Shown piece by piece: positions 1-64,000 of a stretch of 64,000 nt of DNA. Position 1 is the first letter of the stretch. Each line of letters opens with the position of its first letter. The notes under the pieces are model-generated. The model was not told the origin of the DNA. It saw only the letters and a list, made by a program, of their open reading frames with translations, and did no database searches. The translations under genes and the position numbers were made by a program. This stretch comes from Planctomycetota bacterium (GTDB lineage Bacteria > Planctomycetota > E44-bin39), in contig SOJX01000037.1 of NCBI GenBank assembly GCA_004376375.1, forward strand, positions 1-64,000, in the 5' to 3' direction.

Positions 1-21
1 GACCGGATGACCGGATGACCA
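1..21. repeat. Edge of an octamer array (GACCGGAT)
   Basis: Two and a half copies at the window edge; the array probably continues outside. Confidence 0.55.
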
Positions 22-59
22 GTGATTGAAATCCCGCGAAAATAAGATACAATAGTTGC

Positions 60-1334
60 ATGAAACTCAGCCTGCCTCTGAAACTGGGTATTGCAGTAAT
101 AGTAATTTTCGGCCTCCTCATCACGGGGATGCTGTTCTGGACGCCGCTTCGAATCCAGATTCTCCTCTCCGAGTTTCGGGCCGCGGACGCGAAGGAGAAA
201 ATCCTGGTTATTAAAAAGTTTATGACCATCGGGAAAAAGGGGAAAGAGGCATTTATCAGAAACTTCCCCGAGGGCGAGGACGCGGCCGACCTGCTCCTGG
301 AAAACCTGAAAAATCCGGAATCGGCAACGCTGTCGCTCAAGAATGCCCGGCCCACGCGCAACCACCCCCGGCTGCAGGAACTCTACCAGATATGTCTGGA
401 CCATTACGTCCGCGACGATATGAGCAAGCATGTAAAGGAAACCCATCAGTGGACGCCGCTGCACGAGGCCGCCGCAAACAGCTACAGGGAAGTGGCCCGG
501 CTTTTCGTTGCCAAAGGCGCGGTCGTCGAGGCGGAAGATTCGATCAAGAAAACACCGCTCCACTGGGCCGCGTGGTTCGGCAGTTACGACGTGGCGAAGT
601 TCCTCATCGCGCGGGGCGCGGACGTCAACGCCACGGACGACAACGAGATAACGCCGCTTCACGACGCCGTGAGAAAGGGGCGTTTGAATCTCGTGACCCT
701 GCTCGCGGAAAAGGGCGCGGACCTGAAAGCGACAAACGGCGAAGGCCACGCCCCGATACACATAGCGGCCAGTAACGGAAAAAAAGACATGGTGGAGACT
801 CTGCTTTCCGCCGGCGCAGACGTTGACCAGAAAGGCCTTGACTGCAATTCGGCCCTGTTCATCGCCGTATATTACGGGAAGAAAGACCTTGTCGAGTTTC
901 TGCTGTCGAAGGGCGCCGACATAAACGCCGGCGGGCGGGACAACGAGCCGCCGCTGAACATCGTGGTGAGGAAAGATAATATTGAACTGGCCAAATACCT
1001 GATTACAAAAGGTGCGGATGTAAACCTCAAGGACGATCAGGGTAGAACTGCCTTTATCTGGGCCGTTGCAGGCGATCATTACGAGCTTGTGAAAATTCTA
1101 ATGAAAAAAGGCGCAGATATTAATGCAAAAGAAAAAGCTTATGGCCGTACCGCTCTTCACTGGGCGGCTGACACAGGATTGATAACAATGGTGGAAGTCC
1201 TTCTGGAAGCCGGGGCCGATGTCAATATTAAAGACAACCTGGGTGAGACGCCGCTCGACCTCGCCGAATGCCAGGGATTTGAAAAAATTCCTGAACTTCT
1301 CCGCGCCCGCGGCGGTAAAAAAGGTAAGGAATAG
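60..1334 (+). CDS. Membrane-anchored ankyrin-repeat protein
   Basis: The 424-residue protein has one N-terminal membrane anchor (about residues 8-27) with no cleavable signal or lipobox. A charged spacer runs to about residue 128. About nine ankyrin repeats follow to the C-terminus, visible as recurring TPLHEAA-like, TPLHWAA-like and GADVNA-like motifs. The repeats should form an extracytoplasmic protein-binding solenoid; the partner is unknown. The anchor plus following 'PLR' motif resembles the HEAT proteins at 24545, 39526 and 60261, and the C-terminal 'LLRARGG' tail resembles that of the HEAT-ankyrin protein at 40767. So this looks like one member of a paralogous family with exchanged repeat domains. 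It is alone on its strand until the lipoprotein gene 134 bp downstream. Confidence 0.88.
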   Translation: MKLSLPLKLGIAVIVIFGLLITGMLFWTPLRIQILLSEFRAADAKEKILVIKKFMTIGKKGKEAFIRNFPEGEDAADLLLENLKNPESATLSLKNARPTRNHPRLQELYQICLDHYVRDDMSKHVKETHQWTPLHEAAANSYREVARLFVAKGAVVEAEDSIKKTPLHWAAWFGSYDVAKFLIARGADVNATDDNEITPLHDAVRKGRLNLVTLLAEKGADLKATNGEGHAPIHIAASNGKKDMVETLLSAGADVDQKGLDCNSALFIAVYYGKKDLVEFLLSKGADINAGGRDNEPPLNIVVRKDNIELAKYLITKGADVNLKDDQGRTAFIWAVAGDHYELVKILMKKGADINAKEKAYGRTALHWAADTGLITMVEVLLEAGADVNIKDNLGETPLDLAECQGFEKIPELLRARGGKKGKE

Positions 1335-1365
1335 TCCGTTCCGAAGTGCCGAAAGAATTTTAGGG

Positions 1366-1468
1366 AACCCTCCGCTCACTTCCTGCGTCTATATTAAAGG
1401 AAAAAGAGTGTAACAGCCTGTCTGCAGATGTATCTTAATGTAAAGCCGAATTCTGAAAGGAATAAGTT
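1366..1468 (+). promoter_or_regulatory. Duplicated leader, copy 1, upstream of lipoprotein 1
   Basis: About 103 bp immediately upstream of the first ARPP-1-type gene. It matches 2666-2769, upstream of the second gene, at most positions, including the ribosome binding site (gaaagga) and the first codons. Conservation of a non-coding leader between tandem paralogues suggests that it carries the promoter and possibly a control element. I cannot place -35/-10 boxes with confidence. Confidence 0.6.
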
Positions 1469-2524
1469 ATGCGCGTGAAAATCATCATCTTTCTTGCGGT
1501 TTCATTTGCGGTTTCCGGTTGCGCCATGTTCCATACCAGTTCGGGCAAGATCGGGCCGCTGGACCCCGAGGGCAAGCTTTCGCTCGGGCCGCCGGTGACT
1601 CACAGCAACCTTACTCTTTTTCCCATAATCGCCCGCGAATCTGAAGATTCCGTCGACTACATGACCCTCGACGAGGGGATGGATAAGAAACTGGTTGAAA
1701 TAACCGAGAAGAAAAGCGCCCAGGTCAGCGAGCTCTCCATCCACAACAAGTCCGACCGGCCGATATACCTTCTCGGCGGTGAAATAATCGTGGGCGGGAA
1801 ACAGGACCGCATCGTGGCGCAGAATACCATTATTCCTCCGAAGGCAAAGATGCCTCTCAAGTCTTTCTGCGTCGAGCGGGGGAGGTGGTCTGCTATCGCT
1901 CGGCGGACTGCGGGTGCACATGAGATTCCTCCGGATTCAAGCCAGCTGGCACAACCGAAATTTAAATCCCTGAAGGCGCTTTCAAAAACCAAGCAGCGCT
2001 ACAGCGCGCAGATAAAGAAAGACCAGTCCGCCAACTGGGCTGAAGTTTCGAGAACAAACGCCTCTTTCGCAACCTTTACAGCCAGCGAAACGTTGAGCGC
2101 TGTATACGACAGTAAGGATGTGGACAAGAAATCAAAACCGTATATGGATGCGTTGAAGGCGGAGCTCGGGAAGTCGAGAAACCTGGTCGGTTTCGTCGTC
2201 GTGATAAACGGCGAGGTCCAGTCGTGCGACATTTTCAGGAGCCCGAAGCTTTTTGGCAAGCTGCGGGACAAGCTCCTCAACTCCTACGTAATAGAGGCCC
2301 TTACCAGCGGCAAGCCTGTCGAGAAGGAAGTCACCGAGGCCGAGGTGCTGGACTGGCTCGCCGAGATCAAGGAGAAATCAGAGTCGAAGGTCCTCACGGA
2401 GGCGAGCGACAGCTACGGAAAGCGGAAGATCGTTGAAACCGCGTCCCCGAGCGCGGTCGGAATAGAATCATACTACAAGTGCCTGAAAGTCCATGAAAAC
2501 TATTTCAAGAAGAAAAAGAAGTAA
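1469..2524 (+). CDS. ARPP-1-type lipoprotein, copy 1
   Basis: A 351-residue predicted lipoprotein. The signal peptide ends in the lipobox VSGC with the acyl-accepting Cys at residue 18. From about residue 35 the sequence matches the ARPP-1 type of domain as I recall it: 'LTLFPI', a 'LDEGM' segment, 'SELSIHNKS', 'LLGGEIIVGGKQDRI' and 'VERGRW'. The biochemical role of this domain is not established. It is 60-70% similar by eye to the next gene (2770-3918), with which it forms a tandem duplication that includes the leader. A strong hairpin terminator follows the stop, so the two copies may be separate transcription units. Confidence 0.82.
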   Translation: MRVKIIIFLAVSFAVSGCAMFHTSSGKIGPLDPEGKLSLGPPVTHSNLTLFPIIARESEDSVDYMTLDEGMDKKLVEITEKKSAQVSELSIHNKSDRPIYLLGGEIIVGGKQDRIVAQNTIIPPKAKMPLKSFCVERGRWSAIARRTAGAHEIPPDSSQLAQPKFKSLKALSKTKQRYSAQIKKDQSANWAEVSRTNASFATFTASETLSAVYDSKDVDKKSKPYMDALKAELGKSRNLVGFVVVINGEVQSCDIFRSPKLFGKLRDKLLNSYVIEALTSGKPVEKEVTEAEVLDWLAEIKEKSESKVLTEASDSYGKRKIVETASPSAVGIESYYKCLKVHENYFKKKKK

Positions 2525-2547
2525 TGCGGATTAATAACGAGAGCGCG

Positions 2548-2580
2548 GCAGAGGCGGGCTTCCGGCCCGCCTCTGCATTT
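2548..2580 (+). terminator. Rho-independent-type terminator after lipoprotein 1
   Basis: A perfect 12-bp stem (gcagaggcgggc / gcccgcctctgc) with a 5-nt loop lies 24 bp after the stop. Only a short T stretch follows, but the stem is very stable. Confidence 0.75.
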
Positions 2581-2632
2581 AACTATTCGCGCATGCATGC
2601 CGGGGCGAGCCAGTGTTTCTCCCTTTTCGGTA

Positions 2633-2661
2633 CGACAGGCATTCCTGCCTGTCGATTTTTT
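2633..2661 (+). terminator. Second hairpin terminator
   Basis: A perfect 9-bp stem (cgacaggca / tgcctgtcg) with a TTCC loop is followed at once by a run of six T. It lies between the two lipoprotein genes, directly before the second copy of the leader. Confidence 0.78.
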
Positions 2662-2665
2662 ATTG

Positions 2666-2769
2666 AACCCTCCGCCCGCTTTCTGCGTCTATATTAAAGG
2701 AAGAAAACTGTAACAGCCTGTCTGCAGGTGTGTCTTAATGTAAAGCCGGATTTCGAAAGGAGTTAAGTT
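2666..2769 (+). promoter_or_regulatory. Duplicated leader, copy 2, upstream of lipoprotein 2
   Basis: About 104 bp matching 1366-1468 along its whole length with scattered substitutions. It keeps 'ctgcgtctatattaaagga', 'gtaacagcctgtctgcag' and 'cttaatgtaaagccg', and ends in the ribosome binding site gaaaggag 8 nt before the ATG. Confidence 0.6.
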
Positions 2770-3918
2770 ATGCGCAAATCAATAATTATCTGCCTGGTGG
2801 CTGCGGGACTGATATGTGGTTGCGCAGCCGTTTATTTACTTACAGCAAAAAAAGCGCCTTCACCGGAGAAAAATCTCTCAGCGGAAGAAGACCCTTCGGC
2901 AAAGCAGGCGCCTTCAGAAAAGGACACACTTTCAGAAAAGGATGCGACTTCGGCAAAGGATGCGCCTTCGGCCAAAATAGAACCCCTTGACGAGAAAGGC
3001 AACCTGTCCTTTGCCCCTCCCGTCACTTATAAGAACCTGACCATCTTTCCCATCCTCGCCCGCGAGGTGGAAGAGGGTATCGAATATTTGACCCTCGACG
3101 AGGGGATGGAGGAAAAGCTTGTCGAAATAAGCGAGAAGCAGAACGCCCAGGTCAGCGAGCTTTCGATTCACAACAAGTCGGATAAGCCGCTCTACCTTCT
3201 CGGCGGCGAGATAGTCGTCGGCGGCAAGCAGGACCGCATCGTGGCGCAGAGCACTATCGTGCCTCCGAAGACGAAGATGGGTCTCAGCTCGTTCTGCGTC
3301 GAGCGCGGCAGGTGGTCCGGAAGGAGGGGGCAAGTCGCGGCTAACGACCATACAATGTTGTTCGCCGCATCGATGAAGTTGGCAAAGTCGACCCAGCGTT
3401 ATGCCGCTCAGATAAAAAAAGACCAGGGCGCAAACTGGGCGGTAGTCGATCAAACCAACAAATCTCTGAAGACAGTCACTCCCACGAGCACGCTGAAGGC
3501 TGCATACGACAGCAAAGAGGTCAAGAAAAAAACCAAGGCATACATGGACGCCTTGAAATCGGGCCTTGAAAAGTCAAAGAACCTGGTCGGCTTCATCGTC
3601 GTGATAAACGGCGAGGTGGAGTCGTGCGACATGTTCAGGAGCCCGAAGCTGTTTTCGAAGCTGCGGGACAAGCTCCTCAACTCGTACGTAATGGAAGCAC
3701 TCACAAGCGGCAAATGCATCGAGAAAAAAGTCACCGAGGCCGAAGCGCTCAGGTGGCTCACCGATGTCAGGGAGAAGTCGGATAAAAAAGTCCTGAGCGA
3801 CATAAGCGACAGGCACGGCAAAAGGAAGATTATTGAGCTCGAATCCTCCAAGGCCGCCGCGATAAGAACCATTGACGGGGATAAGGAAGTCCATTCAAGC
3901 TACTTCCAGAAAAGGTAG
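2770..3918 (+). CDS. ARPP-1-type lipoprotein, copy 2, with acidic repeat linker
   Basis: A 382-residue lipoprotein with lipobox LICGC (Cys18). Unlike copy 1 it has a low-complexity linker at about residues 27-73, built from repeated APSAK, APSEK and LSEKD units. This probably lifts the domain off the membrane. The ARPP-1-type domain follows, with 'LTIFPI', 'LDEGM', 'LLGGEIVVGGKQDRI' and 'VERGRWS' conserved. A middle stretch around residues 190-215 differs from copy 1 and is the most variable part. Function is unknown. It was presumably fixed by tandem duplication with its own copy of the leader. Confidence 0.82.
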   Translation: MRKSIIICLVAAGLICGCAAVYLLTAKKAPSPEKNLSAEEDPSAKQAPSEKDTLSEKDATSAKDAPSAKIEPLDEKGNLSFAPPVTYKNLTIFPILAREVEEGIEYLTLDEGMEEKLVEISEKQNAQVSELSIHNKSDKPLYLLGGEIVVGGKQDRIVAQSTIVPPKTKMGLSSFCVERGRWSGRRGQVAANDHTMLFAASMKLAKSTQRYAAQIKKDQGANWAVVDQTNKSLKTVTPTSTLKAAYDSKEVKKKTKAYMDALKSGLEKSKNLVGFIVVINGEVESCDMFRSPKLFSKLRDKLLNSYVMEALTSGKCIEKKVTEAEALRWLTDVREKSDKKVLSDISDRHGKRKIIELESSKAAAIRTIDGDKEVHSSYFQKR

Positions 3919-3943
3919 GGGATAAGGGATACGGGATACGGAA
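3917..3943. repeat. Heptamer tandem array (GGATAAG/GGATACG)
   Basis: About three degenerate copies of a 7-nt word begin at the stop codon of the preceding gene. It is a short, single-armed member of the spacer-array class described in the findings. Confidence 0.6.
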
Positions 3944-3949
3944 AATAAA

Positions 3950-4030
3950 ATATATTTAGCGGTCGCGCGTGGCCGGTGTGGTCTGCGCGACGTTAATATA
4001 TTTAGCCGCGCCGCTTGCTGCGCGCTTCTT
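3950..4030. repeat. Family A palindromic element, two units
   Basis: Two units each begin with tatatttagc. The first has arms gtcgcgc / gcgcgac around a 16-nt centre and closes with gttaatata. The second has shorter GCGC arms around cgcttgct. Confidence 0.7.
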
Positions 4031-4082
4031 GGAAAAAACGCGGAGGGCGGATATTCATGTCCGCCCTTCCTGATTTTAAATG

Positions 4083-4124
4083 ATAACCCCAGCACCCCAG
4101 CACCCCGGCACCCCAGCACTCCTC
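4083..4124. repeat. Octamer tandem array (CACCCCAG)
   Basis: About five degenerate copies of an 8-nt word lie in the spacer before larC. No inverted second arm is seen. Confidence 0.65.
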
Positions 4125-4210
4125 GCCTTTTCGCTTGACTTTTTTGCCGCGGACGGCTACCGTGAAATTTCGCCGTGAGTTTTTATAGAACGAAAATACC
4201 GGAGGAACAG

Positions 4211-5395
4211 GTGAAAATCGCATACCTTGACATGCCGTCGGGAATCGCGGGCGACATGTTTCTCGGTGCGCTCGTCGACGCGGGCATGCCGGTCGGGGAG
4301 CTCAGAAAAGGCCTTTCCGGCCTGAAGATCGAGCCGTTTGAGCTGGAGGCCGGGAAGACCAAGCGGAAAGGTTTTGCCGCCACCCGGCTGAAGGTGGTAA
4401 TCGACGGAAGCGTCAAACCGCCGCACCGCTCGCTCCAGGACGTTGTCGCAATAATAAGCTCGGCCGGGCTTCCCGCCGAAATTACGGAAAAATCTGTCGA
4501 GGTTTTCAGAAACCTCGCAACCGCGGAAGCTGCCGCGCACGGCGAGGACGTGGAGAAAGTCCATCTTCACGAAACCGGCGCCGTCGATGCGATGGTCGAT
4601 ATCGTCGGCACCTGCTTCGCGCTCGACTATATGGGGATTGAAGAACTCTACGCTTCATCTTTTTCGCTCGGGACAGGCACGGTCGACTGTGCGCACGGCG
4701 AGATCCCCGTCCCCGCGCCCGCCACGCTCGAACTGGTAAAAGGCTTTCCGGTGCGCATGACCGGTTTTCCGTTCGAGCTTACGACGCCGACCGGCGCCGC
4801 CCTCGTTACGACGCTTGCAGAAAAGGCCGGCGATGCGCCTCCGTTCAGGACGCTTGCGGTCGGCATCGGCGCGGGCGACGACCGCGACATGCCGCTGCCG
4901 AATTCCTGCCGCCTGATTATCGGCGAAACAGACGAAGCCGCGGGCGAGATGTTCGAGATACGGGTAAACGTCGACGATATGACGCCGGAGATGATGGAGC
5001 TCGCGTTTGAAAAATGTTTCGAGGCCGGCGCGCTCGACGTCTGGGTTGCGCCGATTGTGATGAAGAAATCGCGCCCCGGCCACATCATCGGCCTGATTGT
5101 CCCCGCGGAGGAGTTGGACGCGGTCGAGGACGCGATTTTCGAGACGACGACCACCTTCGGTCTCAGGCGCGTCCCGATCGCCCGAAGCGAGCTCGAGCGC
5201 GAGATAATCGAGGTCGATACGGCTGCGGGAACGGTCGAGGTGAAAGTGGGGATGCGCGGCGGCGAGATAGTCGTGGCGTCGCCCGAGTATGAATCAGTAA
5301 AAAAGGTTTCGATGGAAAGCGGGGTGCTGTTCAAGAAACTGTATTCCGAGGCCCAGGCCGCCGCGTGGGACTATTACGCGGGCGAAGAAGAATAA
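4211..5395 (+). CDS. larC: Nickel-pincer cofactor nickel insertase LarC
   Basis: LarC inserts nickel in a CTP-dependent step to finish the nickel-pincer nucleotide cofactor of LarA-type racemases. The family marks are all present: 'YLDMPSGIAGDMFLGAL' at the N-terminus, 'VHLHETGAVDAMVDIVG', 'HGEIPVPAPATLEL', 'ELTTPTGAAL', and the C-terminal 'NVDDMTPE' and 'MKKSRPG' segments. N and C domains are fused, about 395 residues, as in most bacteria outside the split lactobacillar form. I place the start at the GTG at 4211, which sits 5 nt after a GGAGGAACAG ribosome binding site. The frame stays open to a GTG at 4175, but that has no binding site. No larA, larB or larE is in the window. Confidence 0.93.
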   Translation: MKIAYLDMPSGIAGDMFLGALVDAGMPVGELRKGLSGLKIEPFELEAGKTKRKGFAATRLKVVIDGSVKPPHRSLQDVVAIISSAGLPAEITEKSVEVFRNLATAEAAAHGEDVEKVHLHETGAVDAMVDIVGTCFALDYMGIEELYASSFSLGTGTVDCAHGEIPVPAPATLELVKGFPVRMTGFPFELTTPTGAALVTTLAEKAGDAPPFRTLAVGIGAGDDRDMPLPNSCRLIIGETDEAAGEMFEIRVNVDDMTPEMMELAFEKCFEAGALDVWVAPIVMKKSRPGHIIGLIVPAEELDAVEDAIFETTTTFGLRRVPIARSELEREIIEVDTAAGTVEVKVGMRGGEIVVASPEYESVKKVSMESGVLFKKLYSEAQAAAWDYYAGEEE

Positions 5396-5399
5396 ATTT

Positions 5400-5435
5400 G
5401 TAGGGGCACAGCATGCGCGTGTTCCTTGCCCCTAC
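5400..5435. repeat. Family B palindrome, 36-nt variant
   Basis: Ends gtaggggca and ttgcccctac are complementary, with an asymmetric centre containing gcatgcgcgtgtt. It starts 4 nt after the larC stop. The same long variant recurs at 46645. Confidence 0.7.
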
Positions 5436-5570
5436 ATCTCCGCTGTTGTATTCTCCCGAAAAATCGCTACAATATCCGGACCAACCCATTCTATTTTCGT
5501 ATTATTAAAGGTTGGAAAGTCGTGCCGTCCGGTATGTATTTAAGTCATAAAATGGAAGCGGGAGCCGCAG

Positions 5571-6878
5571 GTGCTGAAAGGGGCCCGGGACTATATCCGA
5601 CATGAGCGCATGTTTTCGAGGAACGTGCAGCTCTTCATGCTGGCCGCTTTCTTTCTCGGCATAACGCAGTCCATCTACCAGCCTTTCCGCAACCTCTATT
5701 TCGAAGAGCTCGGTTTCCAGCGGGACATAATAGGTCATTTCCAGTCCATCCAGCTTATCGGCCCGTTTTTCTTTGCCATTCCCGCCGCGATTATACTCAC
5801 ACGGCTCAGGCCGAAGTTTGCGCTCGCCATCGCCGCGTTCTGCGCTTTCATCGGTTTTGCCGGGCAGGTTTTCGTCGGGAACAGTTACTTCCTGATCCTC
5901 GCCGCGAGCGGGCTCCTGGGTATCTCGACCGGATTCATCCAGCTTTCGTGGCCGCCGATGTTCATGCGCGCGTCCACGCCGAAGGAGAGGGTTTACGTCT
6001 TCGGCCTCCACCGCGTCGTGCAGATGACGATCGGTATCGGAATAATGCTCCTGGCCGGCGAGTTTGTCGGGCTGGTGGCGATGCATTTCGGGAAGATACT
6101 CGGCTTCCGCTACGTCCTGCTTGGCGGAAGCCTTGCCGCGCTGCTTGCCGTCGTTCCTTTCCTGCTTATCAGGGAGCACGAGCTTTCGAATGCGAAACAG
6201 GTCAAAAGCTTCCGTCTGCGGAATATAAAAAACAAGATGACCATCTTCAAGGTCTGTCTGCCGCATTTCCTCATAGGCGCGGGCTCGGGTCTCTTCGTAC
6301 CGTACCTCAACCTGTACTTCAAGACCCGCCTCGGCGCCGCGCCCGAGGATGTCAGCATGTATTACGCGATGGGGCGCGCGACGACCGTGGTCGGCTTCAT
6401 CTTCGCGCCCGTGCTGGCGAAGAAACTCGGCCTGCTCCGCTCGGTCGTGACGACCGAGCTTATGTCGCTCCCGTTTCTTATCGTGCTTGGGATCGTATAC
6501 GATCCGCTTATCGTGATTATCGCCTACGTCGTCCGGCAGGCGCTTATGAACATGACGCACTCGAGCGCGTCAAACTTCGCGATGGAGGTCGTGCCGCCCG
6601 AGCAGCAGGCGATAACGAACTCGTTCAAGCAGATGGCGTGGTTCGCGGCGCGCTCGTCGTTCGCGTTCGTCGGCGGCCAGATAATGCACCACTTCCGGGA
6701 AACCGGCTACGAGTTCACAATCATATTTGCCGTTTCCCCGTTTTTTTATTTTTCCGCCATCGTCTGTTACTTTGTTTTCTTCCGCAAACACAAGCTCTAC
6801 CGCACCCACGCCGCAGACGACGTCGACGATGGGGATATAACCGCCCGAACCGCGTTCACGCCAAGGCAGGACGTTTGA
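5571..6878 (+). CDS. Major facilitator superfamily permease
   Basis: A 435-residue integral membrane protein with about 12 hydrophobic helices in two halves, split near residues 205-220 by a basic cytoplasmic loop. It has the general shape of an MFS transporter. The loop after TM2 carries 'LTRLRPK', a weak version of the MFS loop motif. The substrate cannot be told; proteins of this kind are usually drug or metabolite exporters. The start is the GTG at 5571; an ATG at 5610 (residue 14) is an alternative, because the upstream site is weak. It is monocistronic, with repeats on both sides. Confidence 0.8.
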   Translation: MLKGARDYIRHERMFSRNVQLFMLAAFFLGITQSIYQPFRNLYFEELGFQRDIIGHFQSIQLIGPFFFAIPAAIILTRLRPKFALAIAAFCAFIGFAGQVFVGNSYFLILAASGLLGISTGFIQLSWPPMFMRASTPKERVYVFGLHRVVQMTIGIGIMLLAGEFVGLVAMHFGKILGFRYVLLGGSLAALLAVVPFLLIREHELSNAKQVKSFRLRNIKNKMTIFKVCLPHFLIGAGSGLFVPYLNLYFKTRLGAAPEDVSMYYAMGRATTVVGFIFAPVLAKKLGLLRSVVTTELMSLPFLIVLGIVYDPLIVIIAYVVRQALMNMTHSSASNFAMEVVPPEQQAITNSFKQMAWFAARSSFAFVGGQIMHHFRETGYEFTIIFAVSPFFYFSAIVCYFVFFRKHKLYRTHAADDVDDGDITARTAFTPRQDV

Positions 6879-6890
6879 AGAAGTATAAAG

Positions 6891-6914
6891 GCTGAAGGAT
6901 GAAGGATGAAATAA
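6891..6914. repeat. Short heptamer array (GGATGAA)
   Basis: Three degenerate 7-nt words lie directly after the MFS stop, before a family A element. Confidence 0.5.
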
Positions 6915-6918
6915 GAAA

Positions 6919-6983
6919 TATATTTAGCGGTCGCGCTTGCGCGACGTTAATATATTTAGCGGCGCAGCTTGCTGCGCGTTATG
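6919..6983. repeat. Family A palindromic element, two perfect-arm units
   Basis: Unit 1 has arms gtcgcgc (6930-6936) and gcgcgac (6939-6945) around TT. Unit 2 has arms gcgcagc (6962-6968) and gctgcgc (6971-6977) around TT. Both are led by tatatttagcg and closed by cgtta. This is the clearest copy of the family. Confidence 0.8.
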
Positions 6984-6986
6984 TAA

Positions 6987-7014
6987 GTAGGGGCAAGGCA
7001 TGCCTTGCCCCTAC
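6987..7014. repeat. Family B palindrome, 28-nt perfect form
   Basis: The halves gtaggggcaaggca and tgccttgcccctac are exact reverse complements with no loop. It abuts the family A element upstream. Confidence 0.82.
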
Positions 7015-7017
7015 AAT

Positions 7018-7040
7018 ACGGCGAGCTTGCTCGCCGCGTT
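7018..7040. repeat. Family A core palindrome
   Basis: Arms ggcgagc / gctcgcc surround TT, followed by gcgtt. It lies 25 nt before the start of the DUF2284 gene. Confidence 0.65.
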
Positions 7041-7064
7041 TTGCGACGGAAACGAGGAAATAAG

Positions 7065-7604
7065 ATGGGAAAAAAGAAAACCGGAGCAAAAAAGAAACCA
7101 AAACCGGCGCTGAAGACGTTTATCAAACGGGCAATCGCGCTCGGCGCGAAGTCGGCGAAGGTGATAAACGCGTCGACGGTCAGGACTGCGCCGTGGGTCA
7201 GGCTGAAATGCCGGTTCGGCTGCCACGACTACGGCAAGTCGCTTGTCTGTCCGCCGCACACGCCGACCGATGAGGAAATGAAGAAAACAATCAAATGTTA
7301 TAAGAAGGCGATACTCTTCGAACATCCCGGCCAGCAAAAAAAAGACATCGCCGCAAAACTCGAGCGCGAGATTTTTCTCTCAGGCTATTACAAGGCGCTG
7401 GGGCTTGCGGCAAGGTCGTGCCTGTTCTGCAAGAAGTGCGCGGTCGACAGCATGGACTGCCGCCACGCCGAGCGCGCCCGGCCGAGCATGGAGGCCTGCG
7501 GCATCGACGTCTACGAGACATTGCGCGCGAATGGCATCGATATCGAGGTCGTGAAAAATAAAAAACACCCCGCCCATTTCTACGGCATTGTGTTTGTGGA
7601 ATGA
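7065..7604 (+). CDS. DUF2284 cysteine-rich metal-binding protein
   Basis: About 179 residues after a Lys-rich N-terminus. Two cysteine groups are visible: 'CRFGCHDYGKSLVCPP' in the first half, and 'CLFCKKC', 'DC' and 'EACG' in the second. This is the pattern of the DUF2284 family, predicted to bind metal or an Fe-S cluster; its substrate is unknown. The start is the ATG at 7065 behind the ribosome binding site cgaggaaata. The open frame extends upstream to 7005, but that part is made of the palindromic repeats. Confidence 0.82.
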   Translation: MGKKKTGAKKKPKPALKTFIKRAIALGAKSAKVINASTVRTAPWVRLKCRFGCHDYGKSLVCPPHTPTDEEMKKTIKCYKKAILFEHPGQQKKDIAAKLEREIFLSGYYKALGLAARSCLFCKKCAVDSMDCRHAERARPSMEACGIDVYETLRANGIDIEVVKNKKHPAHFYGIVFVE

Positions 7605-7606
7605 GC

Positions 7607-7645
7607 CGGTTCTTCGGTTGTTCGGTTGTTCGGTTCTTCAGTTAT
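7607..7645. repeat. Octamer array (TCGGTTGT)
   Basis: About five degenerate words begin at the stop of the DUF2284 gene. They are a different word from the adjoining GATAAGT array. Confidence 0.6.
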
Positions 7646-7649
7646 CCGG

Positions 7650-7851
7650 AGCTTCGCGAGGATAAGTGATAAGTTAATAAGTGATAAGTTAATAAGGGCG
7701 AGGGAGCTTCGCGCAAATAAGTGATAAGTTGATAAGTGATAAGTTAATAAGGACTAAATAGCTTCGCGCATTATATATTATAATAAATCTTTATCACTTA
7801 TCTCTTATCACCTATCACCTATCACCTATCACCTATCACTTATCACTTACC
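7650..7851. repeat. Long heptamer inverted array (GATAAGT / ACTTATC)
   Basis: The left arm, 7661-7752, holds about ten GATAAGT-like or TTAATAA-like words. An AT-rich centre follows at about 7760-7789. The right arm, 7790-7851, holds about eight TTATCAC or CTATCAC words in the opposite sense. The word agcttcgcg interrupts the left part three times. Arms and centre would fold into a long imperfect hairpin. Confidence 0.8.
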
Positions 7852-7892
7852 ACCGGGAGTCACGCGAGGGAGGAAAGGGGGATTTCCGTCAC

Positions 7893-8276
7893 CTATGCGC
7901 TTTCTTCTTTTTTCTTTTTCTCGCCGGGCATCATCTGTTTGCGGACGCGGTTGAGCTGCTCCAGTTTCTTCTTCACTCTCCGGAGCTCGATTTCTGCAAC
8001 CGCAATATCGTGCGTGATGCCGATTTCCTTCTTCGTCCTTTCCACTTCCTCCTTCACCGCTTCCAGCTCGGCGCATCTTTCCACGAGCTCTTTTTCGCGG
8101 GTGAGGAGTTTCACTCTCCTCTTCTGCAGATTGCCGAAAAGCTTTCTTGAGGATTTCGGCCTCTCAATTTCATCAGGGCCCTTATTGTCCTTGAAGTCTG
8201 CCCATAGAAAGTAGGCAGCCAGTATGAGGGTGAAAAAGATAAGACCGAGTATTGTAGCAATTATTCCTGCCATCAT
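7893..8276 (-). CDS. Small membrane protein with coiled coil
   Basis: A 127-residue protein of unknown family. One hydrophobic N-terminal helix (about residues 5-26) is followed by a basic stretch. A long heptad-patterned, Glu/Lys/Leu-rich helix (about residues 55-115) should form a coiled coil, and the tail is Lys-rich. A GGAG site lies 5 nt upstream of the tandem ATG ATG start. This shape is common in small scaffold or envelope proteins, but no function can be assigned. It stands alone between repeats and a 190-bp spacer. Confidence 0.65.
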   Translation of the reverse strand: MMAGIIATILGLIFFTLILAAYFLWADFKDNKGPDEIERPKSSRKLFGNLQKRRVKLLTREKELVERCAELEAVKEEVERTKKEIGITHDIAVAEIELRRVKKKLEQLNRVRKQMMPGEKKKKEESA

Positions 8277-8308
8277 TTGCTCCAGGCATACGCCTCCTTT
8301 TACCTTTT

Positions 8309-8360
8309 ATAACTCAAGCCGCGTGCCAGTTAGTCGGAATGCCGCAACCTATTGAGTTAT
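8309..8360. other. Inverted repeat in spacer
   Basis: Perfect 9-nt arms ataactcaa (8309-8317) and ttgagttat (8352-8360) are separated by 34 nt. The role is unknown. The rest of the 8277-8466 spacer shows nothing I recognise. Confidence 0.4.
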
Positions 8361-8466
8361 GAAGAGTTGCGAGAAAACATGGCAGTCTGTGAAGTGGTGG
8401 AAACTGTTATTATGTGGTGAAAATTGTCATATACGGCAGGTGATTGGATAACATCGGTCGGACTGA

Positions 8467-9543
8467 TTAATACGGCGGAAACAGGCGGCGGAAACCGTGG
8501 AGCAGGACGATAACAAGGAAGAAAATATTACGCGGCAGGAGAAACGGCCAGAAATAACCGACCTGTCCGAGCGGACGGCCCGCGCTTTTCTGCTCCGCGA
8601 GTTTTTCTGCAGCTTTTCTCAAAACGCCTTTTGAGCGCGGCCATTCCCATATCCGGCTCAGCCATTCGTCGGGGATTCCGTCCGCGCCCGTCACCGCTCC
8701 GGCAAGTGCGCCGGTTATCGCGCCGACGGTGTCGGTGTCACCCCCGCAGTCGAGAACGGATTCGAGCGTCTTTCTGAAATCGCCGTAATGCCGGAACCAC
8801 GCGTAGACCGCGACCGGAACCGTCCGGTAGATATAACCGGAGACGCCTCTTTCCGCGCCGATGGATAAGGCGAACTCGACGACGGATAAACCGCTTTCGT
8901 CTGCTTCGCGGAATTTCTCGACTATACCCATCCACTCGTCGTCCTGGACGACGGAGAGCTCCATTATCTTTATCACTTCGTCAAGGTCCGGTTTTTCGGT
9001 CTCGCCCCTGCGTACGGAATAAGATGCGAGCAGTGTGACAACCAGTGCGCCGGTAAATGCTTTCGGGTCTTCGTGTGTAAGCTCGGTCGATGCACGGACG
9101 TATTTTTTTATTTCGTCCACGTCATCGAGGAAGTACGCGCCGATAATCGCCGTGCGCATCGCGGGCCCGTTGCCGGCGGAGAAGACGCCGCTTTTTCCGG
9201 GTGGAAACCCGAGCCAGAGCTTGATGCACGCCCTCAGCGTCGCGAACCCGACCCCGGCCGGAAGCCCGAGCAGCCAGAGCCGCAGTTTCCACGCAAGCGA
9301 TTCCTGGAACAGTTTCGGGTCGCCGGGATAATTGAGAAGCGCCTGCGCGACGAAGAAGGCGTGCTCTGTGTCGTCGCTCGTCATTCCGCGGCCGAGGATG
9401 AAGCGCTGCCGCCATTCGCCTTTGAAAATCTTTTTCATCCGCCGTCGGCTCATGCCTTCCGCGGGCAGGCCGAGCGAATCCCCGACAGCCGTCCCGAGCA
9501 GTATCCCCGCAAAGCGGTCTTTTAGAAAGTCAGTATCGTTCAT
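8467..9543 (-). CDS. ADP-ribosylglycohydrolase-family protein with C-terminal membrane segment
   Basis: The 358-residue protein has the metal-binding marks of the ADP-ribosylglycohydrolase (DraG) fold: 'GTAVGDSLGLPAEG' near residue 17, 'TSDDTEHA' near residue 56, and 'GGDTDTVGAITGALAGA' in the C-terminal third. Family enzymes remove ADP-ribose from proteins or small molecules with two Mg ions. The last about 35 residues are hydrophobic ('FFLVIVLLHGF') and probably anchor it to the membrane, which is unusual. No ADP-ribosyltransferase is nearby. The target is therefore unknown. Confidence 0.85.
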   Translation of the reverse strand: MNDTDFLKDRFAGILLGTAVGDSLGLPAEGMSRRRMKKIFKGEWRQRFILGRGMTSDDTEHAFFVAQALLNYPGDPKLFQESLAWKLRLWLLGLPAGVGFATLRACIKLWLGFPPGKSGVFSAGNGPAMRTAIIGAYFLDDVDEIKKYVRASTELTHEDPKAFTGALVVTLLASYSVRRGETEKPDLDEVIKIMELSVVQDDEWMGIVEKFREADESGLSVVEFALSIGAERGVSGYIYRTVPVAVYAWFRHYGDFRKTLESVLDCGGDTDTVGAITGALAGAVTGADGIPDEWLSRIWEWPRSKGVLRKAAEKLAEQKSAGRPLGQVGYFWPFLLPRNIFFLVIVLLHGFRRLFPPY

Positions 9544-9550
9544 AAGATAA

Positions 9551-9611
9551 AAGGGCGGGTTTGAAACCCACCCTTATATATTAACGCGCAGCAAGCTGCG
9601 CCGCTATATGT
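9551..9611. repeat. Hairpin plus family A palindrome
   Basis: A near-perfect hairpin (aagggcgggttt / aaacccaccctt) at 9551-9575 lies next to a family A unit at 9575-9611 (arms gcgcagc / gctgcgc around AA), in inverse orientation. Together they fill the gap between the etfA 3' end and the next gene. Confidence 0.65.
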
Positions 9612-9630
9612 TTTATTATTCCTTTGTTAC

Positions 9631-10617
9631 TTATTTCTCGATAACTTTTGCCAGCTCGTCCTTGAGGACGGGCACGACCTCGAACAGGTCGCCGACGATG
9701 CCGTAGTCCGCGACCTGGAAAATCGGCGCGTCCGGATCCTTGTTTATCGCGACTATCACCTTCGACGAGCTCATGCCCGCGAGGTGCTGGATAGCGCCCG
9801 AGATGCCGACCGCGATGTAAAGCTGGGGCGAAACGGTTTTTCCCGTCTGTCCGACCTGGTCGGTCTGCGGCCGCCAGCCCGCGTCGACCGCGGCGCGCGA
9901 CGCGCCCACGACGCCGCCGAGCTGGTCCGCGACTTCCTCGAGCAGTTTGTAGTTTTCCGGGCCCTTCATTCCGCGGCCGCCCGCGATGATGAAATCGGCC
10001 TCGGTCAGGTCCATCTTCGCGCCCGCGGCTGCGACAATGTCCTTAACCATCGCCTTGATATCGCCGCCGCTGACGGTCGTGGCGAGGTCTTCGACCGGCG
10101 CGGATTTCGACGTGTCTGGCTCGCCCGCGCTGAAGACTTTCGGGCGGAGCGACGCGACGGCCGGCTTGCCTTCGAAGCCGACCTTTATAATCGCCTTCCC
10201 CGCGTAGACCGGGCGGGTGGCGACGAGGTTCCCGCCGTCGACCTCGAGCGCCGTGCAGTCGCCCGCGATGCTTGTCTCCAGAAGCGCGGCAACGGCCGGT
10301 CCGAGCGTGCGGCCCATCGCGCTCGCCGTGAAGAGGACGACGTCGGCGTCGGCCGACTTGGCCGCGTTTGCGACGGTGTGCGCGTAGCCGACGTTGGAAT
10401 AGTATGCGAGGAAATCCGCGTCAGCGACGAGGATTTTATCTGCGCCGTAGTGGGCGAGCGTACCGGCGATTTCCTTTACGCCGCTGCCGATTACGACGGC
10501 CGTGACTTCGCCGCCTCCGAGCGCTTCTTTCAGGCGCGCGGCCTCACTGACGGCCTCGAACGCCACGCCCCTGAACTTCCCCCCGCGCTGTTCCGCGAAA
10601 ACAAGTATATTGGCCAT
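9631..10617 (-). CDS. etfA: Electron transfer flavoprotein alpha subunit
   Basis: EtfA holds the FAD of the ETF heterodimer, which passes electrons from acyl-CoA and related dehydrogenases. The 328-residue length is typical. The C-terminal FAD-binding domain is complete: '[18 protein letters not shown]', '[14 protein letters not shown]', '[19 protein letters not shown]', '[20 protein letters not shown]'. It lies downstream of etfB on the same strand with a 141-bp spacer filled by a repeat array, so the pair is probably still one operon. No ETF dehydrogenase or quinone oxidoreductase is adjacent. Confidence 0.96.
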
Positions 10618-10632
10618 GAGGTTCCTCCGCAG

Positions 10633-10758
10633 AAGTTACGAGTTACGAGTTACGAGTCATTCAATTGAAAATTGTAAATTGCCAATTGTAAATTGATAAT
10701 TTTTTCAATTCTCAATTTTTAATATTCAATTTACAATTTACAATTCTCAATATTCAAT
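10633..10758. repeat. Heptamer inverted array inside the etf operon
   Basis: Four GAGTTAC words are followed by AATTGTA/AATTGAA words, then by AT-rich words in the opposite sense (CAATTTA, CAATTCT). The array begins 16 bp upstream of the etfA start and touches the etfB stop codon. It would fold as an AT-rich hairpin in the etfBA transcript. Confidence 0.8.
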
Positions 10759-11514
10759 TTAAAGAACGCCGGCCTCGTCCTTGAGCTTCTTGACCAGCGC
10801 CGGCGCGGCTTCGGCGCCTTCACCGACGATTTCACCGCCCGCGCGCGGCGGCGGGAGCTCCATCGAAAGGACTTTTATCTTCGGCGCGATCTCGGCCGCG
10901 GGTTTTTCGGTCATGGGTTTTTTCTTCGCCTTCATTATGTCGGGCAGTTTGGGCAGCCGCGGCTCGACGAGGCCCTTCTGCACGGTGACGAGCGCGGGCA
11001 GTTTCGCCTCGACGACTTCCTTGCCGCCTTCGAACGCGCGCTCGCAGGTCAGAGTTTCGCCTTCCAGGTTGAGCGAGGAAACTTCCGTGATAAGCGGCAT
11101 CTCGAGCATCTGCGCGACCATCGGCGCGACCGCTCCGACCTGCGAATCGATCGAGATGCGGCCGGAAATTATGAGGTCGGGCGAGAGTTCCTTCAGCTCG
11201 TCGGCCAGCACCTTCGCCGTGCCGTACGAGTCGCGGTACGGCATCTCGTCGGCGAGGAGGACGGCGGAGTCGGCCGTCATGGCGAGCGCCTTTCGGACTT
11301 CCTTTGCCGCGTCCTTCGGCCCGAGGCATACGATGATGACTTCGCCGCCCGCGCTTGCGCCTGCTTTGAGTTGCAGCGCCTGCTCGACCGCGATTTCATC
11401 GTATGGATTTATCACGTACTGCACGCCTGCGGGGTCGACGGCGGTACCGTCGCCGCCGACTTTCACGCGCGTCTCCGAATCGGCGACGCGCTTCACCAGT
11501 ACGGCGATTTTCAT
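10759..11514 (-). CDS. etfB: Electron transfer flavoprotein beta subunit
   Basis: A 251-residue EtfB with 'INPYDEIAVEQALQLK' near residue 36 and the beta-subunit segment 'AMTADSAVLLADE'. 'LISGRISIDSQVGAVAPMVA' and a 'TVQKGLVEPRLPKLPDIMKAKKK' stretch close to the usual ETF beta signature follow. The protein binds the second nucleotide or AMP and docks partner dehydrogenases. The ribosome binding site GGAGG lies 9 nt before the ATG. It is first gene of etfBA. Confidence 0.96.
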   Translation of the reverse strand: MKIAVLVKRVADSETRVKVGGDGTAVDPAGVQYVINPYDEIAVEQALQLKAGASAGGEVIIVCLGPKDAAKEVRKALAMTADSAVLLADEMPYRDSYGTAKVLADELKELSPDLIISGRISIDSQVGAVAPMVAQMLEMPLITEVSSLNLEGETLTCERAFEGGKEVVEAKLPALVTVQKGLVEPRLPKLPDIMKAKKKPMTEKPAAEIAPKIKVLSMELPPPRAGGEIVGEGAEAAPALVKKLKDEAGVL

Positions 11515-11707
11515 GTTTGCTGCCTCCTTCCGTCCGTTGCGTTATGGCAAAAGAGGTCTATCCGAATCAAGGGGAAACGATAATACAGAAGTAACGGAAT
11601 GAAATCAAGAAAAAATGTGCAATGTGCGTAATGCCCGGGTAATTGTTGCTTTTTTCAGTAAATCTTAATATACTGATTAATATACTGAAAGAACAGGAGA
11701 ATAAATA

Positions 11708-12073
11708 ATGAAGAAATCCATAATAATTGTTCTTATCATTCTGCTGCTTGCGGCCGCGGGATACTTCTTCTACAGGTTTTCTGCAGATGATAAAGAGCAG
11801 GCGGATAAATCTCAGGCCGGCAAACCTCCGTCCCGGGTTGCACGCAGACCGGTAAACCCGCCGGAGCGGCAGGCGACGGACGAGGAACTGAGAAAGTACG
11901 AAGCCATCCTCTACGAACTCGGGTCCGTGCCATATGTCAAGCTTTCAGATCCCGGAGGGATACCGGGCTCACAGAAATCATCTCCTGCACGCTGTTATCG
12001 ATTTCACCCTCGACGGCCTGTATTGGGAAAAGATTCCGATAAAAGATCCGGAAGATATCATAAAGGTCTATGA
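11708..12073 (+). pseudogene. 5' part of a frameshifted membrane-anchored protein
   Basis: A 121-residue frame has a good start (aacaggag site) and an N-terminal membrane anchor at about residues 4-21, then a basic/proline linker. From about 11940 onward the protein-like sequence moves to the next frame (11934-13181). The frame here decays into arginine- and proline-rich residues and stops at 12073. Both frames are open between 11890 and 12073. The simplest reading is a single-base indel near 11940, by mutation or assembly error, in one gene of about 490 codons. Confidence 0.6.
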
Positions 12074-13181
12074 AGCAGACCTCGGAATCAACAAAGGGTA
12101 TTTCCCGAGACTGCTCAAAGGCAGGGTCTCTACTTCACGTCTTATTGAATTGCACGATAGATACAGAGACTCGATTCTCGTCGACCTGTTCCCCGTTCCC
12201 GAGCATGACGATAAAAAGTACATTACATTTCTCAATACCTGCGCGGCTGACAGCAGCCTTGAAATTTTCGACAAGTTCAAGATGCTGAAACTTCTGTTTC
12301 AATTCGACAGGAAGACCTACACTGGAAAATACAGGGACTTTATCATTGAAAACGTCGACACTGGTGTGGAATGGGTAAACAGAAGGACAATATATGGCGT
12401 GCTTTTCAAAATCGGCGACGAAAAATCCATAAAGAAACTGAATCAGGCCCTGCTGAGTGACCCGATCAGCCAGTGCCGCGGATGGATCATGGAAGGTATC
12501 GAAGACCACAAACTGCTCAACAAATTTATCGACAGCATCCTTGATATTGAAGGCAAAAGCAAACCCCACGACTTAGCTCCTGTTATGAGCATGTGCCTTA
12601 CAGGTATGATGTCCCTGAACTCCGAAACCATAAGAATGAGTGATCTGGAAGATTATCTTCGGCTGGACTATATAAACGATTCGACACGCGGGAAGATTCA
12701 GGCGGAACTTGACAAGCTTCGGAAGATTCGGGCCGCCCGGCTGCGTAAAAGCGGTCTGGAATTCTACACTCCTGAAATGGTCGCCCGTAATCTGGCCGCA
12801 AGTTTGGTAGAAATATCCCGCGAATACCCGGAGCTCACAGGCTTCGATGCTGAAAAAGCTGTCCAGGGAAGAAACCTGTACTACAGTTACAACTTTTCAA
12901 GACCAACCACCAAAAGAGGTATCCGCCCGGAGGATTTCGGGAAAAACGGCTGCTTCATAACTTTCCGCGTGTGGGTGTACGCCTTCTCCGACCCGGAAAA
13001 ATGCCTAGCGGCTGCCATGGAAGTGCCCAGCTTCAGGCTTCATAACCTCTGCTATAACGTCACGGTACGCGTAAAGACTGGCCCGGACGCGTCGGACGGA
13101 TTTGTTAAAGAGGTCAGGGCACTGCTTCAGAAACACGGCGACATGCTGAAGGCTATTGACAAGTTCGAAGGAAAAAAATAG
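11934..13181 (+). pseudogene. 3' part of the frameshifted protein, helical-repeat domain
   Basis: A 415-residue frame begins at an ATG with no ribosome binding site and lacks any signal or anchor. It is helical, with HEAT-like stretches ('FKIGDEKSIKKLNQALLSD'). I do not recognise the family. It reads naturally as the continuation of the anchored N-terminus at 11708, like the other membrane-anchored helical-repeat proteins of this window. If the shift is only an assembly error the gene is intact in the cell. Confidence 0.65.
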
Positions 13182-13217
13182 CAGCGCATGTCAAGCTGCG
13201 TATCCTGCCTCATGATG

Positions 13218-15413
13218 TTATTTCTGCGGCGGGTCGGTGGTTTTGGCGGGTTTTTCGGCCGCGGACGGCGTTCTCGCGGACGGTTTTGCGCTTTTGATGA
13301 TGAGGGTGGATTCGTGCCTTTCGGCTTCCATTCTCGATCTTTCCTCTTTTGAGAGTCTGCGCCGCCGCCGCCCGCCTGCCCGGAACCTGAGCCGTGTCGG
13401 GTCGAGCCTGCGGAGGCGGTAGAGGTTTATCGTGGCGAGCGTGAATCCGAGCGAGGAATACACGATCATCGACCAGACGAATACGCCCGCGCCTGAGGTG
13501 ACCAGGTGGATATCCTCCTGCATGGACGGCAGCTTCCAGATGGAAAATATCATGAATATCGGCGACATGGCGTAGCCGGTCCACCAGTGCGCTTTCACGC
13601 GCGCGGCCCATGGAAGTATCGGCGCAAGCGTGAGTATCAGCACCAGGAAGAAGGTGAAGAGCTTTCCGTACAGCGGTCCCGCGCGGGTCGTCGAGAGGAA
13701 AAGCGTGAGTTGCGCGACAAACAGCAGGAAAATCCAGAACACTATCGGGAAGTACATGCAGGAATACCATCCGCGGTACTCGCGGCCCGTGTTCTCGTAA
13801 TCGAGCGAATGGAGGTCGGCGGCGAAATAGAAATAAAGGGATATGGAGGTGAAAATTACTGCCGAGAAAACGAGCGAAAATACGACGCCGTTGGCGGAGC
13901 CCGGCGCAAAGGGCTTGAGTATCCGCTTCCATCCCCTCAGTCGGAATACGCGTGTGCGTATGCGAAGCGAGGGCACAAGCGGCTCCCCCGAGAAAAACAG
14001 CACGGTGATAAAACAGAAAAGAAAGGCCACCCCCGCAACGAGACGCGATTTCTCGAGCCCCCAGATGTTGATTGCCGGCAGAAAGTTTTCCGTGTAATTC
14101 TTTTCAACCCTTTTCCAGCTGTACTCGGGGTCGGGGCATTTGTTTTCCCCGCGGGGCAGGCGGTACTTTTTCCAGTTCTTGGGGTTGTAAGGCTTGTCGT
14201 GGCCGTCGGGCCAGTTCCAGCGCCTCTCCTGCCAGGTGACCTTGTACCAGGTTTTTTCCGTCCACCTCTTGATCGCGGAATTGGAAAGGTCTCTTACGGG
14301 ACCCTCGTCTTCGATTTCTTCTTTCGTCGGGAGCGCGGGCAGGGTGCTCCCCGTTTCGATGCGGCATTTCTCGAGCTTCTGGTTGCATTCCGATTTATAC
14401 GCGGCGAAGAAATGCCCGAAAACAATCAGGATGATAAGAAGCGACGAGAAAACCACGAACAGCTTCATGCTCGTCGAGCGGTTGTATGACGGCGGCTTCA
14501 GCCGGTTGGACGCGAGCATGAAGAAGAAGGCGCAGAAGGTCAGGAAAAAATACATCGGGTAGAGGAACATGTAGGTTCGCTGGTAACCGGTCGTGCCTGT
14601 GGTTGAAAACTTGTCCGTTACTTTCGAAAGCATGTCGACCACACCGGCGAACATTCCGGTCCTGGCCCCGGCGCCTTCGGCCGCTTCGGCCGCGGACGCG
14701 TCGCCGGGCATGTTGCCCGCGAAGTAGAAGATCAGGGCCGCGAACAGCATGGCCCCGTAGGTCGTGATAACCGCTTTCGAGGGGCTCTCGAAGAGGCTGG
14801 ACACGAATACCGAAAGAAGCGTCACCACGATGGAGAAGAGTATCAGGAAAAAATACGTGAGCGCGATCTTTCCCGGCGTGATGGCGCCGAACAGCATCGA
14901 AAGCCATACGAACGGTATCGTCGTGAGAATGAAAACGGACGAGTAAACGAAGGTTGCGATGAACTTGCCGTAGACGATTTCCCACGGCTGGAGGTTGGAC
15001 GTGACCAGCAGGTCGAACGACTTGTTCGCGCGCTCGTCCGTTATCGACGTGCACCCGAAGGCGGGGTAGACGAGGCATGTGAGCAGGATCTGTACGAGGA
15101 TGAAGTATTCGAACAGTTTCTCGCCGACCTGTGCGCTCGAGAGCCGCGTGCCCCCGCCCGACTGTTCGGCGAAGTAGAACGCCGAGACGAGGATGACGAC
15201 GCCGATGACCGAGACGGTGATGGTGTGGGCGACGAAGAACCGCCTGCGCCTAAACGCGGCCCGCATCTCCTTCATGAATATGGGGGAGCGCAGCCTGCCG
15301 AGAAGCCGAAGCGTGGGGAGATGCCGGTCGATGAACCTGGAGAGTAATCCCCGCTTTTTTACGGCCGGGGCCTTCGGATTCTTTTCCTGCTCCTGGTTTT
15401 TGCTCTCGTCCAT
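13218..15413 (-). CDS. ABC-2 type export permease
   Basis: A 731-residue integral membrane protein with an N-terminal 'SPIFMKEMRAAFRRRRF' segment, typical of ABC-2 permeases. A first group of six helices contains 'SITDERANKSFDLLVTSNL' (the ABC-2 coupling region). A soluble loop at about residues 340-460 and a second block of helices follow, then a basic tail. The cognate ATPase is encoded just upstream at 15661-16587. The substrate is unknown. Such permeases export proteins, polysaccharides or lipids, or serve gliding-type machinery. Confidence 0.85.
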   Translation of the reverse strand: MDESKNQEQEKNPKAPAVKKRGLLSRFIDRHLPTLRLLGRLRSPIFMKEMRAAFRRRRFFVAHTITVSVIGVVILVSAFYFAEQSGGGTRLSSAQVGEKLFEYFILVQILLTCLVYPAFGCTSITDERANKSFDLLVTSNLQPWEIVYGKFIATFVYSSVFILTTIPFVWLSMLFGAITPGKIALTYFFLILFSIVVTLLSVFVSSLFESPSKAVITTYGAMLFAALIFYFAGNMPGDASAAEAAEGAGARTGMFAGVVDMLSKVTDKFSTTGTTGYQRTYMFLYPMYFFLTFCAFFFMLASNRLKPPSYNRSTSMKLFVVFSSLLIILIVFGHFFAAYKSECNQKLEKCRIETGSTLPALPTKEEIEDEGPVRDLSNSAIKRWTEKTWYKVTWQERRWNWPDGHDKPYNPKNWKKYRLPRGENKCPDPEYSWKRVEKNYTENFLPAINIWGLEKSRLVAGVAFLFCFITVLFFSGEPLVPSLRIRTRVFRLRGWKRILKPFAPGSANGVVFSLVFSAVIFTSISLYFYFAADLHSLDYENTGREYRGWYSCMYFPIVFWIFLLFVAQLTLFLSTTRAGPLYGKLFTFFLVLILTLAPILPWAARVKAHWWTGYAMSPIFMIFSIWKLPSMQEDIHLVTSGAGVFVWSMIVYSSLGFTLATINLYRLRRLDPTRLRFRAGGRRRRRLSKEERSRMEAERHESTLIIKSAKPSARTPSAAEKPAKTTDPPQK

Positions 15414-15431
15414 TCGGATATCTCTAAGTAT

Positions 15432-15494
15432 ATTTTCGATTTTCGATTTTCGATTTTCGATTTTTTCAATCGTAAATCAACAATCGTAAATTGA
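15432..15494. repeat. Heptamer inverted array (TTTTCGA / AATCGTA)
   Basis: Five TTTTCGA words are followed by AATCGTAAATC words in the opposite sense. It lies 19 bp upstream of the permease start. Confidence 0.75.
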
Positions 15495-15496
15495 AG

Positions 15497-15524
15497 AACG
15501 CGGCGAGCAAGCTCGCCCGCTAAA
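15497..15524. repeat. Family A palindrome
   Basis: Arms ggcgagc / gctcgcc around AA, then cgctaaa. It separates two different tandem arrays in the ABC-cluster spacer. Confidence 0.65.
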
Positions 15525-15532
15525 CAAAGAAG

Positions 15533-15660
15533 TGGATAAGGAAATAAGTTGATAAGGTAATAAATAAAAACATTCTCTTATATTCTTATTTCCTTGTTCC
15601 CTTATCCCTTATCCCTTATCCCGTATTCCTTCTTCCTTCATACTTCACACTTCATACTTT
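15533..15660. repeat. Heptamer inverted array (GATAAGG / CCTTATC)
   Basis: The left arm at 15535-15571 has GATAAGG-like or AATAAGT-like words. The right arm at 15577-15660 has CTTATCC, then CTTCCTT and ACTTCAT words. The right arm ends exactly at the stop codon of the ABC ATPase gene. Confidence 0.78.
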
Positions 15661-16587
15661 CTACGCGACTCCACCGTTGGTGACGCGCATGAAGAGCGTT
15701 TCAAGGTTCTCGTCCGACTGTTTCAGGGCCGTTATCGGAATCTCCGCGTCGACGAGCTCCTTTATGACCCTGTAAAGCTCCTCGATCTTTCCCGAATACT
15801 GGAAGTTGATTTCACCGTCGAAGGCCTCGACCGCACTCACCTTCTCCATCCTGCCGAGCGCCTCGGCCGCCTCCGGGCCGCGCGAGGCAACGCTCAGGCA
15901 GTAACATACGGCCGTCGAAAGGTCCTTGACGATGTCTTTCCAGTTCCCGGCGGCAAGGAGCTTGCCCTGCTCTATTATGCCGACCGTGTTGCAGAGGTCG
16001 GAAAGCTCGGTGAGGATATGGCTCGAGAGGAAGATCGTCTTGCCCATGTCGGCGAGCTCCTTCAGAAGCTCGCGGATTTCGATGCGCGCCCTCGGGTCGA
16101 GCCCGCTTGCGGGCTCGTCGAGTATCAGCACCTTGGGCTCGTGCAGGAGCGTTTTCGCGAGGCAGAGCCGCTGCCTCATGCCCTTGGACATGTCGGAGAC
16201 CATGCGGTGGCGGAGGTCCTCGAGGTCGGTAAGCTCCATCACGGCCTCGATGCGCGACTTCCTCTGCGCGCGGGGAATGGCGTATGCGGCGGCGAAGAAG
16301 TCCAGGTATTCCCACACGCGCACGTCCTCGTAAACGCCGAAGTAGTCGGGCATGTAGCCGATGATCTGCCGGACCTTTTCCGGCTCGTTCACGCAGTCGA
16401 GCCCGTCGACGAAGACCTCGCCGCTCGTCGGCTCGGAGAGGGTGGAGAGAATCCTTATCGTCGTCGTCTTCCCCGCGCCGTTGGGGCCGATGAAGCCGAA
16501 GATATCCCCCTGGTTGACGTGGAAGGTGATACCGTTGACCGCCTTCACGCCGGGGAAATATTTCCTGAGTTTGACGACGTCTATCAC
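15661..16587 (-). CDS. ABC transporter ATP-binding protein
   Basis: A 308-residue ATPase with Walker A 'GPNGAGKTT', a 'SDMSKGMRQRLCLAKTL' signature (SKGMRQR in place of LSGGQ-type), Walker B 'VLILDEPASGLDP' and the H-loop 'FLSSH'. The C-terminal extension is typical of CcmA/NatA-type exporters. I choose the GTG at 16587: it follows GGGAGGAGCA and overlaps the upstream stop as GTGA, implying translational coupling. An in-frame ATG at 16599 is possible but lies before the binding site. It works with the permease at 13218-15413. Confidence 0.92.
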   Translation of the reverse strand: MIDVVKLRKYFPGVKAVNGITFHVNQGDIFGFIGPNGAGKTTTIRILSTLSEPTSGEVFVDGLDCVNEPEKVRQIIGYMPDYFGVYEDVRVWEYLDFFAAAYAIPRAQRKSRIEAVMELTDLEDLRHRMVSDMSKGMRQRLCLAKTLLHEPKVLILDEPASGLDPRARIEIRELLKELADMGKTIFLSSHILTELSDLCNTVGIIEQGKLLAAGNWKDIVKDLSTAVCYCLSVASRGPEAAEALGRMEKVSAVEAFDGEINFQYSGKIEELYRVIKELVDAEIPITALKQSDENLETLFMRVTNGGVA

Positions 16588-18776
16588 TGCTCCTCCCATT
16601 CGCCTGAGACGTCCGGGAGGTTCGTGACCAGGATGCGGAAATCCTTCTCGCTTATTACGCCTTCGGAGCTTATCGAGAGCGGGTCGTGCTCGAGGAAGCC
16701 GAAGAACTCCCTCGAGTCGGAATCCTCCGCGATTTTCAGCCTGCTCAGGGCGTCGGATTCGTACTTGTCGTTCCTGTTGTCGAAGTATTCCTTTATAGCG
16801 TCGATGGGCTTGCTCTTGGCGTTCGCCCTGGCTATTTTCAGGTTGATATTGATTTCGGAGTAGGCCGGGAGCAGCCTGCGGAGGAGGATAAACTCACTGC
16901 CGGAGAGGCGTATTATCGCGCCCGAGAAGGAGAACCTGGTGCCGTTTCTTATAATCATCGTCCTTGCTATGCCCCTGTCGTCATCTTCCGTGCTCCGGGT
17001 TATGCGGCCGGTCTTCTTTTTATCGCCCCTGACTTCGCCCACGTCGAGCATGGCACCCGCGGTGAAATACGCGCTCGACCAGTTGATAAGCCTCACGTTC
17101 TGGTAGCGCCATCCCGTGGCGTCCTGCTCCATCACGACCGGCGTGTCCTGTACGGCCTTGTCGGTCTTGAAGATGCGGAAGCCGACCCCTTTGGGCGATA
17201 TCCCCGGCGCGAACGAGGTCTCGCCCGAGGAGAAGATGGAGAAGTACGTTTTCACCGTCGCGAACTTCGGCGAGCGCATGTTGGGAAGCCTGACGACGGT
17301 GACTTTCCTTCGAAGCGACGTAAAGCCCTTGGTGAAGTAACCCGCCGCCGTGATGACGATGCAGTACCCGACGACGATGAGCGGGATGGTGACGGGGATG
17401 AAAATTCGCTTGTCCATGCGGCGCAGCAGCGCGTAATTGATGGGGCCGACGATGACGATGTAGAAGATGACGAGCCCGCCGATGAGCGCGAGGTGCGGCA
17501 GCCTGGCCGCGGGCGAGTCGAGCATGGTGCAGTAGCTTTCTTTGCTGCGCATCCCGTCGCCTTCGTCCCTGTACTCGCTGTGCCGGGGCTTGGGTATTAT
17601 CGTCTCCGCGAGGAGCGTGCGCACGACCTGGAGCAGTTGCCCGGTTCTCCCGTCGTTGGGGCGGCGCGATATGTCCCACCGGAGAAAAAGCACCTTCCCG
17701 TTGCCGTAGTGGACCATGCGGACAAGGTCTTTGTCCAGCCACGAGCCCGCGGGGGACGCGTCCCTGATGGGCGGCGTGTAAACCGTGAAATTTTTCTTCT
17801 TCGGGTCCTTCTTGAACTCCTTCTCCTCGTCTCTGTCGCGGGAGACCTTCTGAAGTTTGCCGGGGTCGCTTATGTTTTCCCGCCCGTAGTATCTGCCGCG
17901 CCTCTCCTTCATGAAAATCGGAAGTTCCTTGACCTGTTTTGCATGTTTCTTCTTATCGAGTGCCGTCTCGAACTTGATAAGGTTCCTTATGAAGTTGCTC
18001 GTCCTGAGCTTGCCGAGCCCGTCGGGTGAGATGAAAAACGTGCCGCCCTTGCGCACCCACATCTCGAGCGCGCGCAGCTGCTTCTGGCTGAGGGAATCGA
18101 TGTCGTACCCGTTCCAGAAAATCATGTCGATGTCGGAGTAGCCCTCGACCCTGTCCGGGAGGCATGCGGGGTTGTAGTTGAAATGCGACTCCCGCCACGG
18201 ATTGATAACCTGGAACTCGTATTCGTTGTATCCCTGCCTGGTGCTCTGCCTGAAAAAGCTTCCTAAAAGCGTACGCTTCCTGTCTTTCTCGTCCGCCAGG
18301 AGAAGTATGCGGTATGCGCCGCCGCTGTAGCGCGAGCCGATGCCCGCGTCGTCGGCCGACCTGATATAAAAACGCGCGGGGCGCGGGCGGATAATATTTT
18401 CGCCCGCGGTGATGGTGCATCGGAGCTGCTTGTCCTTCGGGTCTGCGTAGACGTAGAACCATGTGCGTATTGTCTGGCCGGCGGTGAACCGCACCTTTCT
18501 GGTCGCGGTGAAGAGGCCGCGCTTCTCGCCGCGGTCGCCGCGGTAGAGCTCGAGCCTTATCGTGCCGTCGATGCTCTCGCCGGTGACCGTGTAGGAAATA
18601 CATACCGGCATCCAGCCCGGGCGGTGGACGTTCAGGGGATTGAGGCCGACGATGAATTCCGTAAGGGTAACGCCCTTTGCATGCCGGACCCTTCCCTGGG
18701 CCGCATGAGCGGGAGCGGGCAGGGAAACGCAGATAACCGCGGCGAGCAGCAGACGATGTAAGAGGTTTAATCTCAT
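16584..18776 (-). CDS. Large secreted/membrane protein of the ABC cluster
   Basis: A 730-residue protein with a signal peptide (cleavage after 'PAHA', about residue 26). A beta-rich extracytoplasmic region follows, then an 'ALEMWVRKGGTFFISPDGLG' segment resembling the glutamine-amidotransferase-like fold found in proteins linked to ABC-2 exporters. Two membrane helices lie near residues 425-485 ('LIGGLVIFYIVIVGPINYALL'), and the C-terminal domain is soluble. It is first in a coupled operon with the ATPase and permease, so it probably forms part of the same envelope machine. A function beyond that is inference. Confidence 0.75.
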   Translation of the reverse strand: MRLNLLHRLLLAAVICVSLPAPAHAAQGRVRHAKGVTLTEFIVGLNPLNVHRPGWMPVCISYTVTGESIDGTIRLELYRGDRGEKRGLFTATRKVRFTAGQTIRTWFYVYADPKDKQLRCTITAGENIIRPRPARFYIRSADDAGIGSRYSGGAYRILLLADEKDRKRTLLGSFFRQSTRQGYNEYEFQVINPWRESHFNYNPACLPDRVEGYSDIDMIFWNGYDIDSLSQKQLRALEMWVRKGGTFFISPDGLGKLRTSNFIRNLIKFETALDKKKHAKQVKELPIFMKERRGRYYGRENISDPGKLQKVSRDRDEEKEFKKDPKKKNFTVYTPPIRDASPAGSWLDKDLVRMVHYGNGKVLFLRWDISRRPNDGRTGQLLQVVRTLLAETIIPKPRHSEYRDEGDGMRSKESYCTMLDSPAARLPHLALIGGLVIFYIVIVGPINYALLRRMDKRIFIPVTIPLIVVGYCIVITAAGYFTKGFTSLRRKVTVVRLPNMRSPKFATVKTYFSIFSSGETSFAPGISPKGVGFRIFKTDKAVQDTPVVMEQDATGWRYQNVRLINWSSAYFTAGAMLDVGEVRGDKKKTGRITRSTEDDDRGIARTMIIRNGTRFSFSGAIIRLSGSEFILLRRLLPAYSEININLKIARANAKSKPIDAIKEYFDNRNDKYESDALSRLKIAEDSDSREFFGFLEHDPLSISSEGVISEKDFRILVTNLPDVSGEWEEQ

Positions 18777-18943
18777 AAGGCCCTTATGTTATACAGACCG
18801 GGACGCCTTCCCGGTTGAATTATTTTGCATTAGAAATAAGGTGCGGCGCTCAGACGAAAATCGGTCGGCTTTTGGAAAATAATCTCTTATGGACCTAATA
18901 TAATCTACCATTGTTTCTGCGATATGCAAATGACTTTTCCAAA

Positions 18944-19058
18944 TTGCGTCGAGCGTCAAACGTATAAGCGTCGAACGTCGAACGTCTAAACGTCAAACGT
19001 CATAAAGAATAAACGTTTTTTCATTGTGACGTTCGACGTTGGACGTTTGACGTTGGAC
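18944..19058. repeat. Heptamer inverted array (AACGTCG / CGACGTT)
   Basis: About eight CGTCAAA, CGTCGAA or CGTCTAA words are followed by a T-run and about five words in the opposite sense (GACGTTC, GACGTTT). The right end is 1 bp from the rpoN stop codon. It folds as a strong hairpin at the 3' end of rpoN. Confidence 0.82.
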
Positions 19059-19059
19059 T

Positions 19060-20496
19060 CTAGTATTCCTTCCGCTGGCGGCTCGAAGCGATGCCCATGG
19101 TCTTGCGGTACTTGGTGACGGTCCGGCGGGCGATTTTCAGGCCGAATTTCTCTGCAAGCTGGTTCATTATGTCTTCGTCGGAAAGGGGTTTTTTCTTGTC
19201 TTCCACGTCGACGAGCTCCTTTATGCGCTCCTTTACCGAGCGGGTCGATTTTACCTCTCCGGCTGCGTTCGTTGTTCCGCCGGTAAAAAATTCGCGCAGC
19301 TTTGTAACGCCGCGCGGGGTCTGGATATACTTCCCCGAAATCGCGCGCGAGACCGTCGCGACGTGGATGCCCACCGTGTCGGCTATTTCCTGCATCTTGA
19401 GCGGCCTGAGGTGCTGGATGCCCTTTTCGATGTAATCGAGCTGGACCCTCACCAGTTCTTCCGTGATGCGCCTCAGCGTATCCTGCCGCTGGGCGATCGA
19501 GTTGCGAAGCCACTCGGCGGAGTTTATCTTGTTTTTGACGAACTCCCTGACCTTGGGGTCGTCGCCGTATTTTTCCAGGAGCTCCCTCGCCCGCGGCGAC
19601 ACCCGCACCTCCGGCAGGTAGCCGCTGGTCTGGACGATGTACTCGCCCTCGACCGGCGTCACCGTTACGTCGGGGGTGACGTAATGGACCGGCTCGCTGG
19701 CGTAAAGCGAGCCCGGCTTGGGGTCGAGGGTGGAGATGACGGCGATGGCGGCCTTGATACGCTCGAGCGTTTCGCCGGTCTCTTTGACGATTTTCGGGAG
19801 CTTGTTTCGCTGGATGTCTTCGAGGTAGTTCTGTATGAGGCGGCGCTCGAAGGCATATGGCTCGTCCATCGCGTCGAGCTGGAGCAGGAGGCATTCGCGC
19901 AGGTCGCGCGCACCGATTCCGGCCGGGTCCAGCGCCTGGATAACCAGCAGCGCCTGCTCGGCCTGCTCCAGCGAATAGGTATTGCCTTCGTTTTCATGGA
20001 TCGAGTCCAGCACTTCCTCGAGCGAGTAACGCAGGTATCCCCGGTTGTTGATGTTATAGATTATGTTTTCGCCGATAACGCGGATGGACTCGTTGGACTC
20101 GTCTTCGATATCGAGCATGTTGAACTGCGCGAAAAGGAAATCCTGGAGGCTAATCGCGGGCGCGGCCGTATTCTGCATCGCCTCCAGCTTGCCGTCCTTG
20201 TCGGTGGCGGTCCTGCGGCGGAAGCCGGACTCGCCGAAGGAATCGCGCCATGCCGCGTCCATTCGGTCGAGGCGGTCGAGCAGCGCCTCGCGGTTACGCT
20301 GCTCTTCGGGGATGTCGCGCGTTATCTCGGGCGTGGGCTCCGTTACTTCGAGGAACGGGTTTTCTTCGAGCTCCTTGGCGAGAAGGGCGTGGAGGTCCTG
20401 CGTCTGCATCTGCAGGATTTCGATAGACTGTATTATCTGCGGCGCCAGCTTCTGCTGGAGTACGAGTTTCGTCTGTAGCGTTATTTCCATTCGCAT
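19060..20496 (-). CDS. rpoN: RNA polymerase sigma-54 factor
   Basis: A 478-residue RpoN. The Gln/Leu-rich activator-interacting region I is at residues 6-50 ('KLAPQIIQSIEILQMQ', 'LEENPFLEV'). The core-binding domain, the helix-turn-helix ('IADTVGIHVATVSRAI') and the RpoN box ARRTVTKYR near the C-terminus are all intact. It should read -24/-12 promoters with help from PilR-type activators; one activator (50302-51663) and one clear promoter (26703-26719) are in this window. No hpf, ptsN or lptB neighbour of the usual rpoN cluster is present. Confidence 0.97.
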   Translation of the reverse strand: MRMEITLQTKLVLQQKLAPQIIQSIEILQMQTQDLHALLAKELEENPFLEVTEPTPEITRDIPEEQRNREALLDRLDRMDAAWRDSFGESGFRRRTATDKDGKLEAMQNTAAPAISLQDFLFAQFNMLDIEDESNESIRVIGENIIYNINNRGYLRYSLEEVLDSIHENEGNTYSLEQAEQALLVIQALDPAGIGARDLRECLLLQLDAMDEPYAFERRLIQNYLEDIQRNKLPKIVKETGETLERIKAAIAVISTLDPKPGSLYASEPVHYVTPDVTVTPVEGEYIVQTSGYLPEVRVSPRARELLEKYGDDPKVREFVKNKINSAEWLRNSIAQRQDTLRRITEELVRVQLDYIEKGIQHLRPLKMQEIADTVGIHVATVSRAISGKYIQTPRGVTKLREFFTGGTTNAAGEVKSTRSVKERIKELVDVEDKKKPLSDEDIMNQLAEKFGLKIARRTVTKYRKTMGIASSRQRKEY

Positions 20497-20502
20497 GGAG
20501 CT

Positions 20503-20541
20503 GGTCTCTCGGTCCTTTGGTCCCTTGGTCTTTCGGTCCTA
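20503..20541. repeat. Octamer array (GGTCCTTT)
   Basis: About five GGTC-started words of 7-8 nt lie immediately upstream of the rpoN start codon. Confidence 0.65.
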
Positions 20542-20544
20542 AAT

Positions 20545-20576
20545 ACTCGGCGAGCAAGCTCGCCGGCTAATTATAT
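20545..20576. repeat. Family A palindrome
   Basis: Arms ggcgagc / gctcgcc around AA, with ggctaattatatttt closing. It is squeezed between the GGTC array and the recR stop codon. Confidence 0.7.
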
Positions 20577-20578
20577 TT

Positions 20579-21949
20579 TTATTCTTCCCCTCTTCCTTTC
20601 TTCTCTTCTTCCCCTCTTCCCTTATCCCGTATCCCGTATCCCTTATCCCTTATTCCCTTCCGCGAGGCGAGCGCGTTTTCGAGCTGGAGCGTTGATGCGA
20701 AGCGTAAATCGCCGCCGCGCAGAACTCCGCTTCCGATACGCGTTATCCTTACGTCATAATTCTTCAAAGCGTCCTGCACCATGAGCGCGGTTCCGTCTCC
20801 GGCAAAGGTCGGGTCGGTCGCGATAATGACTTCGTCAATACCGCCCTCTTTCAGCCTGCGCTCGAGACCCTTCGTGTCGATATCGCCGGCCCCGACTCCC
20901 TCGAGCGGCGAAAAGAGCCCGCCCAGCACGTGGTAGCGGCCTTTGAAAACGCCCGTGCTTTCGATGCGGAGCGAGTCCTGGGGCGTCGCCACCACGCAAA
21001 GAAGCGAGGCGTCGCGCGTCCCGTCGGAGCAGATCTCGCACGGGTCGGTATCGCCCACGCCCCCGCAGCGGCTGCACTTCCCGAGTTTCGTTTTCACCGC
21101 GCGGAGCGCCGATGCAAGCTCGGCCGCCCGGGCTTTGTCATCGCCGTCGTCCACCGACGACGCGGCGAGATGAAACGCGATACGGCCCGCCGCATTTGCG
21201 CCGATGCCGGGCAGTCGCTTCAGCGCCTCCGCCGCCGCGTCGATGACTGCGGGGATTCCCGGCCTGACGCTCCGCCGTATTGCCGCGCCCGGACTTCCTT
21301 TTTGAGCGGGCGCCTCAACGGGTTTTTCCTCAACGCGCGTCCGGATCGACTCGGCGACGGCCTTCGACGTTGCAGCCCCGAACGAGCCGCCCTGGACAAC
21401 GCCCTGGCCGATGCGGGTGACGGCGACGTCCGTTGCCGAGAGCCGGTCCGCTATCTCGGCTGCAGCGGCGTCCCCGGCCGGCCTGGTGTTCAGGGCAAGC
21501 ACGACCTCGCGGAAAGAGCCTTTTTCAATGCGTTCGACCAGCCGGTCGATGCCCGGGATTTCGGCCTTCTTTTTTTTCGGTACCGGGCCGAGCACGTGGT
21601 ACAGGCCCCTGTAGCTGTGAGTTTTCTCAAAGAGCGCGAGAACGTCTATCGTTTCGACAACGAGCAGCAGTGAGCGGTCGCGGGCGTCGTCCCGGCAGAC
21701 GGCGCACCTTTCGGCCGGTCCGATATTGCCGCATACGCTGCAGGACTCCAGTCCTTTCGAAATCGCCTCGAGCGCGGCTGCGACGGCAAATGCCTCGGCC
21801 CTGTCCGCGCCGAGAATGTGGAACGTAAGCCGCTCGGCCGCGCGCGGACCTATCGACGGCAGGCCTGTAAATGCCGCGTGCAAGGCCTCGAGGCTTTGAG
21901 GCAAAGACGGCTCATTTCTGCCATTTGCGCGCGAGCGTTTCGAACCCAC
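20579..21949 (-). CDS. recR: Double-length RecR: tandem RecR-RecR fusion
   Basis: RecR acts with RecO/RecF to load RecA at gaps and is normally about 200 residues. Here 456 residues hold two complete RecR modules. Module 1 (about residues 18-215) has the helix-hairpin-helix 'LPSIGPRAAERL', a zinc finger (CSVC...CAVC) and a Toprim domain ending 'IGQGVVQGGSF'. Module 2 (about residues 225-430) repeats this with 'LPGIGANAAGRI', CSRC...CEIC, 'YHVLGGLFSPLEGVG' and 'IGSGVLRGGDL'. Acidic Toprim positions vary: VVET in module 1, VVAT in module 2, and AGD where EGE is usual. The last about 27 residues are coded by a tandem repeat array. The start is the GTG at 21949. Confidence 0.9.
   Translation of the reverse strand: MGSKRSRANGRNEPSLPQSLEALHAAFTGLPSIGPRAAERLTFHILGADRAEAFAVAAALEAISKGLESCSVCGNIGPAERCAVCRDDARDRSLLLVVETIDVLALFEKTHSYRGLYHVLGPVPKKKKAEIPGIDRLVERIEKGSFREVVLALNTRPAGDAAAAEIADRLSATDVAVTRIGQGVVQGGSFGAATSKAVAESIRTRVEEKPVEAPAQKGSPGAAIRRSVRPGIPAVIDAAAEALKRLPGIGANAAGRIAFHLAASSVDDGDDKARAAELASALRAVKTKLGKCSRCGGVGDTDPCEICSDGTRDASLLCVVATPQDSLRIESTGVFKGRYHVLGGLFSPLEGVGAGDIDTKGLERRLKEGGIDEVIIATDPTFAGDGTALMVQDALKNYDVRITRIGSGVLRGGDLRFASTLQLENALASRKGIRDKGYGIRDKGRGEEEKKGRGEE
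20582..20662. repeat. Heptamer array inside the recR coding end
   Basis: CTTCCCC/TTCTTCC and CCTTATC/CCGTATC words run continuously from the recR stop codon into the gene. They encode the repetitive tail with GIRDKGYGIRDKG and Glu/Lys/Arg/Gly residues. The same CCTTATC words occur in the non-coding array at 15600-15630. Confidence 0.75.
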
Positions 21950-21962
21950 GGCCGTGTCCCGG

Positions 21963-22301
21963 TTAGCCGAAGAGGCCCGGCAGGTTGAGCCCGCCGGTAA
22001 TCTTCGACATCTCGTCCTTGTAGAGCTTATCAGCCTTTTTCAGGCCGTCGTTTACGGCGCCGCGTATCATGTCTTCGAGCAGCTCGAGGTCTTCCGGGTC
22101 TACGGCGTCCGAATCGATCTTGATGGCGACAACCCGTCTTGCGCCGCTGACGGTCGCGACGACGGCGCCGCCGCCCGCGGTTCCCTGGACAAGCCGTTCT
22201 TCCAGCTCGGCCTGGATCTTCTGCATCTCGCCCATGGCTTTCTGGGCGTGTTTCACCATGTCGCCCATGTTGCCGCCCATACCGCCGGGAAACTGTGCCA
22301 T
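21963..22301 (-). CDS. ybaB: YbaB/EbfC nucleoid-associated protein
   Basis: A 112-residue protein with the Gly/Met-rich N-terminus and the 'MVKHAQKAMGEMQKIQAELEERLVQG' helix of the YbaB/EbfC family. The conserved 'DPEDLELLEDMIRGAVNDGLKKADKLYKDEM' segment follows. The family forms dimers that bind DNA without strict sequence need. It sits between dnaX and recR with gaps of 20 and 13 bp, the conserved bacterial order. Confidence 0.94.
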   Translation of the reverse strand: MAQFPGGMGGNMGDMVKHAQKAMGEMQKIQAELEERLVQGTAGGGAVVATVSGARRVVAIKIDSDAVDPEDLELLEDMIRGAVNDGLKKADKLYKDEMSKITGGLNLPGLFG

Positions 22302-22321
22302 GTCAACATCCTTTCAAAGAA

Positions 22322-23704
22322 TTATCCGCGTTTATCCCGCCTTACGACGGTGGCGTCAAACGCGTCAAGCAGTTTCCGTACTTCCTCGTCTTCTTCTTTA
22401 TCAACACTTTTCGTGCCGCTTAGCGCCCTGCCCGTATCTTTCGGGCGCTCGACTTCGGCCGGCCCCGCCACCGGCGGCGGGGCTTTAGCGAAAGGGAGGT
22501 TGGAAGTTCCCCCGGAAGGCTGCTCCGGCGGTTTCTGGGCGGGCCCCATGGCGGCCAGCCGTTTCAGACTTTTTTCAATATCGCCCATCCGCCTGAGAAT
22601 TTCCTCGCTCGGAACAAGGTCCTCGATTCGGCATAGTTTTACCAGCACCATTTCGATAAGGACCCTGCGCCTGCTCTCCCAGCGGACTTTCTGTCTCGTC
22701 TCGACGAGCATTTCCGTCATAAGCATTACGGTCTCGGGCGAGAAGTGCTCTGAAACGGCGGCGACGCTTTCCCTGTCGCTCCAGGGCGCGATAAAGAGGT
22801 CCGATTTTCCGGTTACGCGGTAAACCAGAATATCGCGCAGCGTGTCGATGACCTGGTCGAGCAGGGTTTCGGGCGCCGCGCCTCCCGCGAAGATTTCGTC
22901 GAGAATATCGAGCGAGCCGGCCGGATCGTTCGCGGCGACGCATCCGAGCAGCCTGAAGATTTCGCCTGCGGCGACGGCCCCCAGGATTTCGGTCACGTCT
23001 TTAAGCGTTATGACGCCGTCGCTCCCCGCCGCAAGCTGGTCGAGGAGGGAAATGGCGTCGCGCAGTCCGCCGGCGGTGCTTCGGGCGATAAGCTTGAGGA
23101 CGCCTTTTTCAACTTTTATTTTTTCTTTTTCTGCAATGTATTCGAGGCGTTTCCCGGTTGCGTCCGCGCCGACGGGTTTGAAGTCGAAGCGCTGGACGCG
23201 TGAATGGATGGTTTCGAGCAGTTTTTCCGGCTCCGTGGTCGCGAGTATGAACTTGACGTGCGCAGGCGGTTCTTCGAGAGTTTTGAGGAGCGCGTTGAAA
23301 GCCTCGCGGGTGAGCATGTGTACTTCGTCGATGATGTAGATCTTGAGTTTTCCGCGCGTCGCGGTATAGCGGACGCCGTCGCGCAGGTTGCGCGCGTCGT
23401 CGACGCCGCGGTTGGATGCGCCGTCGATTTCGACGACGTCGACGTCGCTGCCGGTCGCGACGGATGTGCAGACCTCGCACTTGCAGCAGGGTTCCGCGTC
23501 CTTCGCGTCGGGGCAGTTGAGCGCCTTTGCGAAGATGCGGGCCATCGACGTCTTGCCGGTTCCCCTCGGCCCTGAAAAGAGGTATGCGTGCGCGACGCGG
23601 TCGCGCTGGATGGCGGTTTTGAGTGCGTTTGCGGTCCGCTCCTGGCCGACCATGTCGGCGAAGGTTTCAGGGCGGTATTTGCGTGCAAGGACGAGATAAG
23701 TCAT
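22322..23704 (-). CDS. dnaX: DNA polymerase III subunit gamma/tau
   Basis: A 460-residue clamp-loader ATPase. It shows Walker A 'SGPRGTGKTS' (residues 44-53), a zinc-binding group (NCPDAKDAEPCCKCEVC), Walker B/DEAH-like 'IIDEVHML', the sensor region 'FILATTEPEKL', and domain III around 'LLDQLAAGSDGVI'. The C-terminal tail is short, about 90 residues beyond domain III, so the tau-specific polymerase-binding part looks reduced. It heads the dnaX-ybaB-recR operon, with the SRP RNA gene directly upstream on the same strand. Confidence 0.96.
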   Translation of the reverse strand: MTYLVLARKYRPETFADMVGQERTANALKTAIQRDRVAHAYLFSGPRGTGKTSMARIFAKALNCPDAKDAEPCCKCEVCTSVATGSDVDVVEIDGASNRGVDDARNLRDGVRYTATRGKLKIYIIDEVHMLTREAFNALLKTLEEPPAHVKFILATTEPEKLLETIHSRVQRFDFKPVGADATGKRLEYIAEKEKIKVEKGVLKLIARSTAGGLRDAISLLDQLAAGSDGVITLKDVTEILGAVAAGEIFRLLGCVAANDPAGSLDILDEIFAGGAAPETLLDQVIDTLRDILVYRVTGKSDLFIAPWSDRESVAAVSEHFSPETVMLMTEMLVETRQKVRWESRRRVLIEMVLVKLCRIEDLVPSEEILRRMGDIEKSLKRLAAMGPAQKPPEQPSGGTSNLPFAKAPPPVAGPAEVERPKDTGRALSGTKSVDKEEDEEVRKLLDAFDATVVRRDKRG

Positions 23705-23726
23705 GGTGATGCCTGATTCTCACGTG

Positions 23727-23750
23727 GAAAAAAAGGCCGCGCGCCTTTCT
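23727..23750 (-). terminator. Terminator of the SRP RNA
   Basis: On the minus strand aaggc gcgcg gcctt is followed by seven or more T, just before the dnaX ATG. The hairpin partly overlaps the closing helix of the RNA. Confidence 0.6.
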
Positions 23751-24019
23751 CCGACGCCTGCCACAATAGTCTCGACGAATAGCCAGCTCCGAGTTACGTG
23801 ACCCACAACAGCTGCGCACGAATGCTTAGGGCTGCTGGTTTCACCCTCTGACCCGGTTCACAACGACGCAGTTTGCGGGGCGCAACCATCAACACCGCTT
23901 GTCCGCCGACAACTAGAGGACGAGAACGCCTCGGAAAGGCGTCAACCCCGCATGTTGACGATTTCGGGCAGCAACGTAAAGCTGCAGAAGGGACGCCAAA
24001 TCCCCCATCTAGCGCGGCC
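23735..24019 (-). ncRNA. ffs: Signal recognition particle RNA, large bacterial (Alu-containing) type
   Basis: Read on the minus strand, the 5' end ggccgcgc (24019-24012) pairs exactly with the 3' end gcgcggcc (23742-23735), giving about 285 nt. The 5' part has the 'gctagatgggg' start of Alu-type bacterial SRP RNAs. The conserved domain IV near 23825-23870 reads gttgtgaaccgggtcag, a variable cap, then ccagcagccctaagc. This is close to the Ffh-binding GUCAG/AGCAGC loop set. A T-run follows the 3' end. Placement next to dnaX is common for this RNA. It scaffolds Ffh for co-translational membrane targeting. Confidence 0.9.
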
Positions 24020-24040
24020 GGTTATGCCAAACAACAAAAT

Positions 24041-24127
24041 TAGCTGTCAGCAATCAGCATTCAGCTATCAGCTTATTATTAGAATTTAATTCCTGGCTGA
24101 CCGCTGATTGCTGAAAGCTGAAAGCTT
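24041..24127. repeat. Heptamer inverted array (TCAGCTA / GCTGAAA)
   Basis: Left-arm words (agctgtcagcaatcagc and similar) and right-arm words (gctgattgctgaaagctg) surround the AT-rich centre ttattattagaatttaatt. It is close to the 5' end of the SRP RNA gene. Confidence 0.75.
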
Positions 24128-24544
24128 TCTACGAGATTGCATCGTCGTCAGCCCGGCCTCATCCCGGCAATGACGGATTCCTCATTCTTTTGGGCCTTCT
24201 GAGCCCGTTTCCGGGCATGAAATGCGGCTTTCCATCAAATTCCGCGCCAAACCTGAAAGTCTTGAGCAAAGCTACTATAACACGAACGCGCTTTTTTTTC
24301 AAAATAAAAATCCTGCTTTCCTGCAAACTCCATGCCTTCACGAGCGGTAAAATTTGCTTGAATTCCGGTAAGACGTGTGTTATTAAACATTGGCGATGCA
24401 AGTGTTTTCGTTGTCCACCATCTGTGTCGTTTCCTCAGATATTTCCAGGGGCGAGCATCAGGCTTCGGGTTTCGTAACTTTCCGGTATACGGCGGTTTAT
24501 GTCCTCCCCACGGCCCGCAGTTCATTCGACGGAGTTGACGGCCT
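24128..24544. other. Spacer without a recognisable gene
   Basis: Short open frames on both strands lack ribosome binding sites and protein-like composition. No RNA signature was seen. It should contain the promoter for the HEAT protein that starts at 24545. Confidence 0.4.
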
Positions 24545-25840
24545 GTGAAAAGAAGAATTAAACTAATTATGCTCTGGAGCATGCTTGGTGTAATTGTTTT
24601 GATTGTTGGCAGTGTTACCCTCTTTCTTTACCCCTCAATCAGGTTCGATAACCTCCGCCAGAAGCTGATAGAGTCGTCAAAAGAGGAAAGACCCGAAATC
24701 ATTGCCGAGCTGAGAAGTTACGGACCGTCTTATCTTTCGGAACTGCAAAGCCTGTTCGAGCGCCGCGACCCGGACCTCACGCGCGCTCTTTGCAATCTTT
24801 ACATCTCCGGGGGCCATGTTTCTTTCCAGCTCGAGACGGACGCGGGCGGTACAACCAGAGGCTCGCTCAGGATCGATCCCGCGCTCGGCACGCTGACGGA
24901 TGCGGCGCGCTTTTACCTTCAACTCTGTTTTCTCGACAGGCTGAAGGATATGGACGGAATCGAGTCGGTGATAGCGCCGCTGATGCAGGTTCATGCTGTG
25001 CCGTTTCCGCAAATCGAGGTCGAGCTTCTGCGCCGCCTTGAAGAACATCCCAACGTGAAGGTGCAGGAGGAAATCGCAAAGAGACTTGCCCGGATGAAGC
25101 ACGTCTCCGATCTGGTCTTCCCGGTCTTCATGAAAATCGCCGGTGATGAATCGCGGTCGATGCGCCTGCGTTTCATCGTTGCGCATCGCATTATCAGGCT
25201 GCCCGAGTCCGATGCAAGGCGCGAAAAAGCCGCCGAGCCCATTATCGCGCTCACCGCTCTGGCGCTTGAAAAAAAACAGTACGACCTGCTTGAAAACATA
25301 ATCACGTATCTGGCTTCCACGATGCGCGCCGATATCCTGCCTCTCCTGGAAAAGATCGTCGCCCCTGAAAGCATCAACGAGTTTCCCGGCCGGCTGGTCG
25401 AAGAGTCCGCAAAAGGGCTTGCGGGTTATCGAATCCGCAGGCACGGCAAGCTCATGATGGACGCGCTCGGGAAGGCGGAGGGTAGTGTCGTCCGCCGCGC
25501 GCTTATGGAAGGCGTGCTTGTCGTCTTCGGCGGCGATTACCTCGCAGAGATCAGGAAATACATCCTCGCCCTCGCCCTCAAAGACCTGGAGCTGCATTAC
25601 GACGGGCTTGTGTTTCTCGTCGAGAAGGGCGACAAGGACATGATGGACCTGCTTATCTCAAACCTGAGCCAGTCTTCGAAACCTGTGAAAGAAAGATTCA
25701 TCGCGGCCGACGCCATTTCCCTCTGCGCGGGCAATGAACAGGTCGAGATTCTCGAGCTTATCCAGAAAGCGGAAACGAATATAGAGATAAAAGTACATAT
25801 TGGAAAAACTATCGAGGCGATAAAGAGAAGAATGAAATAG
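24545..25840 (+). CDS. Membrane-anchored HEAT-type protein
   Basis: 431 residues from a GTG start. A membrane anchor at about residues 8-29 is followed by 'YPSIRFDNLRQKL', matching in position the 'KPLRYRYW' and 'QPVRYNL' motifs of the proteins at 39526 and 60261. The rest is an all-helical solenoid with HEAT-like pairs, for example 'EIAKRLARMKHVSDLVFPVFMKIAGDE' and 'ALMEGVLVVFGGDYLAEIRKYI'. It presumably binds proteins on the outer face of the inner membrane. The partner is unknown. It is transcribed alone. Confidence 0.75.
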   Translation: MKRRIKLIMLWSMLGVIVLIVGSVTLFLYPSIRFDNLRQKLIESSKEERPEIIAELRSYGPSYLSELQSLFERRDPDLTRALCNLYISGGHVSFQLETDAGGTTRGSLRIDPALGTLTDAARFYLQLCFLDRLKDMDGIESVIAPLMQVHAVPFPQIEVELLRRLEEHPNVKVQEEIAKRLARMKHVSDLVFPVFMKIAGDESRSMRLRFIVAHRIIRLPESDARREKAAEPIIALTALALEKKQYDLLENIITYLASTMRADILPLLEKIVAPESINEFPGRLVEESAKGLAGYRIRRHGKLMMDALGKAEGSVVRRALMEGVLVVFGGDYLAEIRKYILALALKDLELHYDGLVFLVEKGDKDMMDLLISNLSQSSKPVKERFIAADAISLCAGNEQVEILELIQKAETNIEIKVHIGKTIEAIKRRMK

Positions 25841-25913
25841 TCGTTCGGTCACCTGGTCATTCGGTCCTCCGGTCATTCGGTCATTCGGTCATTCCATCAT
25901 TCGGTTTTCCGGT
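25840..25913. repeat. Octamer array (CGGTCATT)
   Basis: About eight degenerate copies of an 8-nt word begin at the stop codon of the HEAT gene and fill the gap to the convergent DUF523 gene. No inverted arm is present. The window's first 20 bases (GACCGGAT repeated) are the reverse complement of almost the same word. Confidence 0.78.
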
Positions 25914-25938
25914 TTGTTTTATAACCTCAAGCCTCGAG

Positions 25939-26406
25939 TCAAGGTACGCGGATAACTTTTATGCCTGCGCGCTTCAGCAGTTCGCCGGTTACTCCTTCCC
26001 TGTCGCACGAAGGGCTTCCGCCTTTCAGGTATGCGCGGCATGCTCCGACGATTTTACCGATTTCTACGGCGTAGTTGCCGCCGTCAATATGGTGCTTTGT
26101 TACGTCTTCACCCGTTTCAGGCGCATATATCGCCAGCCCTTCGTCCAGGACCCGGGCGCCGGTGCCGGAGAGGTATTCGCCTGTCCTTGGCGTCGGCATT
26201 CCTCCCAGTTGCTCCGGACATACGGGCACCAGTACGTATTTCTTCCCGAGCTTTTCGATTAATCCCGTGCGTTTCCTGGCGCGTCTGCCGTGCCAGCGGC
26301 AGGGAACTCCGAGAAAACACAGGCTGATAAGAACAGGCTCTTTCGGCTTACAGCGGTTATTTTCAGATTGAAACAGGCTCATCTGCTTCAGGTTACCGTT
26401 TTTCAT
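25939..26406 (-). CDS. DUF523 / TudS-type Fe-S protein
   Basis: A 155-residue protein with the DUF523 marks: 'LISLCFLGVPCRWHG', 'VPVCPEQLGGMPTPR' and 'SPSCD'. In the thiouracil desulfurase TudS of this family, three Cys of these motifs hold a [4Fe-4S] cluster that removes sulfur from thiouracil-like bases. The last motif is normally SPSCG; here it is SPSCD. The N-terminus has about 20 extra residues. A GGAG site lies 9 nt before the ATG. Whether it is a desulfurase here is inference. Confidence 0.85.
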   Translation of the reverse strand: MKNGNLKQMSLFQSENNRCKPKEPVLISLCFLGVPCRWHGRRARKRTGLIEKLGKKYVLVPVCPEQLGGMPTPRTGEYLSGTGARVLDEGLAIYAPETGEDVTKHHIDGGNYAVEIGKIVGACRAYLKGGSPSCDREGVTGELLKRAGIKVIRVP

Positions 26407-26700
26407 TCAATTCTTCTCCACAATTTCCCGCGGCAGGAAGCAATGCCGCAGTTGAAACAACGGATTTGATTTTGTGTAATACTAGCATGCGGAACCGGTG
26501 AAGTCAAACTAAACCTAAATTCACCCTAACATAAGTACTTGCTGTTATCTTTCACAGTAATATTATTATGTGTTGGGTTTTTCAACGTGGCTGAAAAATT
26601 CAACACCTGATTTTATATGATTTAATTACGGCCTTAATTGCCTTTCTGTGTAACCTTCCACTTGCAAAGAGGTTACGAAGCGGCAGGTGAGCATCTTCAG
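26407..26700. other. AT-rich intergenic region
   Basis: A GC-poor stretch between the DUF523 gene and the sigma-54 promoter. It has no convincing gene. It could carry enhancer sites for a sigma-54 activator, but no inverted repeat stands out enough to call one. Confidence 0.4.
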
Positions 26701-26702
26701 GG

Positions 26703-26719
26703 GTGGCACACGTTTTGCG
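26703..26719 (+). promoter_or_regulatory. Sigma-54 (-24/-12) promoter
   Basis: The sequence gtggcacacgttttgcg matches the RpoN consensus TGGCAC-N5-TTGC. The -24 GG (26705-26706) and -12 GC (26717-26718) are separated by exactly 10 nt. It lies 52 bp upstream of the ATG at 26771, with the expected transcription start near 26730. RpoN and a PilR-type activator are encoded in this window. Confidence 0.82.
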
Positions 26720-26770
26720 ATTATTATATTGAAAAGACCAGACTTGTGACAATTGCCGGGAGATAATTCG

Positions 26771-28051
26771 ATGAAAAATGTTTCGCACAACTCGCTGATG
26801 AAACTGGCGGCAGTTTTTTTCGTCGTTCTTGGACTGGCCGTTTTTGCCGACGGGTGTGGGAGCAGCGGCGGCGGCAGCGATAATATTGTCAACCTGCCGC
26901 CGACGGGCACGGGCACAGGTCCGAATATCAACACGGGTACGGGAACCGATCCGGGAACCGGCACAGGCACCGGCACAGGAACCGGCACGGGCACCGGCAC
27001 CGGCACAGGTACCGGGACAGGTACCGGAACAGGTACCGGCACCGGCACAGGCACGGGAACAGGAACCGGTACCGGCACAGACCCACTGCCTTCGACGGAC
27101 GAGTGGGAGCAGGTCGCATCCGGCACCACTCAAGACCTTTACGGCATAAGTTTCGGCAGCACATCGGTGGGCTGGGCGGTCGGCCTGTACGAAACGATGA
27201 TCTGCACGAAAAACGGCGGCGACTCGTGGGCCGACCAGTTCGGAAACATCGAGTCGAGCATCAGGCCGACGCACGAGACCAGCGGCCACTTCCTCGGCAG
27301 CAGGTCTCCAAATCCCGGCCAGGCGCATTTCCTGGACGTGTGCGCCGTCGACGCGAACACCGCATGGATAAGCAGCTACGGGCCGTGCCGCAACCTCGAC
27401 ATGACGCCGTGCTTCGTCACGACCAGCGGCGGAACCACCTGGACCTGTGTTCTTACCGCGACCAACTTCCAGGAATGGGGCATCTATGAGTGCGCCGGCC
27501 AGACCGCGCGCATCAGTACGCTGGGCATCCCGAGCCATACCGCCGGCGACATCATAGGCATCGACGGCGGGTTTGACGAAGGCATGTTCTCAATCGGCTG
27601 GGCCTCGCTCTACGACATCAGCTTCGGAACGTCGAACGACGGCTGGGCGGTCGGCCTCGAGATATGGCACTCGACGGACGGCGGTTCGGGATGGAGCAGC
27701 CAGAAACGTCCGTCCGGGACCGGCCTGCTCGTCTGCGTGGAAGCGGTCGACGCCAACAACGCGTGGGCCTGCGGAGATAACGGCGTAATCATCCACACGA
27801 CCGACGGCGGCGCGACCTGGACAAAGCAGGAGAGCGGCGTCGGCGTGATGCTCTGGGGAATCGATTTCATAAACGCGAACACCGGCTGGTGCGTGGGCGC
27901 GGACGGCACAATCCTCGGTACGACGGACGGCGGCGCGACCTGGACGCCGCAGGATTCCGGCGTTTCGCACGACCTGACTTCGGTAAGCGCGGTCGACGCG
28001 GGCCACGTCTGGGCCTGCGGCGCAGGCGGCATGATTTTGAGGGGCAAGTAG
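26771..28051 (+). CDS. Ycf48/Hcf136-like beta-propeller lipoprotein with Gly-Thr repeat linker
   Basis: 426 residues from the ATG at 26771, preceded by a GGGAG site. The lipobox ADGC puts the acylated Cys at residue 29. A Gly-Thr dipeptide linker of about 60 residues follows, coded by a hexanucleotide repeat. The mature domain shows repeated blades typical of Ycf48/BNR-like propellers: '[20 protein letters not shown]', '[18 protein letters not shown]', '[20 protein letters not shown]', '[20 protein letters not shown]'. It is probably a surface lipoprotein. The strong sigma-54 promoter suggests co-regulation with pili or another RpoN-dependent trait. Confidence 0.85.
26903..27083 (+). repeat. 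Hexanucleotide repeat encoding poly-(Gly-Thr)
   Basis: About 27 or more imperfect GGCACC, GGAACC or GGTACC units within the lipoprotein gene. Gain or loss of a unit keeps the reading frame and would change linker length only. Confidence 0.9.
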
Positions 28052-28078
28052 CACACTATAACATTTGAAATTCCGGGT

Positions 28079-28113
28079 AATATATTCAGCGGCGCAGCTT
28101 GCTGCGCGTTATT
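28079..28113. repeat. Family A palindrome
   Basis: tatattcagcg, then arms gcgcagc / gctgcgc around TT, then gttatt. It is joined directly to the following heptamer array. Confidence 0.75.
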
Positions 28114-28188
28114 CGATTTTCGAATTTCGATTGTCGATTTACGATTGAAAAGAAAAATCGAAAATCGTAAATCGCAAATCGAAAATCC
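28112..28188. repeat. Heptamer inverted array (TTTTCGA / AATCGAA)
   Basis: The left arm has TTTTCGA, TTTCGAT and TGTCGAT words. The short centre is gaaaagaa. The right arm has AATCGAA, AATCGTA and AATCGCA words. The two arms are nearly complementary over about 35 nt. Confidence 0.8.
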
Positions 28189-28245
28189 ATTTGGCCCGCC
28201 CGCTATATGTAGTCAATTGATCCTCACATACTTCATCCGGTGTTT

Positions 28246-29892
28246 CTATTTATCCTGCCGGGGTTTCTTGCGTTTGGCGGGCTTCTTTTTCGACGGGCGT
28301 TGTTTTGGCGCTGCGGGGACTCCCCTGGGCGCCTTTGCTCTCTTTGCGTAAAACTCTTTTATCTCGTCCAGTTCGTCCTCGAATGAGGCGGCCGCATCGG
28401 GCGCCGGTTCAGTCTCCTGCGGCGGGGGAGTTTTCGCAGCCCGCTCGGGAGTTTTTTCGGCCGGCTTGCGGGTTACATCGGTTTTTTTACGGGTTGCATC
28501 GGTTTTTTTTCGGGTTTCCGCGGCTTCCTTGCGGATCACATCGGTTTTCTTGCGGATTTTCAAGGCCCGGCTGGAGATCTCTCTTATTTCCTCCACGTCC
28601 TCGATGTAGGAGTCGACATCTTTGCTGAGTATTTCTGCATCAACGGGGCTTTCCATTTTGCCCATGCTTTCCGATTTTATGTATACTTTCCGTAACCCTA
28701 TCTCGGCGCCTTTTCCGGGGAGCAGGAACTTGTAAATGAATAACAGGATGCTGATGGCGATAACGGCTATCAGGAACTTGGCGTATGTCCCGTAGCCTTC
28801 CGACTCGGTCCCGCCGGAAGCGGCGACGGCCGCGTCCCTGAGCGGCGAAGGCTTCTTCGATCTGAACATGCCGGGCCTGTAGATGCCTTTGCTCTTCGCG
28901 TCTTCTATTCTGCTCCACGTTTCCCAGACAGACGGGTTTGCGCCCAGGTTCTTTCCGGTGATTTTTCTAAGCGACCTGCTGCTGACTCTGCGCAGCTCCC
29001 TGTTGTCGCTCTTGAGCGCCTTGATGAGCGGCGACAGCGCTTCCTGCGCGCCTGACCGGCCGAGGCTGATGGCGGCCAGTAACCGGATTTCGTCCGGCTC
29101 TTCCGCGTCCGTTTCGAGTAAAGCCGAAAGTTTTTCAACTGCCCTCGGGTCTTTCGAATAACCCAGGACGCGTATAACGGCAAAGCGCAGTTTCCCGCCG
29201 GTCTGCGAAACCAGTTCCAGAAGATAGTCCACGACCACCCGGTCGTTTATCATGACGCCCAGGAGTTCTACGGCCTGTATCTTTTCCTCATCAAGTTCCT
29301 TATGCTTCCTGGTTTTAGCGATAATCAGGTTTGCCGTATCCGGGATTCGCGTCAGGTAGGCCCTGATAATCTTTTTCGACAGAATCCTTACCTGCCTGTC
29401 GGAGTCGAACAGCAGCGGCAGAACGTGCTTAACGCACTGGGCGGCGGTTAACCCGTACTTCGCCGATTGCGATTTCAGTTTTTCCAGAGCGAACAATTGC
29501 TGCCCGGGCGAGGCGCTCGTGAGCAGCGCGAACAGGGCCTTTCTGGTATCGTAATGGTTGAAATGCCCCAGCACGTCTAAGGCGGCTTCCCTTAAATCGT
29601 GGTTTTCATCGTGAAGTGCAATATACTCGAGCGCGGGTATGGCGTCTCTTCCCAGCGAATCCAGGATACTGATCGCCGCGTTGCGGGCCGCTTTCCTGTT
29701 TTCTCTGGCGCTTCCTTCGGATGATTCCTTTGCGAGCTCGTTCGACCGGCCGAGCAGTTTCTTCAGGGTTTCCCGCGCCTTCTTGAGGCTTGAAGGCCTG
29801 ATATCGGTTTTTTCCGCGGAATAAACGGACTGGCAAAGCGGGGAGAGGAGGGCTGCTGCAATTAATAACAACCTGATCCGTGGAATCAGCAA
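28246..29892 (-). CDS. Secreted HEAT-repeat protein with C-terminal membrane helix and basic repeat tail
   Basis: 548 residues from a TTG start. A signal peptide ends near residue 25 ('VYSA'). HEAT/PBS-type helical repeats run from about residue 55 to 320 ('ALEYIALHDENHDLREAALDVLGHF', 'LLAAISLGRSGAQEALSPLIKALK'). A single membrane helix near residue 375 ('FLIAVIAISILLFIYKFLL') is followed by a cytoplasmic tail of Arg/Lys-rich repeats such as RKKTDATRKKTDVTRK. Topology is thus an external HEAT domain and a basic internal tail. It could link an envelope structure to a cytoplasmic partner. No family function is known. Confidence 0.72.
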   Translation of the reverse strand: MLIPRIRLLLIAAALLSPLCQSVYSAEKTDIRPSSLKKARETLKKLLGRSNELAKESSEGSARENRKAARNAAISILDSLGRDAIPALEYIALHDENHDLREAALDVLGHFNHYDTRKALFALLTSASPGQQLFALEKLKSQSAKYGLTAAQCVKHVLPLLFDSDRQVRILSKKIIRAYLTRIPDTANLIIAKTRKHKELDEEKIQAVELLGVMINDRVVVDYLLELVSQTGGKLRFAVIRVLGYSKDPRAVEKLSALLETDAEEPDEIRLLAAISLGRSGAQEALSPLIKALKSDNRELRRVSSRSLRKITGKNLGANPSVWETWSRIEDAKSKGIYRPGMFRSKKPSPLRDAAVAASGGTESEGYGTYAKFLIAVIAISILLFIYKFLLPGKGAEIGLRKVYIKSESMGKMESPVDAEILSKDVDSYIEDVEEIREISSRALKIRKKTDVIRKEAAETRKKTDATRKKTDVTRKPAEKTPERAAKTPPPQETEPAPDAAASFEDELDEIKEFYAKRAKAPRGVPAAPKQRPSKKKPAKRKKPRQDK

Positions 29893-29913
29893 AGGGACGA
29901 ATCCTATAATAGT

Positions 29914-30041
29914 AGCTTTCAGCTTTCAGCCATCAGCCGTCAGCTTTTATTAATTAATAAATTATAATCTGATTGCTGATTGCTGAAAGCTGACCGCTAA
30001 AAGCTGACCGCTGAAAGCTGACTGCTAAAAGCTGACCGCTT
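29914..30041. repeat. Heptamer inverted array (CTTTCAG / GCTGAAA)
   Basis: The left arm is agctttcagctttcagc-like, the AT-rich centre is attaattaataaattata, and the right arm has about nine GCTGAAA, GCTGACC or GCTAAAA words. It uses the same word family as the array at 24041. Confidence 0.8.
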
Positions 30042-30071
30042 TTCCGTGTTCCTGTCAAAACGCAGTCAACT

Positions 30072-31643
30072 TCAGTTGATTAGTGTGGGTACCAGGCGCC
30101 AGGAGTAAATCTTGTAAGCCGTGCCTGCATCGTGCCACTTCGGGATACCGGGCAGGAAATCCGCGTTCTGGGCGAGCCTGTCGTCGTAATGGACGGTCAG
30201 CCTGGCGTGTCTCCAGCCGTAATCCCGCTCAACCCTGAAGAGGTTGCCCGCGGTCATGTTTCCGTGCACGAGGACGTCGTGAATGTAGCCATGTGAAAGA
30301 AGCGCGTGGGCTCCGTAGTTGTTTTCGGCATACATGTATGCCCGGCAATCGGCCAGCGGGCTGCCGCCCTTGAGCTGGTCGCCGTAGTAGATGTTTCCGC
30401 TCCCCTCCCGGGGGCCGTTGATCATGTAGCCCGAGTCTATGACGCTTGTGCCGTCTTCCTTGTGGGCGACGTCCACTCCCGGTGTATACCAGTTGTCGTC
30501 GTCAACGTCGGTAAAAGTCTCGCCGTCGACCATCGCGATTATCGCAAGCCCGTCCAGCTCGTTGTTCTCGGTCATGATGCCGTCGCCGATGTATACGTTT
30601 CCCTTTACGACGATTGTAAGCCGCGTTCCGCCGGGGAGGCTTTTGAACCGCAGGTCGGAGTAACCGTCGCTCCGGTTGCTCCGGCTGGGGTCGATCCAGA
30701 GGTTTCCGTCGACGAAGTAAACCTTGTTGTTCCCCGATTCGGCGATGGAAATGGGATGGACCCAGGAGCCGTACGCAAGGTTCTCGCCCCAGTCCTGGAG
30801 CCAGTAATTGGGGTTCTGGGGAACGTGGTCGGCCGGCCCGCCGGTATGGTCGGCGTACTCCTCGGCGAGCTGCTCGGGGGAATACAGGTCTTTCTGGAAG
30901 ATGTGGGCGGGGTCGGTCGTATCCATTATCCTGTATCCATGAGTGGAACTCCACCACGACCAGTTGCTTTCCTCATTCACGACGACGGCGTCGGGCCAGT
31001 TCTCGTAATCCATTTCACTAAGGTCAGGCGGAGGTATTTCATCATGGCCGGGTCCGAGCTCGGCATCGTCTCCCGTGTAGCCGGTGATGTCGCCGGTGGC
31101 CCACACGGAGCCGAAAACGTTGGCGGCGCCTTCGAACTCAATGTCGGTGTTGGAATAGACGTCTCCGTAAACTTCGTCCCTTCTCGAGCCGCTTCCGCCG
31201 AAGAGCAGCGGGTCGACCGCGATGCCGGTCTTGTTGCCCGCGAAGATGCCTTTGGTGAAAAGCGGGTGGGCGGGCAGTCCGCCGACCACCGCTTCGATCC
31301 TGCTATCCTGCCCGCCGTGAGTCCCGGTGGAGGTGATCCGCCGATACATTCCGGAATCGTCGAAATCCTCTATGGTTACGCTCACGTTATCGAAGTCCAG
31401 CGTGGTTGTCGCGTGCGGGCCGTCCCATTTTTCAATTGCGATAAGCTTATAGGCTTCTTCAATTCCCATTTCGGCGTAATAGAGCGCCTGTTTGGCATCC
31501 GAGTGGACCCGCGCTTCTATTACCGTAACCCTGGAAACGGAGACGTATCCCATCGCGAGCCCGAATACGACCATAAGGATGATTATGGCGACCAGTAGGG
31601 CGCTTCCCTCCCTGGGTTTTGCATAAGCCGTTTTCAGCGTCAT
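30072..31643 (-). CDS. PilX/GspK-like large minor pilin
   Basis: 523 residues. The short basic leader ends in Gly (PREG), followed by the hydrophobic helix 'SALLVAIIILMVVFGLAMGY'. The +5 position is Val instead of Glu, as in PilX/GspK-type tip pilins. The large C-terminal domain is acidic and aromatic-rich, with a stretch ('GTRLTIVVKGNVYIGDG') seen in pilin-associated beta-solenoid domains. It follows the PilW- and PilV-like genes on the same strand (gap 21 bp), so the three are one operon. It probably sits at the pilus or pseudopilus tip. Confidence 0.8.
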   Translation of the reverse strand: MTLKTAYAKPREGSALLVAIIILMVVFGLAMGYVSVSRVTVIEARVHSDAKQALYYAEMGIEEAYKLIAIEKWDGPHATTTLDFDNVSVTIEDFDDSGMYRRITSTGTHGGQDSRIEAVVGGLPAHPLFTKGIFAGNKTGIAVDPLLFGGSGSRRDEVYGDVYSNTDIEFEGAANVFGSVWATGDITGYTGDDAELGPGHDEIPPPDLSEMDYENWPDAVVVNEESNWSWWSSTHGYRIMDTTDPAHIFQKDLYSPEQLAEEYADHTGGPADHVPQNPNYWLQDWGENLAYGSWVHPISIAESGNNKVYFVDGNLWIDPSRSNRSDGYSDLRFKSLPGGTRLTIVVKGNVYIGDGIMTENNELDGLAIIAMVDGETFTDVDDDNWYTPGVDVAHKEDGTSVIDSGYMINGPREGSGNIYYGDQLKGGSPLADCRAYMYAENNYGAHALLSHGYIHDVLVHGNMTAGNLFRVERDYGWRHARLTVHYDDRLAQNADFLPGIPKWHDAGTAYKIYSWRLVPTLIN

Positions 31644-31664
31644 GGTTTTTTCCCGTCCTTAGAG

Positions 31665-32387
31665 TTATTCTATGGGATTTCTCGGCGCCGCGGTAGTCCT
31701 CACCGCGCGGTGATACACGTTATTTCGCCTGTCTTCGAACACAACGATGAAAAAGATCCTGATGTTTTTTCCAGCGGCATCCGCCGTGCCGGTGTCGTCG
31801 ATGCGGGCGAAGATGGGGCTGCCGGCTTCAAACAGGACCTTGTCGGTCGAAATGGGGCTTGAGCCCGCCATTGTGCCCGAGACGTCGAGCCACTGCTTGT
31901 GGATCGCGCCCAGCGCGAAGGTGTCGCTCTTGTCGCCGTCCTCGTTGAAATCGATGTCCAGGGCGGATTCGGAATAGGTTTTCCCGCTGGCCGCGGGGAC
32001 GAATGCGTAGCTCACGGAGTAGCCTCGTTGCACGACGCCGTCCTTGTCGACGGCGCCCCATTCTATCATGTAATTGTCGTCAAGCACGTCGTCGTCGTCG
32101 TCATGGTCCACCGGCACCTGCAGCGTCAGGCTCGATTCGTTTGCGAAAGTCATCCGTCCCTGTATGAATGCCGAGGATATCTGGTTGAGCAGCCTGGAGG
32201 AGATACGCTGCATGTCCTGCTGCCCGGTGCCTACATCGTATGTATTTTTTGCGCTTCGGTCGATGGCGTAGATTGCCATGATGATGAAAGAAAAGAGCAC
32301 AACGGCGATTACTGTCTCGATAAGCGTGACACCGTCAGAGCGCCTGCAAGCGGAGGTGTTATAAAAACCTTTTGCCTCGCACCCCAT
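31665..32387 (-). CDS. PilW/GspJ-like minor pilin
   Basis: 240 residues with the prepilin cleavage site G/VTLIE and Glu at +5, then the hydrophobic helix 'TVIAVVLFSFIIMAIYAI'. The globular domain contains 'QRISSRLLNQISSAFIQGRMTF', typical of PilW/GspJ. It would be processed by a PilD-type peptidase, which is not in this window. The downstream gene encodes the PilX-like protein and the upstream gene (12-bp gap) the PilV-like protein. Confidence 0.85.
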   Translation of the reverse strand: MGCEAKGFYNTSACRRSDGVTLIETVIAVVLFSFIIMAIYAIDRSAKNTYDVGTGQQDMQRISSRLLNQISSAFIQGRMTFANESSLTLQVPVDHDDDDDVLDDNYMIEWGAVDKDGVVQRGYSVSYAFVPAASGKTYSESALDIDFNEDGDKSDTFALGAIHKQWLDVSGTMAGSSPISTDKVLFEAGSPIFARIDDTGTADAAGKNIRIFFIVVFEDRRNNVYHRAVRTTAAPRNPIE

Positions 32388-32399
32388 TATTTCCCCGCA

Positions 32400-32813
32400 C
32401 TATTCGGTATATGCTGACCGGTCATAGACTCTTTTGGCCACGCTGACCTGCTCGGCAACGCCGTTTTCGGTCCAGTCCACGATGACGTTAAGATCGAGGT
32501 AGCCTTCAACCGTGTTTTCGGTCGATTCCACCCTTCCGGAATAGCCGTCCACGTCGTCGAGGAAAGTCCTCGTCGCGTCATGGTACTCCGTTTTCACGGC
32601 GTCGAAGCTGCGATTTGCCTTTGCGGTGATAAGCTCGATTTCTTCCGCCGCGTAGTTGTTTGCCCTGGTTCTTGCGGCTGTGAAACGGTCGCTCCTCATG
32701 GTCTGGGCCATCACGGCCGCCAGGCTGACGAGCCCGATCGCGACTATCACTCCGGCGATAACCACTTCAAGGAGAGTTATTCCGGATTTTTTCGATTTTA
32801 GATGCGAATTCAT
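32400..32813 (-). CDS. PilV/GspI-like minor pilin
   Basis: 137 residues. The prepilin motif KKSG/ITLLE, with Glu at +5, leads into 'VVIAGVIVAIGLVSLAAVM', the PilV/GspI pattern. The domain then has 'ARTRANNYAAEEIELI', which is usual for this class. It is first gene of the three-gene minor pilin operon. No major pilin gene is adjacent. Confidence 0.86.
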   Translation of the reverse strand: MNSHLKSKKSGITLLEVVIAGVIVAIGLVSLAAVMAQTMRSDRFTAARTRANNYAAEEIELITAKANRSFDAVKTEYHDATRTFLDDVDGYSGRVESTENTVEGYLDLNVIVDWTENGVAEQVSVAKRVYDRSAYTE

Positions 32814-33137
32814 TAATAAAATTTCCCCTTCAATCTGTCCCGTACCGATACATTTCGGCAGAATATTTTACCATTGGAACTGTCGAATATAAAGGATACT
32901 TTTTAAAGAAAATTCCGACTGCAAGGCTCCCCTTTCTAAATACGACGGCTGTAATAGTCATGTGTTTCATATTTCGCATTATTTTCGCCGTATCCCGTTA
33001 TTCTCGCCTGACTTGTCGATGGAGCGAATATTTATAAAAAGGTTTGCATAATGGTAAATAAATCGCTAAAATCGTGTTCAGTAAAGTCCTGAAGCATTCC
33101 CGCCATAATGTCGCAGTATCCTCGCTCCGGAGGTAAA
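32814..33137. other. Divergent promoter region
   Basis: An AT-rich 324-bp gap between the minus-strand minor pilins and the plus-strand surface protein. I looked for -24/-12 boxes facing the pilins and did not find a good one. The gap ends in the strong ribosome binding site ccggaggtaaa before 33138. Confidence 0.45.
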
Positions 33138-36100
33138 ATGAAACGACGCCTGCGGTATGTTCTCGTTTTCGTTATTCCGGTTCTTCTCATCCTGGCCGCC
33201 GTAATCATACTCAGCTTCGAAAGCCTGGACAAATCCGGCAAAACGGACGACTCGCCGGATAAATCGGCTCGAAAATCCGGGCCCGGCGCCGGCAGGACGA
33301 TTGAGTTTGAACCTGATGACGCTACAAAACCGGTCCCGAAGCAGGCCGGAAAAATCAGGCGCATCGGCAATGAAAAAACGCTTGCACGCCTGTTCTCCGG
33401 GAATGGGATTGTCTGCGGCCGCGTGCTGGGCGCTGATACAAAGAAACCTGTCGCCGGGGCGAAGGTCCTGTTCCATTGGAGATATGACACCTGGGACCCG
33501 GACTACGCCGCGCTCGAAACCGGCACGGGGCCTGACGGTAAATTCAGCGTAAGCGGTTTTACGGTTCCTCAGGGCCTTTACGTCGTTATTGAGGCGGAAG
33601 GTTTTGCCGTATATGGAAACTATGGGTGGCTCAGAGAAAATAAGACCTCCTTTGATCTGGGCGACATTCTCCTCGAAAAAGGTGAGCCGGTCGTTTTGAA
33701 AATCAAGGATGCTGCCACCGGTAAAGGTGTTCCCAACGCCTACGCCGACTTTTCAAAAATGAAAGAGGATAAGGCAGTCACGTCGTTCAGGTTGTTTTGC
33801 GAAAAAGACGGCTCCCGGAAGTTCCGTCTTGAAGGAGGGGAATACCGGTTATACATTGAGGCCTTTTCATACTGCCCGGCAAGGAAGGCCGGCGTCAAAA
33901 TACCGGTGGAGGGCGGTCAGATAGAAATCGAGCTGAAGCGGGGTGGAAGGATAGCCGGCAAGGTAATAGACAAGGGCGACAACCCGGTTTTCGGGGCCAG
34001 GGTCAGCGGGGGGAGTTACGGTCAGGTTGGCAGGCATGGAATATCAACGCGGACCCTGGAAGACGGCTCGTTTGAGCTTGTCGGCTGCATACCGGATCAG
34101 ACTTATGACGTTTCCGCCAGTCTCGAAGGATATTTCCGGGGGAGCGGGGGAAACATCAAACCGGGCAAAGATGACCTCGTTATCATACTGGAGCGTTCGT
34201 TTTTTCTGAACGGCTCGGTGACGGATGCGGAAACCGGCAAGCCGATTGGAGGCGCCACTGTTCAGAACGTCATGCCCGACCCGTACGGGGCAAGGGGCGG
34301 GTTCGGCCATTATTATGCTTCCACGAACGCAAAAGGGGCTTATAAACTGGAAATTCCGATAGACAAGAAAAAGCTCAAACTCAACGTATCGCATGAGGGT
34401 TACTTAGACATATCGGGCCGGGAGGTGGTGATTCCCGAGGACGCCGGGGAATTTCATACCGTGAATTTCAAGCTGGAGCGCGGCATCACGCTCACGGGCA
34501 CGGTCACGGCGGCGGACACCGGCAAACCACTCAAGCATGCAAGCGTCACTCTGATAGTTGCGAACAATCACCGGGGCTATAATACCAAATCGGACGGGAC
34601 CTATACGATAGGCGGCCTGGAAACGGGCGAGGTAAAAGTGGTAATTGCGCATGACCAGTACCTGGCATATCTCGAGGAAGACCTTGAAATCACCGAAGAG
34701 GGGGCGGTGCTGGACGTTGCCCTGGAAAGGGGCGGCCAGCTCACGGGCACGGTGGCGGACGAAAACGGGAAACCCCTGAAGCACATTTCGATCAATGCCA
34801 ATGTTCAGGATTTCAACAGAATGTACCGGCGCTATTATCACAACGTCAACCGGGCCGCCAACACACTTGAAAACGGAAGCTATGCGATGTCGGGACTGGA
34901 GCCGGGCAAGGAATACACGGTTACGGCTCATTCAGAGACGCACTTTTCCGATCCGAAGAAGATCGAAATCGAGGAAGGGGTGTCCGCCGTTTGTGATTTC
35001 ACCCTGACCGAAGGCGGCACGATAAGCGGACGGGTGCTTTCGGATGATGGTGAACCGGTCGAGAAGCATGTATCGGTTTCGGCAACGCTCATATCGCCCG
35101 GCGATGAACCGACTGATACGTATCCGGAAAGCGGCCCGGTCGGAGCCCGGCCCGGATACGGCGGGACGCCGGGGACGAGCGGGGTTACCGGCAAGGAAGC
35201 CAAGTTCAAAATCCGCGGGCTCAGGGGCGGAGACTATAACCTTACCGCACACTGCGAGGGTTATAAAACGGGAACGCACGGACCCGTTACGGTCAGGCCG
35301 GGCAAGACGGTCGAAGGAATCGAGATAACGCTTGAAAAAGGTCTGTGCGTAACCGGTACCGTGACCGACGCGTCCGGCAAACCGGTAAAGGACGTGAATA
35401 TCTCCGGATACCAGCCGATGACCGGACGCTCGGCCCACACGAGCGCGGTGACCGACGCCGAGGGCCGTTATACTCTCTCGGGCTTCGATGAAGGAGCGGT
35501 TCATCTGAACGTTAACAAGGAAGGCTACTGGTGCGAAGATTCCAATTTCAGGCAGGTCCAGGCCGGGGCCGAGAACGTGGACTATGTACTGAAAAAGTGC
35601 GGAGCGGTCAAGGGTAAGCTGGTCGGTCTGGAAAAATTTGAAAGCTTCCAGATAACTGCAAAACTGGAGGGAGCCGATATAAGCGTCGAGCCTCCAACCG
35701 ACCCCTCCGACGAGGAAGCAATGATGCGCTATCGCCGTGCCATGATGAGAAGGTCGGGCAACACCGAGGGCTTCCACGACGAGGAAGGGAAGTTCGAAAT
35801 CCATCTTCCGCCCGGAACATATACGCTCACCGCCGGCGGCCGGGGCTTTGCCAGCGGCAAGGTGACGAACATAAACGTGGAGGAGGGCAAGACCGTTGAA
35901 GGTGTTGAGATAAAGGTCGGGCTCGGCTGCCGCGTTATCGTTACCGTGCTTACTAAAAAGGACCGCAAGCCGGTTTCCGCGGCAATGGTAAATCTCCAGC
36001 CGACCGTGCATGACCCGGCGGAATATGAAGAATACGGGCCGGGCGCATGGTCCAACAATTACGGCCATACGGATGAGGACGGGAAAGCGACCATAACCGG

Positions 36101-37673
36101 TATCAAGGCCGGGACCTGCAGTCTCAGCGTAAACCATGAAAAATACGCCGAAACACGGCCCCGCAGCGTGGTCGTAAGCGAAGGCGAAGCCACCGAAGTC
36201 GAAGTTCTGCTTTCGCTCGGCGCGAGTATCACGGGAACTGTAATAGACGCGGACGGCGAGCCGGTAAAGAACGCGCGCCTCACCGCGTATCCTTCAAATC
36301 CGGAAGAGGGGATGATGGGGGGATTCGGCTCTATGAAAGAGGCGCAGACGGACAAGTCCGGCGAATACACCATCACCGGCCTCGCGGCCGGCACTCACGT
36401 CGTGAGCGTCCGTATCGGCCAAGAGGCCGGTTTCGGCCCCTTCGGCGGCGTGAATACAAAGAGCGTCGAAGTCCCCGAGGAGGGATCGGTCACCTGCGAT
36501 TTCAACCTTAAATCGCTGGTCAAGGTGTACGGCATGATAACGCGGGCGGGCAAGCCGGTTAAGGAATGCCACTTGATCTTCTTCCCGGGCAACCTCGGCG
36601 AAAGCGAAGAAAACGAAGAAGAGACGCCCGGAATGTTCATGCCCAGCGCGCAGGCCTCGACGAAGCCCGACGGAACATACGTCGCAATGCTCGCGCCCGG
36701 AACATATAGTATTACCTTTTACTCCATGATGAGCGGCGGGCAGAGCTCGATCAAGATAACCGTTCCCGACGGGAAGGAATATAATTTCGACTATGAAATC
36801 CCCGCTACCAGCGTTTCGGGTGTCGTACTTATGCCCGACGGCTCTCCGGCCACCGGGACTTTCGTGCTGCTGAAAAAACCGGACTCGGATATCGACCCCG
36901 ACAGCACCAACCCAATGGAGATAATGTCGTCCATGGGCGGGCAGGCGGCCGTCGGGCCTGACGGGAAGTTTACGATCGCCAGCGCCAAACCCGGGACATG
37001 GAATCTCGTCGCCATCAAGGACGGCTATTCCCCGGCCGTTATAGAGAACGTCCAGATCACCGATGGTGTGGATTTAAGCAACCTTGAACTGAAACTCTCG
37101 GCCGGCGGCAATATCTGCGGAACGATTACGGACGAAGACGGGCTGCCGGTAAGCCGCGTGAGCGTCATTGCAATGCCCGCCGAGGAGGGGAGCGTGCCGA
37201 CCGTTATGTTCGGCATGGCAGGACACGCCGAGACCGACGAGAGCGGCAAATTCACGCTGGGCGGACTCGTGGACGGTCAGTACCTGATATATGCGGTTAA
37301 ATCCGGAAAAGGGCAGGTGGTCAGAAAAGTCTCGTCCGGTTCCTCCGGCGATGTTGTATGCGATATTACCCTGCCGTCCTCCTGTGAAGTTCGAATCGAA
37401 GTGACTTCCGGCGGCGCTGCGCTCGCAGGCGCGAAGGCGGCCGTCCGCACCTCGGACGGCAATAAACTCCTGATAGGCGGCATCTTCATTACAATGCCCG
37501 GCGGAACCGGCTCGAACGTTTCCGATTCGACCGGAACCATACGCCTCAAAGGCCTTGCGCCGGGACGCTATATCGCCACCGTGTCGAAGGGCGGCTACAA
37601 CGATGCCGAGGTGGATATCACCGTCGAGTCCCAAGCGACAAATACGGCCGAGGTGGAACTCTCGCAGAAGTAA
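33138..37673 (+). CDS. Giant membrane-anchored protein of carboxypeptidase-regulatory-like repeats
   Basis: 1,511 residues from the ATG at 33138, which follows a near-perfect GGAGGT site. An in-frame ATG 30 bp upstream lacks a site. A membrane anchor (about residues 8-27) and a basic, disordered stretch precede more than a dozen beta-sandwich repeats of 80-100 residues. Each has the pattern 'V.G.V.D..GKPV..A.V......G.Y.I.GL..G...V....GY', as in the carboxypeptidase regulatory-like (transthyretin-like) domain. Such chains act as stalks or adhesins. The anchor suggests attachment to the inner membrane. It forms a monocistronic unit ending at a strong terminator. Confidence 0.88.
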   Translation: MKRRLRYVLVFVIPVLLILAAVIILSFESLDKSGKTDDSPDKSARKSGPGAGRTIEFEPDDATKPVPKQAGKIRRIGNEKTLARLFSGNGIVCGRVLGADTKKPVAGAKVLFHWRYDTWDPDYAALETGTGPDGKFSVSGFTVPQGLYVVIEAEGFAVYGNYGWLRENKTSFDLGDILLEKGEPVVLKIKDAATGKGVPNAYADFSKMKEDKAVTSFRLFCEKDGSRKFRLEGGEYRLYIEAFSYCPARKAGVKIPVEGGQIEIELKRGGRIAGKVIDKGDNPVFGARVSGGSYGQVGRHGISTRTLEDGSFELVGCIPDQTYDVSASLEGYFRGSGGNIKPGKDDLVIILERSFFLNGSVTDAETGKPIGGATVQNVMPDPYGARGGFGHYYASTNAKGAYKLEIPIDKKKLKLNVSHEGYLDISGREVVIPEDAGEFHTVNFKLERGITLTGTVTAADTGKPLKHASVTLIVANNHRGYNTKSDGTYTIGGLETGEVKVVIAHDQYLAYLEEDLEITEEGAVLDVALERGGQLTGTVADENGKPLKHISINANVQDFNRMYRRYYHNVNRAANTLENGSYAMSGLEPGKEYTVTAHSETHFSDPKKIEIEEGVSAVCDFTLTEGGTISGRVLSDDGEPVEKHVSVSATLISPGDEPTDTYPESGPVGARPGYGGTPGTSGVTGKEAKFKIRGLRGGDYNLTAHCEGYKTGTHGPVTVRPGKTVEGIEITLEKGLCVTGTVTDASGKPVKDVNISGYQPMTGRSAHTSAVTDAEGRYTLSGFDEGAVHLNVNKEGYWCEDSNFRQVQAGAENVDYVLKKCGAVKGKLVGLEKFESFQITAKLEGADISVEPPTDPSDEEAMMRYRRAMMRRSGNTEGFHDEEGKFEIHLPPGTYTLTAGGRGFASGKVTNINVEEGKTVEGVEIKVGLGCRVIVTVLTKKDRKPVSAAMVNLQPTVHDPAEYEEYGPGAWSNNYGHTDEDGKATITGIKAGTCSLSVNHEKYAETRPRSVVVSEGEATEVEVLLSLGASITGTVIDADGEPVKNARLTAYPSNPEEGMMGGFGSMKEAQTDKSGEYTITGLAAGTHVVSVRIGQEAGFGPFGGVNTKSVEVPEEGSVTCDFNLKSLVKVYGMITRAGKPVKECHLIFFPGNLGESEENEEETPGMFMPSAQASTKPDGTYVAMLAPGTYSITFYSMMSGGQSSIKITVPDGKEYNFDYEIPATSVSGVVLMPDGSPATGTFVLLKKPDSDIDPDSTNPMEIMSSMGGQAAVGPDGKFTIASAKPGTWNLVAIKDGYSPAVIENVQITDGVDLSNLELKLSAGGNICGTITDEDGLPVSRVSVIAMPAEEGSVPTVMFGMAGHAETDESGKFTLGGLVDGQYLIYAVKSGKGQVVRKVSSGSSGDVVCDITLPSSCEVRIEVTSGGAALAGAKAAVRTSDGNKLLIGGIFITMPGGTGSNVSDSTGTIRLKGLAPGRYIATVSKGGYNDAEVDITVESQATNTAEVELSQK

Positions 37674-37690
37674 GCAGGGGCGAGCCCTTT

Positions 37691-37763
37691 CGATTGCGGA
37701 TTTGGGATTTCGGATTGCAGATTTCTTCAAATCCGAAATCCACAATCTGAAATCTGCAATCGG
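37691..37763. repeat. Inverted array (GGATTTG / AAATCCG words)
   Basis: gattgcggatttgggatttcgg-like words and their reverse complements face each other around a short cttc centre. It starts 18 bp after the stop codon of the giant gene. Arms of about 32 nt pair with few mismatches. Confidence 0.8.
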
Positions 37764-37793
37764 AGACCCGCCCTTTTCAACAACTTCAACAAC

Positions 37794-37816
37794 GCCGGCG
37801 TCTCGCCGGCTTTTTT
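37794..37816 (+). terminator. Rho-independent terminator of the giant surface-protein gene
   Basis: A perfect 7-bp GC stem (gccggcg / cgccggc) with loop TCT is followed by six T. Confidence 0.88.
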
Positions 37817-38286
37817 ATTGCAGCCGGGAAAGCGGCGCCGGAGTCAGATACGGCGAGGTAGGGGGTGCACTCCAGGAATGTGGGTAAAAATATCGATGGG
37901 TTGTAAAAAATGTTACCGTCCTCGTAAGGGTCCACACTTGGACCCATAAGGTCCCACGGAATCGGAATAGCGTTTTTTCCCGCGCGTCAATCCATTTATG
38001 CAGTATCCAACAATTGTCTTATTCTGGTAAGACAATACCACAATTATTGGAATCTGTATTGCCGAATGCGAGGGAAAGCAATAAAAGGCCTAAAAATAAT
38101 GACGGTCCGCAGCGAGGCCCTGCAAAAGGTTCGATGGGAAATTCTACCCATAAAACTGGAGTGCGCGGCGAGGCAGGCAAACGGAGTAAAGTTGCTTGCG
38201 TATTAATGAATAAGAGGATATGATTAACACTCGGTACTGTTTTCCTGGCCCCGCCTGCCGCCGGCGGGGGAATTTGCGAGGTAAAC
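37817..38286. other. Long spacer with three hairpins, no convincing gene
   Basis: It contains gggtcc acactt ggaccc near 37929, an 8-bp stem ttgtctta / taagacaa near 38013-38034, and ccccgcc / ggcgggg about 15 nt before the ribosome binding site of the PA14 gene. A 69-codon frame at 38014 has no binding site. The function of the hairpins is unknown. Confidence 0.45.
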
Positions 38287-39339
38287 ATGCAGAAAGGCAA
38301 GGCGCTATTAATTGCAATTGCTCTTCTCTGCACTATTGCGTGTCTGGTCTGGCTGGCGCTGCTCAAAGAACACTCTCCCGAGAATGCTAAAAACGTCCAC
38401 GCGGTCCCCAAGTTCAGCTTGCCGCCGCCCACGCCCTCGGAAAGTGAAGTCCAGCTCGGCGAAAGCATTAACGCTTCGAACTCGGAATCGCCGGACGGTT
38501 CCGACGACAGGATTGCAGCGCTGCTGGAACGTATCAGAGAACTGGAAAACCGCATCGCGGCCGTTGAGCGGACATACGGGCCTCTGCCCGAAGATGAAGA
38601 TTACCCGGGCGGCGGTTCGGGCGGTGCTTCCCGCAGGCCCGGGAAAGTCGAGACTATCAGAGGCGCGAAGTCCGCGCGCGGCAGGGGAAGAAACACGACC
38701 CCGAGAATATCCGCTACAAACGCGAAAGACGGCCGCGGCAAACCGCGAAAGCTGCGCGCCGGCAAACCGCTGCCGAAGAGTTTCAAAATAACGAGCAGGC
38801 CGCGCAAGAGGACCGACAAGGTGCGGATTCACGGCGTAGACGCGCCCGGCAGCGGCGGCGATAACGCGAGCGAGGATGAGAGCGCCGGCCTTTACCCCGG
38901 CCTGGTCGGGCTGTATTTTACGGGAACGAGTCTGCAGAATAACAATCACACGAGGATTGACGATACGGTTAATTTCGATTTCAAGAACGGCCCGCCCGAT
39001 CCGAGTTTGCCCAAGGACAGGTTTTCCATTTCGTGGATCGGCTATATTTATATCCAGCAGGAGGGGAACTATACTTTCTATACATCGTCCGACGACGGCG
39101 TGCGGCTGTACATCGACGGGCGCGCCGTTATCTGGAACTGGACCGACCACGGCAATACCCTGAACAACGTCTACCTCCACCTCAAGGAAGGCTACCACGC
39201 CGTCCGCCTCGATTATTACGAGAACGGCGGCTACTCCATAATCAAGCTGTGGTGGGCGAGCACGACGTTCGGCCGCCAGATTATCCCCTCGCACGTCCTC
39301 TACCACCACGACGAGCAGGAATACCACCCGCCGGGGTAG
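38287..39339 (+). CDS. PA14-domain membrane-anchored protein
   Basis: 350 residues. An N-terminal membrane anchor (about residues 6-25) is followed by a short coiled coil ('IAALLERIRELENRIAAVE'), then a long basic, disordered linker. The C-terminal PA14-type domain (about residues 200-340) has 'GLVGLYFTG', 'IGYIYIQQEGNYTFYTSSDDGVRLYIDG' and 'YHAVRLDYYENGGYSIIKLWW'. PA14 domains bind carbohydrate in many surface proteins. A gcgaggtaa ribosome binding site precedes the ATG. It is probably a surface or periplasmic glycan-binding protein; the ligand is unknown. Confidence 0.85.
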   Translation: MQKGKALLIAIALLCTIACLVWLALLKEHSPENAKNVHAVPKFSLPPPTPSESEVQLGESINASNSESPDGSDDRIAALLERIRELENRIAAVERTYGPLPEDEDYPGGGSGGASRRPGKVETIRGAKSARGRGRNTTPRISATNAKDGRGKPRKLRAGKPLPKSFKITSRPRKRTDKVRIHGVDAPGSGGDNASEDESAGLYPGLVGLYFTGTSLQNNNHTRIDDTVNFDFKNGPPDPSLPKDRFSISWIGYIYIQQEGNYTFYTSSDDGVRLYIDGRAVIWNWTDHGNTLNNVYLHLKEGYHAVRLDYYENGGYSIIKLWWASTTFGRQIIPSHVLYHHDEQEYHPPG

Positions 39340-39540
39340 GGAATAAGGTAACAAGTTAATAAGGTAACAAGGGAATAAGGGAACAAGGGAACAAGGGAAC
39401 AAGGGAACAAGGGAACAAGGGAAGAAGGGAAGAAAGGAAGAAGGGAAGAAGGGAAGAAGGGAAGAAGGGAAGAAGTTAGCCGCCGCGCCTGCGCGGCGCG
39501 TTCTTTTAATTACTTTGTCAACTTGTTATCTTATTCTTTG
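39339..39540. repeat. Octamer array (GGGAACAA to GGGAAGAA) with embedded family A palindrome
   Basis: The array begins at the PA14 stop with AAGGTAACAAG words, continues as about seven GGGAACAA copies, then changes to GGGAAGAA for about seven copies to 39475. A family A palindrome (arms gccgcgc / gcgcggc) sits at 39476-39505. Inverted words (acttgttatcttatt) then overlap the stop codon of the next gene. Confidence 0.82.
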
Positions 39541-40770
39541 CTCTGATTTTTCCGGTTTTTCCGGTTCCGGTTTCAGGTAGTAGCGCCGCTTTTCTGCGTC
39601 CCATGCGAGGCGGTTCAGGTTCTGATAAAGCGAAACCGGAAAGCCTTTCTCAGGCGTGCCGGTATCCACACCCGGCCCCGACAGCCACGACTTCAGTTCG
39701 ATTTCAAACGGGTCTATCGCGTAGTATCCCGAGGTAAAGCTTCCCAGAAAATGTATGAGGGCGGCCGTGTTTCCCCAGCGCACGTCGGCAAGGAACGTAA
39801 GGTCCCGCGTCGCGTCGTAGAGGTCGTGGAGGGCGTGGTCGGCGGCGTTATCCACCTTGTCCGCCATCGCGGGCAGGTTGTTCAGGGCCTTGGGTAAATC
39901 GTCTCCGTCGCGGAGCCATGCAAGCGCCGCGGCCGCCGCGTCGGGCGCCTTGTCCCGGTTTTTCTCGATGCAGGCGATAACGTCGCCGCCTTCGAACCGC
40001 GCAAGCATGAGCGCGGACCAGCCTGTGACGAGCTCGTCGCCGTCGGTTTCGAGCGCGCGCATGAGCGGTCTTTTCGCGCGCGAGTCGCGCATCATTCCGA
40101 GCGCCTCGCCCGCCCACGCCCGGACCTGGTTGTGTCTGTCATTGGCGAGTTTTTCAATCAGCAGCTCGACCGACTCTTTGTCCCCCATGGCGCCCAGCGC
40201 GATTTCCGCCCACGCCCTGACGTCGTGGTCTTCCGCGTTCCGCACGGCGGCGACAAGGGCGTCGCGTGCGGCAGGATCAGGATAGCTGCTGAGATTCCGG
40301 ATCCTCGAAATCTGCGCTTCCGCGGGGAACGGGCCTCCGAGCAAGTATCTGTGCATATTCGAAAGCCGCCCGGACATACTTTCATATTCTGATTCCCATG
40401 CAAACCCACGCGCCAGAAGTGTGGCGGCTGCGGCGTCGGTCTTATTCGAATGCCTCCTGTCGAGGATTTTTTCGAGATCGCCGAGCAGTTTTTTCCATGT
40501 TTCGTCCGACGTTTTCTTAATAATCATGCATGCGCCTTCGACAAGCCTGTCGTCATCGGAGGCAAGCCATTTTCTTACAAACGGCAGCGCGGTGTCGCCC
40601 ATTTCGGCGAACCGCTTTGCCGTCGACTCCCTCACGCCGGGGATGCCGGAGGAAATCCTGCCAGTCCAGTACCGGTACCTGAGCGGCTTGTATACGAGCA
40701 TAATAGCAATCACAGCCGCAAAAAGCGCGACAACGCCGACGCCGAGTTTCAGGGGTAAGGATATTTTCAT
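39526..40770 (-). CDS. Membrane-anchored HEAT-repeat protein
   Basis: 414 residues. The N-terminus 'MKISLPLKLGVGVVALFAA' is nearly the same as that of the ankyrin protein at position 60 ('MKLSLPLKLGIAVIVIFGL'). 'VYKPLRYRYW' follows the anchor. The ectodomain is HEAT/PBS-type ('ARDALVAAVRNAEDHDVRAWAEIALGAMGDKESVELLIEKL' spans about two helices). Its ATG overlaps the stop of the upstream HEAT-ankyrin gene as ATGA, so the two are translated together and may act as a complex. Confidence 0.8.
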   Translation of the reverse strand: MKISLPLKLGVGVVALFAAVIAIMLVYKPLRYRYWTGRISSGIPGVRESTAKRFAEMGDTALPFVRKWLASDDDRLVEGACMIIKKTSDETWKKLLGDLEKILDRRHSNKTDAAAATLLARGFAWESEYESMSGRLSNMHRYLLGGPFPAEAQISRIRNLSSYPDPAARDALVAAVRNAEDHDVRAWAEIALGAMGDKESVELLIEKLANDRHNQVRAWAGEALGMMRDSRAKRPLMRALETDGDELVTGWSALMLARFEGGDVIACIEKNRDKAPDAAAAALAWLRDGDDLPKALNNLPAMADKVDNAADHALHDLYDATRDLTFLADVRWGNTAALIHFLGSFTSGYYAIDPFEIELKSWLSGPGVDTGTPEKGFPVSLYQNLNRLAWDAEKRRYYLKPEPEKPEKSEQRIR

Positions 40771-42245
40771 TTTTTTCTGTCTGTTTCCTTTTCCAACTCT
40801 TTGCCCGTCTTTCCTCCATGCGCGCGAAGGAGGGCGGCGATTTTCTTACCATTTTTATAAATGGCATAATCGAGTGGCGTTTTATGGTTATTGTTTTTCA
40901 GATTCGGGTCTGCGCCGTTATCAAGAAGGAACTTTATTATATTTTCAGGCCCTTTTATTGCAGACAAGCCAGAAAATTTCGAGCCGGCTTTTTCTTTTGA
41001 GCCTGATTTTCTCCAATCGACCGTAACAATTGCAGCGTTTTCCCTGTAGCTGTTCTGTACAGCCCAGTGAAGATGTGTGTTTCCGTATTCATCTCTGGCG
41101 TTGGGGTTCATACCTTTTACATGGATAAAAGCGGAGATGTTATCTCCCTTGACATTTAATAATCGTCCGAGTATTTTCCACAATGCTTCCTTTGCAGCGT
41201 CGCGCAGAACTCTTTCTCTGGCGGCAGTTGCTTTGAGAAGTGTTCTTATTGTCCGCATGTCGTTGAATTCACCGAGTATTCGAATGTAATCCTCTTGAAC
41301 CCGGAGCTCGGTTGCATTGTCGTATGCGCCAATAATATCTTCAGCAGCACTGGCCTCCCCCAGTTTTCCCAATGCAAATGCAGCCGAAACTCTGAGGTCA
41401 TTATCTGTTTCATTCTTGAGGATATTCAACAGCGGTTTAGTGGCATTTGATTCTTTCAGCATGGCAAGCGCGCGCGCTGCTTGACCGCGAACATAAGTGT
41501 GATTATTTGGGTCTTTCAACGCTTTTAATAACGCGGGGATGGCTTTCCTGTTGCCAATGTATCTTAGATCTGATGCCGCGTTACCGCGCATGTAAATGTC
41601 AGGGTCTTTTTCCAGAACTGAAATCAGGGCATCAACTGATCGCGAATCGCCAATCAGCCTTAACAGAAATATCGCGTTTCTGCGCATTTCCAATTCGGGA
41701 TCCTCGGTTGCTGTTTTGCAGAGTGCCTTCACCGCGCTGGGGGGCAACTTCCGATATTTTTTATGATATAAATGTGCGATCGCCATATTTCGAACCGGAA
41801 AAGGCTGGTAAAAGCTCAGGCCGGGATACCATCCCAGAATATTCGCCCGGTACCAGAACGGGCGCAGGAAAGTCCCGAGAAAATAAAGCCCGATAACTGC
41901 TGCAAGAAAAACGAGACCCCGCCAGCTCAGGAGGATTTTTCCCCACCGAGCCGGTTTTGAAAGCGGAACCTCGGTTGAATCATATGCGGAGTTCTTGACG
42001 ATAATGAACCTGTCAAACGCAAGGCCGATAAAAAAACCTAATACGATTCCAACCGGAAGAAACCACAGAAGGCTCCAGTGAGTAAATACCGAATTCATTC
42101 CAAAAAAATGAGCGCTTGAACGGCGGTACGCGAAACAATGCGGAAACAGGCATGCGGCAAAAAGACTGAGCGCGAACCATACGGCAATTGAGAAACATAT
42201 TATATATTCGCGATGCTCTTTGCGCTTAATCAGCGTGGCTTCCAT
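40767..42245 (-). CDS. Multi-helix membrane protein with HEAT and ankyrin domains
   Basis: 492 residues from the ATG at 42245; the frame is open further upstream, but that part is not protein-like. Three membrane helices (about residues 16-33, 58-80, 112-127) are followed by HEAT repeats with 'MRRNAIFLLRLIGDSRSVDALISVL' and 'VRGQAARALAMLKESNATKPLL'. Two to three ankyrin repeats at the C-terminus ('GNTHLHWAVQN', 'LLDNGADPNLKNNNHKTPLDYA') end in 'LLRAHGGKTGKE'. This tail matches the end of the ankyrin protein at 60-1334. It is first gene of a coupled pair with 39526-40770. Confidence 0.8.
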   Translation of the reverse strand: MEATLIKRKEHREYIICFSIAVWFALSLFAACLFPHCFAYRRSSAHFFGMNSVFTHWSLLWFLPVGIVLGFFIGLAFDRFIIVKNSAYDSTEVPLSKPARWGKILLSWRGLVFLAAVIGLYFLGTFLRPFWYRANILGWYPGLSFYQPFPVRNMAIAHLYHKKYRKLPPSAVKALCKTATEDPELEMRRNAIFLLRLIGDSRSVDALISVLEKDPDIYMRGNAASDLRYIGNRKAIPALLKALKDPNNHTYVRGQAARALAMLKESNATKPLLNILKNETDNDLRVSAAFALGKLGEASAAEDIIGAYDNATELRVQEDYIRILGEFNDMRTIRTLLKATAARERVLRDAAKEALWKILGRLLNVKGDNISAFIHVKGMNPNARDEYGNTHLHWAVQNSYRENAAIVTVDWRKSGSKEKAGSKFSGLSAIKGPENIIKFLLDNGADPNLKNNNHKTPLDYAIYKNGKKIAALLRAHGGKTGKELEKETDRKK

Positions 42246-42327
42246 ATCATATATTCTAAACCGGATATTCAGAAATTCAAAAGGATATGGAATTGTAGTG
42301 CCGGATTTCCGGAGAGTGCCTCCCGTG

Positions 42328-42444
42328 CTACATCGAGTTGACGGCGCCGTCGAGCCAGAGGAGGCGGGTAGTAAGCCAGCTCTTGAGGTAGCCGATTTCG
42401 TCCTGGTAGGTGTGGCGGCCCGCATGGCCGGGGTCGTTCGGCCC
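42328..42444 (-). pseudogene. Remnant of a CotH-type protein (C-terminus only)
   Basis: The minus strand directly after the stop of the PhoU-like gene encodes a 38-residue stretch ending in a stop. It contains 'HTYQDEIGYLKSWLTTRLLWLDGAV'-like sequence, with key residues Y, E, L, W, R and WLD in order. This matches the usual C-terminus of CotH-type kinases. No start or upstream part remains. It looks like a decayed or recombined copy. Confidence 0.55.
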
Positions 42445-43206
42445 CTATTCCTCCGGTTTTTCCGGCGGGGCCTCGCAGGAGGCGGGGGGGGATTCCTCCA
42501 GCTCGTCCGCGGTAAGCTGCGTGCCTTTTACCCGCGGTCGCTCGGGGAAGTCGATCTTGTGGAGCGGCAGAATAACCGTCGATGAGATGTTCCCCAGGTG
42601 CGATGCGATGCGCTTCATGTAGCGCATGAACAGGGTCATCGCAACGGCCTGCCTCGTCGGAAGGTCGCTTTCGAAGAGGTCCTCAATCGTGCTGTCGCAG
42701 CGGATTGAGACTTCAAGCGCTTCCTGAACGGCGTCGTCCGCGATGGAGGAGTCCGAGTTCTCGAACGCGGTGCGGGTGAGCCTGAAGATGTCGCTCAGGT
42801 CGTTGGTCATCGCGTCGAGGAAGTTGAAGTAATCCGGCGGCAGGTCGTCCGCGATCGGCCTGTCGTAGTAGTGGATGGCTTCCCACATGTTCTTGCAGAA
42901 GTCGCCGATGCGCTCCGCGTCTTTCACGACCGACATGAGAATCAGGCAGGCGGGGAGGTCTTCTTCCGGGTTGACGGCGAGGTGCTCCATAATCTGCTTG
43001 CGGATCTTCCGCTCGGTGCGGTTTACCTCCTTGTCGTCCTGGAATATTTTCGTTTTGCACAGGAGCGGTTTTTTCATACCCGTGAAGAAGTCGTGCATGA
43101 GTTCGAACATGCCGGCGCAGAGGTCGAGCATGTGGAGGAATTCCTTGAGCATCTGGTTATAGAGGCTCTGCCCGGTCCAGTATTCGTATAGTTTCTTGAA
43201 GAACAT
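42445..43206 (-). CDS. PhoU-like (DUF47-type) phosphate-transport accessory protein
   Basis: 253 residues, all-helical, with 'DDKEVNRTERKIRKQIMEHLA' near residue 57, a PhoU-type metal-binding pattern. 'MSVVKDAERIGDFCKNMWEAI' and a second half with 'MRYMKRIASHLGNISSTVI' follow. The C-terminal tail is Pro/Glu-rich. It lies 75 bp downstream of a Na/Pi cotransporter gene on the same strand. In many bacteria such a pair encodes a low-affinity phosphate transporter and its regulator. Length and fold suit that role. Confidence 0.85.
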   Translation of the reverse strand: MFFKKLYEYWTGQSLYNQMLKEFLHMLDLCAGMFELMHDFFTGMKKPLLCKTKIFQDDKEVNRTERKIRKQIMEHLAVNPEEDLPACLILMSVVKDAERIGDFCKNMWEAIHYYDRPIADDLPPDYFNFLDAMTNDLSDIFRLTRTAFENSDSSIADDAVQEALEVSIRCDSTIEDLFESDLPTRQAVAMTLFMRYMKRIASHLGNISSTVILPLHKIDFPERPRVKGTQLTADELEESPPASCEAPPEKPEE

Positions 43207-43281
43207 CTGTCAGGTCCTTCCCATAATGCGCGTTCTTATAAACAAGTATATCCGAAATCCCCTGCTACGACAAGCTGAAAC

Positions 43282-44502
43282 CTACTTGCCGGTACACAGG
43301 TGGCAGATGAATATGCATATGCCGGGGATTATAAAAAACACTCCGATTATATAGACGAAGGCCCAGATGCGTTTTCCCGAGACCTTTTTCGCTATCCATT
43401 CCGCGATCCGCACGGGAATCATGCGCGTCTTTTTCAGCGGGAAGAAAAGTATCGTCCCCGATATGTTGAAAAACAGGTGCGAGAACGCGACCGTAAGCCC
43501 GAGGACGGTTTCCGGGCTGCCCGGCTCCAGGATTGCTAGCGCCGCCAGCATGGCCGTTATCGTCGTGCCGATATTTGCGCCAATCGTCATCGGCAGGATC
43601 TGAATGAGCGGGAAAACGCCGGCTGCGGCAAGAGGCACAAGCAGCGAGGTCGTTACACTGGAGGATTGGACGATTGCCGTAATCAGGGCGCCGAAGAAGA
43701 GCGCAAGTATTGCGTTCCTTGCCAGCACGCGGTCGATTACCCGCTCGATGGTGGGCAGAAGCGCGCCCCTCAGTACTTTCACCAGGAAGTACAGCGAGGT
43801 GAGAAGCACGGCCAATCCCACGATTGCCGCGATTGCCCCCGTCCAGCCTCTGGTCAGCCCGATGGTTTCATGGAGCAGGTTGAGAATGGTATTGACTATC
43901 GGTTTAACTGCAATGCTCAGCGGGTTCGGCAGCTTGCTGCCGAGGCCGATGGCGCTTTCAAGGCAACCTGTTACATATTCTGCCGAGTGCTGAAGAAAAT
44001 GTGTAAAGATTTCCAGTGGCAAGAGGATCACCACGGTCAGTATGTTAAAAATGTCATGAACGATGGCGGCGGAAAATGCACGTCGGAAGTCCATGCGCTG
44101 AGAGATATGGCCGAGTGATACGAGCGTGTTCGTTACCGACGTTCCTATGTTCGCGCCCATTACTATCGGGATCGCGTTGGGTATGTCGAGTTTCCCCGCG
44201 GCGACAAGCGCCACCACAAGCGAGGTCGTCGTGGAAGAGGACTGGATAAGTGAAGTGGCGAGAATACCGATAACCAGGCCCACGAACGGGTTCGTGGTTG
44301 TTTCCAGAAGATAATTGGCGAATCCCTTGCCGAAGAATTTGAAACCGCCGCCGATGAGGTTTATTCCGAGAATGAAAAAATAAAGCAGGATTAAACCGAA
44401 AAGAGCGGCAATCCACGGGTTCTGCGTGGACGGTATCCTCAATGCTCCGCTCGCCCCCGGTTGGGGTAGAGGAGAGTCATCCGATGGTGTTTGCGTTGTC
44501 AA
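43282..44502 (-). CDS. Na+/phosphate cotransporter (NptA/SLC34-type)
   Basis: 406 residues with eight or more membrane helices in two inverted repeats. Each repeat carries the family's QSSS motif: 'ATSLIQSSSTTTSLVVAL' in the first and 'ITAIVQSSSVTTSLLVPL' in the second. Both are followed by 'GANIGTSVTN' or 'GANIGTTITA'. It imports phosphate with sodium. The adjacent PhoU-like gene supports the call. Confidence 0.93.
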   Translation of the reverse strand: MTTQTPSDDSPLPQPGASGALRIPSTQNPWIAALFGLILLYFFILGINLIGGGFKFFGKGFANYLLETTTNPFVGLVIGILATSLIQSSSTTTSLVVALVAAGKLDIPNAIPIVMGANIGTSVTNTLVSLGHISQRMDFRRAFSAAIVHDIFNILTVVILLPLEIFTHFLQHSAEYVTGCLESAIGLGSKLPNPLSIAVKPIVNTILNLLHETIGLTRGWTGAIAAIVGLAVLLTSLYFLVKVLRGALLPTIERVIDRVLARNAILALFFGALITAIVQSSSVTTSLLVPLAAAGVFPLIQILPMTIGANIGTTITAMLAALAILEPGSPETVLGLTVAFSHLFFNISGTILFFPLKKTRMIPVRIAEWIAKKVSGKRIWAFVYIIGVFFIIPGICIFICHLCTGK

Positions 44503-44712
44503 GTGTGTCTCGCCAGCAATCGAACGATGTAATCCGCTTCCAGTTATATGCCGATCGAACGGATGTCGCCGTCGGGGGAGGCTGTACCAGTATTCGCGGC
44601 TATTGTAATAAAGAGAATTGCCCGGTCAAGGACTAAAAAAGTTTTTACGTAATTGAGAGGATTTTCTCAATATATTGTCCAAAAATCGGGTTTTTTTGAC
44701 TTCGCTTTTTGC
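44503..44712. other. Divergent upstream region
   Basis: A gap between the phosphate transporter and the next lipoprotein gene with no gene that I can support. It is T-rich near 44690, and presumably holds the promoter of the transporter operon. Confidence 0.4.
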
Positions 44713-44740
44713 TTGACTTGGAGCGCCTATCTGCTAACAT
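44713..44740 (+). promoter_or_regulatory. Sigma-70-type promoter
   Basis: TTGACT (44713-44718) and TAACAT (44735-44740) are 16 nt apart, about 65 bp upstream of the lipoprotein start. Confidence 0.55.
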
Positions 44741-44806
44741 AGCCCTTTCACTTGTCCAGGCAACGGGTTAGCGATTATCTGACTAGGCTATGAACAGGAG
44801 GCGAGG

Positions 44807-45391
44807 ATGAAAAAGGCCGCCATTGCACTTGCGCTTCTCTCGGCACTCTGTCTGTCCGCCTGCAGGATGATGAAGGCACCCCTGACATACGACGAGCTTG
44901 GTATGACGGTGGTGGACGTTGATAGAATCAATATTAACGGCATCATATGCGAGCCTGAAGACGGGGAGGAGCTTTTCATGGGCCTGCTGGCTGACCTGGA
45001 GGCGATGTACGAGGGCAAACTCTGCGGCGGCGAGATGAAATTCGTCGTTCTCTGGTGGTACCGCAATGGTAATGGCGGCTATATCTGCGTACCGCCCGGA
45101 CTTACGTACCACAGCGACATGTTCACCCTGGGGTTCGGCGGCATCGCCGAGCTGGGCATAGTCACCCTGAAGGAAGACGACGAGACCGAGAAGTTGATCG
45201 GGTTTTCGCGTTATAACGGCCACGGGTTCGGGGGTGCCATCGCGACGCTCGAGAATTACGAGTTTGTGCACGATCCGGAGGACCTGGACAAGAAGATCGG
45301 AATCCTGAAAGAATATTCATACATGATTTGCGGATTTAAGGTGCATACGGTTAGCGAATACCTCGACTTTGGAGTGTACGAGGAGGAATAG
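44807..45391 (+). CDS. Lipoprotein of unknown family
   Basis: 194 residues with lipobox LSAC (Cys19) and a perfect AGGAGG ribosome binding site 7 nt before the ATG, implying good expression. The mature domain mixes alpha and beta, with 'EMKFVVLWWYRNGNGGYICVPPG' and acidic stretches. I do not recognise it. It has its own predicted promoter (44713-44740) and terminator (45425-45455), so it is a single-gene unit between the phosphate locus and a repeat array. Confidence 0.75.
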   Translation: MKKAAIALALLSALCLSACRMMKAPLTYDELGMTVVDVDRININGIICEPEDGEELFMGLLADLEAMYEGKLCGGEMKFVVLWWYRNGNGGYICVPPGLTYHSDMFTLGFGGIAELGIVTLKEDDETEKLIGFSRYNGHGFGGAIATLENYEFVHDPEDLDKKIGILKEYSYMICGFKVHTVSEYLDFGVYEEE

Positions 45392-45424
45392 CCGCCTCTT
45401 CATACGAACCTGATTAAAACAGCG

Positions 45425-45457
45425 CGGGACCGGGTTATCCGGTCCCGTGTTTTCTTT
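45425..45457 (+). terminator. Rho-independent terminator
   Basis: The 9-bp stem cgggaccgg / ccggtcccg with loop gttat is followed by tgttttcttt. Confidence 0.85.
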
Positions 45458-45480
45458 GTCATTGCGAGTAGGAATCATTT

Positions 45481-45620
45481 TAGGTTTCAGGTTTTAGGTA
45501 TTAGGTTTTAGGATATCTTTCATTAAATTTTTTCCTGAAACCTGAAACCTAAAACCTGAAACCTGAAACCTGAAACCTGAAACCTGAAACCTAAAACCTA
45601 ACACCTAACACCTAACACCT
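45481..45620. repeat. Heptamer inverted array (GGTTTTA / CCTGAAA)
   Basis: The left arm has four GGTTTCA or GGTTTTA words. An AT-rich centre follows at about 45510-45533. The right arm has ten or more CCTGAAA words, then CCTAACA words. The right arm is at least twice as long as the left. This is the most regular array in the window. Confidence 0.85.
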
Positions 45621-45690
45621 TTACTGAGATCGCCACGTCGCCATCAGTATTTATTAAATGTTGGCTCCTCGCGACGACATGATTATAGAC

Positions 45691-46548
45691 TTATCTGTTT
45701 CTCGGCCTGTTCCAGCCGCCGTCTTTGTTGCGGCCGCCCGTTTTGTTGCGTTTTTCGGGACGCATTCCGCCCGCTCTCCCGGGTCTCTGGTTCCTTTTCT
45801 TCAGGTCGGGGCTGATGAGCTTCTGCATTGCCTTGAACGCCTCCTCGCCGACGAGCGCGCTCAACTGGTCGCCCGCGTCCTTGAGGATGCCGTTCACCTG
45901 CTGTTTGACCTGCTTGCGCTCCTGGGGGCTGGCGGTCTCGGGGTCGAGGCTGGAGAGGAGTTCGCGGATGCGGTCCTGGCGGTCCATGACGATGCCTTCG
46001 ACCTGCGCCTTCATTCCCGCGTCCCATCCGTACCTGTTGGCGAACTTGTTTATCATCTTGCCCAGTTGCAGGCGCATGCGTTCATCGTTCTTCGCGCGGC
46101 GGTTGACCATGCCCTCTCTCTTTATTTCCTGTAGTATTTCCTTGATGTCTTCCCTCGCGCCGGGAAACGCACCAAGCAGCGTGTTGCCGCCGGGGATCGG
46201 GTCGTACTTCCCGTCGCCGTCGAGGGCCGGGGGCGCGGCCTCGGGATTGACTCTCAAGCCGAGCCCTTTTTTCATCTGCGCCAGTTCCTTTTTCAGCGCG
46301 CTGTTTTCATCTCTCAGGCGCGAGATTTCGGTATCGTGGGCCAGCAGGCGCTTATTGATATCGGCGAGGTTTTTCACGGGCTCGCCCGTGAACTTGATTT
46401 CTTCGCCTTTCTTGCCCGAGTTGTCCGCCGCGCGCGCCGGCGTCGCCGACGGCCCGAGCGTGTCCTGGCCCTCGGCAAAGTAGAGTACCAGGAAGACGCC
46501 CGAAAGTACGATCCCCATGATTACGACGCTGACTATTGTTTTACCCAT
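45691..46548 (-). CDS. Membrane-anchored coiled-coil protein of unknown function
   Basis: 285 residues from an ATG 8 nt behind GGGAG. It has an N-terminal helix (about residues 5-25), a short coiled coil (about 60-95: 'DINKRLLAHDTEISRLRDENSALKKEL') and a Pro/Gly linker. A helical domain follows ('RMRLQLGKMINKFANRYGWDAGMKAQVEGIVMDRQDRIRELL'), faintly like CpxP/Spy-type or zinc-resistance-associated periplasmic proteins. The Arg/Gly/Asn-rich tail is basic. The Spy-type resemblance is only suggestive. Confidence 0.65.
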   Translation of the reverse strand: MGKTIVSVVIMGIVLSGVFLVLYFAEGQDTLGPSATPARAADNSGKKGEEIKFTGEPVKNLADINKRLLAHDTEISRLRDENSALKKELAQMKKGLGLRVNPEAAPPALDGDGKYDPIPGGNTLLGAFPGAREDIKEILQEIKREGMVNRRAKNDERMRLQLGKMINKFANRYGWDAGMKAQVEGIVMDRQDRIRELLSSLDPETASPQERKQVKQQVNGILKDAGDQLSALVGEEAFKAMQKLISPDLKKRNQRPGRAGGMRPEKRNKTGGRNKDGGWNRPRNR

Positions 46549-46644
46549 GATATAATCTCCCTGTAAAATTTCCCTTCATATATTATGTACAACCCGGCCC
46601 CCAAATGCAAGTTTCGGGAAAAATTATTTCGTAATGTCAATGTG

Positions 46645-46680
46645 TAGGGGCAAGGCATGCGCGTGTTCTTTGCCCCTACG
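46645..46680. repeat. Family B palindrome, 36-nt variant
   Basis: Nearly identical to 5400-5435, including the asymmetric cgcgtgtt insert. It overlaps the last codons of the glycosyltransferase gene, whose stop lies at 46676-46678. Confidence 0.72.
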
Positions 46681-47719
46681 AAACACACTCCTCGTACAGG
46701 CGGGCATATGTGTCAAGAAACTCGTCAAGGCCGAAAAAGCGGGACGCGATTTCGCGCGCACTTTCGGCGACGGCGTCGCGGTCTTCGTATTCGGCGCGCA
46801 GTTGTTCGACGCCGCTGAAAATTCCCTCGCCCGTCGGCGGCACGGTCACGCCGCCGCCCTCTTCGGCGATTACTTTTCCAAGCGCGATCCTGTCGGAAAC
46901 TATAACGGGCCGCCCCGCCGACAAACCTTCCAGGCACGAGCGGGGGTAGGGCATGTTGTGTTCCGGCGTCGTGAACGGCGCCGTGACCGCGTGGCAGCGC
47001 ATCAGGATGTCGTATATATCCACGATGCTGTCAATCACCTCGACCCGGTCTTCGATTCCGCGTTTCCTGATTTCTTCCAGAAGCTTGCGCTTCACACGCT
47101 TTCGCCAGACGAGGACGAGTTCGAGGTTTTCGTCGGTCGCGCACGCGTTCAGGAGCGCGATGATGCCGCGCGTCTCCATCTGGAAGAGCGCAAACGGGCT
47201 CGACGCGAAACACAGCCTGAACGGCCCGTCCAGAGGCGGTACCGGCAGCGGCGCGGGGGCAATCCCGATCCCCGGCCGGATGGCCGAGATTCTTTCAAGC
47301 CCCATCCGGCGCAGCCGGCTTGCCAACTCCGGCTCGGCGACGACGAGATGTTTTGCCCGGTTTCCAAGCTGGAGGTACGGCTCGATAAAAGTCTTCGACG
47401 ATTTGCCCGGCTGCTCGGGCGGGGCGCCGCCGGTGATGGTTACCAGCCGCGGCTTTTCGAGCTTTCCGAAATATTTCGGCGCCTGCGTATCGGGCAGGAA
47501 AAAGTGGTGCAGGTCGTACATCTCCTCGTCCTGCTCCGGTTCTTGTGAGTGCCGCCGCCGAAGCGCCCACGCCACCGGCGCTATCGCACGGTATTTCTTT
47601 TCCGCGAGGTGGTCTATCTCGTGTATGCCGCCGTCGGTGCGCGCGGCAAGGAGCGCGATCTCCTTCGCCGCCGCCTCCCAGTGCGGCTCGTAGCTGAAGA
47701 TGTGGTAAAGAACTTTCAT
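46676..47719 (-). CDS. Glycosyltransferase (GT4-like)
   Basis: 347 residues with two Rossmann-like halves. The C-terminal half shows the GT-B pattern: 'LDGPFRLCFASSPF', then 'RVEVIDSIVDIYDILMRCHAVTAPF', and the donor-binding motif 'NMPYPRSCLEGLSAGRPVIVSD' with the E of the EX7E type. It presumably transfers a sugar from a nucleotide donor in envelope glycan or glycolipid synthesis. The acceptor is unknown. No other sugar gene is adjacent. A repeat array separates it from the dual-OB gene upstream. Confidence 0.82.
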   Translation of the reverse strand: MKVLYHIFSYEPHWEAAAKEIALLAARTDGGIHEIDHLAEKKYRAIAPVAWALRRRHSQEPEQDEEMYDLHHFFLPDTQAPKYFGKLEKPRLVTITGGAPPEQPGKSSKTFIEPYLQLGNRAKHLVVAEPELASRLRRMGLERISAIRPGIGIAPAPLPVPPLDGPFRLCFASSPFALFQMETRGIIALLNACATDENLELVLVWRKRVKRKLLEEIRKRGIEDRVEVIDSIVDIYDILMRCHAVTAPFTTPEHNMPYPRSCLEGLSAGRPVIVSDRIALGKVIAEEGGGVTVPPTGEGIFSGVEQLRAEYEDRDAVAESAREIASRFFGLDEFLDTYARLYEECVS

Positions 47720-47780
47720 GTTTCAGTTCATCGGTTGTTCAGTTCATCGGTTCATCGGTTGTTCGGTTTTTCGGTTATTC
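47720..47780. repeat. Octamer array (TTCATCGG / TTGTTCGG)
   Basis: About seven words joined by CGGTT start at the glycosyltransferase ATG and run into the last codons of the dual-OB gene. A close relative is at 7607-7645. Confidence 0.7.
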
Positions 47781-48476
47781 AAGCTGCCACAGGGGATTTC
47801 TTCTGAAATGTATATTATTGATCTGCAGCCAATGGACAGGATTTTCTTTTGGAAAGGCCCTGGTCAAGCCCAGGCTGAGAATTACCTTTTCGCCCGCTTC
47901 GAGGTGTTTTGCAACCCTTTCGGTCAATTTTGTATTCGGTGTGAAATGATCCTTTTCGTATAAGCGTAAATCCGTAACTCCAAGGTCAAGGTGGAACGTA
48001 CTATCGTCGACAATCATTCGAATTTGCTGTTTTTCTCCTTTTTTTCTGATAAACAGGACGGGTTGTTTCTCCGGCATTAGACAGCCGAGGGATGCTTTTC
48101 CCCGCCCTTTTTCGGTGCAGCATGAGGTTGGGTGTTTTTTTATCAGTTCGTTTCCGAAAATATCCTCGAGCTGCCTTTCGCCGGCGGTTGTCAGCAGCTT
48201 CCAGAATTCCTCCCGCGAGGTTTTACGGATGAGCTGGGCATTATGGGGCAGAAACCTGTGATCTTCTACGTGCGGCCTGTCCGGGCAGGGAGTCGGCTCG
48301 TCGATTTGTACAACGTTGCCGATATCAAAAGGCCCGCCGTTTCGCGCCAGGAGGCGGGTCATGTTTGCGCCTTCCGGCAGCACCGGACGCGCGTGCCTTT
48401 GCGTTTTCGCACAGATTCCGGCGACACATATCTGTCCTCTGGACATTCTCGTCAGGTGATTGATTACAATTTCCAT
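47775..48476 (-). CDS. Dual-OB-domain protein of the DUF488 cassette
   Basis: 233 residues that resemble, as I recall it, the dual OB-fold protein often found beside DUF488 genes. The N-terminal half has 'VINHLTRMSRGQICVAGIC' and 'RPVLPEGANMTRLL'. The C-terminal half has 'KQQIRMIVDDSTFHLDLGVTDLRLYE' and 'VILSLGLTRAF'. OB folds usually bind nucleic acid or nucleotides. Its stop codon and last codons lie inside a tandem array. It is third in a three-gene unit: DUF488, DUF488, dual-OB. The role is unproven; a nucleic-acid-sensing or defence function is plausible. Confidence 0.75.
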   Translation of the reverse strand: MEIVINHLTRMSRGQICVAGICAKTQRHARPVLPEGANMTRLLARNGGPFDIGNVVQIDEPTPCPDRPHVEDHRFLPHNAQLIRKTSREEFWKLLTTAGERQLEDIFGNELIKKHPTSCCTEKGRGKASLGCLMPEKQPVLFIRKKGEKQQIRMIVDDSTFHLDLGVTDLRLYEKDHFTPNTKLTERVAKHLEAGEKVILSLGLTRAFPKENPVHWLQINNIHFRRNPLWQLE

Positions 48477-48486
48477 CCGGCATCAT

Positions 48487-48924
48487 TCATAAGTGCGTAA
48501 TCGTTCCCTCGCCCCACTCGCCTGTCAGGTGTTCGGCAACGAGCCTCCTGTGGCAATGATCGGCTTCCGGCTCGCTGCAAAGCAAAACGCATGGTTTCAT
48601 GAAAAGATTTTTGTCCACGTTTCTTGCCGCTTCACGTTCTTTCAGAAGGGCGATAAAGCGCTCCTTGTATTCTTCCCACGAAATCTCCTTCTTTTTGTAT
48701 CCGTCGAGGAGATCCCTGGTCGGGGAAAGTTCCGGGAGATGGAAGTATTCTGCGCCGCAGATTTCTTTGAGGAGATACGGCAGGTCGCCTTGCTTGGTGA
48801 ACCCCGCGAATTGCGACTGGTTGTTCAGGCGTACGTCGATCAGGTTTTTGATTCCCGCTTTTCTGAGGGTTTCGAAAAATTCCCGTGCGGTTTTTTTTGC
48901 GAAACCGATTGTGCAGATTTCCAC
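48487..48924 (-). CDS. DUF488 protein 2
   Basis: 145 residues from the GTG at 48924, which follows AGGAG at 8 nt. The frame is open far upstream, but only the part from this GTG is DUF488-like. It has the family marks: 'ICTIGFAKKTAREFFETLRKAGI', 'LIDVRLN', and the C-terminal 'EADHCHRRLVAEHL' with the conserved Cys-His-Arg. The gene overlaps the 3' end of DUF488 protein 1 by 85 bp in another frame. Its stop is 10 bp before the dual-OB gene. Biochemical activity of DUF488 is unknown. Confidence 0.82.
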   Translation of the reverse strand: MEICTIGFAKKTAREFFETLRKAGIKNLIDVRLNNQSQFAGFTKQGDLPYLLKEICGAEYFHLPELSPTRDLLDGYKKKEISWEEYKERFIALLKEREAARNVDKNLFMKPCVLLCSEPEADHCHRRLVAEHLTGEWGEGTITHL

Positions 48925-49478
48925 GCCTTTTTCTCCTGATCGTCGAAAAGACTCAGTTGTCCCCCGGTTCTTCGGAATTCTTCTTCTTCGGCGAGCTCGC
49001 TTTCGGGCTGCACCCGCCCGTCGGCGTGGATATGAAATACGCTCACGCCTTCGCCTTCCAATACGCGGCCGATAAGAAGCCGTCTGTGGCAGTTCGTCGG
49101 GTCCGCTTCGCCGCATAGAATTGCAGCGTGCGTCTCCCTCAGATTATCCAGAATTTCTTTCATTCCCCGTTGAAACCTTGCCGATTGCGCCAGGACTTCG
49201 TATAGAACGAAACCTTCCTCGTCGTAGAATTCCTCTTCGTCCGGCGTGCCTCCGACCAGGTGACCGAGAAAAAGATATGCTACGCCGCTCGTTTTCAGGA
49301 ACTGCTCCAGCGGCTTCCGGTTGAAATGCGGGACATGACCTGAATAAGGCTTCGACCGGACGTCAATGACGGTCTGGATTTGGTATTTTTTTATTAATTG
49401 AAGGAATTCTGCCGGCGGATGATTTGAATGCCCGAGGGTCCATATTGTTTTATTGTCTTCGGCGTATTGCTCAGTCAT
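48840..49478 (-). CDS. DUF488 protein 1
   Basis: 212 residues: 'IWTLGHSNHPPAEFLQLIKKYQI', 'VIDVRSKPYSGHVPHFN' and 'EADPTNCHRRLLIGRVL' identify the DUF488 family, here with the GHS motif that protein 2 has lost (GFA). After the core a charged tail (about residues 170-212) runs into the overlap with the next gene. It is first of the DUF488-DUF488-dual-OB unit. The predicted active-site-like Cys-His pair is present in both DUF488 proteins. Confidence 0.86.
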   Translation of the reverse strand: MTEQYAEDNKTIWTLGHSNHPPAEFLQLIKKYQIQTVIDVRSKPYSGHVPHFNRKPLEQFLKTSGVAYLFLGHLVGGTPDEEEFYDEEGFVLYEVLAQSARFQRGMKEILDNLRETHAAILCGEADPTNCHRRLLIGRVLEGEGVSVFHIHADGRVQPESELAEEEEFRRTGGQLSLFDDQEKKAWKSAQSVSQKKPHGNFSKPSEKRESKT

Positions 49479-49570
49479 ATTCCGGCACTTTCCCCTGCGC
49501 CTTCATGTTAAAAAAACCGGAGATTCGAATATATTATATTATGACAGCGGAGGCATAAACAAGCAAAAAC

Positions 49571-50305
49571 TCACAGTGTGACCGCCTTTGCCGCAGTTAC
49601 CACCCAGCTGAAAGGGAACCGCGACGGCAAACGCTCGCCGAGTTCGACGAGCCGCCGGCGGAGGCCGGGGAAAAACCTGTGCCGCGCGGCGATGTTCGCA
49701 ATGTGATACGCGCGAAGGTGCTGCATCACGGGCGTGAGCGATTCGATTTCAAAGCCGCATGCGGTCATTTCCTGCTTCAACGTTTCGGGCGTGTATTTTT
49801 CGTCGTGGATTTTCGATTCGTTCAGGGCGGCATACCTTGCCGCGAATTTGCTCATTTTCGCGTTCAGTGCGTCGAAGGCGAGCCGGCCGGCCGGAACGAG
49901 CACGCGCCTGATTTCTCCCAGTATCTTCTCGCGCTCCGTTTTATAGTGGTGGCGAAGAAAACGGAAACAGCAGACGAGATCGAACGTGGAATCGTGAAAC
50001 GGCAATGAGAACGCGTCCGCGCAAACGGGTCGCCAGCCCCCGTTTCCCCGCCCGGCTGATTCTCCAAGCATTGCAGTGTTTGCGTCCGCCAGGATGCCGA
50101 GCGGAACGGAAACTCCCTCGGTTATCCGCCCCGGCCCGCAGGCGAGGTCGAGGACTTTCCGGGGCCTGCACTTTTCGATAAGCGCGGCGACCGCCGCCCG
50201 TTCGTATTTGTCGGCGACTGACCAGGGGAGCCGCCCGAACCGCTCCGACAGGTAGCGCGCCGCCGTTTGCGGGTCTTTGTAAAGGCGCCGCAGGCTTTCG
50301 CTCAC
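49571..50305 (-). CDS. Class I SAM-dependent methyltransferase
   Basis: 244 residues from the GTG at 50305, which overlaps the pilR stop as GTGA, so it is translationally coupled. Motif I 'VLDLACGPGRITEG' is followed by motif II-like 'LGILADANTAML', then 'VCADAFSLPFHDSTFDLVCCFRFL' and 'REKILGEIRRVLVPAGRLAFDAL'. These are the usual methyltransferase-11-type elements. The substrate is unknown. Because it is coupled to pilSR it may modify a pilus- or chemosensory-related target, or simply be co-transcribed. Confidence 0.85.
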   Translation of the reverse strand: MSESLRRLYKDPQTAARYLSERFGRLPWSVADKYERAAVAALIEKCRPRKVLDLACGPGRITEGVSVPLGILADANTAMLGESAGRGNGGWRPVCADAFSLPFHDSTFDLVCCFRFLRHHYKTEREKILGEIRRVLVPAGRLAFDALNAKMSKFAARYAALNESKIHDEKYTPETLKQEMTACGFEIESLTPVMQHLRAYHIANIAARHRFFPGLRRRLVELGERLPSRFPFSWVVTAAKAVTL

Positions 50306-51663
50306 GACTCGTCCTTCTTCTTTATGCCGAGTTTTTTGACTTTGTATCGGATGGAGCGGAACGTCATGCCGAGCAGTTCGGCGGCGCGCGTGAGGTTGCC
50401 GCCGGTCATGTTGAGGGCTTCCGTTATATATGCGCTCTCGATATCTTCGAGAGTCTCGACGAGGTCGACGCCCGTGGGTGGAAGCGAAATCCTGACCGGG
50501 CTTTTTCGGACGGCCGCGCCGTGAAGGTCGACTTCCTCGATCAGGCCGGACGTGGCGAACGCGACGGCGCGCTGGATAATGTTGTCGAGCTCCCTTACGT
50601 TCCCGGGCCAGTCGTACGAAAGCAGCGTTTTCATGGCGGACTCGGAGATGTTCACGACGTCTTTTCGCATCGCGCTGGAGTGACGGCGAAGGAAATGGCC
50701 TGCGAGGAGCGGGATATCGTCCTTGCGTTCGCGCAGCGACGGCACCTCTATCGGAATGACGTTCAGGCGGTAATAAAGGTCTTCGCGGAAATCGCCCGAC
50801 GCGACCAGGTCGGGGAGATTGCGGTTGGTTGCCGTAATGAACCTTACGTCGACCGCCTGCTCTTCCGTAGAACCCAGAGGCATGAACCTTCTTTCCTCGA
50901 GCACGCGCAGGAGTTTCACCTGCGTCGCATGACTCAAGTCTCCGACCTCGTCGAGGAAGAGGGTGCCGCCGTCGGCGACGGCGAAAAGGCCTTTCTTGTC
51001 GGACACCGCGCCCGTGAACGACCCCTTCACGTGGCCGAAGAGCTCGCTTTCGAGCAGGTTCTCGGTGAAGGCGCCGCAGTTGACGGAGATGAACGGGCCG
51101 GAGTTTCGAAGCGAGTTCTGATGCAGCGCCCGCGCGACAAGCTCCTTGCCGACGCCGGAGTCGCCCCTGACCAGCACGGTCGCGTCGGTCGCGGCGATGC
51201 GCTTGACCATCTCCTGCAATGCGATAACCCGTGGAGAGCTTCCGACGATGTCGCGGATTTCCGCCTTCTCTGCGCCCGGCAGCTCGGCAATCCGTTTCTG
51301 TTCGAGCGCCCTTGCCACGACCGCGCGAATGGCGTCGTTGTCGAACGGCTTCTTGATGTAGTCGTAAGCGCCGAGCCGCATGGCCTCGACGGCCGTGTCC
51401 CATGATGAAAAAGCCGTGATGATTATTACCGGGACGCGGGGGTGAAGTTTTTTCAGTTCCGAGAGCAGGGTGATCCCGTCCATGCCGGGCATCTTGAGGT
51501 CCTGGATGACGCAGTCGACGGGATTGGATTTTACAATCTCGAGGGCCTCGGAACCGCGCTCGCTTGTGACGACCTCGTAACCCTCTTTTGAAAGCACTAT
51601 TTTGAGGACTTCGCCGATGGAGGGTTCGTCGTCGACGACCAGTACCCGTTCGGGATCGGTCAT
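50302..51663 (-). CDS. pilR: Sigma-54-dependent response regulator PilR
   Basis: 453 residues from the ATG at 51663, which overlaps the pilS stop as ATGA. The receiver domain has Asp11/Asp12, the phospho-acceptor Asp55 and Lys104. The AAA+ domain has Walker A 'GDSGVGKE' (about 167-174), 'LFLDEVGDLSHATQ' and the sigma-54-contact loop GSFTGA (about 214-219), where GAFTGA is usual. A Fis-type helix-turn-helix closes the protein ('NLTRAAELLGMTFRSIRYKVKKLGI'). It should activate RpoN promoters when phosphorylated by PilS. Confidence 0.93.
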   Translation of the reverse strand: MTDPERVLVVDDEPSIGEVLKIVLSKEGYEVVTSERGSEALEIVKSNPVDCVIQDLKMPGMDGITLLSELKKLHPRVPVIIITAFSSWDTAVEAMRLGAYDYIKKPFDNDAIRAVVARALEQKRIAELPGAEKAEIRDIVGSSPRVIALQEMVKRIAATDATVLVRGDSGVGKELVARALHQNSLRNSGPFISVNCGAFTENLLESELFGHVKGSFTGAVSDKKGLFAVADGGTLFLDEVGDLSHATQVKLLRVLEERRFMPLGSTEEQAVDVRFITATNRNLPDLVASGDFREDLYYRLNVIPIEVPSLRERKDDIPLLAGHFLRRHSSAMRKDVVNISESAMKTLLSYDWPGNVRELDNIIQRAVAFATSGLIEEVDLHGAAVRKSPVRISLPPTGVDLVETLEDIESAYITEALNMTGGNLTRAAELLGMTFRSIRYKVKKLGIKKKDES

Positions 51664-53396
51664 GATGCGCTCTCCTCGTTTGGGGTTTCGCCCGCAACCA
51701 TTGGGAGCCGGATGCGGACGCATGCGCCGGTCGTTGTGTTTTCGATTTCGCTCGTGCCGCCGTGCATTTCGACTATCTTGTGGACGATTGAAAGGCCCAG
51801 TCCGGTTCCATCGGTCCTGGTTGTGTAAAACGGTGCAAAGATTTTCGCCTGGTCTTTCTCTTTTATCCCGGGGCCGGTATCTTCGAAACGGATTTCAACC
51901 ATCTGTCTTTTCGTTACCACGAGTTCAGCGTCGGATTTGGTGACGCGTCCGGCGGAGTGCTGCGCGCCCGCCGATATCGTGAAGCTGGCGGGATTGTCCG
52001 AGTTCTTCATCGCCTCGAAGGCGTTGACCCCGAGGTTCAGAAACGCCTGTTTCAGTTGTTCGGCATCCCCGCTTACGCGCAGGTCCGGCGGCACATCGGC
52101 GGTGATCGTGATGTCGCGGGAGTCGGAGCGCTGTTTCAGGAGGATAACAACCTCGTCGATCAGCTCCGAGATGTCGAGTTTTTTGAGATGCGGCGGACCC
52201 ATCCGCGCAAAGCGGAGGAAGTTGCCGATAATATGCTCCAGCCGGTCCGACTCGCGGACCGCGATGTCGGCCAGTTGGACGGGTCCGTTTTCAATCAGAC
52301 CTGCGGACGTTTCTTCATTAACGACGTTTGCGAGCTCCTGAATAGCGCCCCGGATGGAGGCGAGCGGGTTGCGAATCTCGTGAGCAATGGAGGTGGCAAG
52401 CAGCTCGGCGTCCTGCAGGCGCGAGGCTCTGCGCTCGGCTTCCTCGAGGCGTTTGCGGGGGGTGAGGTCGGTGAATATCCCAATAAGCCCGCGCGAGTGC
52501 CCGCGGGAATCCTTCAGAACGCTGGTTTTGATGTTTATGTCCTTTGTTTCGCCCTCGCGCATTGAGATTTTCAGTTCGCTGTCGGTTTCTTCCTTGTTGA
52601 TAAGTATCTCGACGACGCGCTGCTCTTCCCGTCTGCGGAAGACTTCGCCGATATTGCGGAAGACGAGGGAGTCGCGCCCGTGGTGGCTGAGAAGGCGCCT
52701 GGCTTCGTCGTTGATATAGATGATTCTGCCGGATGCGTCGATGGCGATAAGGCCCTCGGCCATGTTGTCGAGGATTTCCTCATACAGGACGCGGTACTTG
52801 AGCAGGTGGCTTGCGAGATAGCCGCCCAGCGCCGCGATGATGTGAAATGCAAGCGCGTGGGTGATGAGCTGCACCAGGATGTATCGGAAGCCCAGTGATC
52901 TTTTTATTCGCTCGATGAATGAGCTGTCCTGCGAGATAAGCGGCAGCGGCAACGGCCCGTAGATATGGAAGGCGTATATCAGCGTAATGACGCCGAGCAT
53001 TACGGTGATTCCTGAGGCGAAGAGGTAGCCCGCGGTGGAAGTGAGGCACATGGTTGCGGAGAAAATAGTCGCGAGAAACAGGAAGGTGAAGACCGAGTTG
53101 GCCCCCCCCGTGAGATAGACGAGTATCGATTCGAGTATTGCGTCGGCGATTATCTGAACCATGACGAATTTGACGTGGTCCCGGGCCCAGCGGAAAATGC
53201 CGAGGTAAAACAGGTTGAGGGCAAGCGCGATTCCCAGGATGGTGAGCGCGAAAAGGAACCTGGAGGCGAGCTTTTCGCCGGCGGTCAGGAGAACGACGAG
53301 AATGATGCAGAAGATTATCAGGATCAGGCGGAAAAAGAGCAGCCACTTGATCTTTCGGACAAGGTCCGTATCGGGGAGGGCGTGTGGAGAAGCCAT
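51660..53396 (-). CDS. pilS: Sensor histidine kinase PilS
   Basis: 578 residues. About six membrane helices in residues 17-190 are followed by a PAS domain (about 205-315: 'NMAEGLIAIDASGRIIYINDEARRLL'). The dimerisation domain has His339 in 'SIAHEIRNPLASIRG'. The ATPase domain has 'DTGPGIKEKDQAKIFAPFYTT' and 'GTGLGLSIVHKIVEMHGG'. This architecture and the place between pilC and pilR identify PilS, which senses pilin in the membrane in Pseudomonas-type systems. ATGA coupling joins it to pilR. Confidence 0.92.
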   Translation of the reverse strand: MASPHALPDTDLVRKIKWLLFFRLILIIFCIILVVLLTAGEKLASRFLFALTILGIALALNLFYLGIFRWARDHVKFVMVQIIADAILESILVYLTGGANSVFTFLFLATIFSATMCLTSTAGYLFASGITVMLGVITLIYAFHIYGPLPLPLISQDSSFIERIKRSLGFRYILVQLITHALAFHIIAALGGYLASHLLKYRVLYEEILDNMAEGLIAIDASGRIIYINDEARRLLSHHGRDSLVFRNIGEVFRRREEQRVVEILINKEETDSELKISMREGETKDINIKTSVLKDSRGHSRGLIGIFTDLTPRKRLEEAERRASRLQDAELLATSIAHEIRNPLASIRGAIQELANVVNEETSAGLIENGPVQLADIAVRESDRLEHIIGNFLRFARMGPPHLKKLDISELIDEVVILLKQRSDSRDITITADVPPDLRVSGDAEQLKQAFLNLGVNAFEAMKNSDNPASFTISAGAQHSAGRVTKSDAELVVTKRQMVEIRFEDTGPGIKEKDQAKIFAPFYTTRTDGTGLGLSIVHKIVEMHGGTSEIENTTTGACVRIRLPMVAGETPNEESAS

Positions 53397-53420
53397 AGAG
53401 TTGAGCTTTAAAGGTTAAGC

Positions 53421-53455
53421 TCCGATTGCCGACCCAACTTTGATCGGCAATCGGA
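53421..53455. other. Perfect hairpin between pilC and pilS
   Basis: The arms tccgattgccga (53421-53432) and tcggcaatcgga (53444-53455) are perfect 12-nt complements with an 11-nt loop. No T-run follows, so it may act as a pause or RNA-processing site rather than a terminator. A TTGACA lies just upstream on the minus strand and could be a -35 box for pilSR. Confidence 0.65.
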
Positions 53456-53496
53456 AAGCATGTGTCAAGTTAGTATGCCCGGATGGGCTGCACGGT

Positions 53497-54759
53497 TTAG
53501 TGACTCCCCATTTGCGAGGACATCTTGAAGATGGGGAGGAAGACCGCCATCACGATTCCGCCGACCATGAAGCCCATTAAACCTATCATTAAAGGCTCGA
53601 TAAGGGAAGTCAGCGCGTCCACGGTCGCGGAAACCTCGCTTTCGTAGAACTCGGATATTTTTTCCAGGAGCGCTTCCAGCGAGCCGGAGCGTTCGCCGAT
53701 GGAGATCATTCTGGTGACCATCGGCGGGAATACTTTCGACTTCGCCAGCGGCGCGCCCAGCGGTTCGCCCTGGCGGACGGATTCGGACGCCGACAGGACG
53801 GCGTCGCGCACGATGCGATTGCCGGCGGTGTGAGCGACGATTTCGAGTGCGCCCAGGATCGGCACTCCGGAGCGGATGAGGGTCGCAAAAGTGCGCGCGA
53901 ACCGGGATATCGCAATCTTGCGGAACAGTGGGCCGAAGACTGGAATATTGAGTTTCAGCCAGTCGACGACGTAGCCGCCTTTTTCCGTTTTGGAATAAGC
54001 AACCGCCACCACGATGAGTCCGATAAAGGCCGGGACCCAGATGTACCAGTTGTGTTGCATGAATTCGGATATGGCAATGAGTATCTTGGTCGGCATGGGC
54101 ATTTTGTCCCTGCCGCCAATCTGGTCGAAGATCTCGGCGAATTTCGGCACGATGAAAACCAGGAGGAATATGGTGATGCCGAAGACCATGATCAGCGATA
54201 CGACCGGATAGGTCATTGCGCTCTTGATTTCACGCTTGAGCTTTTCGGCCGCTTCCATGTATTCCGACAGGCGGTCGAGGATTACGTCGAGCTGACCGGA
54301 AGCCTCGCCCGCGCGGATCATGTTGACGTAGATGTCTTCAAATATCTTGGGGTGCATCCCCAACGACTCGGAAAAGTCGGAACCCGAGCGGACCGACTCG
54401 ACGATGGCCGTTAGAACGAGCTTGAAACCGGGGTCTTCGGCCTGCTCGGAAAGAATCTCCAGGCCTTCCAGGAGCGGGATACCTGCGGAAATCATGGTCG
54501 CAAGCTGCCTCGTGAATACCACGAGGTCTTTGGGCTTGACGCGCGCCTTGGGTGATTTCTTGCCGCCGAACTGAAGCGAAAAGAACCCGCCGCCTCCGCT
54601 TTTCTCCTTCTTCGCTTTCGCTCCCCTCTCGGACAGAGAGATGACTATAAGGTTCTGGCGGCGAAGCTCGCCGACGGCTTCACCTTCGTTCATCGCGGTA
54701 AGCGTACCGGCGACTTTTTTACCGTCGGCAGTTTTGGCTTGGTATTTGTAATCAGGCAT
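53497..54759 (-). CDS. pilC: Type IV pilus inner-membrane platform protein PilC
   Basis: 420 residues of the GspF/PilC family. It has the N-terminal domain 'KYQAKTADGKKVAGTL', two copies of the helical cytoplasmic domain ('LATMISAGIPLLEGLEIL' and 'FATLIRSGVPILGALEIV'), and three membrane segments near residues 190-215, 240-260 and 395-415. It binds the PilB and PilT ATPases and couples ATP hydrolysis to pilin movement. Gene order pilT-pilB-pilC-pilS-pilR on one strand is a classical pilus operon. Confidence 0.96.
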   Translation of the reverse strand: MPDYKYQAKTADGKKVAGTLTAMNEGEAVGELRRQNLIVISLSERGAKAKKEKSGGGGFFSLQFGGKKSPKARVKPKDLVVFTRQLATMISAGIPLLEGLEILSEQAEDPGFKLVLTAIVESVRSGSDFSESLGMHPKIFEDIYVNMIRAGEASGQLDVILDRLSEYMEAAEKLKREIKSAMTYPVVSLIMVFGITIFLLVFIVPKFAEIFDQIGGRDKMPMPTKILIAISEFMQHNWYIWVPAFIGLIVVAVAYSKTEKGGYVVDWLKLNIPVFGPLFRKIAISRFARTFATLIRSGVPILGALEIVAHTAGNRIVRDAVLSASESVRQGEPLGAPLAKSKVFPPMVTRMISIGERSGSLEALLEKISEFYESEVSATVDALTSLIEPLMIGLMGFMVGGIVMAVFLPIFKMSSQMGSH

Positions 54760-54831
54760 TAATTCCTCCTTGCATGCGTGCCGCGAGATGAACCCGTTTT
54801 ACCGGCGGCGTCCGGTCTGCACGGCCCTGAG

Positions 54832-54944
54832 AAGTACCGAGTATCCAGTACCGAGTGTAGAGTCCCGCGATTATATTTTACTCGAAACTCGAAACTCAAA
54901 ACTCGTAACTCGAAGCTAAAAACTCAAAACTCGAAACTCGAAAC
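54832..54944. repeat. Heptamer array (CGAAACT) with weak inverted left arm
   Basis: The left arm is gtaccgagtatccagtaccgag-like. The AT-rich centre is at about 54869-54880. The right arm has about nine CGAAACT, CAAAACT or CGTAACT words and ends exactly at the pilB stop codon. Confidence 0.78.
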
Positions 54945-56666
54945 TTATATGTTTACACGCGTGGTCTCCAGCAGGTTATCGATTGAAGTTACACCCCTGA
55001 GCACGTTGAGGATGCCGACCCTGTGCAGGGAAAGCATCCCTCCCTTTACGGCCGTATCGTTGATGTCGAGGGTGTTGGCGCCGTCCACAATCATGCGCCT
55101 GAGTTTTTCCGTAAGCTCCATGGTTTCGAGGATGGCGAACCGTCCGCGGTAGCCTACTCCCTTGCAGAGGTTACATCCGGCGGCGCGGTATAACGTGAAA
55201 TCCTCTTTGAAATCATCGGGCGTGAAGCCGATCTCCAGCAGTTTGTCCATGGGCACTTCGGCCATCGGCTCCCTGCACTGGAGGCATAGTTTTCTGCCGA
55301 GGCGTTGGGCCGTAATGAGTATCAAAGTTGACGCGACAAGGTAGGCCGGAATTCCCATGTCGGCAATACGTATTATCGATTCCGCCGAGTTGTTCGTGTG
55401 CAGTGTCGAGAAGACGAGGTGACCGGTGAGCGCGGCCTTGATGGCGATCTCGATGGTTTCCGAATCGCGGATTTCACCGATCATCACCGTATCGGGGTCC
55501 TGACGCAGAATTGCACGCAGCGCGTTGGCGAAGGTTATGTCGCGCTTGCGGTCCACCTGGACCTGGTTGACCCCCTCTACCTGGTACTCGACCGGGTCCT
55601 CAACGGTGGTTATGTTGTCTTCGTCAGATAGGATTTCCCGGATGGCGGAGTAGAGGGTCGTCGTTTTACCGCTGCCGGTCGGGCCTGTAACCACCATCAT
55701 TCCGTAAGGCGTGTTGATAGCCTTGCGGAGGTCGCTTAGGCATTTGGGCTCGAAGCCGAGCGTGTCGAGCGCCAGGGAGAGACTGGAGGTATCGAGAATA
55801 CGCATGACGATCTTTTCGCCGTGCACGGTCGGCAGGAGCGAGACGCGGAAGTCGACGTTGCGGCCTTCCAGGCGGATTCGGATGCGCCCGTCCTGGCACT
55901 TTTTCCGTTCCGCGATATCGAGGTTCGCCATGATCTTGACGCGGGATATGAGCTTTGGGAACGTCACCTTTGGGATTTCCAGCAGCTCGTGAAGTATGCC
56001 GTCGATGCGGATTCTGACCCGCACGCGCCGGTCGTACGGCTCGATGTGTATATCGGATGCGCGCTCCTTGATGGCCTGGAGGATGATCATGTACGCGAGC
56101 TTGACGATTGCGGCGTCTTCGGAGCCTGCTATTTCGCCCTGGATGTCGAGGTCTTCTTCCTTATCCTGCTGGTACTCGACGTCGTCGGCGCCGCGCATGT
56201 CGTCCATGAAGTCGGAGACTATCTGGTCGCTCTTGGAGAAGACTTTTTTCACGGCTTCACGGATCGCGTTTTCGCTGGAGATGACCGGGCGGATTTCACA
56301 GCCGGAAAGCATCCGGAGGTCGTCGAGCTTTACGACGTTGAACGGGTCCGCAACCGCGACCGTAAGGAAATTGCCGAGCTTGGCCACCGGGAGGACGCAG
56401 TACTGCTCGGCGGATTCCTGCGAGATGGTCTCGAGTACGTCCTCGGCCACCGTCACCTTTTCAATGTCGATGGGCGGGTGGTTCGTCTCGAGCGATATGG
56501 CGGCGATCACCTCTTTTTCGGTGAGCATGCTCTTGTCGGCCAGCACGCTCGTGAGGTTTTTCTTTTCGTGCTCGGCGGCGTCGTAGGCTATCTCCATCTC
56601 CTCGTTGGAGAGGATGCCTCGCTTGATGAGAATGCGGCCGAGTTTTTTGTCGAAATTAGCTAGCAT
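54945..56666 (-). CDS. pilB: Type IV pilus extension ATPase PilB
   Basis: 573 residues. N-terminal MshEN-type domains (about residues 1-150) are followed by the ATPase with Walker A 'GPTGSGKTT' (328-336), the Asp box and 'ILRQDPDTVMIGEIRDSET'. 'GHLVFSTLHTN' and a zinc-binding pair (CLQC...CNLC) follow. It powers pilus extension. MshEN domains in this family can bind cyclic-di-GMP; whether the residues suit here I cannot decide by eye. It lies 29 bp downstream of pilT. Confidence 0.96.
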   Translation of the reverse strand: MLANFDKKLGRILIKRGILSNEEMEIAYDAAEHEKKNLTSVLADKSMLTEKEVIAAISLETNHPPIDIEKVTVAEDVLETISQESAEQYCVLPVAKLGNFLTVAVADPFNVVKLDDLRMLSGCEIRPVISSENAIREAVKKVFSKSDQIVSDFMDDMRGADDVEYQQDKEEDLDIQGEIAGSEDAAIVKLAYMIILQAIKERASDIHIEPYDRRVRVRIRIDGILHELLEIPKVTFPKLISRVKIMANLDIAERKKCQDGRIRIRLEGRNVDFRVSLLPTVHGEKIVMRILDTSSLSLALDTLGFEPKCLSDLRKAINTPYGMMVVTGPTGSGKTTTLYSAIREILSDEDNITTVEDPVEYQVEGVNQVQVDRKRDITFANALRAILRQDPDTVMIGEIRDSETIEIAIKAALTGHLVFSTLHTNNSAESIIRIADMGIPAYLVASTLILITAQRLGRKLCLQCREPMAEVPMDKLLEIGFTPDDFKEDFTLYRAAGCNLCKGVGYRGRFAILETMELTEKLRRMIVDGANTLDINDTAVKGGMLSLHRVGILNVLRGVTSIDNLLETTRVNI

Positions 56667-56695
56667 TGACTACCTCGCAAAACATACTTCCTTCT

Positions 56696-57757
56696 TTATC
56701 GCTGCATGAGCCTCTTCAGGTCATCCTGGTCGGTGGTGCGTGAAAGCGCATCGTCGTAAGTAATCTGGTGAATCTTGTAAAGGTCGTAAAGCGCCTGGTT
56801 CATGGTCATCATTCCCGCGCGACCGCTGGTCTGGATTACGGAGTATATCTGGTGAATCTTGTCGTCGCGAATGAGCGAGCGTATGGCCGAGTTCGCCGTC
56901 ATGATCTCCGCGGCGAGCACCCGGCCGCGCCCGTCCGCCTTCGGCAAAAGCTGCTGGCAGAACACGGCCTGCATGACGAACGAGAGCTGGGTCCGTATCT
57001 GCGACTGCTGGTACGACGGAAATACGTCAATGATACGGTTGACGGTCTGCACGCAGTCGGAGGTGTGCAGCGTAGCAAACGTAAGGTGGCCGGTCTCGGA
57101 CAGGGTAAGGGCGGCCTCGATGGTTTCCATGTCGCGCATCTCGCCGATAAGCACGATGTCGGGGTCCTGCCGGAGCACGGTGCGAAGCGCGTTGTTGAAA
57201 CCCTTCGTATCGGAGCCGACTTCGCGCTGGTTCACAAGGCAGCCCTTATTGCGGTGCACGAACTCGATCGGGTCCTCGATGGTGACGATATGTTCGTTTC
57301 GAGTCCCGTTGATGTAATCGATCATCGCGGCGAGGGTGGTGGATTTGCCCGAGCCGGTCGCGCCGGTGATGAGCACCAGGCCCCTGGGCAGGGCGCAAAG
57401 GTCTATGCACAGCTTTTCGGGCAGGCCCAGGTCGCCGAAGTTCTTGATCTCCCAGGGGATGATTCGCAGCACGGCGCCGATCGCGCCACGCTGCTGGAAG
57501 ACGTTGGTCCTGAACCGCCCCAGGCCCGATATGCCGAACGACATGTCCAGCTCGAGGTTTTTTTCAAATGAAGCGATCTGGTCGTTGTCGAGGATCGAGT
57601 AGACCAGTTTCTGGCTCGCGTCGGCGTCGAGCATATCGTGCTCGGTGGGCATGAGGCGGCCGTCGACGCGAATCCTGGGCGGGCTCCCCGCGGTTATGTG
57701 AAGGTCTGACCCGCCGCGCTCCACGAGCTGCTGAAGCAGTTCTTCCAGCGTTACCAT
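56696..57757 (-). CDS. pilT: Type IV pilus retraction ATPase PilT
   Basis: 353 residues: 'GSDLHITAGSPPRIRVDG', Walker A 'GATGSGKST' (132-140), 'LRQDPDIVLIGEMRDMETIEAAL', 'GHLTFATLHT' and the retraction motif AIRSLIRD (AIRNLIRE in the family). It depolymerises pili for twitching and DNA uptake. A GGAGG site precedes the ATG. Confidence 0.97.
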   Translation of the reverse strand: MVTLEELLQQLVERGGSDLHITAGSPPRIRVDGRLMPTEHDMLDADASQKLVYSILDNDQIASFEKNLELDMSFGISGLGRFRTNVFQQRGAIGAVLRIIPWEIKNFGDLGLPEKLCIDLCALPRGLVLITGATGSGKSTTLAAMIDYINGTRNEHIVTIEDPIEFVHRNKGCLVNQREVGSDTKGFNNALRTVLRQDPDIVLIGEMRDMETIEAALTLSETGHLTFATLHTSDCVQTVNRIIDVFPSYQQSQIRTQLSFVMQAVFCQQLLPKADGRGRVLAAEIMTANSAIRSLIRDDKIHQIYSVIQTSGRAGMMTMNQALYDLYKIHQITYDDALSRTTDQDDLKRLMQR

Positions 57758-57859
57758 CTATCCTCCTTGGTCTGCGTTAGCCCGGAAACAGTCCTGCAGG
57801 GAGACAAAGACCTTCCCATTATCTTATTCGGCATTTTTCCCCTGCGTGTTTCCTTTTTC

Positions 57860-57953
57860 TCGGTCTTTTGGTCGTTCGGTCCTTCGGTCTTTTGGTCTTT
57901 TGGTCATATTTTATTCAGACCAGGTGACCAGACGACCAAGGGACCAATTGACC
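57860..57953. repeat. Octamer inverted array (GGTCTTTT / GACCAAGG)
   Basis: The left arm has about six GGTC words. The centre is atattttattca. The right arm has about five GACC words (GACCAGG, GACCAAG). The array touches the stop of the EF-G-like gene and precedes pilT. The arms are complementary over about 40 nt with mismatches. Confidence 0.82.
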
Positions 57954-57956
57954 TCC

Positions 57957-59984
57957 TTATTCAGCTTCCTTTGACCTGCTTGCCTCGTACCTGGCGATTA
58001 CATCCTGCTGTATGTTGCCGGGTACGCTGTCGTAATGCGAGAACTCCATGGTGAACGAGCCCTCATCGCCGGTAATCGATGTAAGCTCGGTCGCGTACTC
58101 CTGTACCTCGGCCAACGGCACTTTCGCCTGGACTATCTGGAACGGGCCTTTCGAGTCCTGCGCCGTGATGCGGCCGCGGCGGCGCGAAAGGTCGCCCATT
58201 ATGTCGCCGACCATGCTTGTCGGAACCGTAATCGCGATATCGACTATCGGCTCAAGCAGTACCGGTTTGCCTTCCTTGAACGCTATGCGGAAGGCATTGC
58301 GCGTCGCCACGAGGAATGCGGCCTCGGACGAGTCAACCTCGTGGTGCTTGCCGTCGTAGACGGCCGTGGCGACCTTGACCACCTGGCAGCCGGCGACGAC
58401 GCCTTCCTTCATGATGTTTATGACGCCCTTTTCCACGGCCGGGATGTACTGGGTTGGAATGGCGGCGGAGCGGATTTCGTTGATAAACTGGAAATTTTCC
58501 TCTCCGTCGAGGGGCATCGGCTCCAGCCTGAGGTGCACCTCGGCGAACTGGCCGCGGCCGCCGGTCTGTTTCTTGTGGCGGTATTTGGCGAAGGCCTTCC
58601 TGGTAATAGTTTCCTGGTACGGTATCTTGGGGGCCGACTGGCTCACCTCGACCTTGTAGCGGTTCTTGAGGCGTTCCAGCATAATGCGGAGGTGCAGCTC
58701 GGAGTTGCCGGAAACGACCAGCTCGTTTGTCTGCTGGTCGCGTCGGATTTTGAACGTCTGGTCTTCGGATGCGAGTTTTTCCAGCGACTCGGATATGCGC
58801 GCCTCGTCTTTTCTCTCTTTGGGCCTGACTGCGCGCGAATACATCGGCTGCGGGAAGTCGATCCTGTCGAACGAGAGGCGCCTGTCATTGGCGAGCGTGT
58901 CGCTCACGTCGAGGTCCTCGACCTTCGAGACGACGACGATCTGGCCTGCAACCGCCTCGTCAAGCGGCTTCGACATTTCCTTGCCCTGGATGTTGTAGAT
59001 GGGGCCGTATTTTACGGGTTTGTTGAGCCGGTCGACCTGGAAGTTGCTGGCGGGTTTCAGCGTGCCGGAGAGTACGCGGATAAAGGAAATCTTTCCCGTG
59101 AAGTCGTCCATCTTGATTTTGAAGACCTGTCCGCGGAACGGCCCGTCCGCGGCCGGGGCGAAGGGGATTTCCTCTTCTTTTCCGTGTTCGTGGAGTACGC
59201 GCGCAAACTCCGTCGCGGGCGAGGGCGCATAGGACGCCAGAAAGTCGAGAAGCTCTTTTACGCCGATATCCTTTGCCGCGCACACGGGGAACATCGGGAT
59301 AAGGCTTCCGCCGAGAAGGGCCTTGGATATGGCGCCGCCCATCTTTTCGGGGCTGATTTCCTCGCTCTCGAGATATTTGTTCATCAGGTCGTCGTCGGCC
59401 TCGACTATGGCCTCGATGAGCGCGCTTTTAATTTCCTCGTCCGCGTCGGCGGAGTCGAGCAGCGTGGAGATTTTTGAGAAACCGGGTCCGGCCGCATCGG
59501 GCAATGCGAAGGGGGTGCATTTACCGCCGAACAGCTCTTTGATAGTGACGACGTTCTCTTCCCAGTTCGCGTTGTCCATGTCCAGCCGGTTGATGGCGAT
59601 GACTAGCGGCAGGCCGCGCTCGGCCGCGAGTTCCCAGGCGCGGCGGGTGTTCACCTTTACGCCGGCGGTGGCGTCGATGCATATGACAACGCATTCAACG
59701 GCCGCGAGCGCGCCGATGGTATCGCCGATGAAATCGGGCGCGCCCGGGGTGTCGATAAAGTTGAACCAGTTTCCTTCCCACTCGAGGTGGCAGACGGCGG
59801 AGTTGACGGTCCTCTCTTTTTCGTCAGGCTCGTAGTCGCACACCGTGGAATCGCCGGCAGCCTTCCCGGCACGTGAAGTCACGCCTGCCTTGAAAAGGAA
59901 AGCCTCTATCAGGCTTGTCTTGCCGCTTGTCCCATGACCGCATACAGCGATGTTACGAATATCCTCGGTGCGCACCTGACCCAT
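57957..59984 (-). CDS. fusA: EF-G-like translational GTPase
   Basis: 675 residues from the ATG at 59984, behind GGGGAG. The frame is open to 60119, but that part is not conserved. Domains I to V of EF-G are present. G1 is 'GHGTSGKT' (16-23), G4 is 'INRLD', and domain IV has 'YQETITRKAFAKYRHKKQTGGRGQFAEVHLRLEP'. In G3 the motif is DTPGAPDF: the catalytic His of 'DTPGHVDF' is replaced by Ala82. The switch I region 'ERTVNSAVC' also departs from EF-G1 ('ERGITI'-type). This points to an EF-G2-like paralogue rather than the main EF-G. Confidence 0.9.
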   Translation of the reverse strand: MGQVRTEDIRNIAVCGHGTSGKTSLIEAFLFKAGVTSRAGKAAGDSTVCDYEPDEKERTVNSAVCHLEWEGNWFNFIDTPGAPDFIGDTIGALAAVECVVICIDATAGVKVNTRRAWELAAERGLPLVIAINRLDMDNANWEENVVTIKELFGGKCTPFALPDAAGPGFSKISTLLDSADADEEIKSALIEAIVEADDDLMNKYLESEEISPEKMGGAISKALLGGSLIPMFPVCAAKDIGVKELLDFLASYAPSPATEFARVLHEHGKEEEIPFAPAADGPFRGQVFKIKMDDFTGKISFIRVLSGTLKPASNFQVDRLNKPVKYGPIYNIQGKEMSKPLDEAVAGQIVVVSKVEDLDVSDTLANDRRLSFDRIDFPQPMYSRAVRPKERKDEARISESLEKLASEDQTFKIRRDQQTNELVVSGNSELHLRIMLERLKNRYKVEVSQSAPKIPYQETITRKAFAKYRHKKQTGGRGQFAEVHLRLEPMPLDGEENFQFINEIRSAAIPTQYIPAVEKGVINIMKEGVVAGCQVVKVATAVYDGKHHEVDSSEAAFLVATRNAFRIAFKEGKPVLLEPIVDIAITVPTSMVGDIMGDLSRRRGRITAQDSKGPFQIVQAKVPLAEVQEYATELTSITGDEGSFTMEFSHYDSVPGNIQQDVIARYEASRSKEAE

Positions 59985-60260
59985 CCAGATTTCTCCCCGG
60001 TTTATGGAGTCGTAAGCAGAACGGCGTAAACGGCGGCTTGCATTCTGGCATCGACTCGAAGGTAGATAGACAGTCCCAAAAGATAACGACTTATCCCCTG
60101 GAACATTTAAGTATACCATCTGAAAAGCCGCTTTCGCAAGTCTTATTTAACTTTAGCTGACAAAAAAAGGCAGGTGTTTTTTGCATTACAAATAGCCTTG
60201 CGGCAAGGGATTGAGAAAGACGTTCACTCCGGGCAGGCGCAGAAAATGCGTCGGGGTATT

Positions 60261-60806
60261 TTACTGCTTTTCCTCTGGAGGTCCCAATTGAGGCATTTCA
60301 GGCTCATCTTTGGTCCTGTTGTAACGGCGGTATCTTTTATGCCAGTCGTTGTCCTTTATCCCCCACGACGTATACGTGTCTATATTCCTGATAATTGCCG
60401 GATTATCTTTGTATTTCTCCTGCCAGTTTTCATCATGCCTGGCAATGGCTTGTGCGGCGTGGTCGGTGAGTTCGGAATCCTCGCCGCTCAGGATTTTTTC
60501 AAGCTCGGGCAGGCACTGTTTCCAGGCCTTATCATTCATTTCCGCGAGTGCGCGGCAGGAGCCTTTGACAAGAAGTTCGTTGTCCGATTTGAGCCATTTT
60601 TTGAGGTAGGGGATCGCCTTTTCCCCGTCCGCTCCGACCTGGTTTGCCGCGTAATCCCGTATTACTTTCTCCGGCGATTTCAGGCGGGATTCATGCAGGT
60701 TGTATCTTACCGGCTGGTACAGGAAGGCAGTTATAACGGCGCCGGCCAGTAGAATTACAGCAGCGACGACGATAATACAGACAGTTCTTATTCTCATATA
60801 TTCCAT
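60261..60806 (-). CDS. Small membrane-anchored HEAT-type protein
   Basis: 181 residues; ATGs at 60806 and 60797 are both possible. After the membrane helix (about residues 8-30) comes 'LYQPVRYNLHESRLKSPEKVI', matching in place 'VYKPLRYRYWTGRI' in 39526-40770. 'KAIPYLKKWLKSDNELLVKGSCRALAEMNDKAWKQCLPELEKIL' is close in sequence to 'TALPFVRKWLASDDDRLVEGACMIIKKTSDETWKKLLGDLEKIL' of that protein. It is thus a short paralogue with a truncated HEAT region. It presumably binds proteins at the membrane. Confidence 0.78.
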   Translation of the reverse strand: MEYMRIRTVCIIVVAAVILLAGAVITAFLYQPVRYNLHESRLKSPEKVIRDYAANQVGADGEKAIPYLKKWLKSDNELLVKGSCRALAEMNDKAWKQCLPELEKILSGEDSELTDHAAQAIARHDENWQEKYKDNPAIIRNIDTYTSWGIKDNDWHKRYRRYNRTKDEPEMPQLGPPEEKQ

Positions 60807-60855
60807 TATACGCCGGAACCGGTTTTCGACAACCGTAATCGTGAATACTCAAGAC

Positions 60856-60912
60856 ATTTAGCGGGCGGGCTTGCCCGCCGTTATGTAGGGGCAAGGCATG
60901 CCCTGCCCCTAC
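60856..60912. repeat. Fused family A and family B palindromes
   Basis: The family A unit (60856-60884) has arms ggcgggc / gcccgcc around TT with atttagcg and gttat ends. The 28-nt family B unit (60885-60912) follows with no gap. The same A-then-B order occurs at 6919-7014. Confidence 0.78.
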
Positions 60913-60967
60913 AAACTAATTTTCGAACTTTCCGTGACATTTGCGCGGCTGTGGTGTCAACTTTCAC

Positions 60968-61411
60968 ATGTTTCTCAACCCGGCAACCTTTTTTACCGAT
61001 AAAGTCAAGGGGGGAGGAAGGGACAGCTTCCGCTTGAGCAACGCAGCAAGAGCCGGCCTCATCATCCTGATGTTTCTGCTCATCGCCGTTTTCATACTGA
61101 TAGAAAAAACGGTTATCCCGAAGCATGAAGAGAGCGAGACCCGGGCCGCCTACGCGCGGTTCCTCGACCCGTTCGACGTACCCGCCCCGCCCGAGAGAGT
61201 GCTTCGCCCGCGTGCAAATCCCGATGGTTCAGGGCCGGTTTATGAGGTGAAGAAATACAAGGTCAAGCGCGGCGATTCACTTTCCGTTATCGCGGCGAAG
61301 ATGCTCGGCAGCTCACGGCACTGGAAAAAGATTGCGAAGGCCAACGGTATCGACGACCCCCGCACCCTCCGCGTCGGCCAGGTCCTCAACATCCCCGCCC
61401 ACGCGGAATAG
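60968..61411 (+). CDS. LysM-domain membrane protein
   Basis: About 147 residues from the ATG at 60968; the frame is open to a TTG at 60941, and neither start has a good ribosome binding site. A membrane helix lies at about residues 29-46. A Pro-rich spacer leads to one C-terminal LysM domain with 'YKVKRGDSLSVIAAKMLGSSRHWKKIAKANGI' and 'LRVGQVLNIP'. LysM binds peptidoglycan. With the N-terminal anchor the protein should span from inner membrane to cell wall. Confidence 0.82.
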   Translation: MFLNPATFFTDKVKGGGRDSFRLSNAARAGLIILMFLLIAVFILIEKTVIPKHEESETRAAYARFLDPFDVPAPPERVLRPRANPDGSGPVYEVKKYKVKRGDSLSVIAAKMLGSSRHWKKIAKANGIDDPRTLRVGQVLNIPAHAE

Positions 61412-61450
61412 ATACTTTCACCAATTATTAATTCTTCCTGCCTGAATTAC

Positions 61451-63886
61451 TCACTGTTTTTCATACGCGCCCATGTCGACGGTTGCGGTGCCGTCCGGCG
61501 GTTCATCGCCGTCGACGATCCGCGGATTGCCGTCGAGGTCTTCCGTTGTGCCGGTGTCGGTTATATATGTATTGAATCCCGCGTCTATGCAGGGCGATGA
61601 GCCGGACAACCTGAGAGTCCCGGGCAGGAACTGCGGGTTAACGAAAATGCAGTTGTCGGAGGTGTCGGGCGGGCCCCAGCCTCCCCAGTCGCCCGCACTG
61701 GCGTCGTAACAGCAGTAATGCAGCAAGAAGTTTGAGCCGATGCCAAAGCGGAATACCTGTCTGCCGTCGGGTGCATCGTTATTCCAGATAATGCTATTGA
61801 ACACTCCGAGGTAGGCGTCGGAACAAATCCCTCCGCCTCTCCATGCTGAAAAGTTATTCTCAAACGTACAGTTTGTTATGGTCGGGCTGGACTGGTCGAA
61901 GCAGCAAATCCCGCCCCCGTATTCTGCTGACGTATTGTTCGCGAATGTGCAGTTGATTATTGCCGGGTTGGTGGATTGCAGGCAATACATTCCACCGCCT
62001 CTGGGCGATGTGTTATTTCCAAACCTGCAGTTGATAAATGCCGGGGTGTCGGCGTTCAGGCAGTTGACCCCGCCGCCGAAGTTTGTTGACGTATTGTTTA
62101 CGAACTCGCAGTTTGTTATGGATGCGTTGCCGGTAACGCAGGAAATCCCGCCTCCTTTATATGCATAATTATTTCCGAACGTGCAGTCTGTTATGGATGG
62201 GTTGGAACCGTAGCAGCGCATCGCGCCCCCGTCGGAGCCGGTATTGTTTCTAAACGTGCAGTTTGATATGGACATGTCGGAACCGTAACAACAGATCGCG
62301 CCGCCGTAGTTTGTACATGTGTTGTTTTCGAACATGCATCCTGTTATGGATGAATTGGAATTATTATTGCCGGAAATCCCGCCGCCCCTGTCGGATGAAT
62401 GGTTGTTCCTGAATGTGCAGTTTGTAATGGATGGACTGGAATCGTTGCAGAAAATCCCGCCGCCGTAATATGTTGAAATGTTGTTTTCGAAAGTGCAGTT
62501 TAATATTGATGGGCTGGTGCCTCCGCAATAGATCCCGCCCCCGGAGTTAAAAGACGTGACGTAACCGTTTCGTACCGTAAAGCCCTCCAGGATCGAATAC
62601 TCGGTTTCACCTGATGAAAAGTATAACGCTCGACCTGAGCCTTCACAGTCGATGATGCATACGGCAGCGCCGCCGTTTGATTTAAGGTGGATTTCCTTCC
62701 CGCCGAAATCGAGGTCTTTATTGCCGCTGCCTTTGTAAGTGCCGGCTGAAACCAGAACCCTCCAGCCGCTGGGACCGGCAAGGTCAAGTCCGCGCTGGAT
62801 TGTTTTCACCGCGGTCGGCAGTGAAAGGCCGTCGTTCGAATTGTCGCCGATTGTTCCGTCGACGTATATCGTGTCCTGGACGGCCCCGGTTGAGACCGTG
62901 AAAGTCAGCGATGCCACACTGGAGTTCGCTCCTTCATTGTCCTGGGCCATAACATAGAACGTGTGAGTTCCGTCAGTGATTTCGGAGGTGGTTACGGTCG
63001 TTATCGTTACCCAGATGAAGGGCGGGTTCATGTCGATCGCGACATAGTATCCCGCGATGGAGCCGTCGGGGTCGCTGCCCACGTAATCACAGACCGGCCT
63101 ATTCTCGCATGTCGGTCCGGACGGGCCGTGGGTGATGATTACCGTCGGCGGCAGGTTGGCGGCGGCGTTGTCGGCTGTGAAAGGCGCTTCCAGAATAGCG
63201 GAATTCAGGCCGATTGTCGACTGGGCGAAAACGCGGAAGGTGTGAGCGCCAAACGACGGTGCAGGTATCGTCACTGACGTGTTTGAAGTCGCGGTCGTCG
63301 GAGGGTTTTCGTCGAGGCCGTAATAATAATTCGCAATCGGCACGGCAGGGGTATCGAGCAGCCACACGAACGTCAGCGGTAACTGCCGGACCGTGCCTTC
63401 GGGTTTCGACACCCATGAGATTACGGGGAAATCAGGATTCTGCAGCTGGAAATCATTTGTTTCGCCGGGCGTTCCCTTGATGCCGGTGCCTGATTTCGTG
63501 GCCGTTATTCTTATGCGGCATGTCTGGGCGCCGGTCAACCCGTCCGCGAATGAATCCCAGACAATGGTGCGCGTAATACCTGGAAACATAAAGCCTTTTA
63601 CGTTTGAAGTTCCGTCGCCGCCTTTAGCGGCGGCGGCCTGCCAGGTAGAGCCGCCATCGGTTGAATACTCGAGCGAGATGTCCGAGGTGCTGCCGTCGAC
63701 CTCGATGAGCTGGTAGGTCAGCGTAACGTCGCTCTGCTGCGTCCCGCCCGGCGTAGTCACTATCACCCGCGGAGTGGGGTAGGGGCTGTCCTTGAATCCT
63801 TTGACCTGGCATGAAAGAGCGGACAGGGCCGTCAGGGTCAGGATTGGAATAATACAAAAGGAAACCGGGAGTTTTGGAAGGCGCAT
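61451..63886 (-). CDS. Beta-helix lipoprotein with fibronectin-like N-terminal region
   Basis: 811 residues from the ATG at 63886; an upstream ATG at 63916 lacks a site. Lipobox 'SALSC' near residue 26 marks a lipoprotein. The N-terminal part (about 30-330) contains beta-sandwich modules ('LEYSTDGGSTWQAA', 'GLNSAILEAPFTAD'). A 'DTIYVDGTIGDNSNDGLSLPTAVKTIQRGLDLAGP' segment starts a parallel beta-helix with about 12 turns of 'ITNCTFRNN....GGGI'-type repeats, like the GGAI/FxxN repeats of polymorphic outer-membrane proteins. The C-terminus has 'DGTATVDMGAYE'. It is probably an outer-surface adhesin or glycan-active protein. Confidence 0.87.
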   Translation of the reverse strand: MRLPKLPVSFCIIPILTLTALSALSCQVKGFKDSPYPTPRVIVTTPGGTQQSDVTLTYQLIEVDGSTSDISLEYSTDGGSTWQAAAAKGGDGTSNVKGFMFPGITRTIVWDSFADGLTGAQTCRIRITATKSGTGIKGTPGETNDFQLQNPDFPVISWVSKPEGTVRQLPLTFVWLLDTPAVPIANYYYGLDENPPTTATSNTSVTIPAPSFGAHTFRVFAQSTIGLNSAILEAPFTADNAAANLPPTVIITHGPSGPTCENRPVCDYVGSDPDGSIAGYYVAIDMNPPFIWVTITTVTTSEITDGTHTFYVMAQDNEGANSSVASLTFTVSTGAVQDTIYVDGTIGDNSNDGLSLPTAVKTIQRGLDLAGPSGWRVLVSAGTYKGSGNKDLDFGGKEIHLKSNGGAAVCIIDCEGSGRALYFSSGETEYSILEGFTVRNGYVTSFNSGGGIYCGGTSPSILNCTFENNISTYYGGGIFCNDSSPSITNCTFRNNHSSDRGGGISGNNNSNSSITGCMFENNTCTNYGGAICCYGSDMSISNCTFRNNTGSDGGAMRCYGSNPSITDCTFGNNYAYKGGGISCVTGNASITNCEFVNNTSTNFGGGVNCLNADTPAFINCRFGNNTSPRGGGMYCLQSTNPAIINCTFANNTSAEYGGGICCFDQSSPTITNCTFENNFSAWRGGGICSDAYLGVFNSIIWNNDAPDGRQVFRFGIGSNFLLHYCCYDASAGDWGGWGPPDTSDNCIFVNPQFLPGTLRLSGSSPCIDAGFNTYITDTGTTEDLDGNPRIVDGDEPPDGTATVDMGAYEKQ

Positions 63887-63959
63887 AATAATCCCTTTTT
63901 GCACTGAATTTGCCATATTTAATAAGTATACAACCCGATTGCTTTTTAATCAAGTCAGG

Positions 63960-64000
63960 CGCCCGATTGAATTTTCGATTTACGATTTTCGATTGTCGAA
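63960..64000. repeat. Heptamer array (TTTTCGA), cut by the window end
   Basis: About four degenerate TTTTCGA or TTTACGA words lie upstream of the beta-helix lipoprotein gene. They are the same word family as at 15432 and 28112. Confidence 0.65.

Follow-up and report, generated by a model that had tools for sequence, protein, structure and literature searches.

RecR is known as a short chain that assembles into rings, in which units pair via their helix-hairpin-helix (HhH) domains and the ring is closed via the Toprim and C-terminal domains. In T. tengcongensis, one N-N dimer of RecR binds one RecO, with loop 106-121 of RecR forming a wedge into RecO, and K21 of RecR is required for RecO binding (PMC3510498). 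A complex from Thermus and E. coli RecOR together with the SSB tail point to a single RecO on each ring (PMC12192639, PMC7913777), and E. coli RecR dimers form no stable complex with RecO (PMC7913777). RecO contacts of E. coli RecR lie in residues 17-23 (region I), 112-116 with 121 (region II) and 149-150 (region III) (PMC12192639). Disputed are the number of RecO sites used in the RecR ring and the working unit of RecR, for which PMC3510498 argues the dimer and PMC7913777 the tetramer.

Here we describe a recR gene that encodes two RecR modules in one chain. It lies in a 64,000-nucleotide stretch of Planctomycetota DNA, hereafter the window (contig SOJX01000037.1). The double RecR resembles the RecRs of T. 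tengcongensis (3VDP), D. radiodurans (1VDD) and T. thermophilus (8A93) in domain order, Cys4 zinc finger, Toprim domain, dnaX-ybaB-recR gene order and the presence of RecO in the genome. It differs from them in having two units per chain, with halves that appear specialised, in reading AGD at the EGE motif, and in changes to the A-R and E of the β6-α7 region in both halves. With Campylobacter jejuni RecR (8K3F; PMC10454854) it shares the absence of RecF and, in module 1, a shortened β4-α5 loop. However, C. jejuni has a single-unit RecR whose loop lacks nine residues, whereas here module 1 has a lysine-rich loop lacking four residues and module 2 an intact one.

One recR gene with two RecR modules

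The minus-strand frame from 21949 to 20579 encodes 456 amino acids with zero internal stops, starting at GTG (codon 1) or alternatively at TTG (codon 16), directly before PQSL (Table 1). A plus-strand reading of 20579-21949 was rejected, as the frame is broken. Across the full-length chain, Pfam gives two matches each to RecR_HhH, RecR_ZnF and Toprim_4, in the order HhH, Cys4 zinc finger, Toprim in each half. The NCBIfam recR equivalog model (TIGR00615) matches in two stretches, at 329.4 bits against a cut-off of 162.55. Searched alone, module 1 scores above the cut-off for RecR_HhH (41.9 bits) and Toprim_4 (36.1); RecR_ZnF, at 18.9, falls just under the cut-off of 22, yet C70, C73, C82 and C85 are all there. 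Both zinc fingers have the spacing C-x2-C-x8-C-x2-C, and 8/8 cysteines are kept. The full domain order that the first-pass annotation had described in both halves is thus borne out, with the module 1 zinc finger just short by its own model, and neither half proves to be anything but RecR. That two RecR modules are present is near certain. By every sequence test save chain architecture the protein is a member of the RecR family; its 456 residues make two units, not the single unit of ~200 residues.

Table 1. Coordinates of the double recR gene, its parts and its neighbours in the window
Feature	Position	Strand	Remarks
Double recR gene	20579..21949	minus	456 codons, GTG start to TAA; both halves match RecR families
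Module 1 (residues 16-205)	21335..21904	minus	HhH, Cys4 zinc finger, Toprim, C-terminal helix; R36, R40, E99 and 4 Cys kept; β4-α5 loop eroded
Module 1 site of the RecO-docking β4-α5 loop (residues 121-134, GPVPKKKKAEIPGI)	21548..21589	minus	Lysine-rich, four residues short of phylum consensus
Linker (residues 206-229, 24 residues)	21263..21334	minus	Mostly very low model confidence; no in-frame ATG/GTG/TTG
Module 2 (residues 230-431)	20657..21262	minus	HhH, Cys4 zinc finger, Toprim, C-terminal helix; loop GGLFSPLEGVGAGDI kept; N252 at K21 position, A321 at Toprim Glu
Module 2 β4-α5 RecO-docking loop, intact (residues 343-357)	20879..20923	minus	Compared with loop 106-121 of PMC3510498
C-terminal tail of double RecR	20579..20656	minus	Dispersed GGGATAA repeat, GC3 0.41
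ybaB (YbaB/EbfC), upstream neighbour	21963..22301	minus	
dnaX (DNA polymerase III gamma/tau)	22322..23704	minus	
Sigma-54, downstream of recR	20496-19060	minus	

GC3 is coding-like in module 1 (0.75) and module 2 (0.77) and 0.41 in the tail, and the last ~25 codons probably lie outside the RecR fold. Repeats of GGGATAAGGGATA are dispersed in the window at 3919-3938, 15603-15622 and 20623-20656 (8 matches versus 0.06 expected), one site having been absorbed into the 3' end of the recR reading frame. Translated tails related to this one also occur on other contigs of the genome (C127, C84).

AlphaFold, run on a single chain, folds both halves (mean pLDDT 78.5, pTM 0.63), module 1 almost without an alignment. 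The alignment used placed all single RecRs on module 2; an alternative alignment straddled the halves. Most of the linker, at residues 207-227, has pLDDT <50. The best PDB matches found by Foldseek are RecR chains (3ve5, 3vdp, 5zvq; probability 1.00), with one RecR-sized stretch aligned per match.

The minus-strand gene order is dnaX, ybaB, recR, sigma-54, and dnaX-ybaB-recR is the usual location of recR. A whole-genome search (5.68 Mb, 94% complete, 157 contigs) found no second recR, which answers for this assembly a point raised in the first-pass annotation. The best reading is that the double RecR is the genome's housekeeping recombination mediator RecR. Elsewhere in the window, 33108-37673 on the plus strand encodes a protein of 1521 residues that contains about twelve carboxypeptidase-regulatory-like repeats.

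Origin of the two modules

Aligned to each other, the halves are identical at 73/204 positions (36%; E 9e-36), and they share no exact 12-mer. At the 73 identical residues the codons agree in 37 cases, compared to 32.4 expected at saturation. Low identity, lack of a common 12-mer and synonymous saturation together rule out that one half is a recent copy of the other or an echo of the assembly, in agreement with the view taken at first reading.

Five rare residues, each found in ≤4% of single RecRs, are common to the halves (A22/A238, A37/A253, G77/G299, A158/A383 and G181/G406). Pairs of diverged singles taken at random have 0.56 such residues in common on average, and five are reached in 2/402 pairs. 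A tree built with 56 single RecRs groups the halves together with support 58/90, but the placement is weak, since long branches meet there, that of module 1 (5.0) being the longest in the tree. For this reason, the case for duplication rests more on the shared rare residues than on the tree. The best reading of these sequence comparisons is that an old tandem duplication, in frame and within this lineage, gave rise to the gene.

Residue differences between the modules

We compared both halves at positions known from T. tengcongensis (K21, R25 and loop 106-121; PMC3510498) and in the three regions of E. coli RecR that contact RecO. The E. coli row of the alignment served only as a ruler for residue numbering. 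In region I, module 1 reads LPSIGPR where module 2 reads LPGIGAN. Module 1 has R36 and module 2 has N252 at the K21 equivalent, which is R or K in 54/56 singles; both modules retain the R25 equivalent (R40, R256). Region II, the β4-α5 loop, is present in 56/56 singles. Module 2 has it as GGLFSPLEGVGAGDI, and in module 1 it is reduced by four residues to GPVPKKKKAEI. The EG of region III is AG in both halves. At the Toprim glutamate, conserved as E in 55/56 singles, module 1 has E99 and module 2 has A321. Acidic motifs had been noted as differing between the halves; this stands for the glutamate of VVE ('VVAT' in module 2) and falls for EGE, which is AGD in both.

Among 43 columns near-invariant in 55 phylum singles, module 1 keeps 32 and module 2 keeps 37. 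The losses (11/43 and 6/43) compare with a median of 1 and a maximum of 8 in the singles. Complementary losses are not in excess over chance: three columns are lost in both halves, where about 1.5 are expected from 11 and 6 of 43. Nor are the losses cleanly complementary, since three β6-α7 residues (the near-invariant A, R and E) and the EGE glutamate are gone from both. In C. jejuni RecR, the β6-α7 region lies at the pore and is part of the domain that touches the neighbouring unit (PMC10454854).

At the residue level, these comparisons support specialisation of the halves. The earlier idea that fusion left them free to specialise fits, as the Lys21 position and the Toprim Glu are kept in module 1 and the docking loop in module 2. 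We infer that known DNA-facing and partner-docking features are now divided between the units, in what may be a division of labour.

RecO, RecF and the docking loop

RecO is present in the genome, at C123:9087-9806 (TIGR00613, 88.6 bits against a cut-off of 48.7), and RecF gave no match above cut-off there. In the phylum, RecF was found in 0/147 genomes, and the control search was positive in 9/14 control genomes. With RecO found and RecF not, this is a RecOR system.

In C. jejuni, the short RecR loop has been attributed to loss of RecF (PMC10454854). Single RecRs of the phylum (loci L008-L066), however, keep the β4-α5 loop, though 147/147 genomes tested are without RecF. Loss of RecF alone therefore fails to explain loss of the loop, and these data argue against the published view that it releases the loop. 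Most simply, the loop is kept in the phylum for RecO. In the phylum sample, it is lost in module 1 alone.

Distribution of double RecRs

The collection searched contains no other genome of this family, order or class. No double RecR was found in ~675 other sampled genomes of the phylum, in which all RecRs are single-unit. Apparent doubles, i.e. phylum genomes with two matches, proved to hold either one ~200-codon RecR matched in pieces or an additional short fragment on a different contig, and were rejected. There was no double among the phage (15/24) or plasmid (30/61) matches listed, each of which spans about 560-720 bp, or one unit, and IMG/VR gave no matches. A contig search with the single protein returned only one ordinary RecR, from a Bacteroidota bin. 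The survey of two-domain proteins called for at first reading has thus been run over a sample of the phylum and the phage and plasmid matches listed, with other phyla barely covered. Because sampling centred on the organism's own phylum and took in hardly any named species outside it, we claim uniqueness for this sample only. The literature searched reports no double RecR, in line with the first-pass annotation.

Several near-complete phylum genomes (some single-contig, 95-98% complete) gave no RecR match, at least nine of them in one family (f103) and some in another (f24); RecR has possibly been lost or has strongly diverged in these. In one genome (G571), an extra RecR-like piece (contig C40:6416-6670; 49% identity over query residues 230-320) lies off the contig with the full recR and is perhaps a second copy or contamination.

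Discussion

We consider it fairly probable that the double RecR acts in a RecOR mediator with a ring of two chains, heterotypic pairing and asymmetric RecO docks, an arrangement that we infer. At gaps covered by SSB, the four-unit ring normally formed around DNA would be closed by two chains, acting with RecO in the absence of RecF. Each of them would contribute one full RecO-docking loop, from module 2, and one HhH with the conserved basic pair, from module 1, so that the chain itself would set two RecR units to one RecO. If the fused pair represents one N-N pair, each chain would be a ready RecO-binding unit; alternatively, the chain may join units across the C-C side, and the 24-residue linker would fit either arrangement. 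The former dock of module 1 may have become a basic surface for DNA, and the double RecR would presumably load RecA. Against this reading, the Lys21 on which RecO binding depends in T. tengcongensis is missing from module 2, dimers of E. coli RecR form no stable RecO complex (PMC7913777), the losses are not cleanly complementary, and the protein is known from one genome, with no second assembly as confirmation. Partial decay of module 1 is also possible, given its loss of 11/43 near-invariant columns where singles lose at most 8.

A bolder proposal, which we put forward tentatively and hold to be rather doubtful, is that this would be the first asymmetric RecR ring. Its four units, from two chains, would alternate, a composite RecO site would combine the module 1 HhH with the module 2 Toprim loop to give exactly two docks per ring, and the lysine-rich surface of module 1 would replace RecF in holding duplex or junction DNA.

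Instead, module 2 might carry out the whole RecR function in a normal homotypic ring, leaving module 1 as a decaying passenger. The long branch of module 1 and its many lost columns point that way, as does its scoring below module 2 against every full-length single RecR. Yet module 1 retains its frame, coding GC3, all its zinc-finger cysteines, the two basic residues of the HhH and the Toprim Glu. Moreover, the Lys21 position and the Glu, which it keeps, are exactly those lost by module 2, and synonymous saturation implies a long time for a passenger to remain intact. We regard this explanation as unlikely.

Less likely again is that no adaptation is involved, the covalent linkage acting as an ordinary symmetric RecR dimer while both halves drift. 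The near-chance overlap of double losses (three against about 1.5) and the change of EGE to AGD in both halves are what drift would give. However, Lys21 and loop 106-121, the two features backed by mutants or structures (PMC3510498), have opposite fates, each module keeping the one that the other has lost.

It is very improbable that two adjacent single genes were merged by sequence error. The gene does come from a single genome in 157 contigs without a second assembly, but both modules are complete and the linker joins them in frame, and module 2 would have no start, as codons 196-244 contain no in-frame ATG, GTG or TTG; assembly slippage is countered by the divergence of the halves. Least probable of all is that the linker is cleaved, releasing two distinct RecR proteins for a hetero-ring: most of the linker, at residues 207-227, has the low pLDDT typical of disordered stretches, but we know of no precedent for a chain cut into two RecR proteins.

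What is new here, as read from the sequence, is the asymmetry of two RecR modules in one chain. The single RecRs of the phylum, which retain the loop despite the absence of RecF, provide a control. A natural fusion with the docking loop in one unit per pair would allow the dispute over RecO sites to be tested without engineered linkers.
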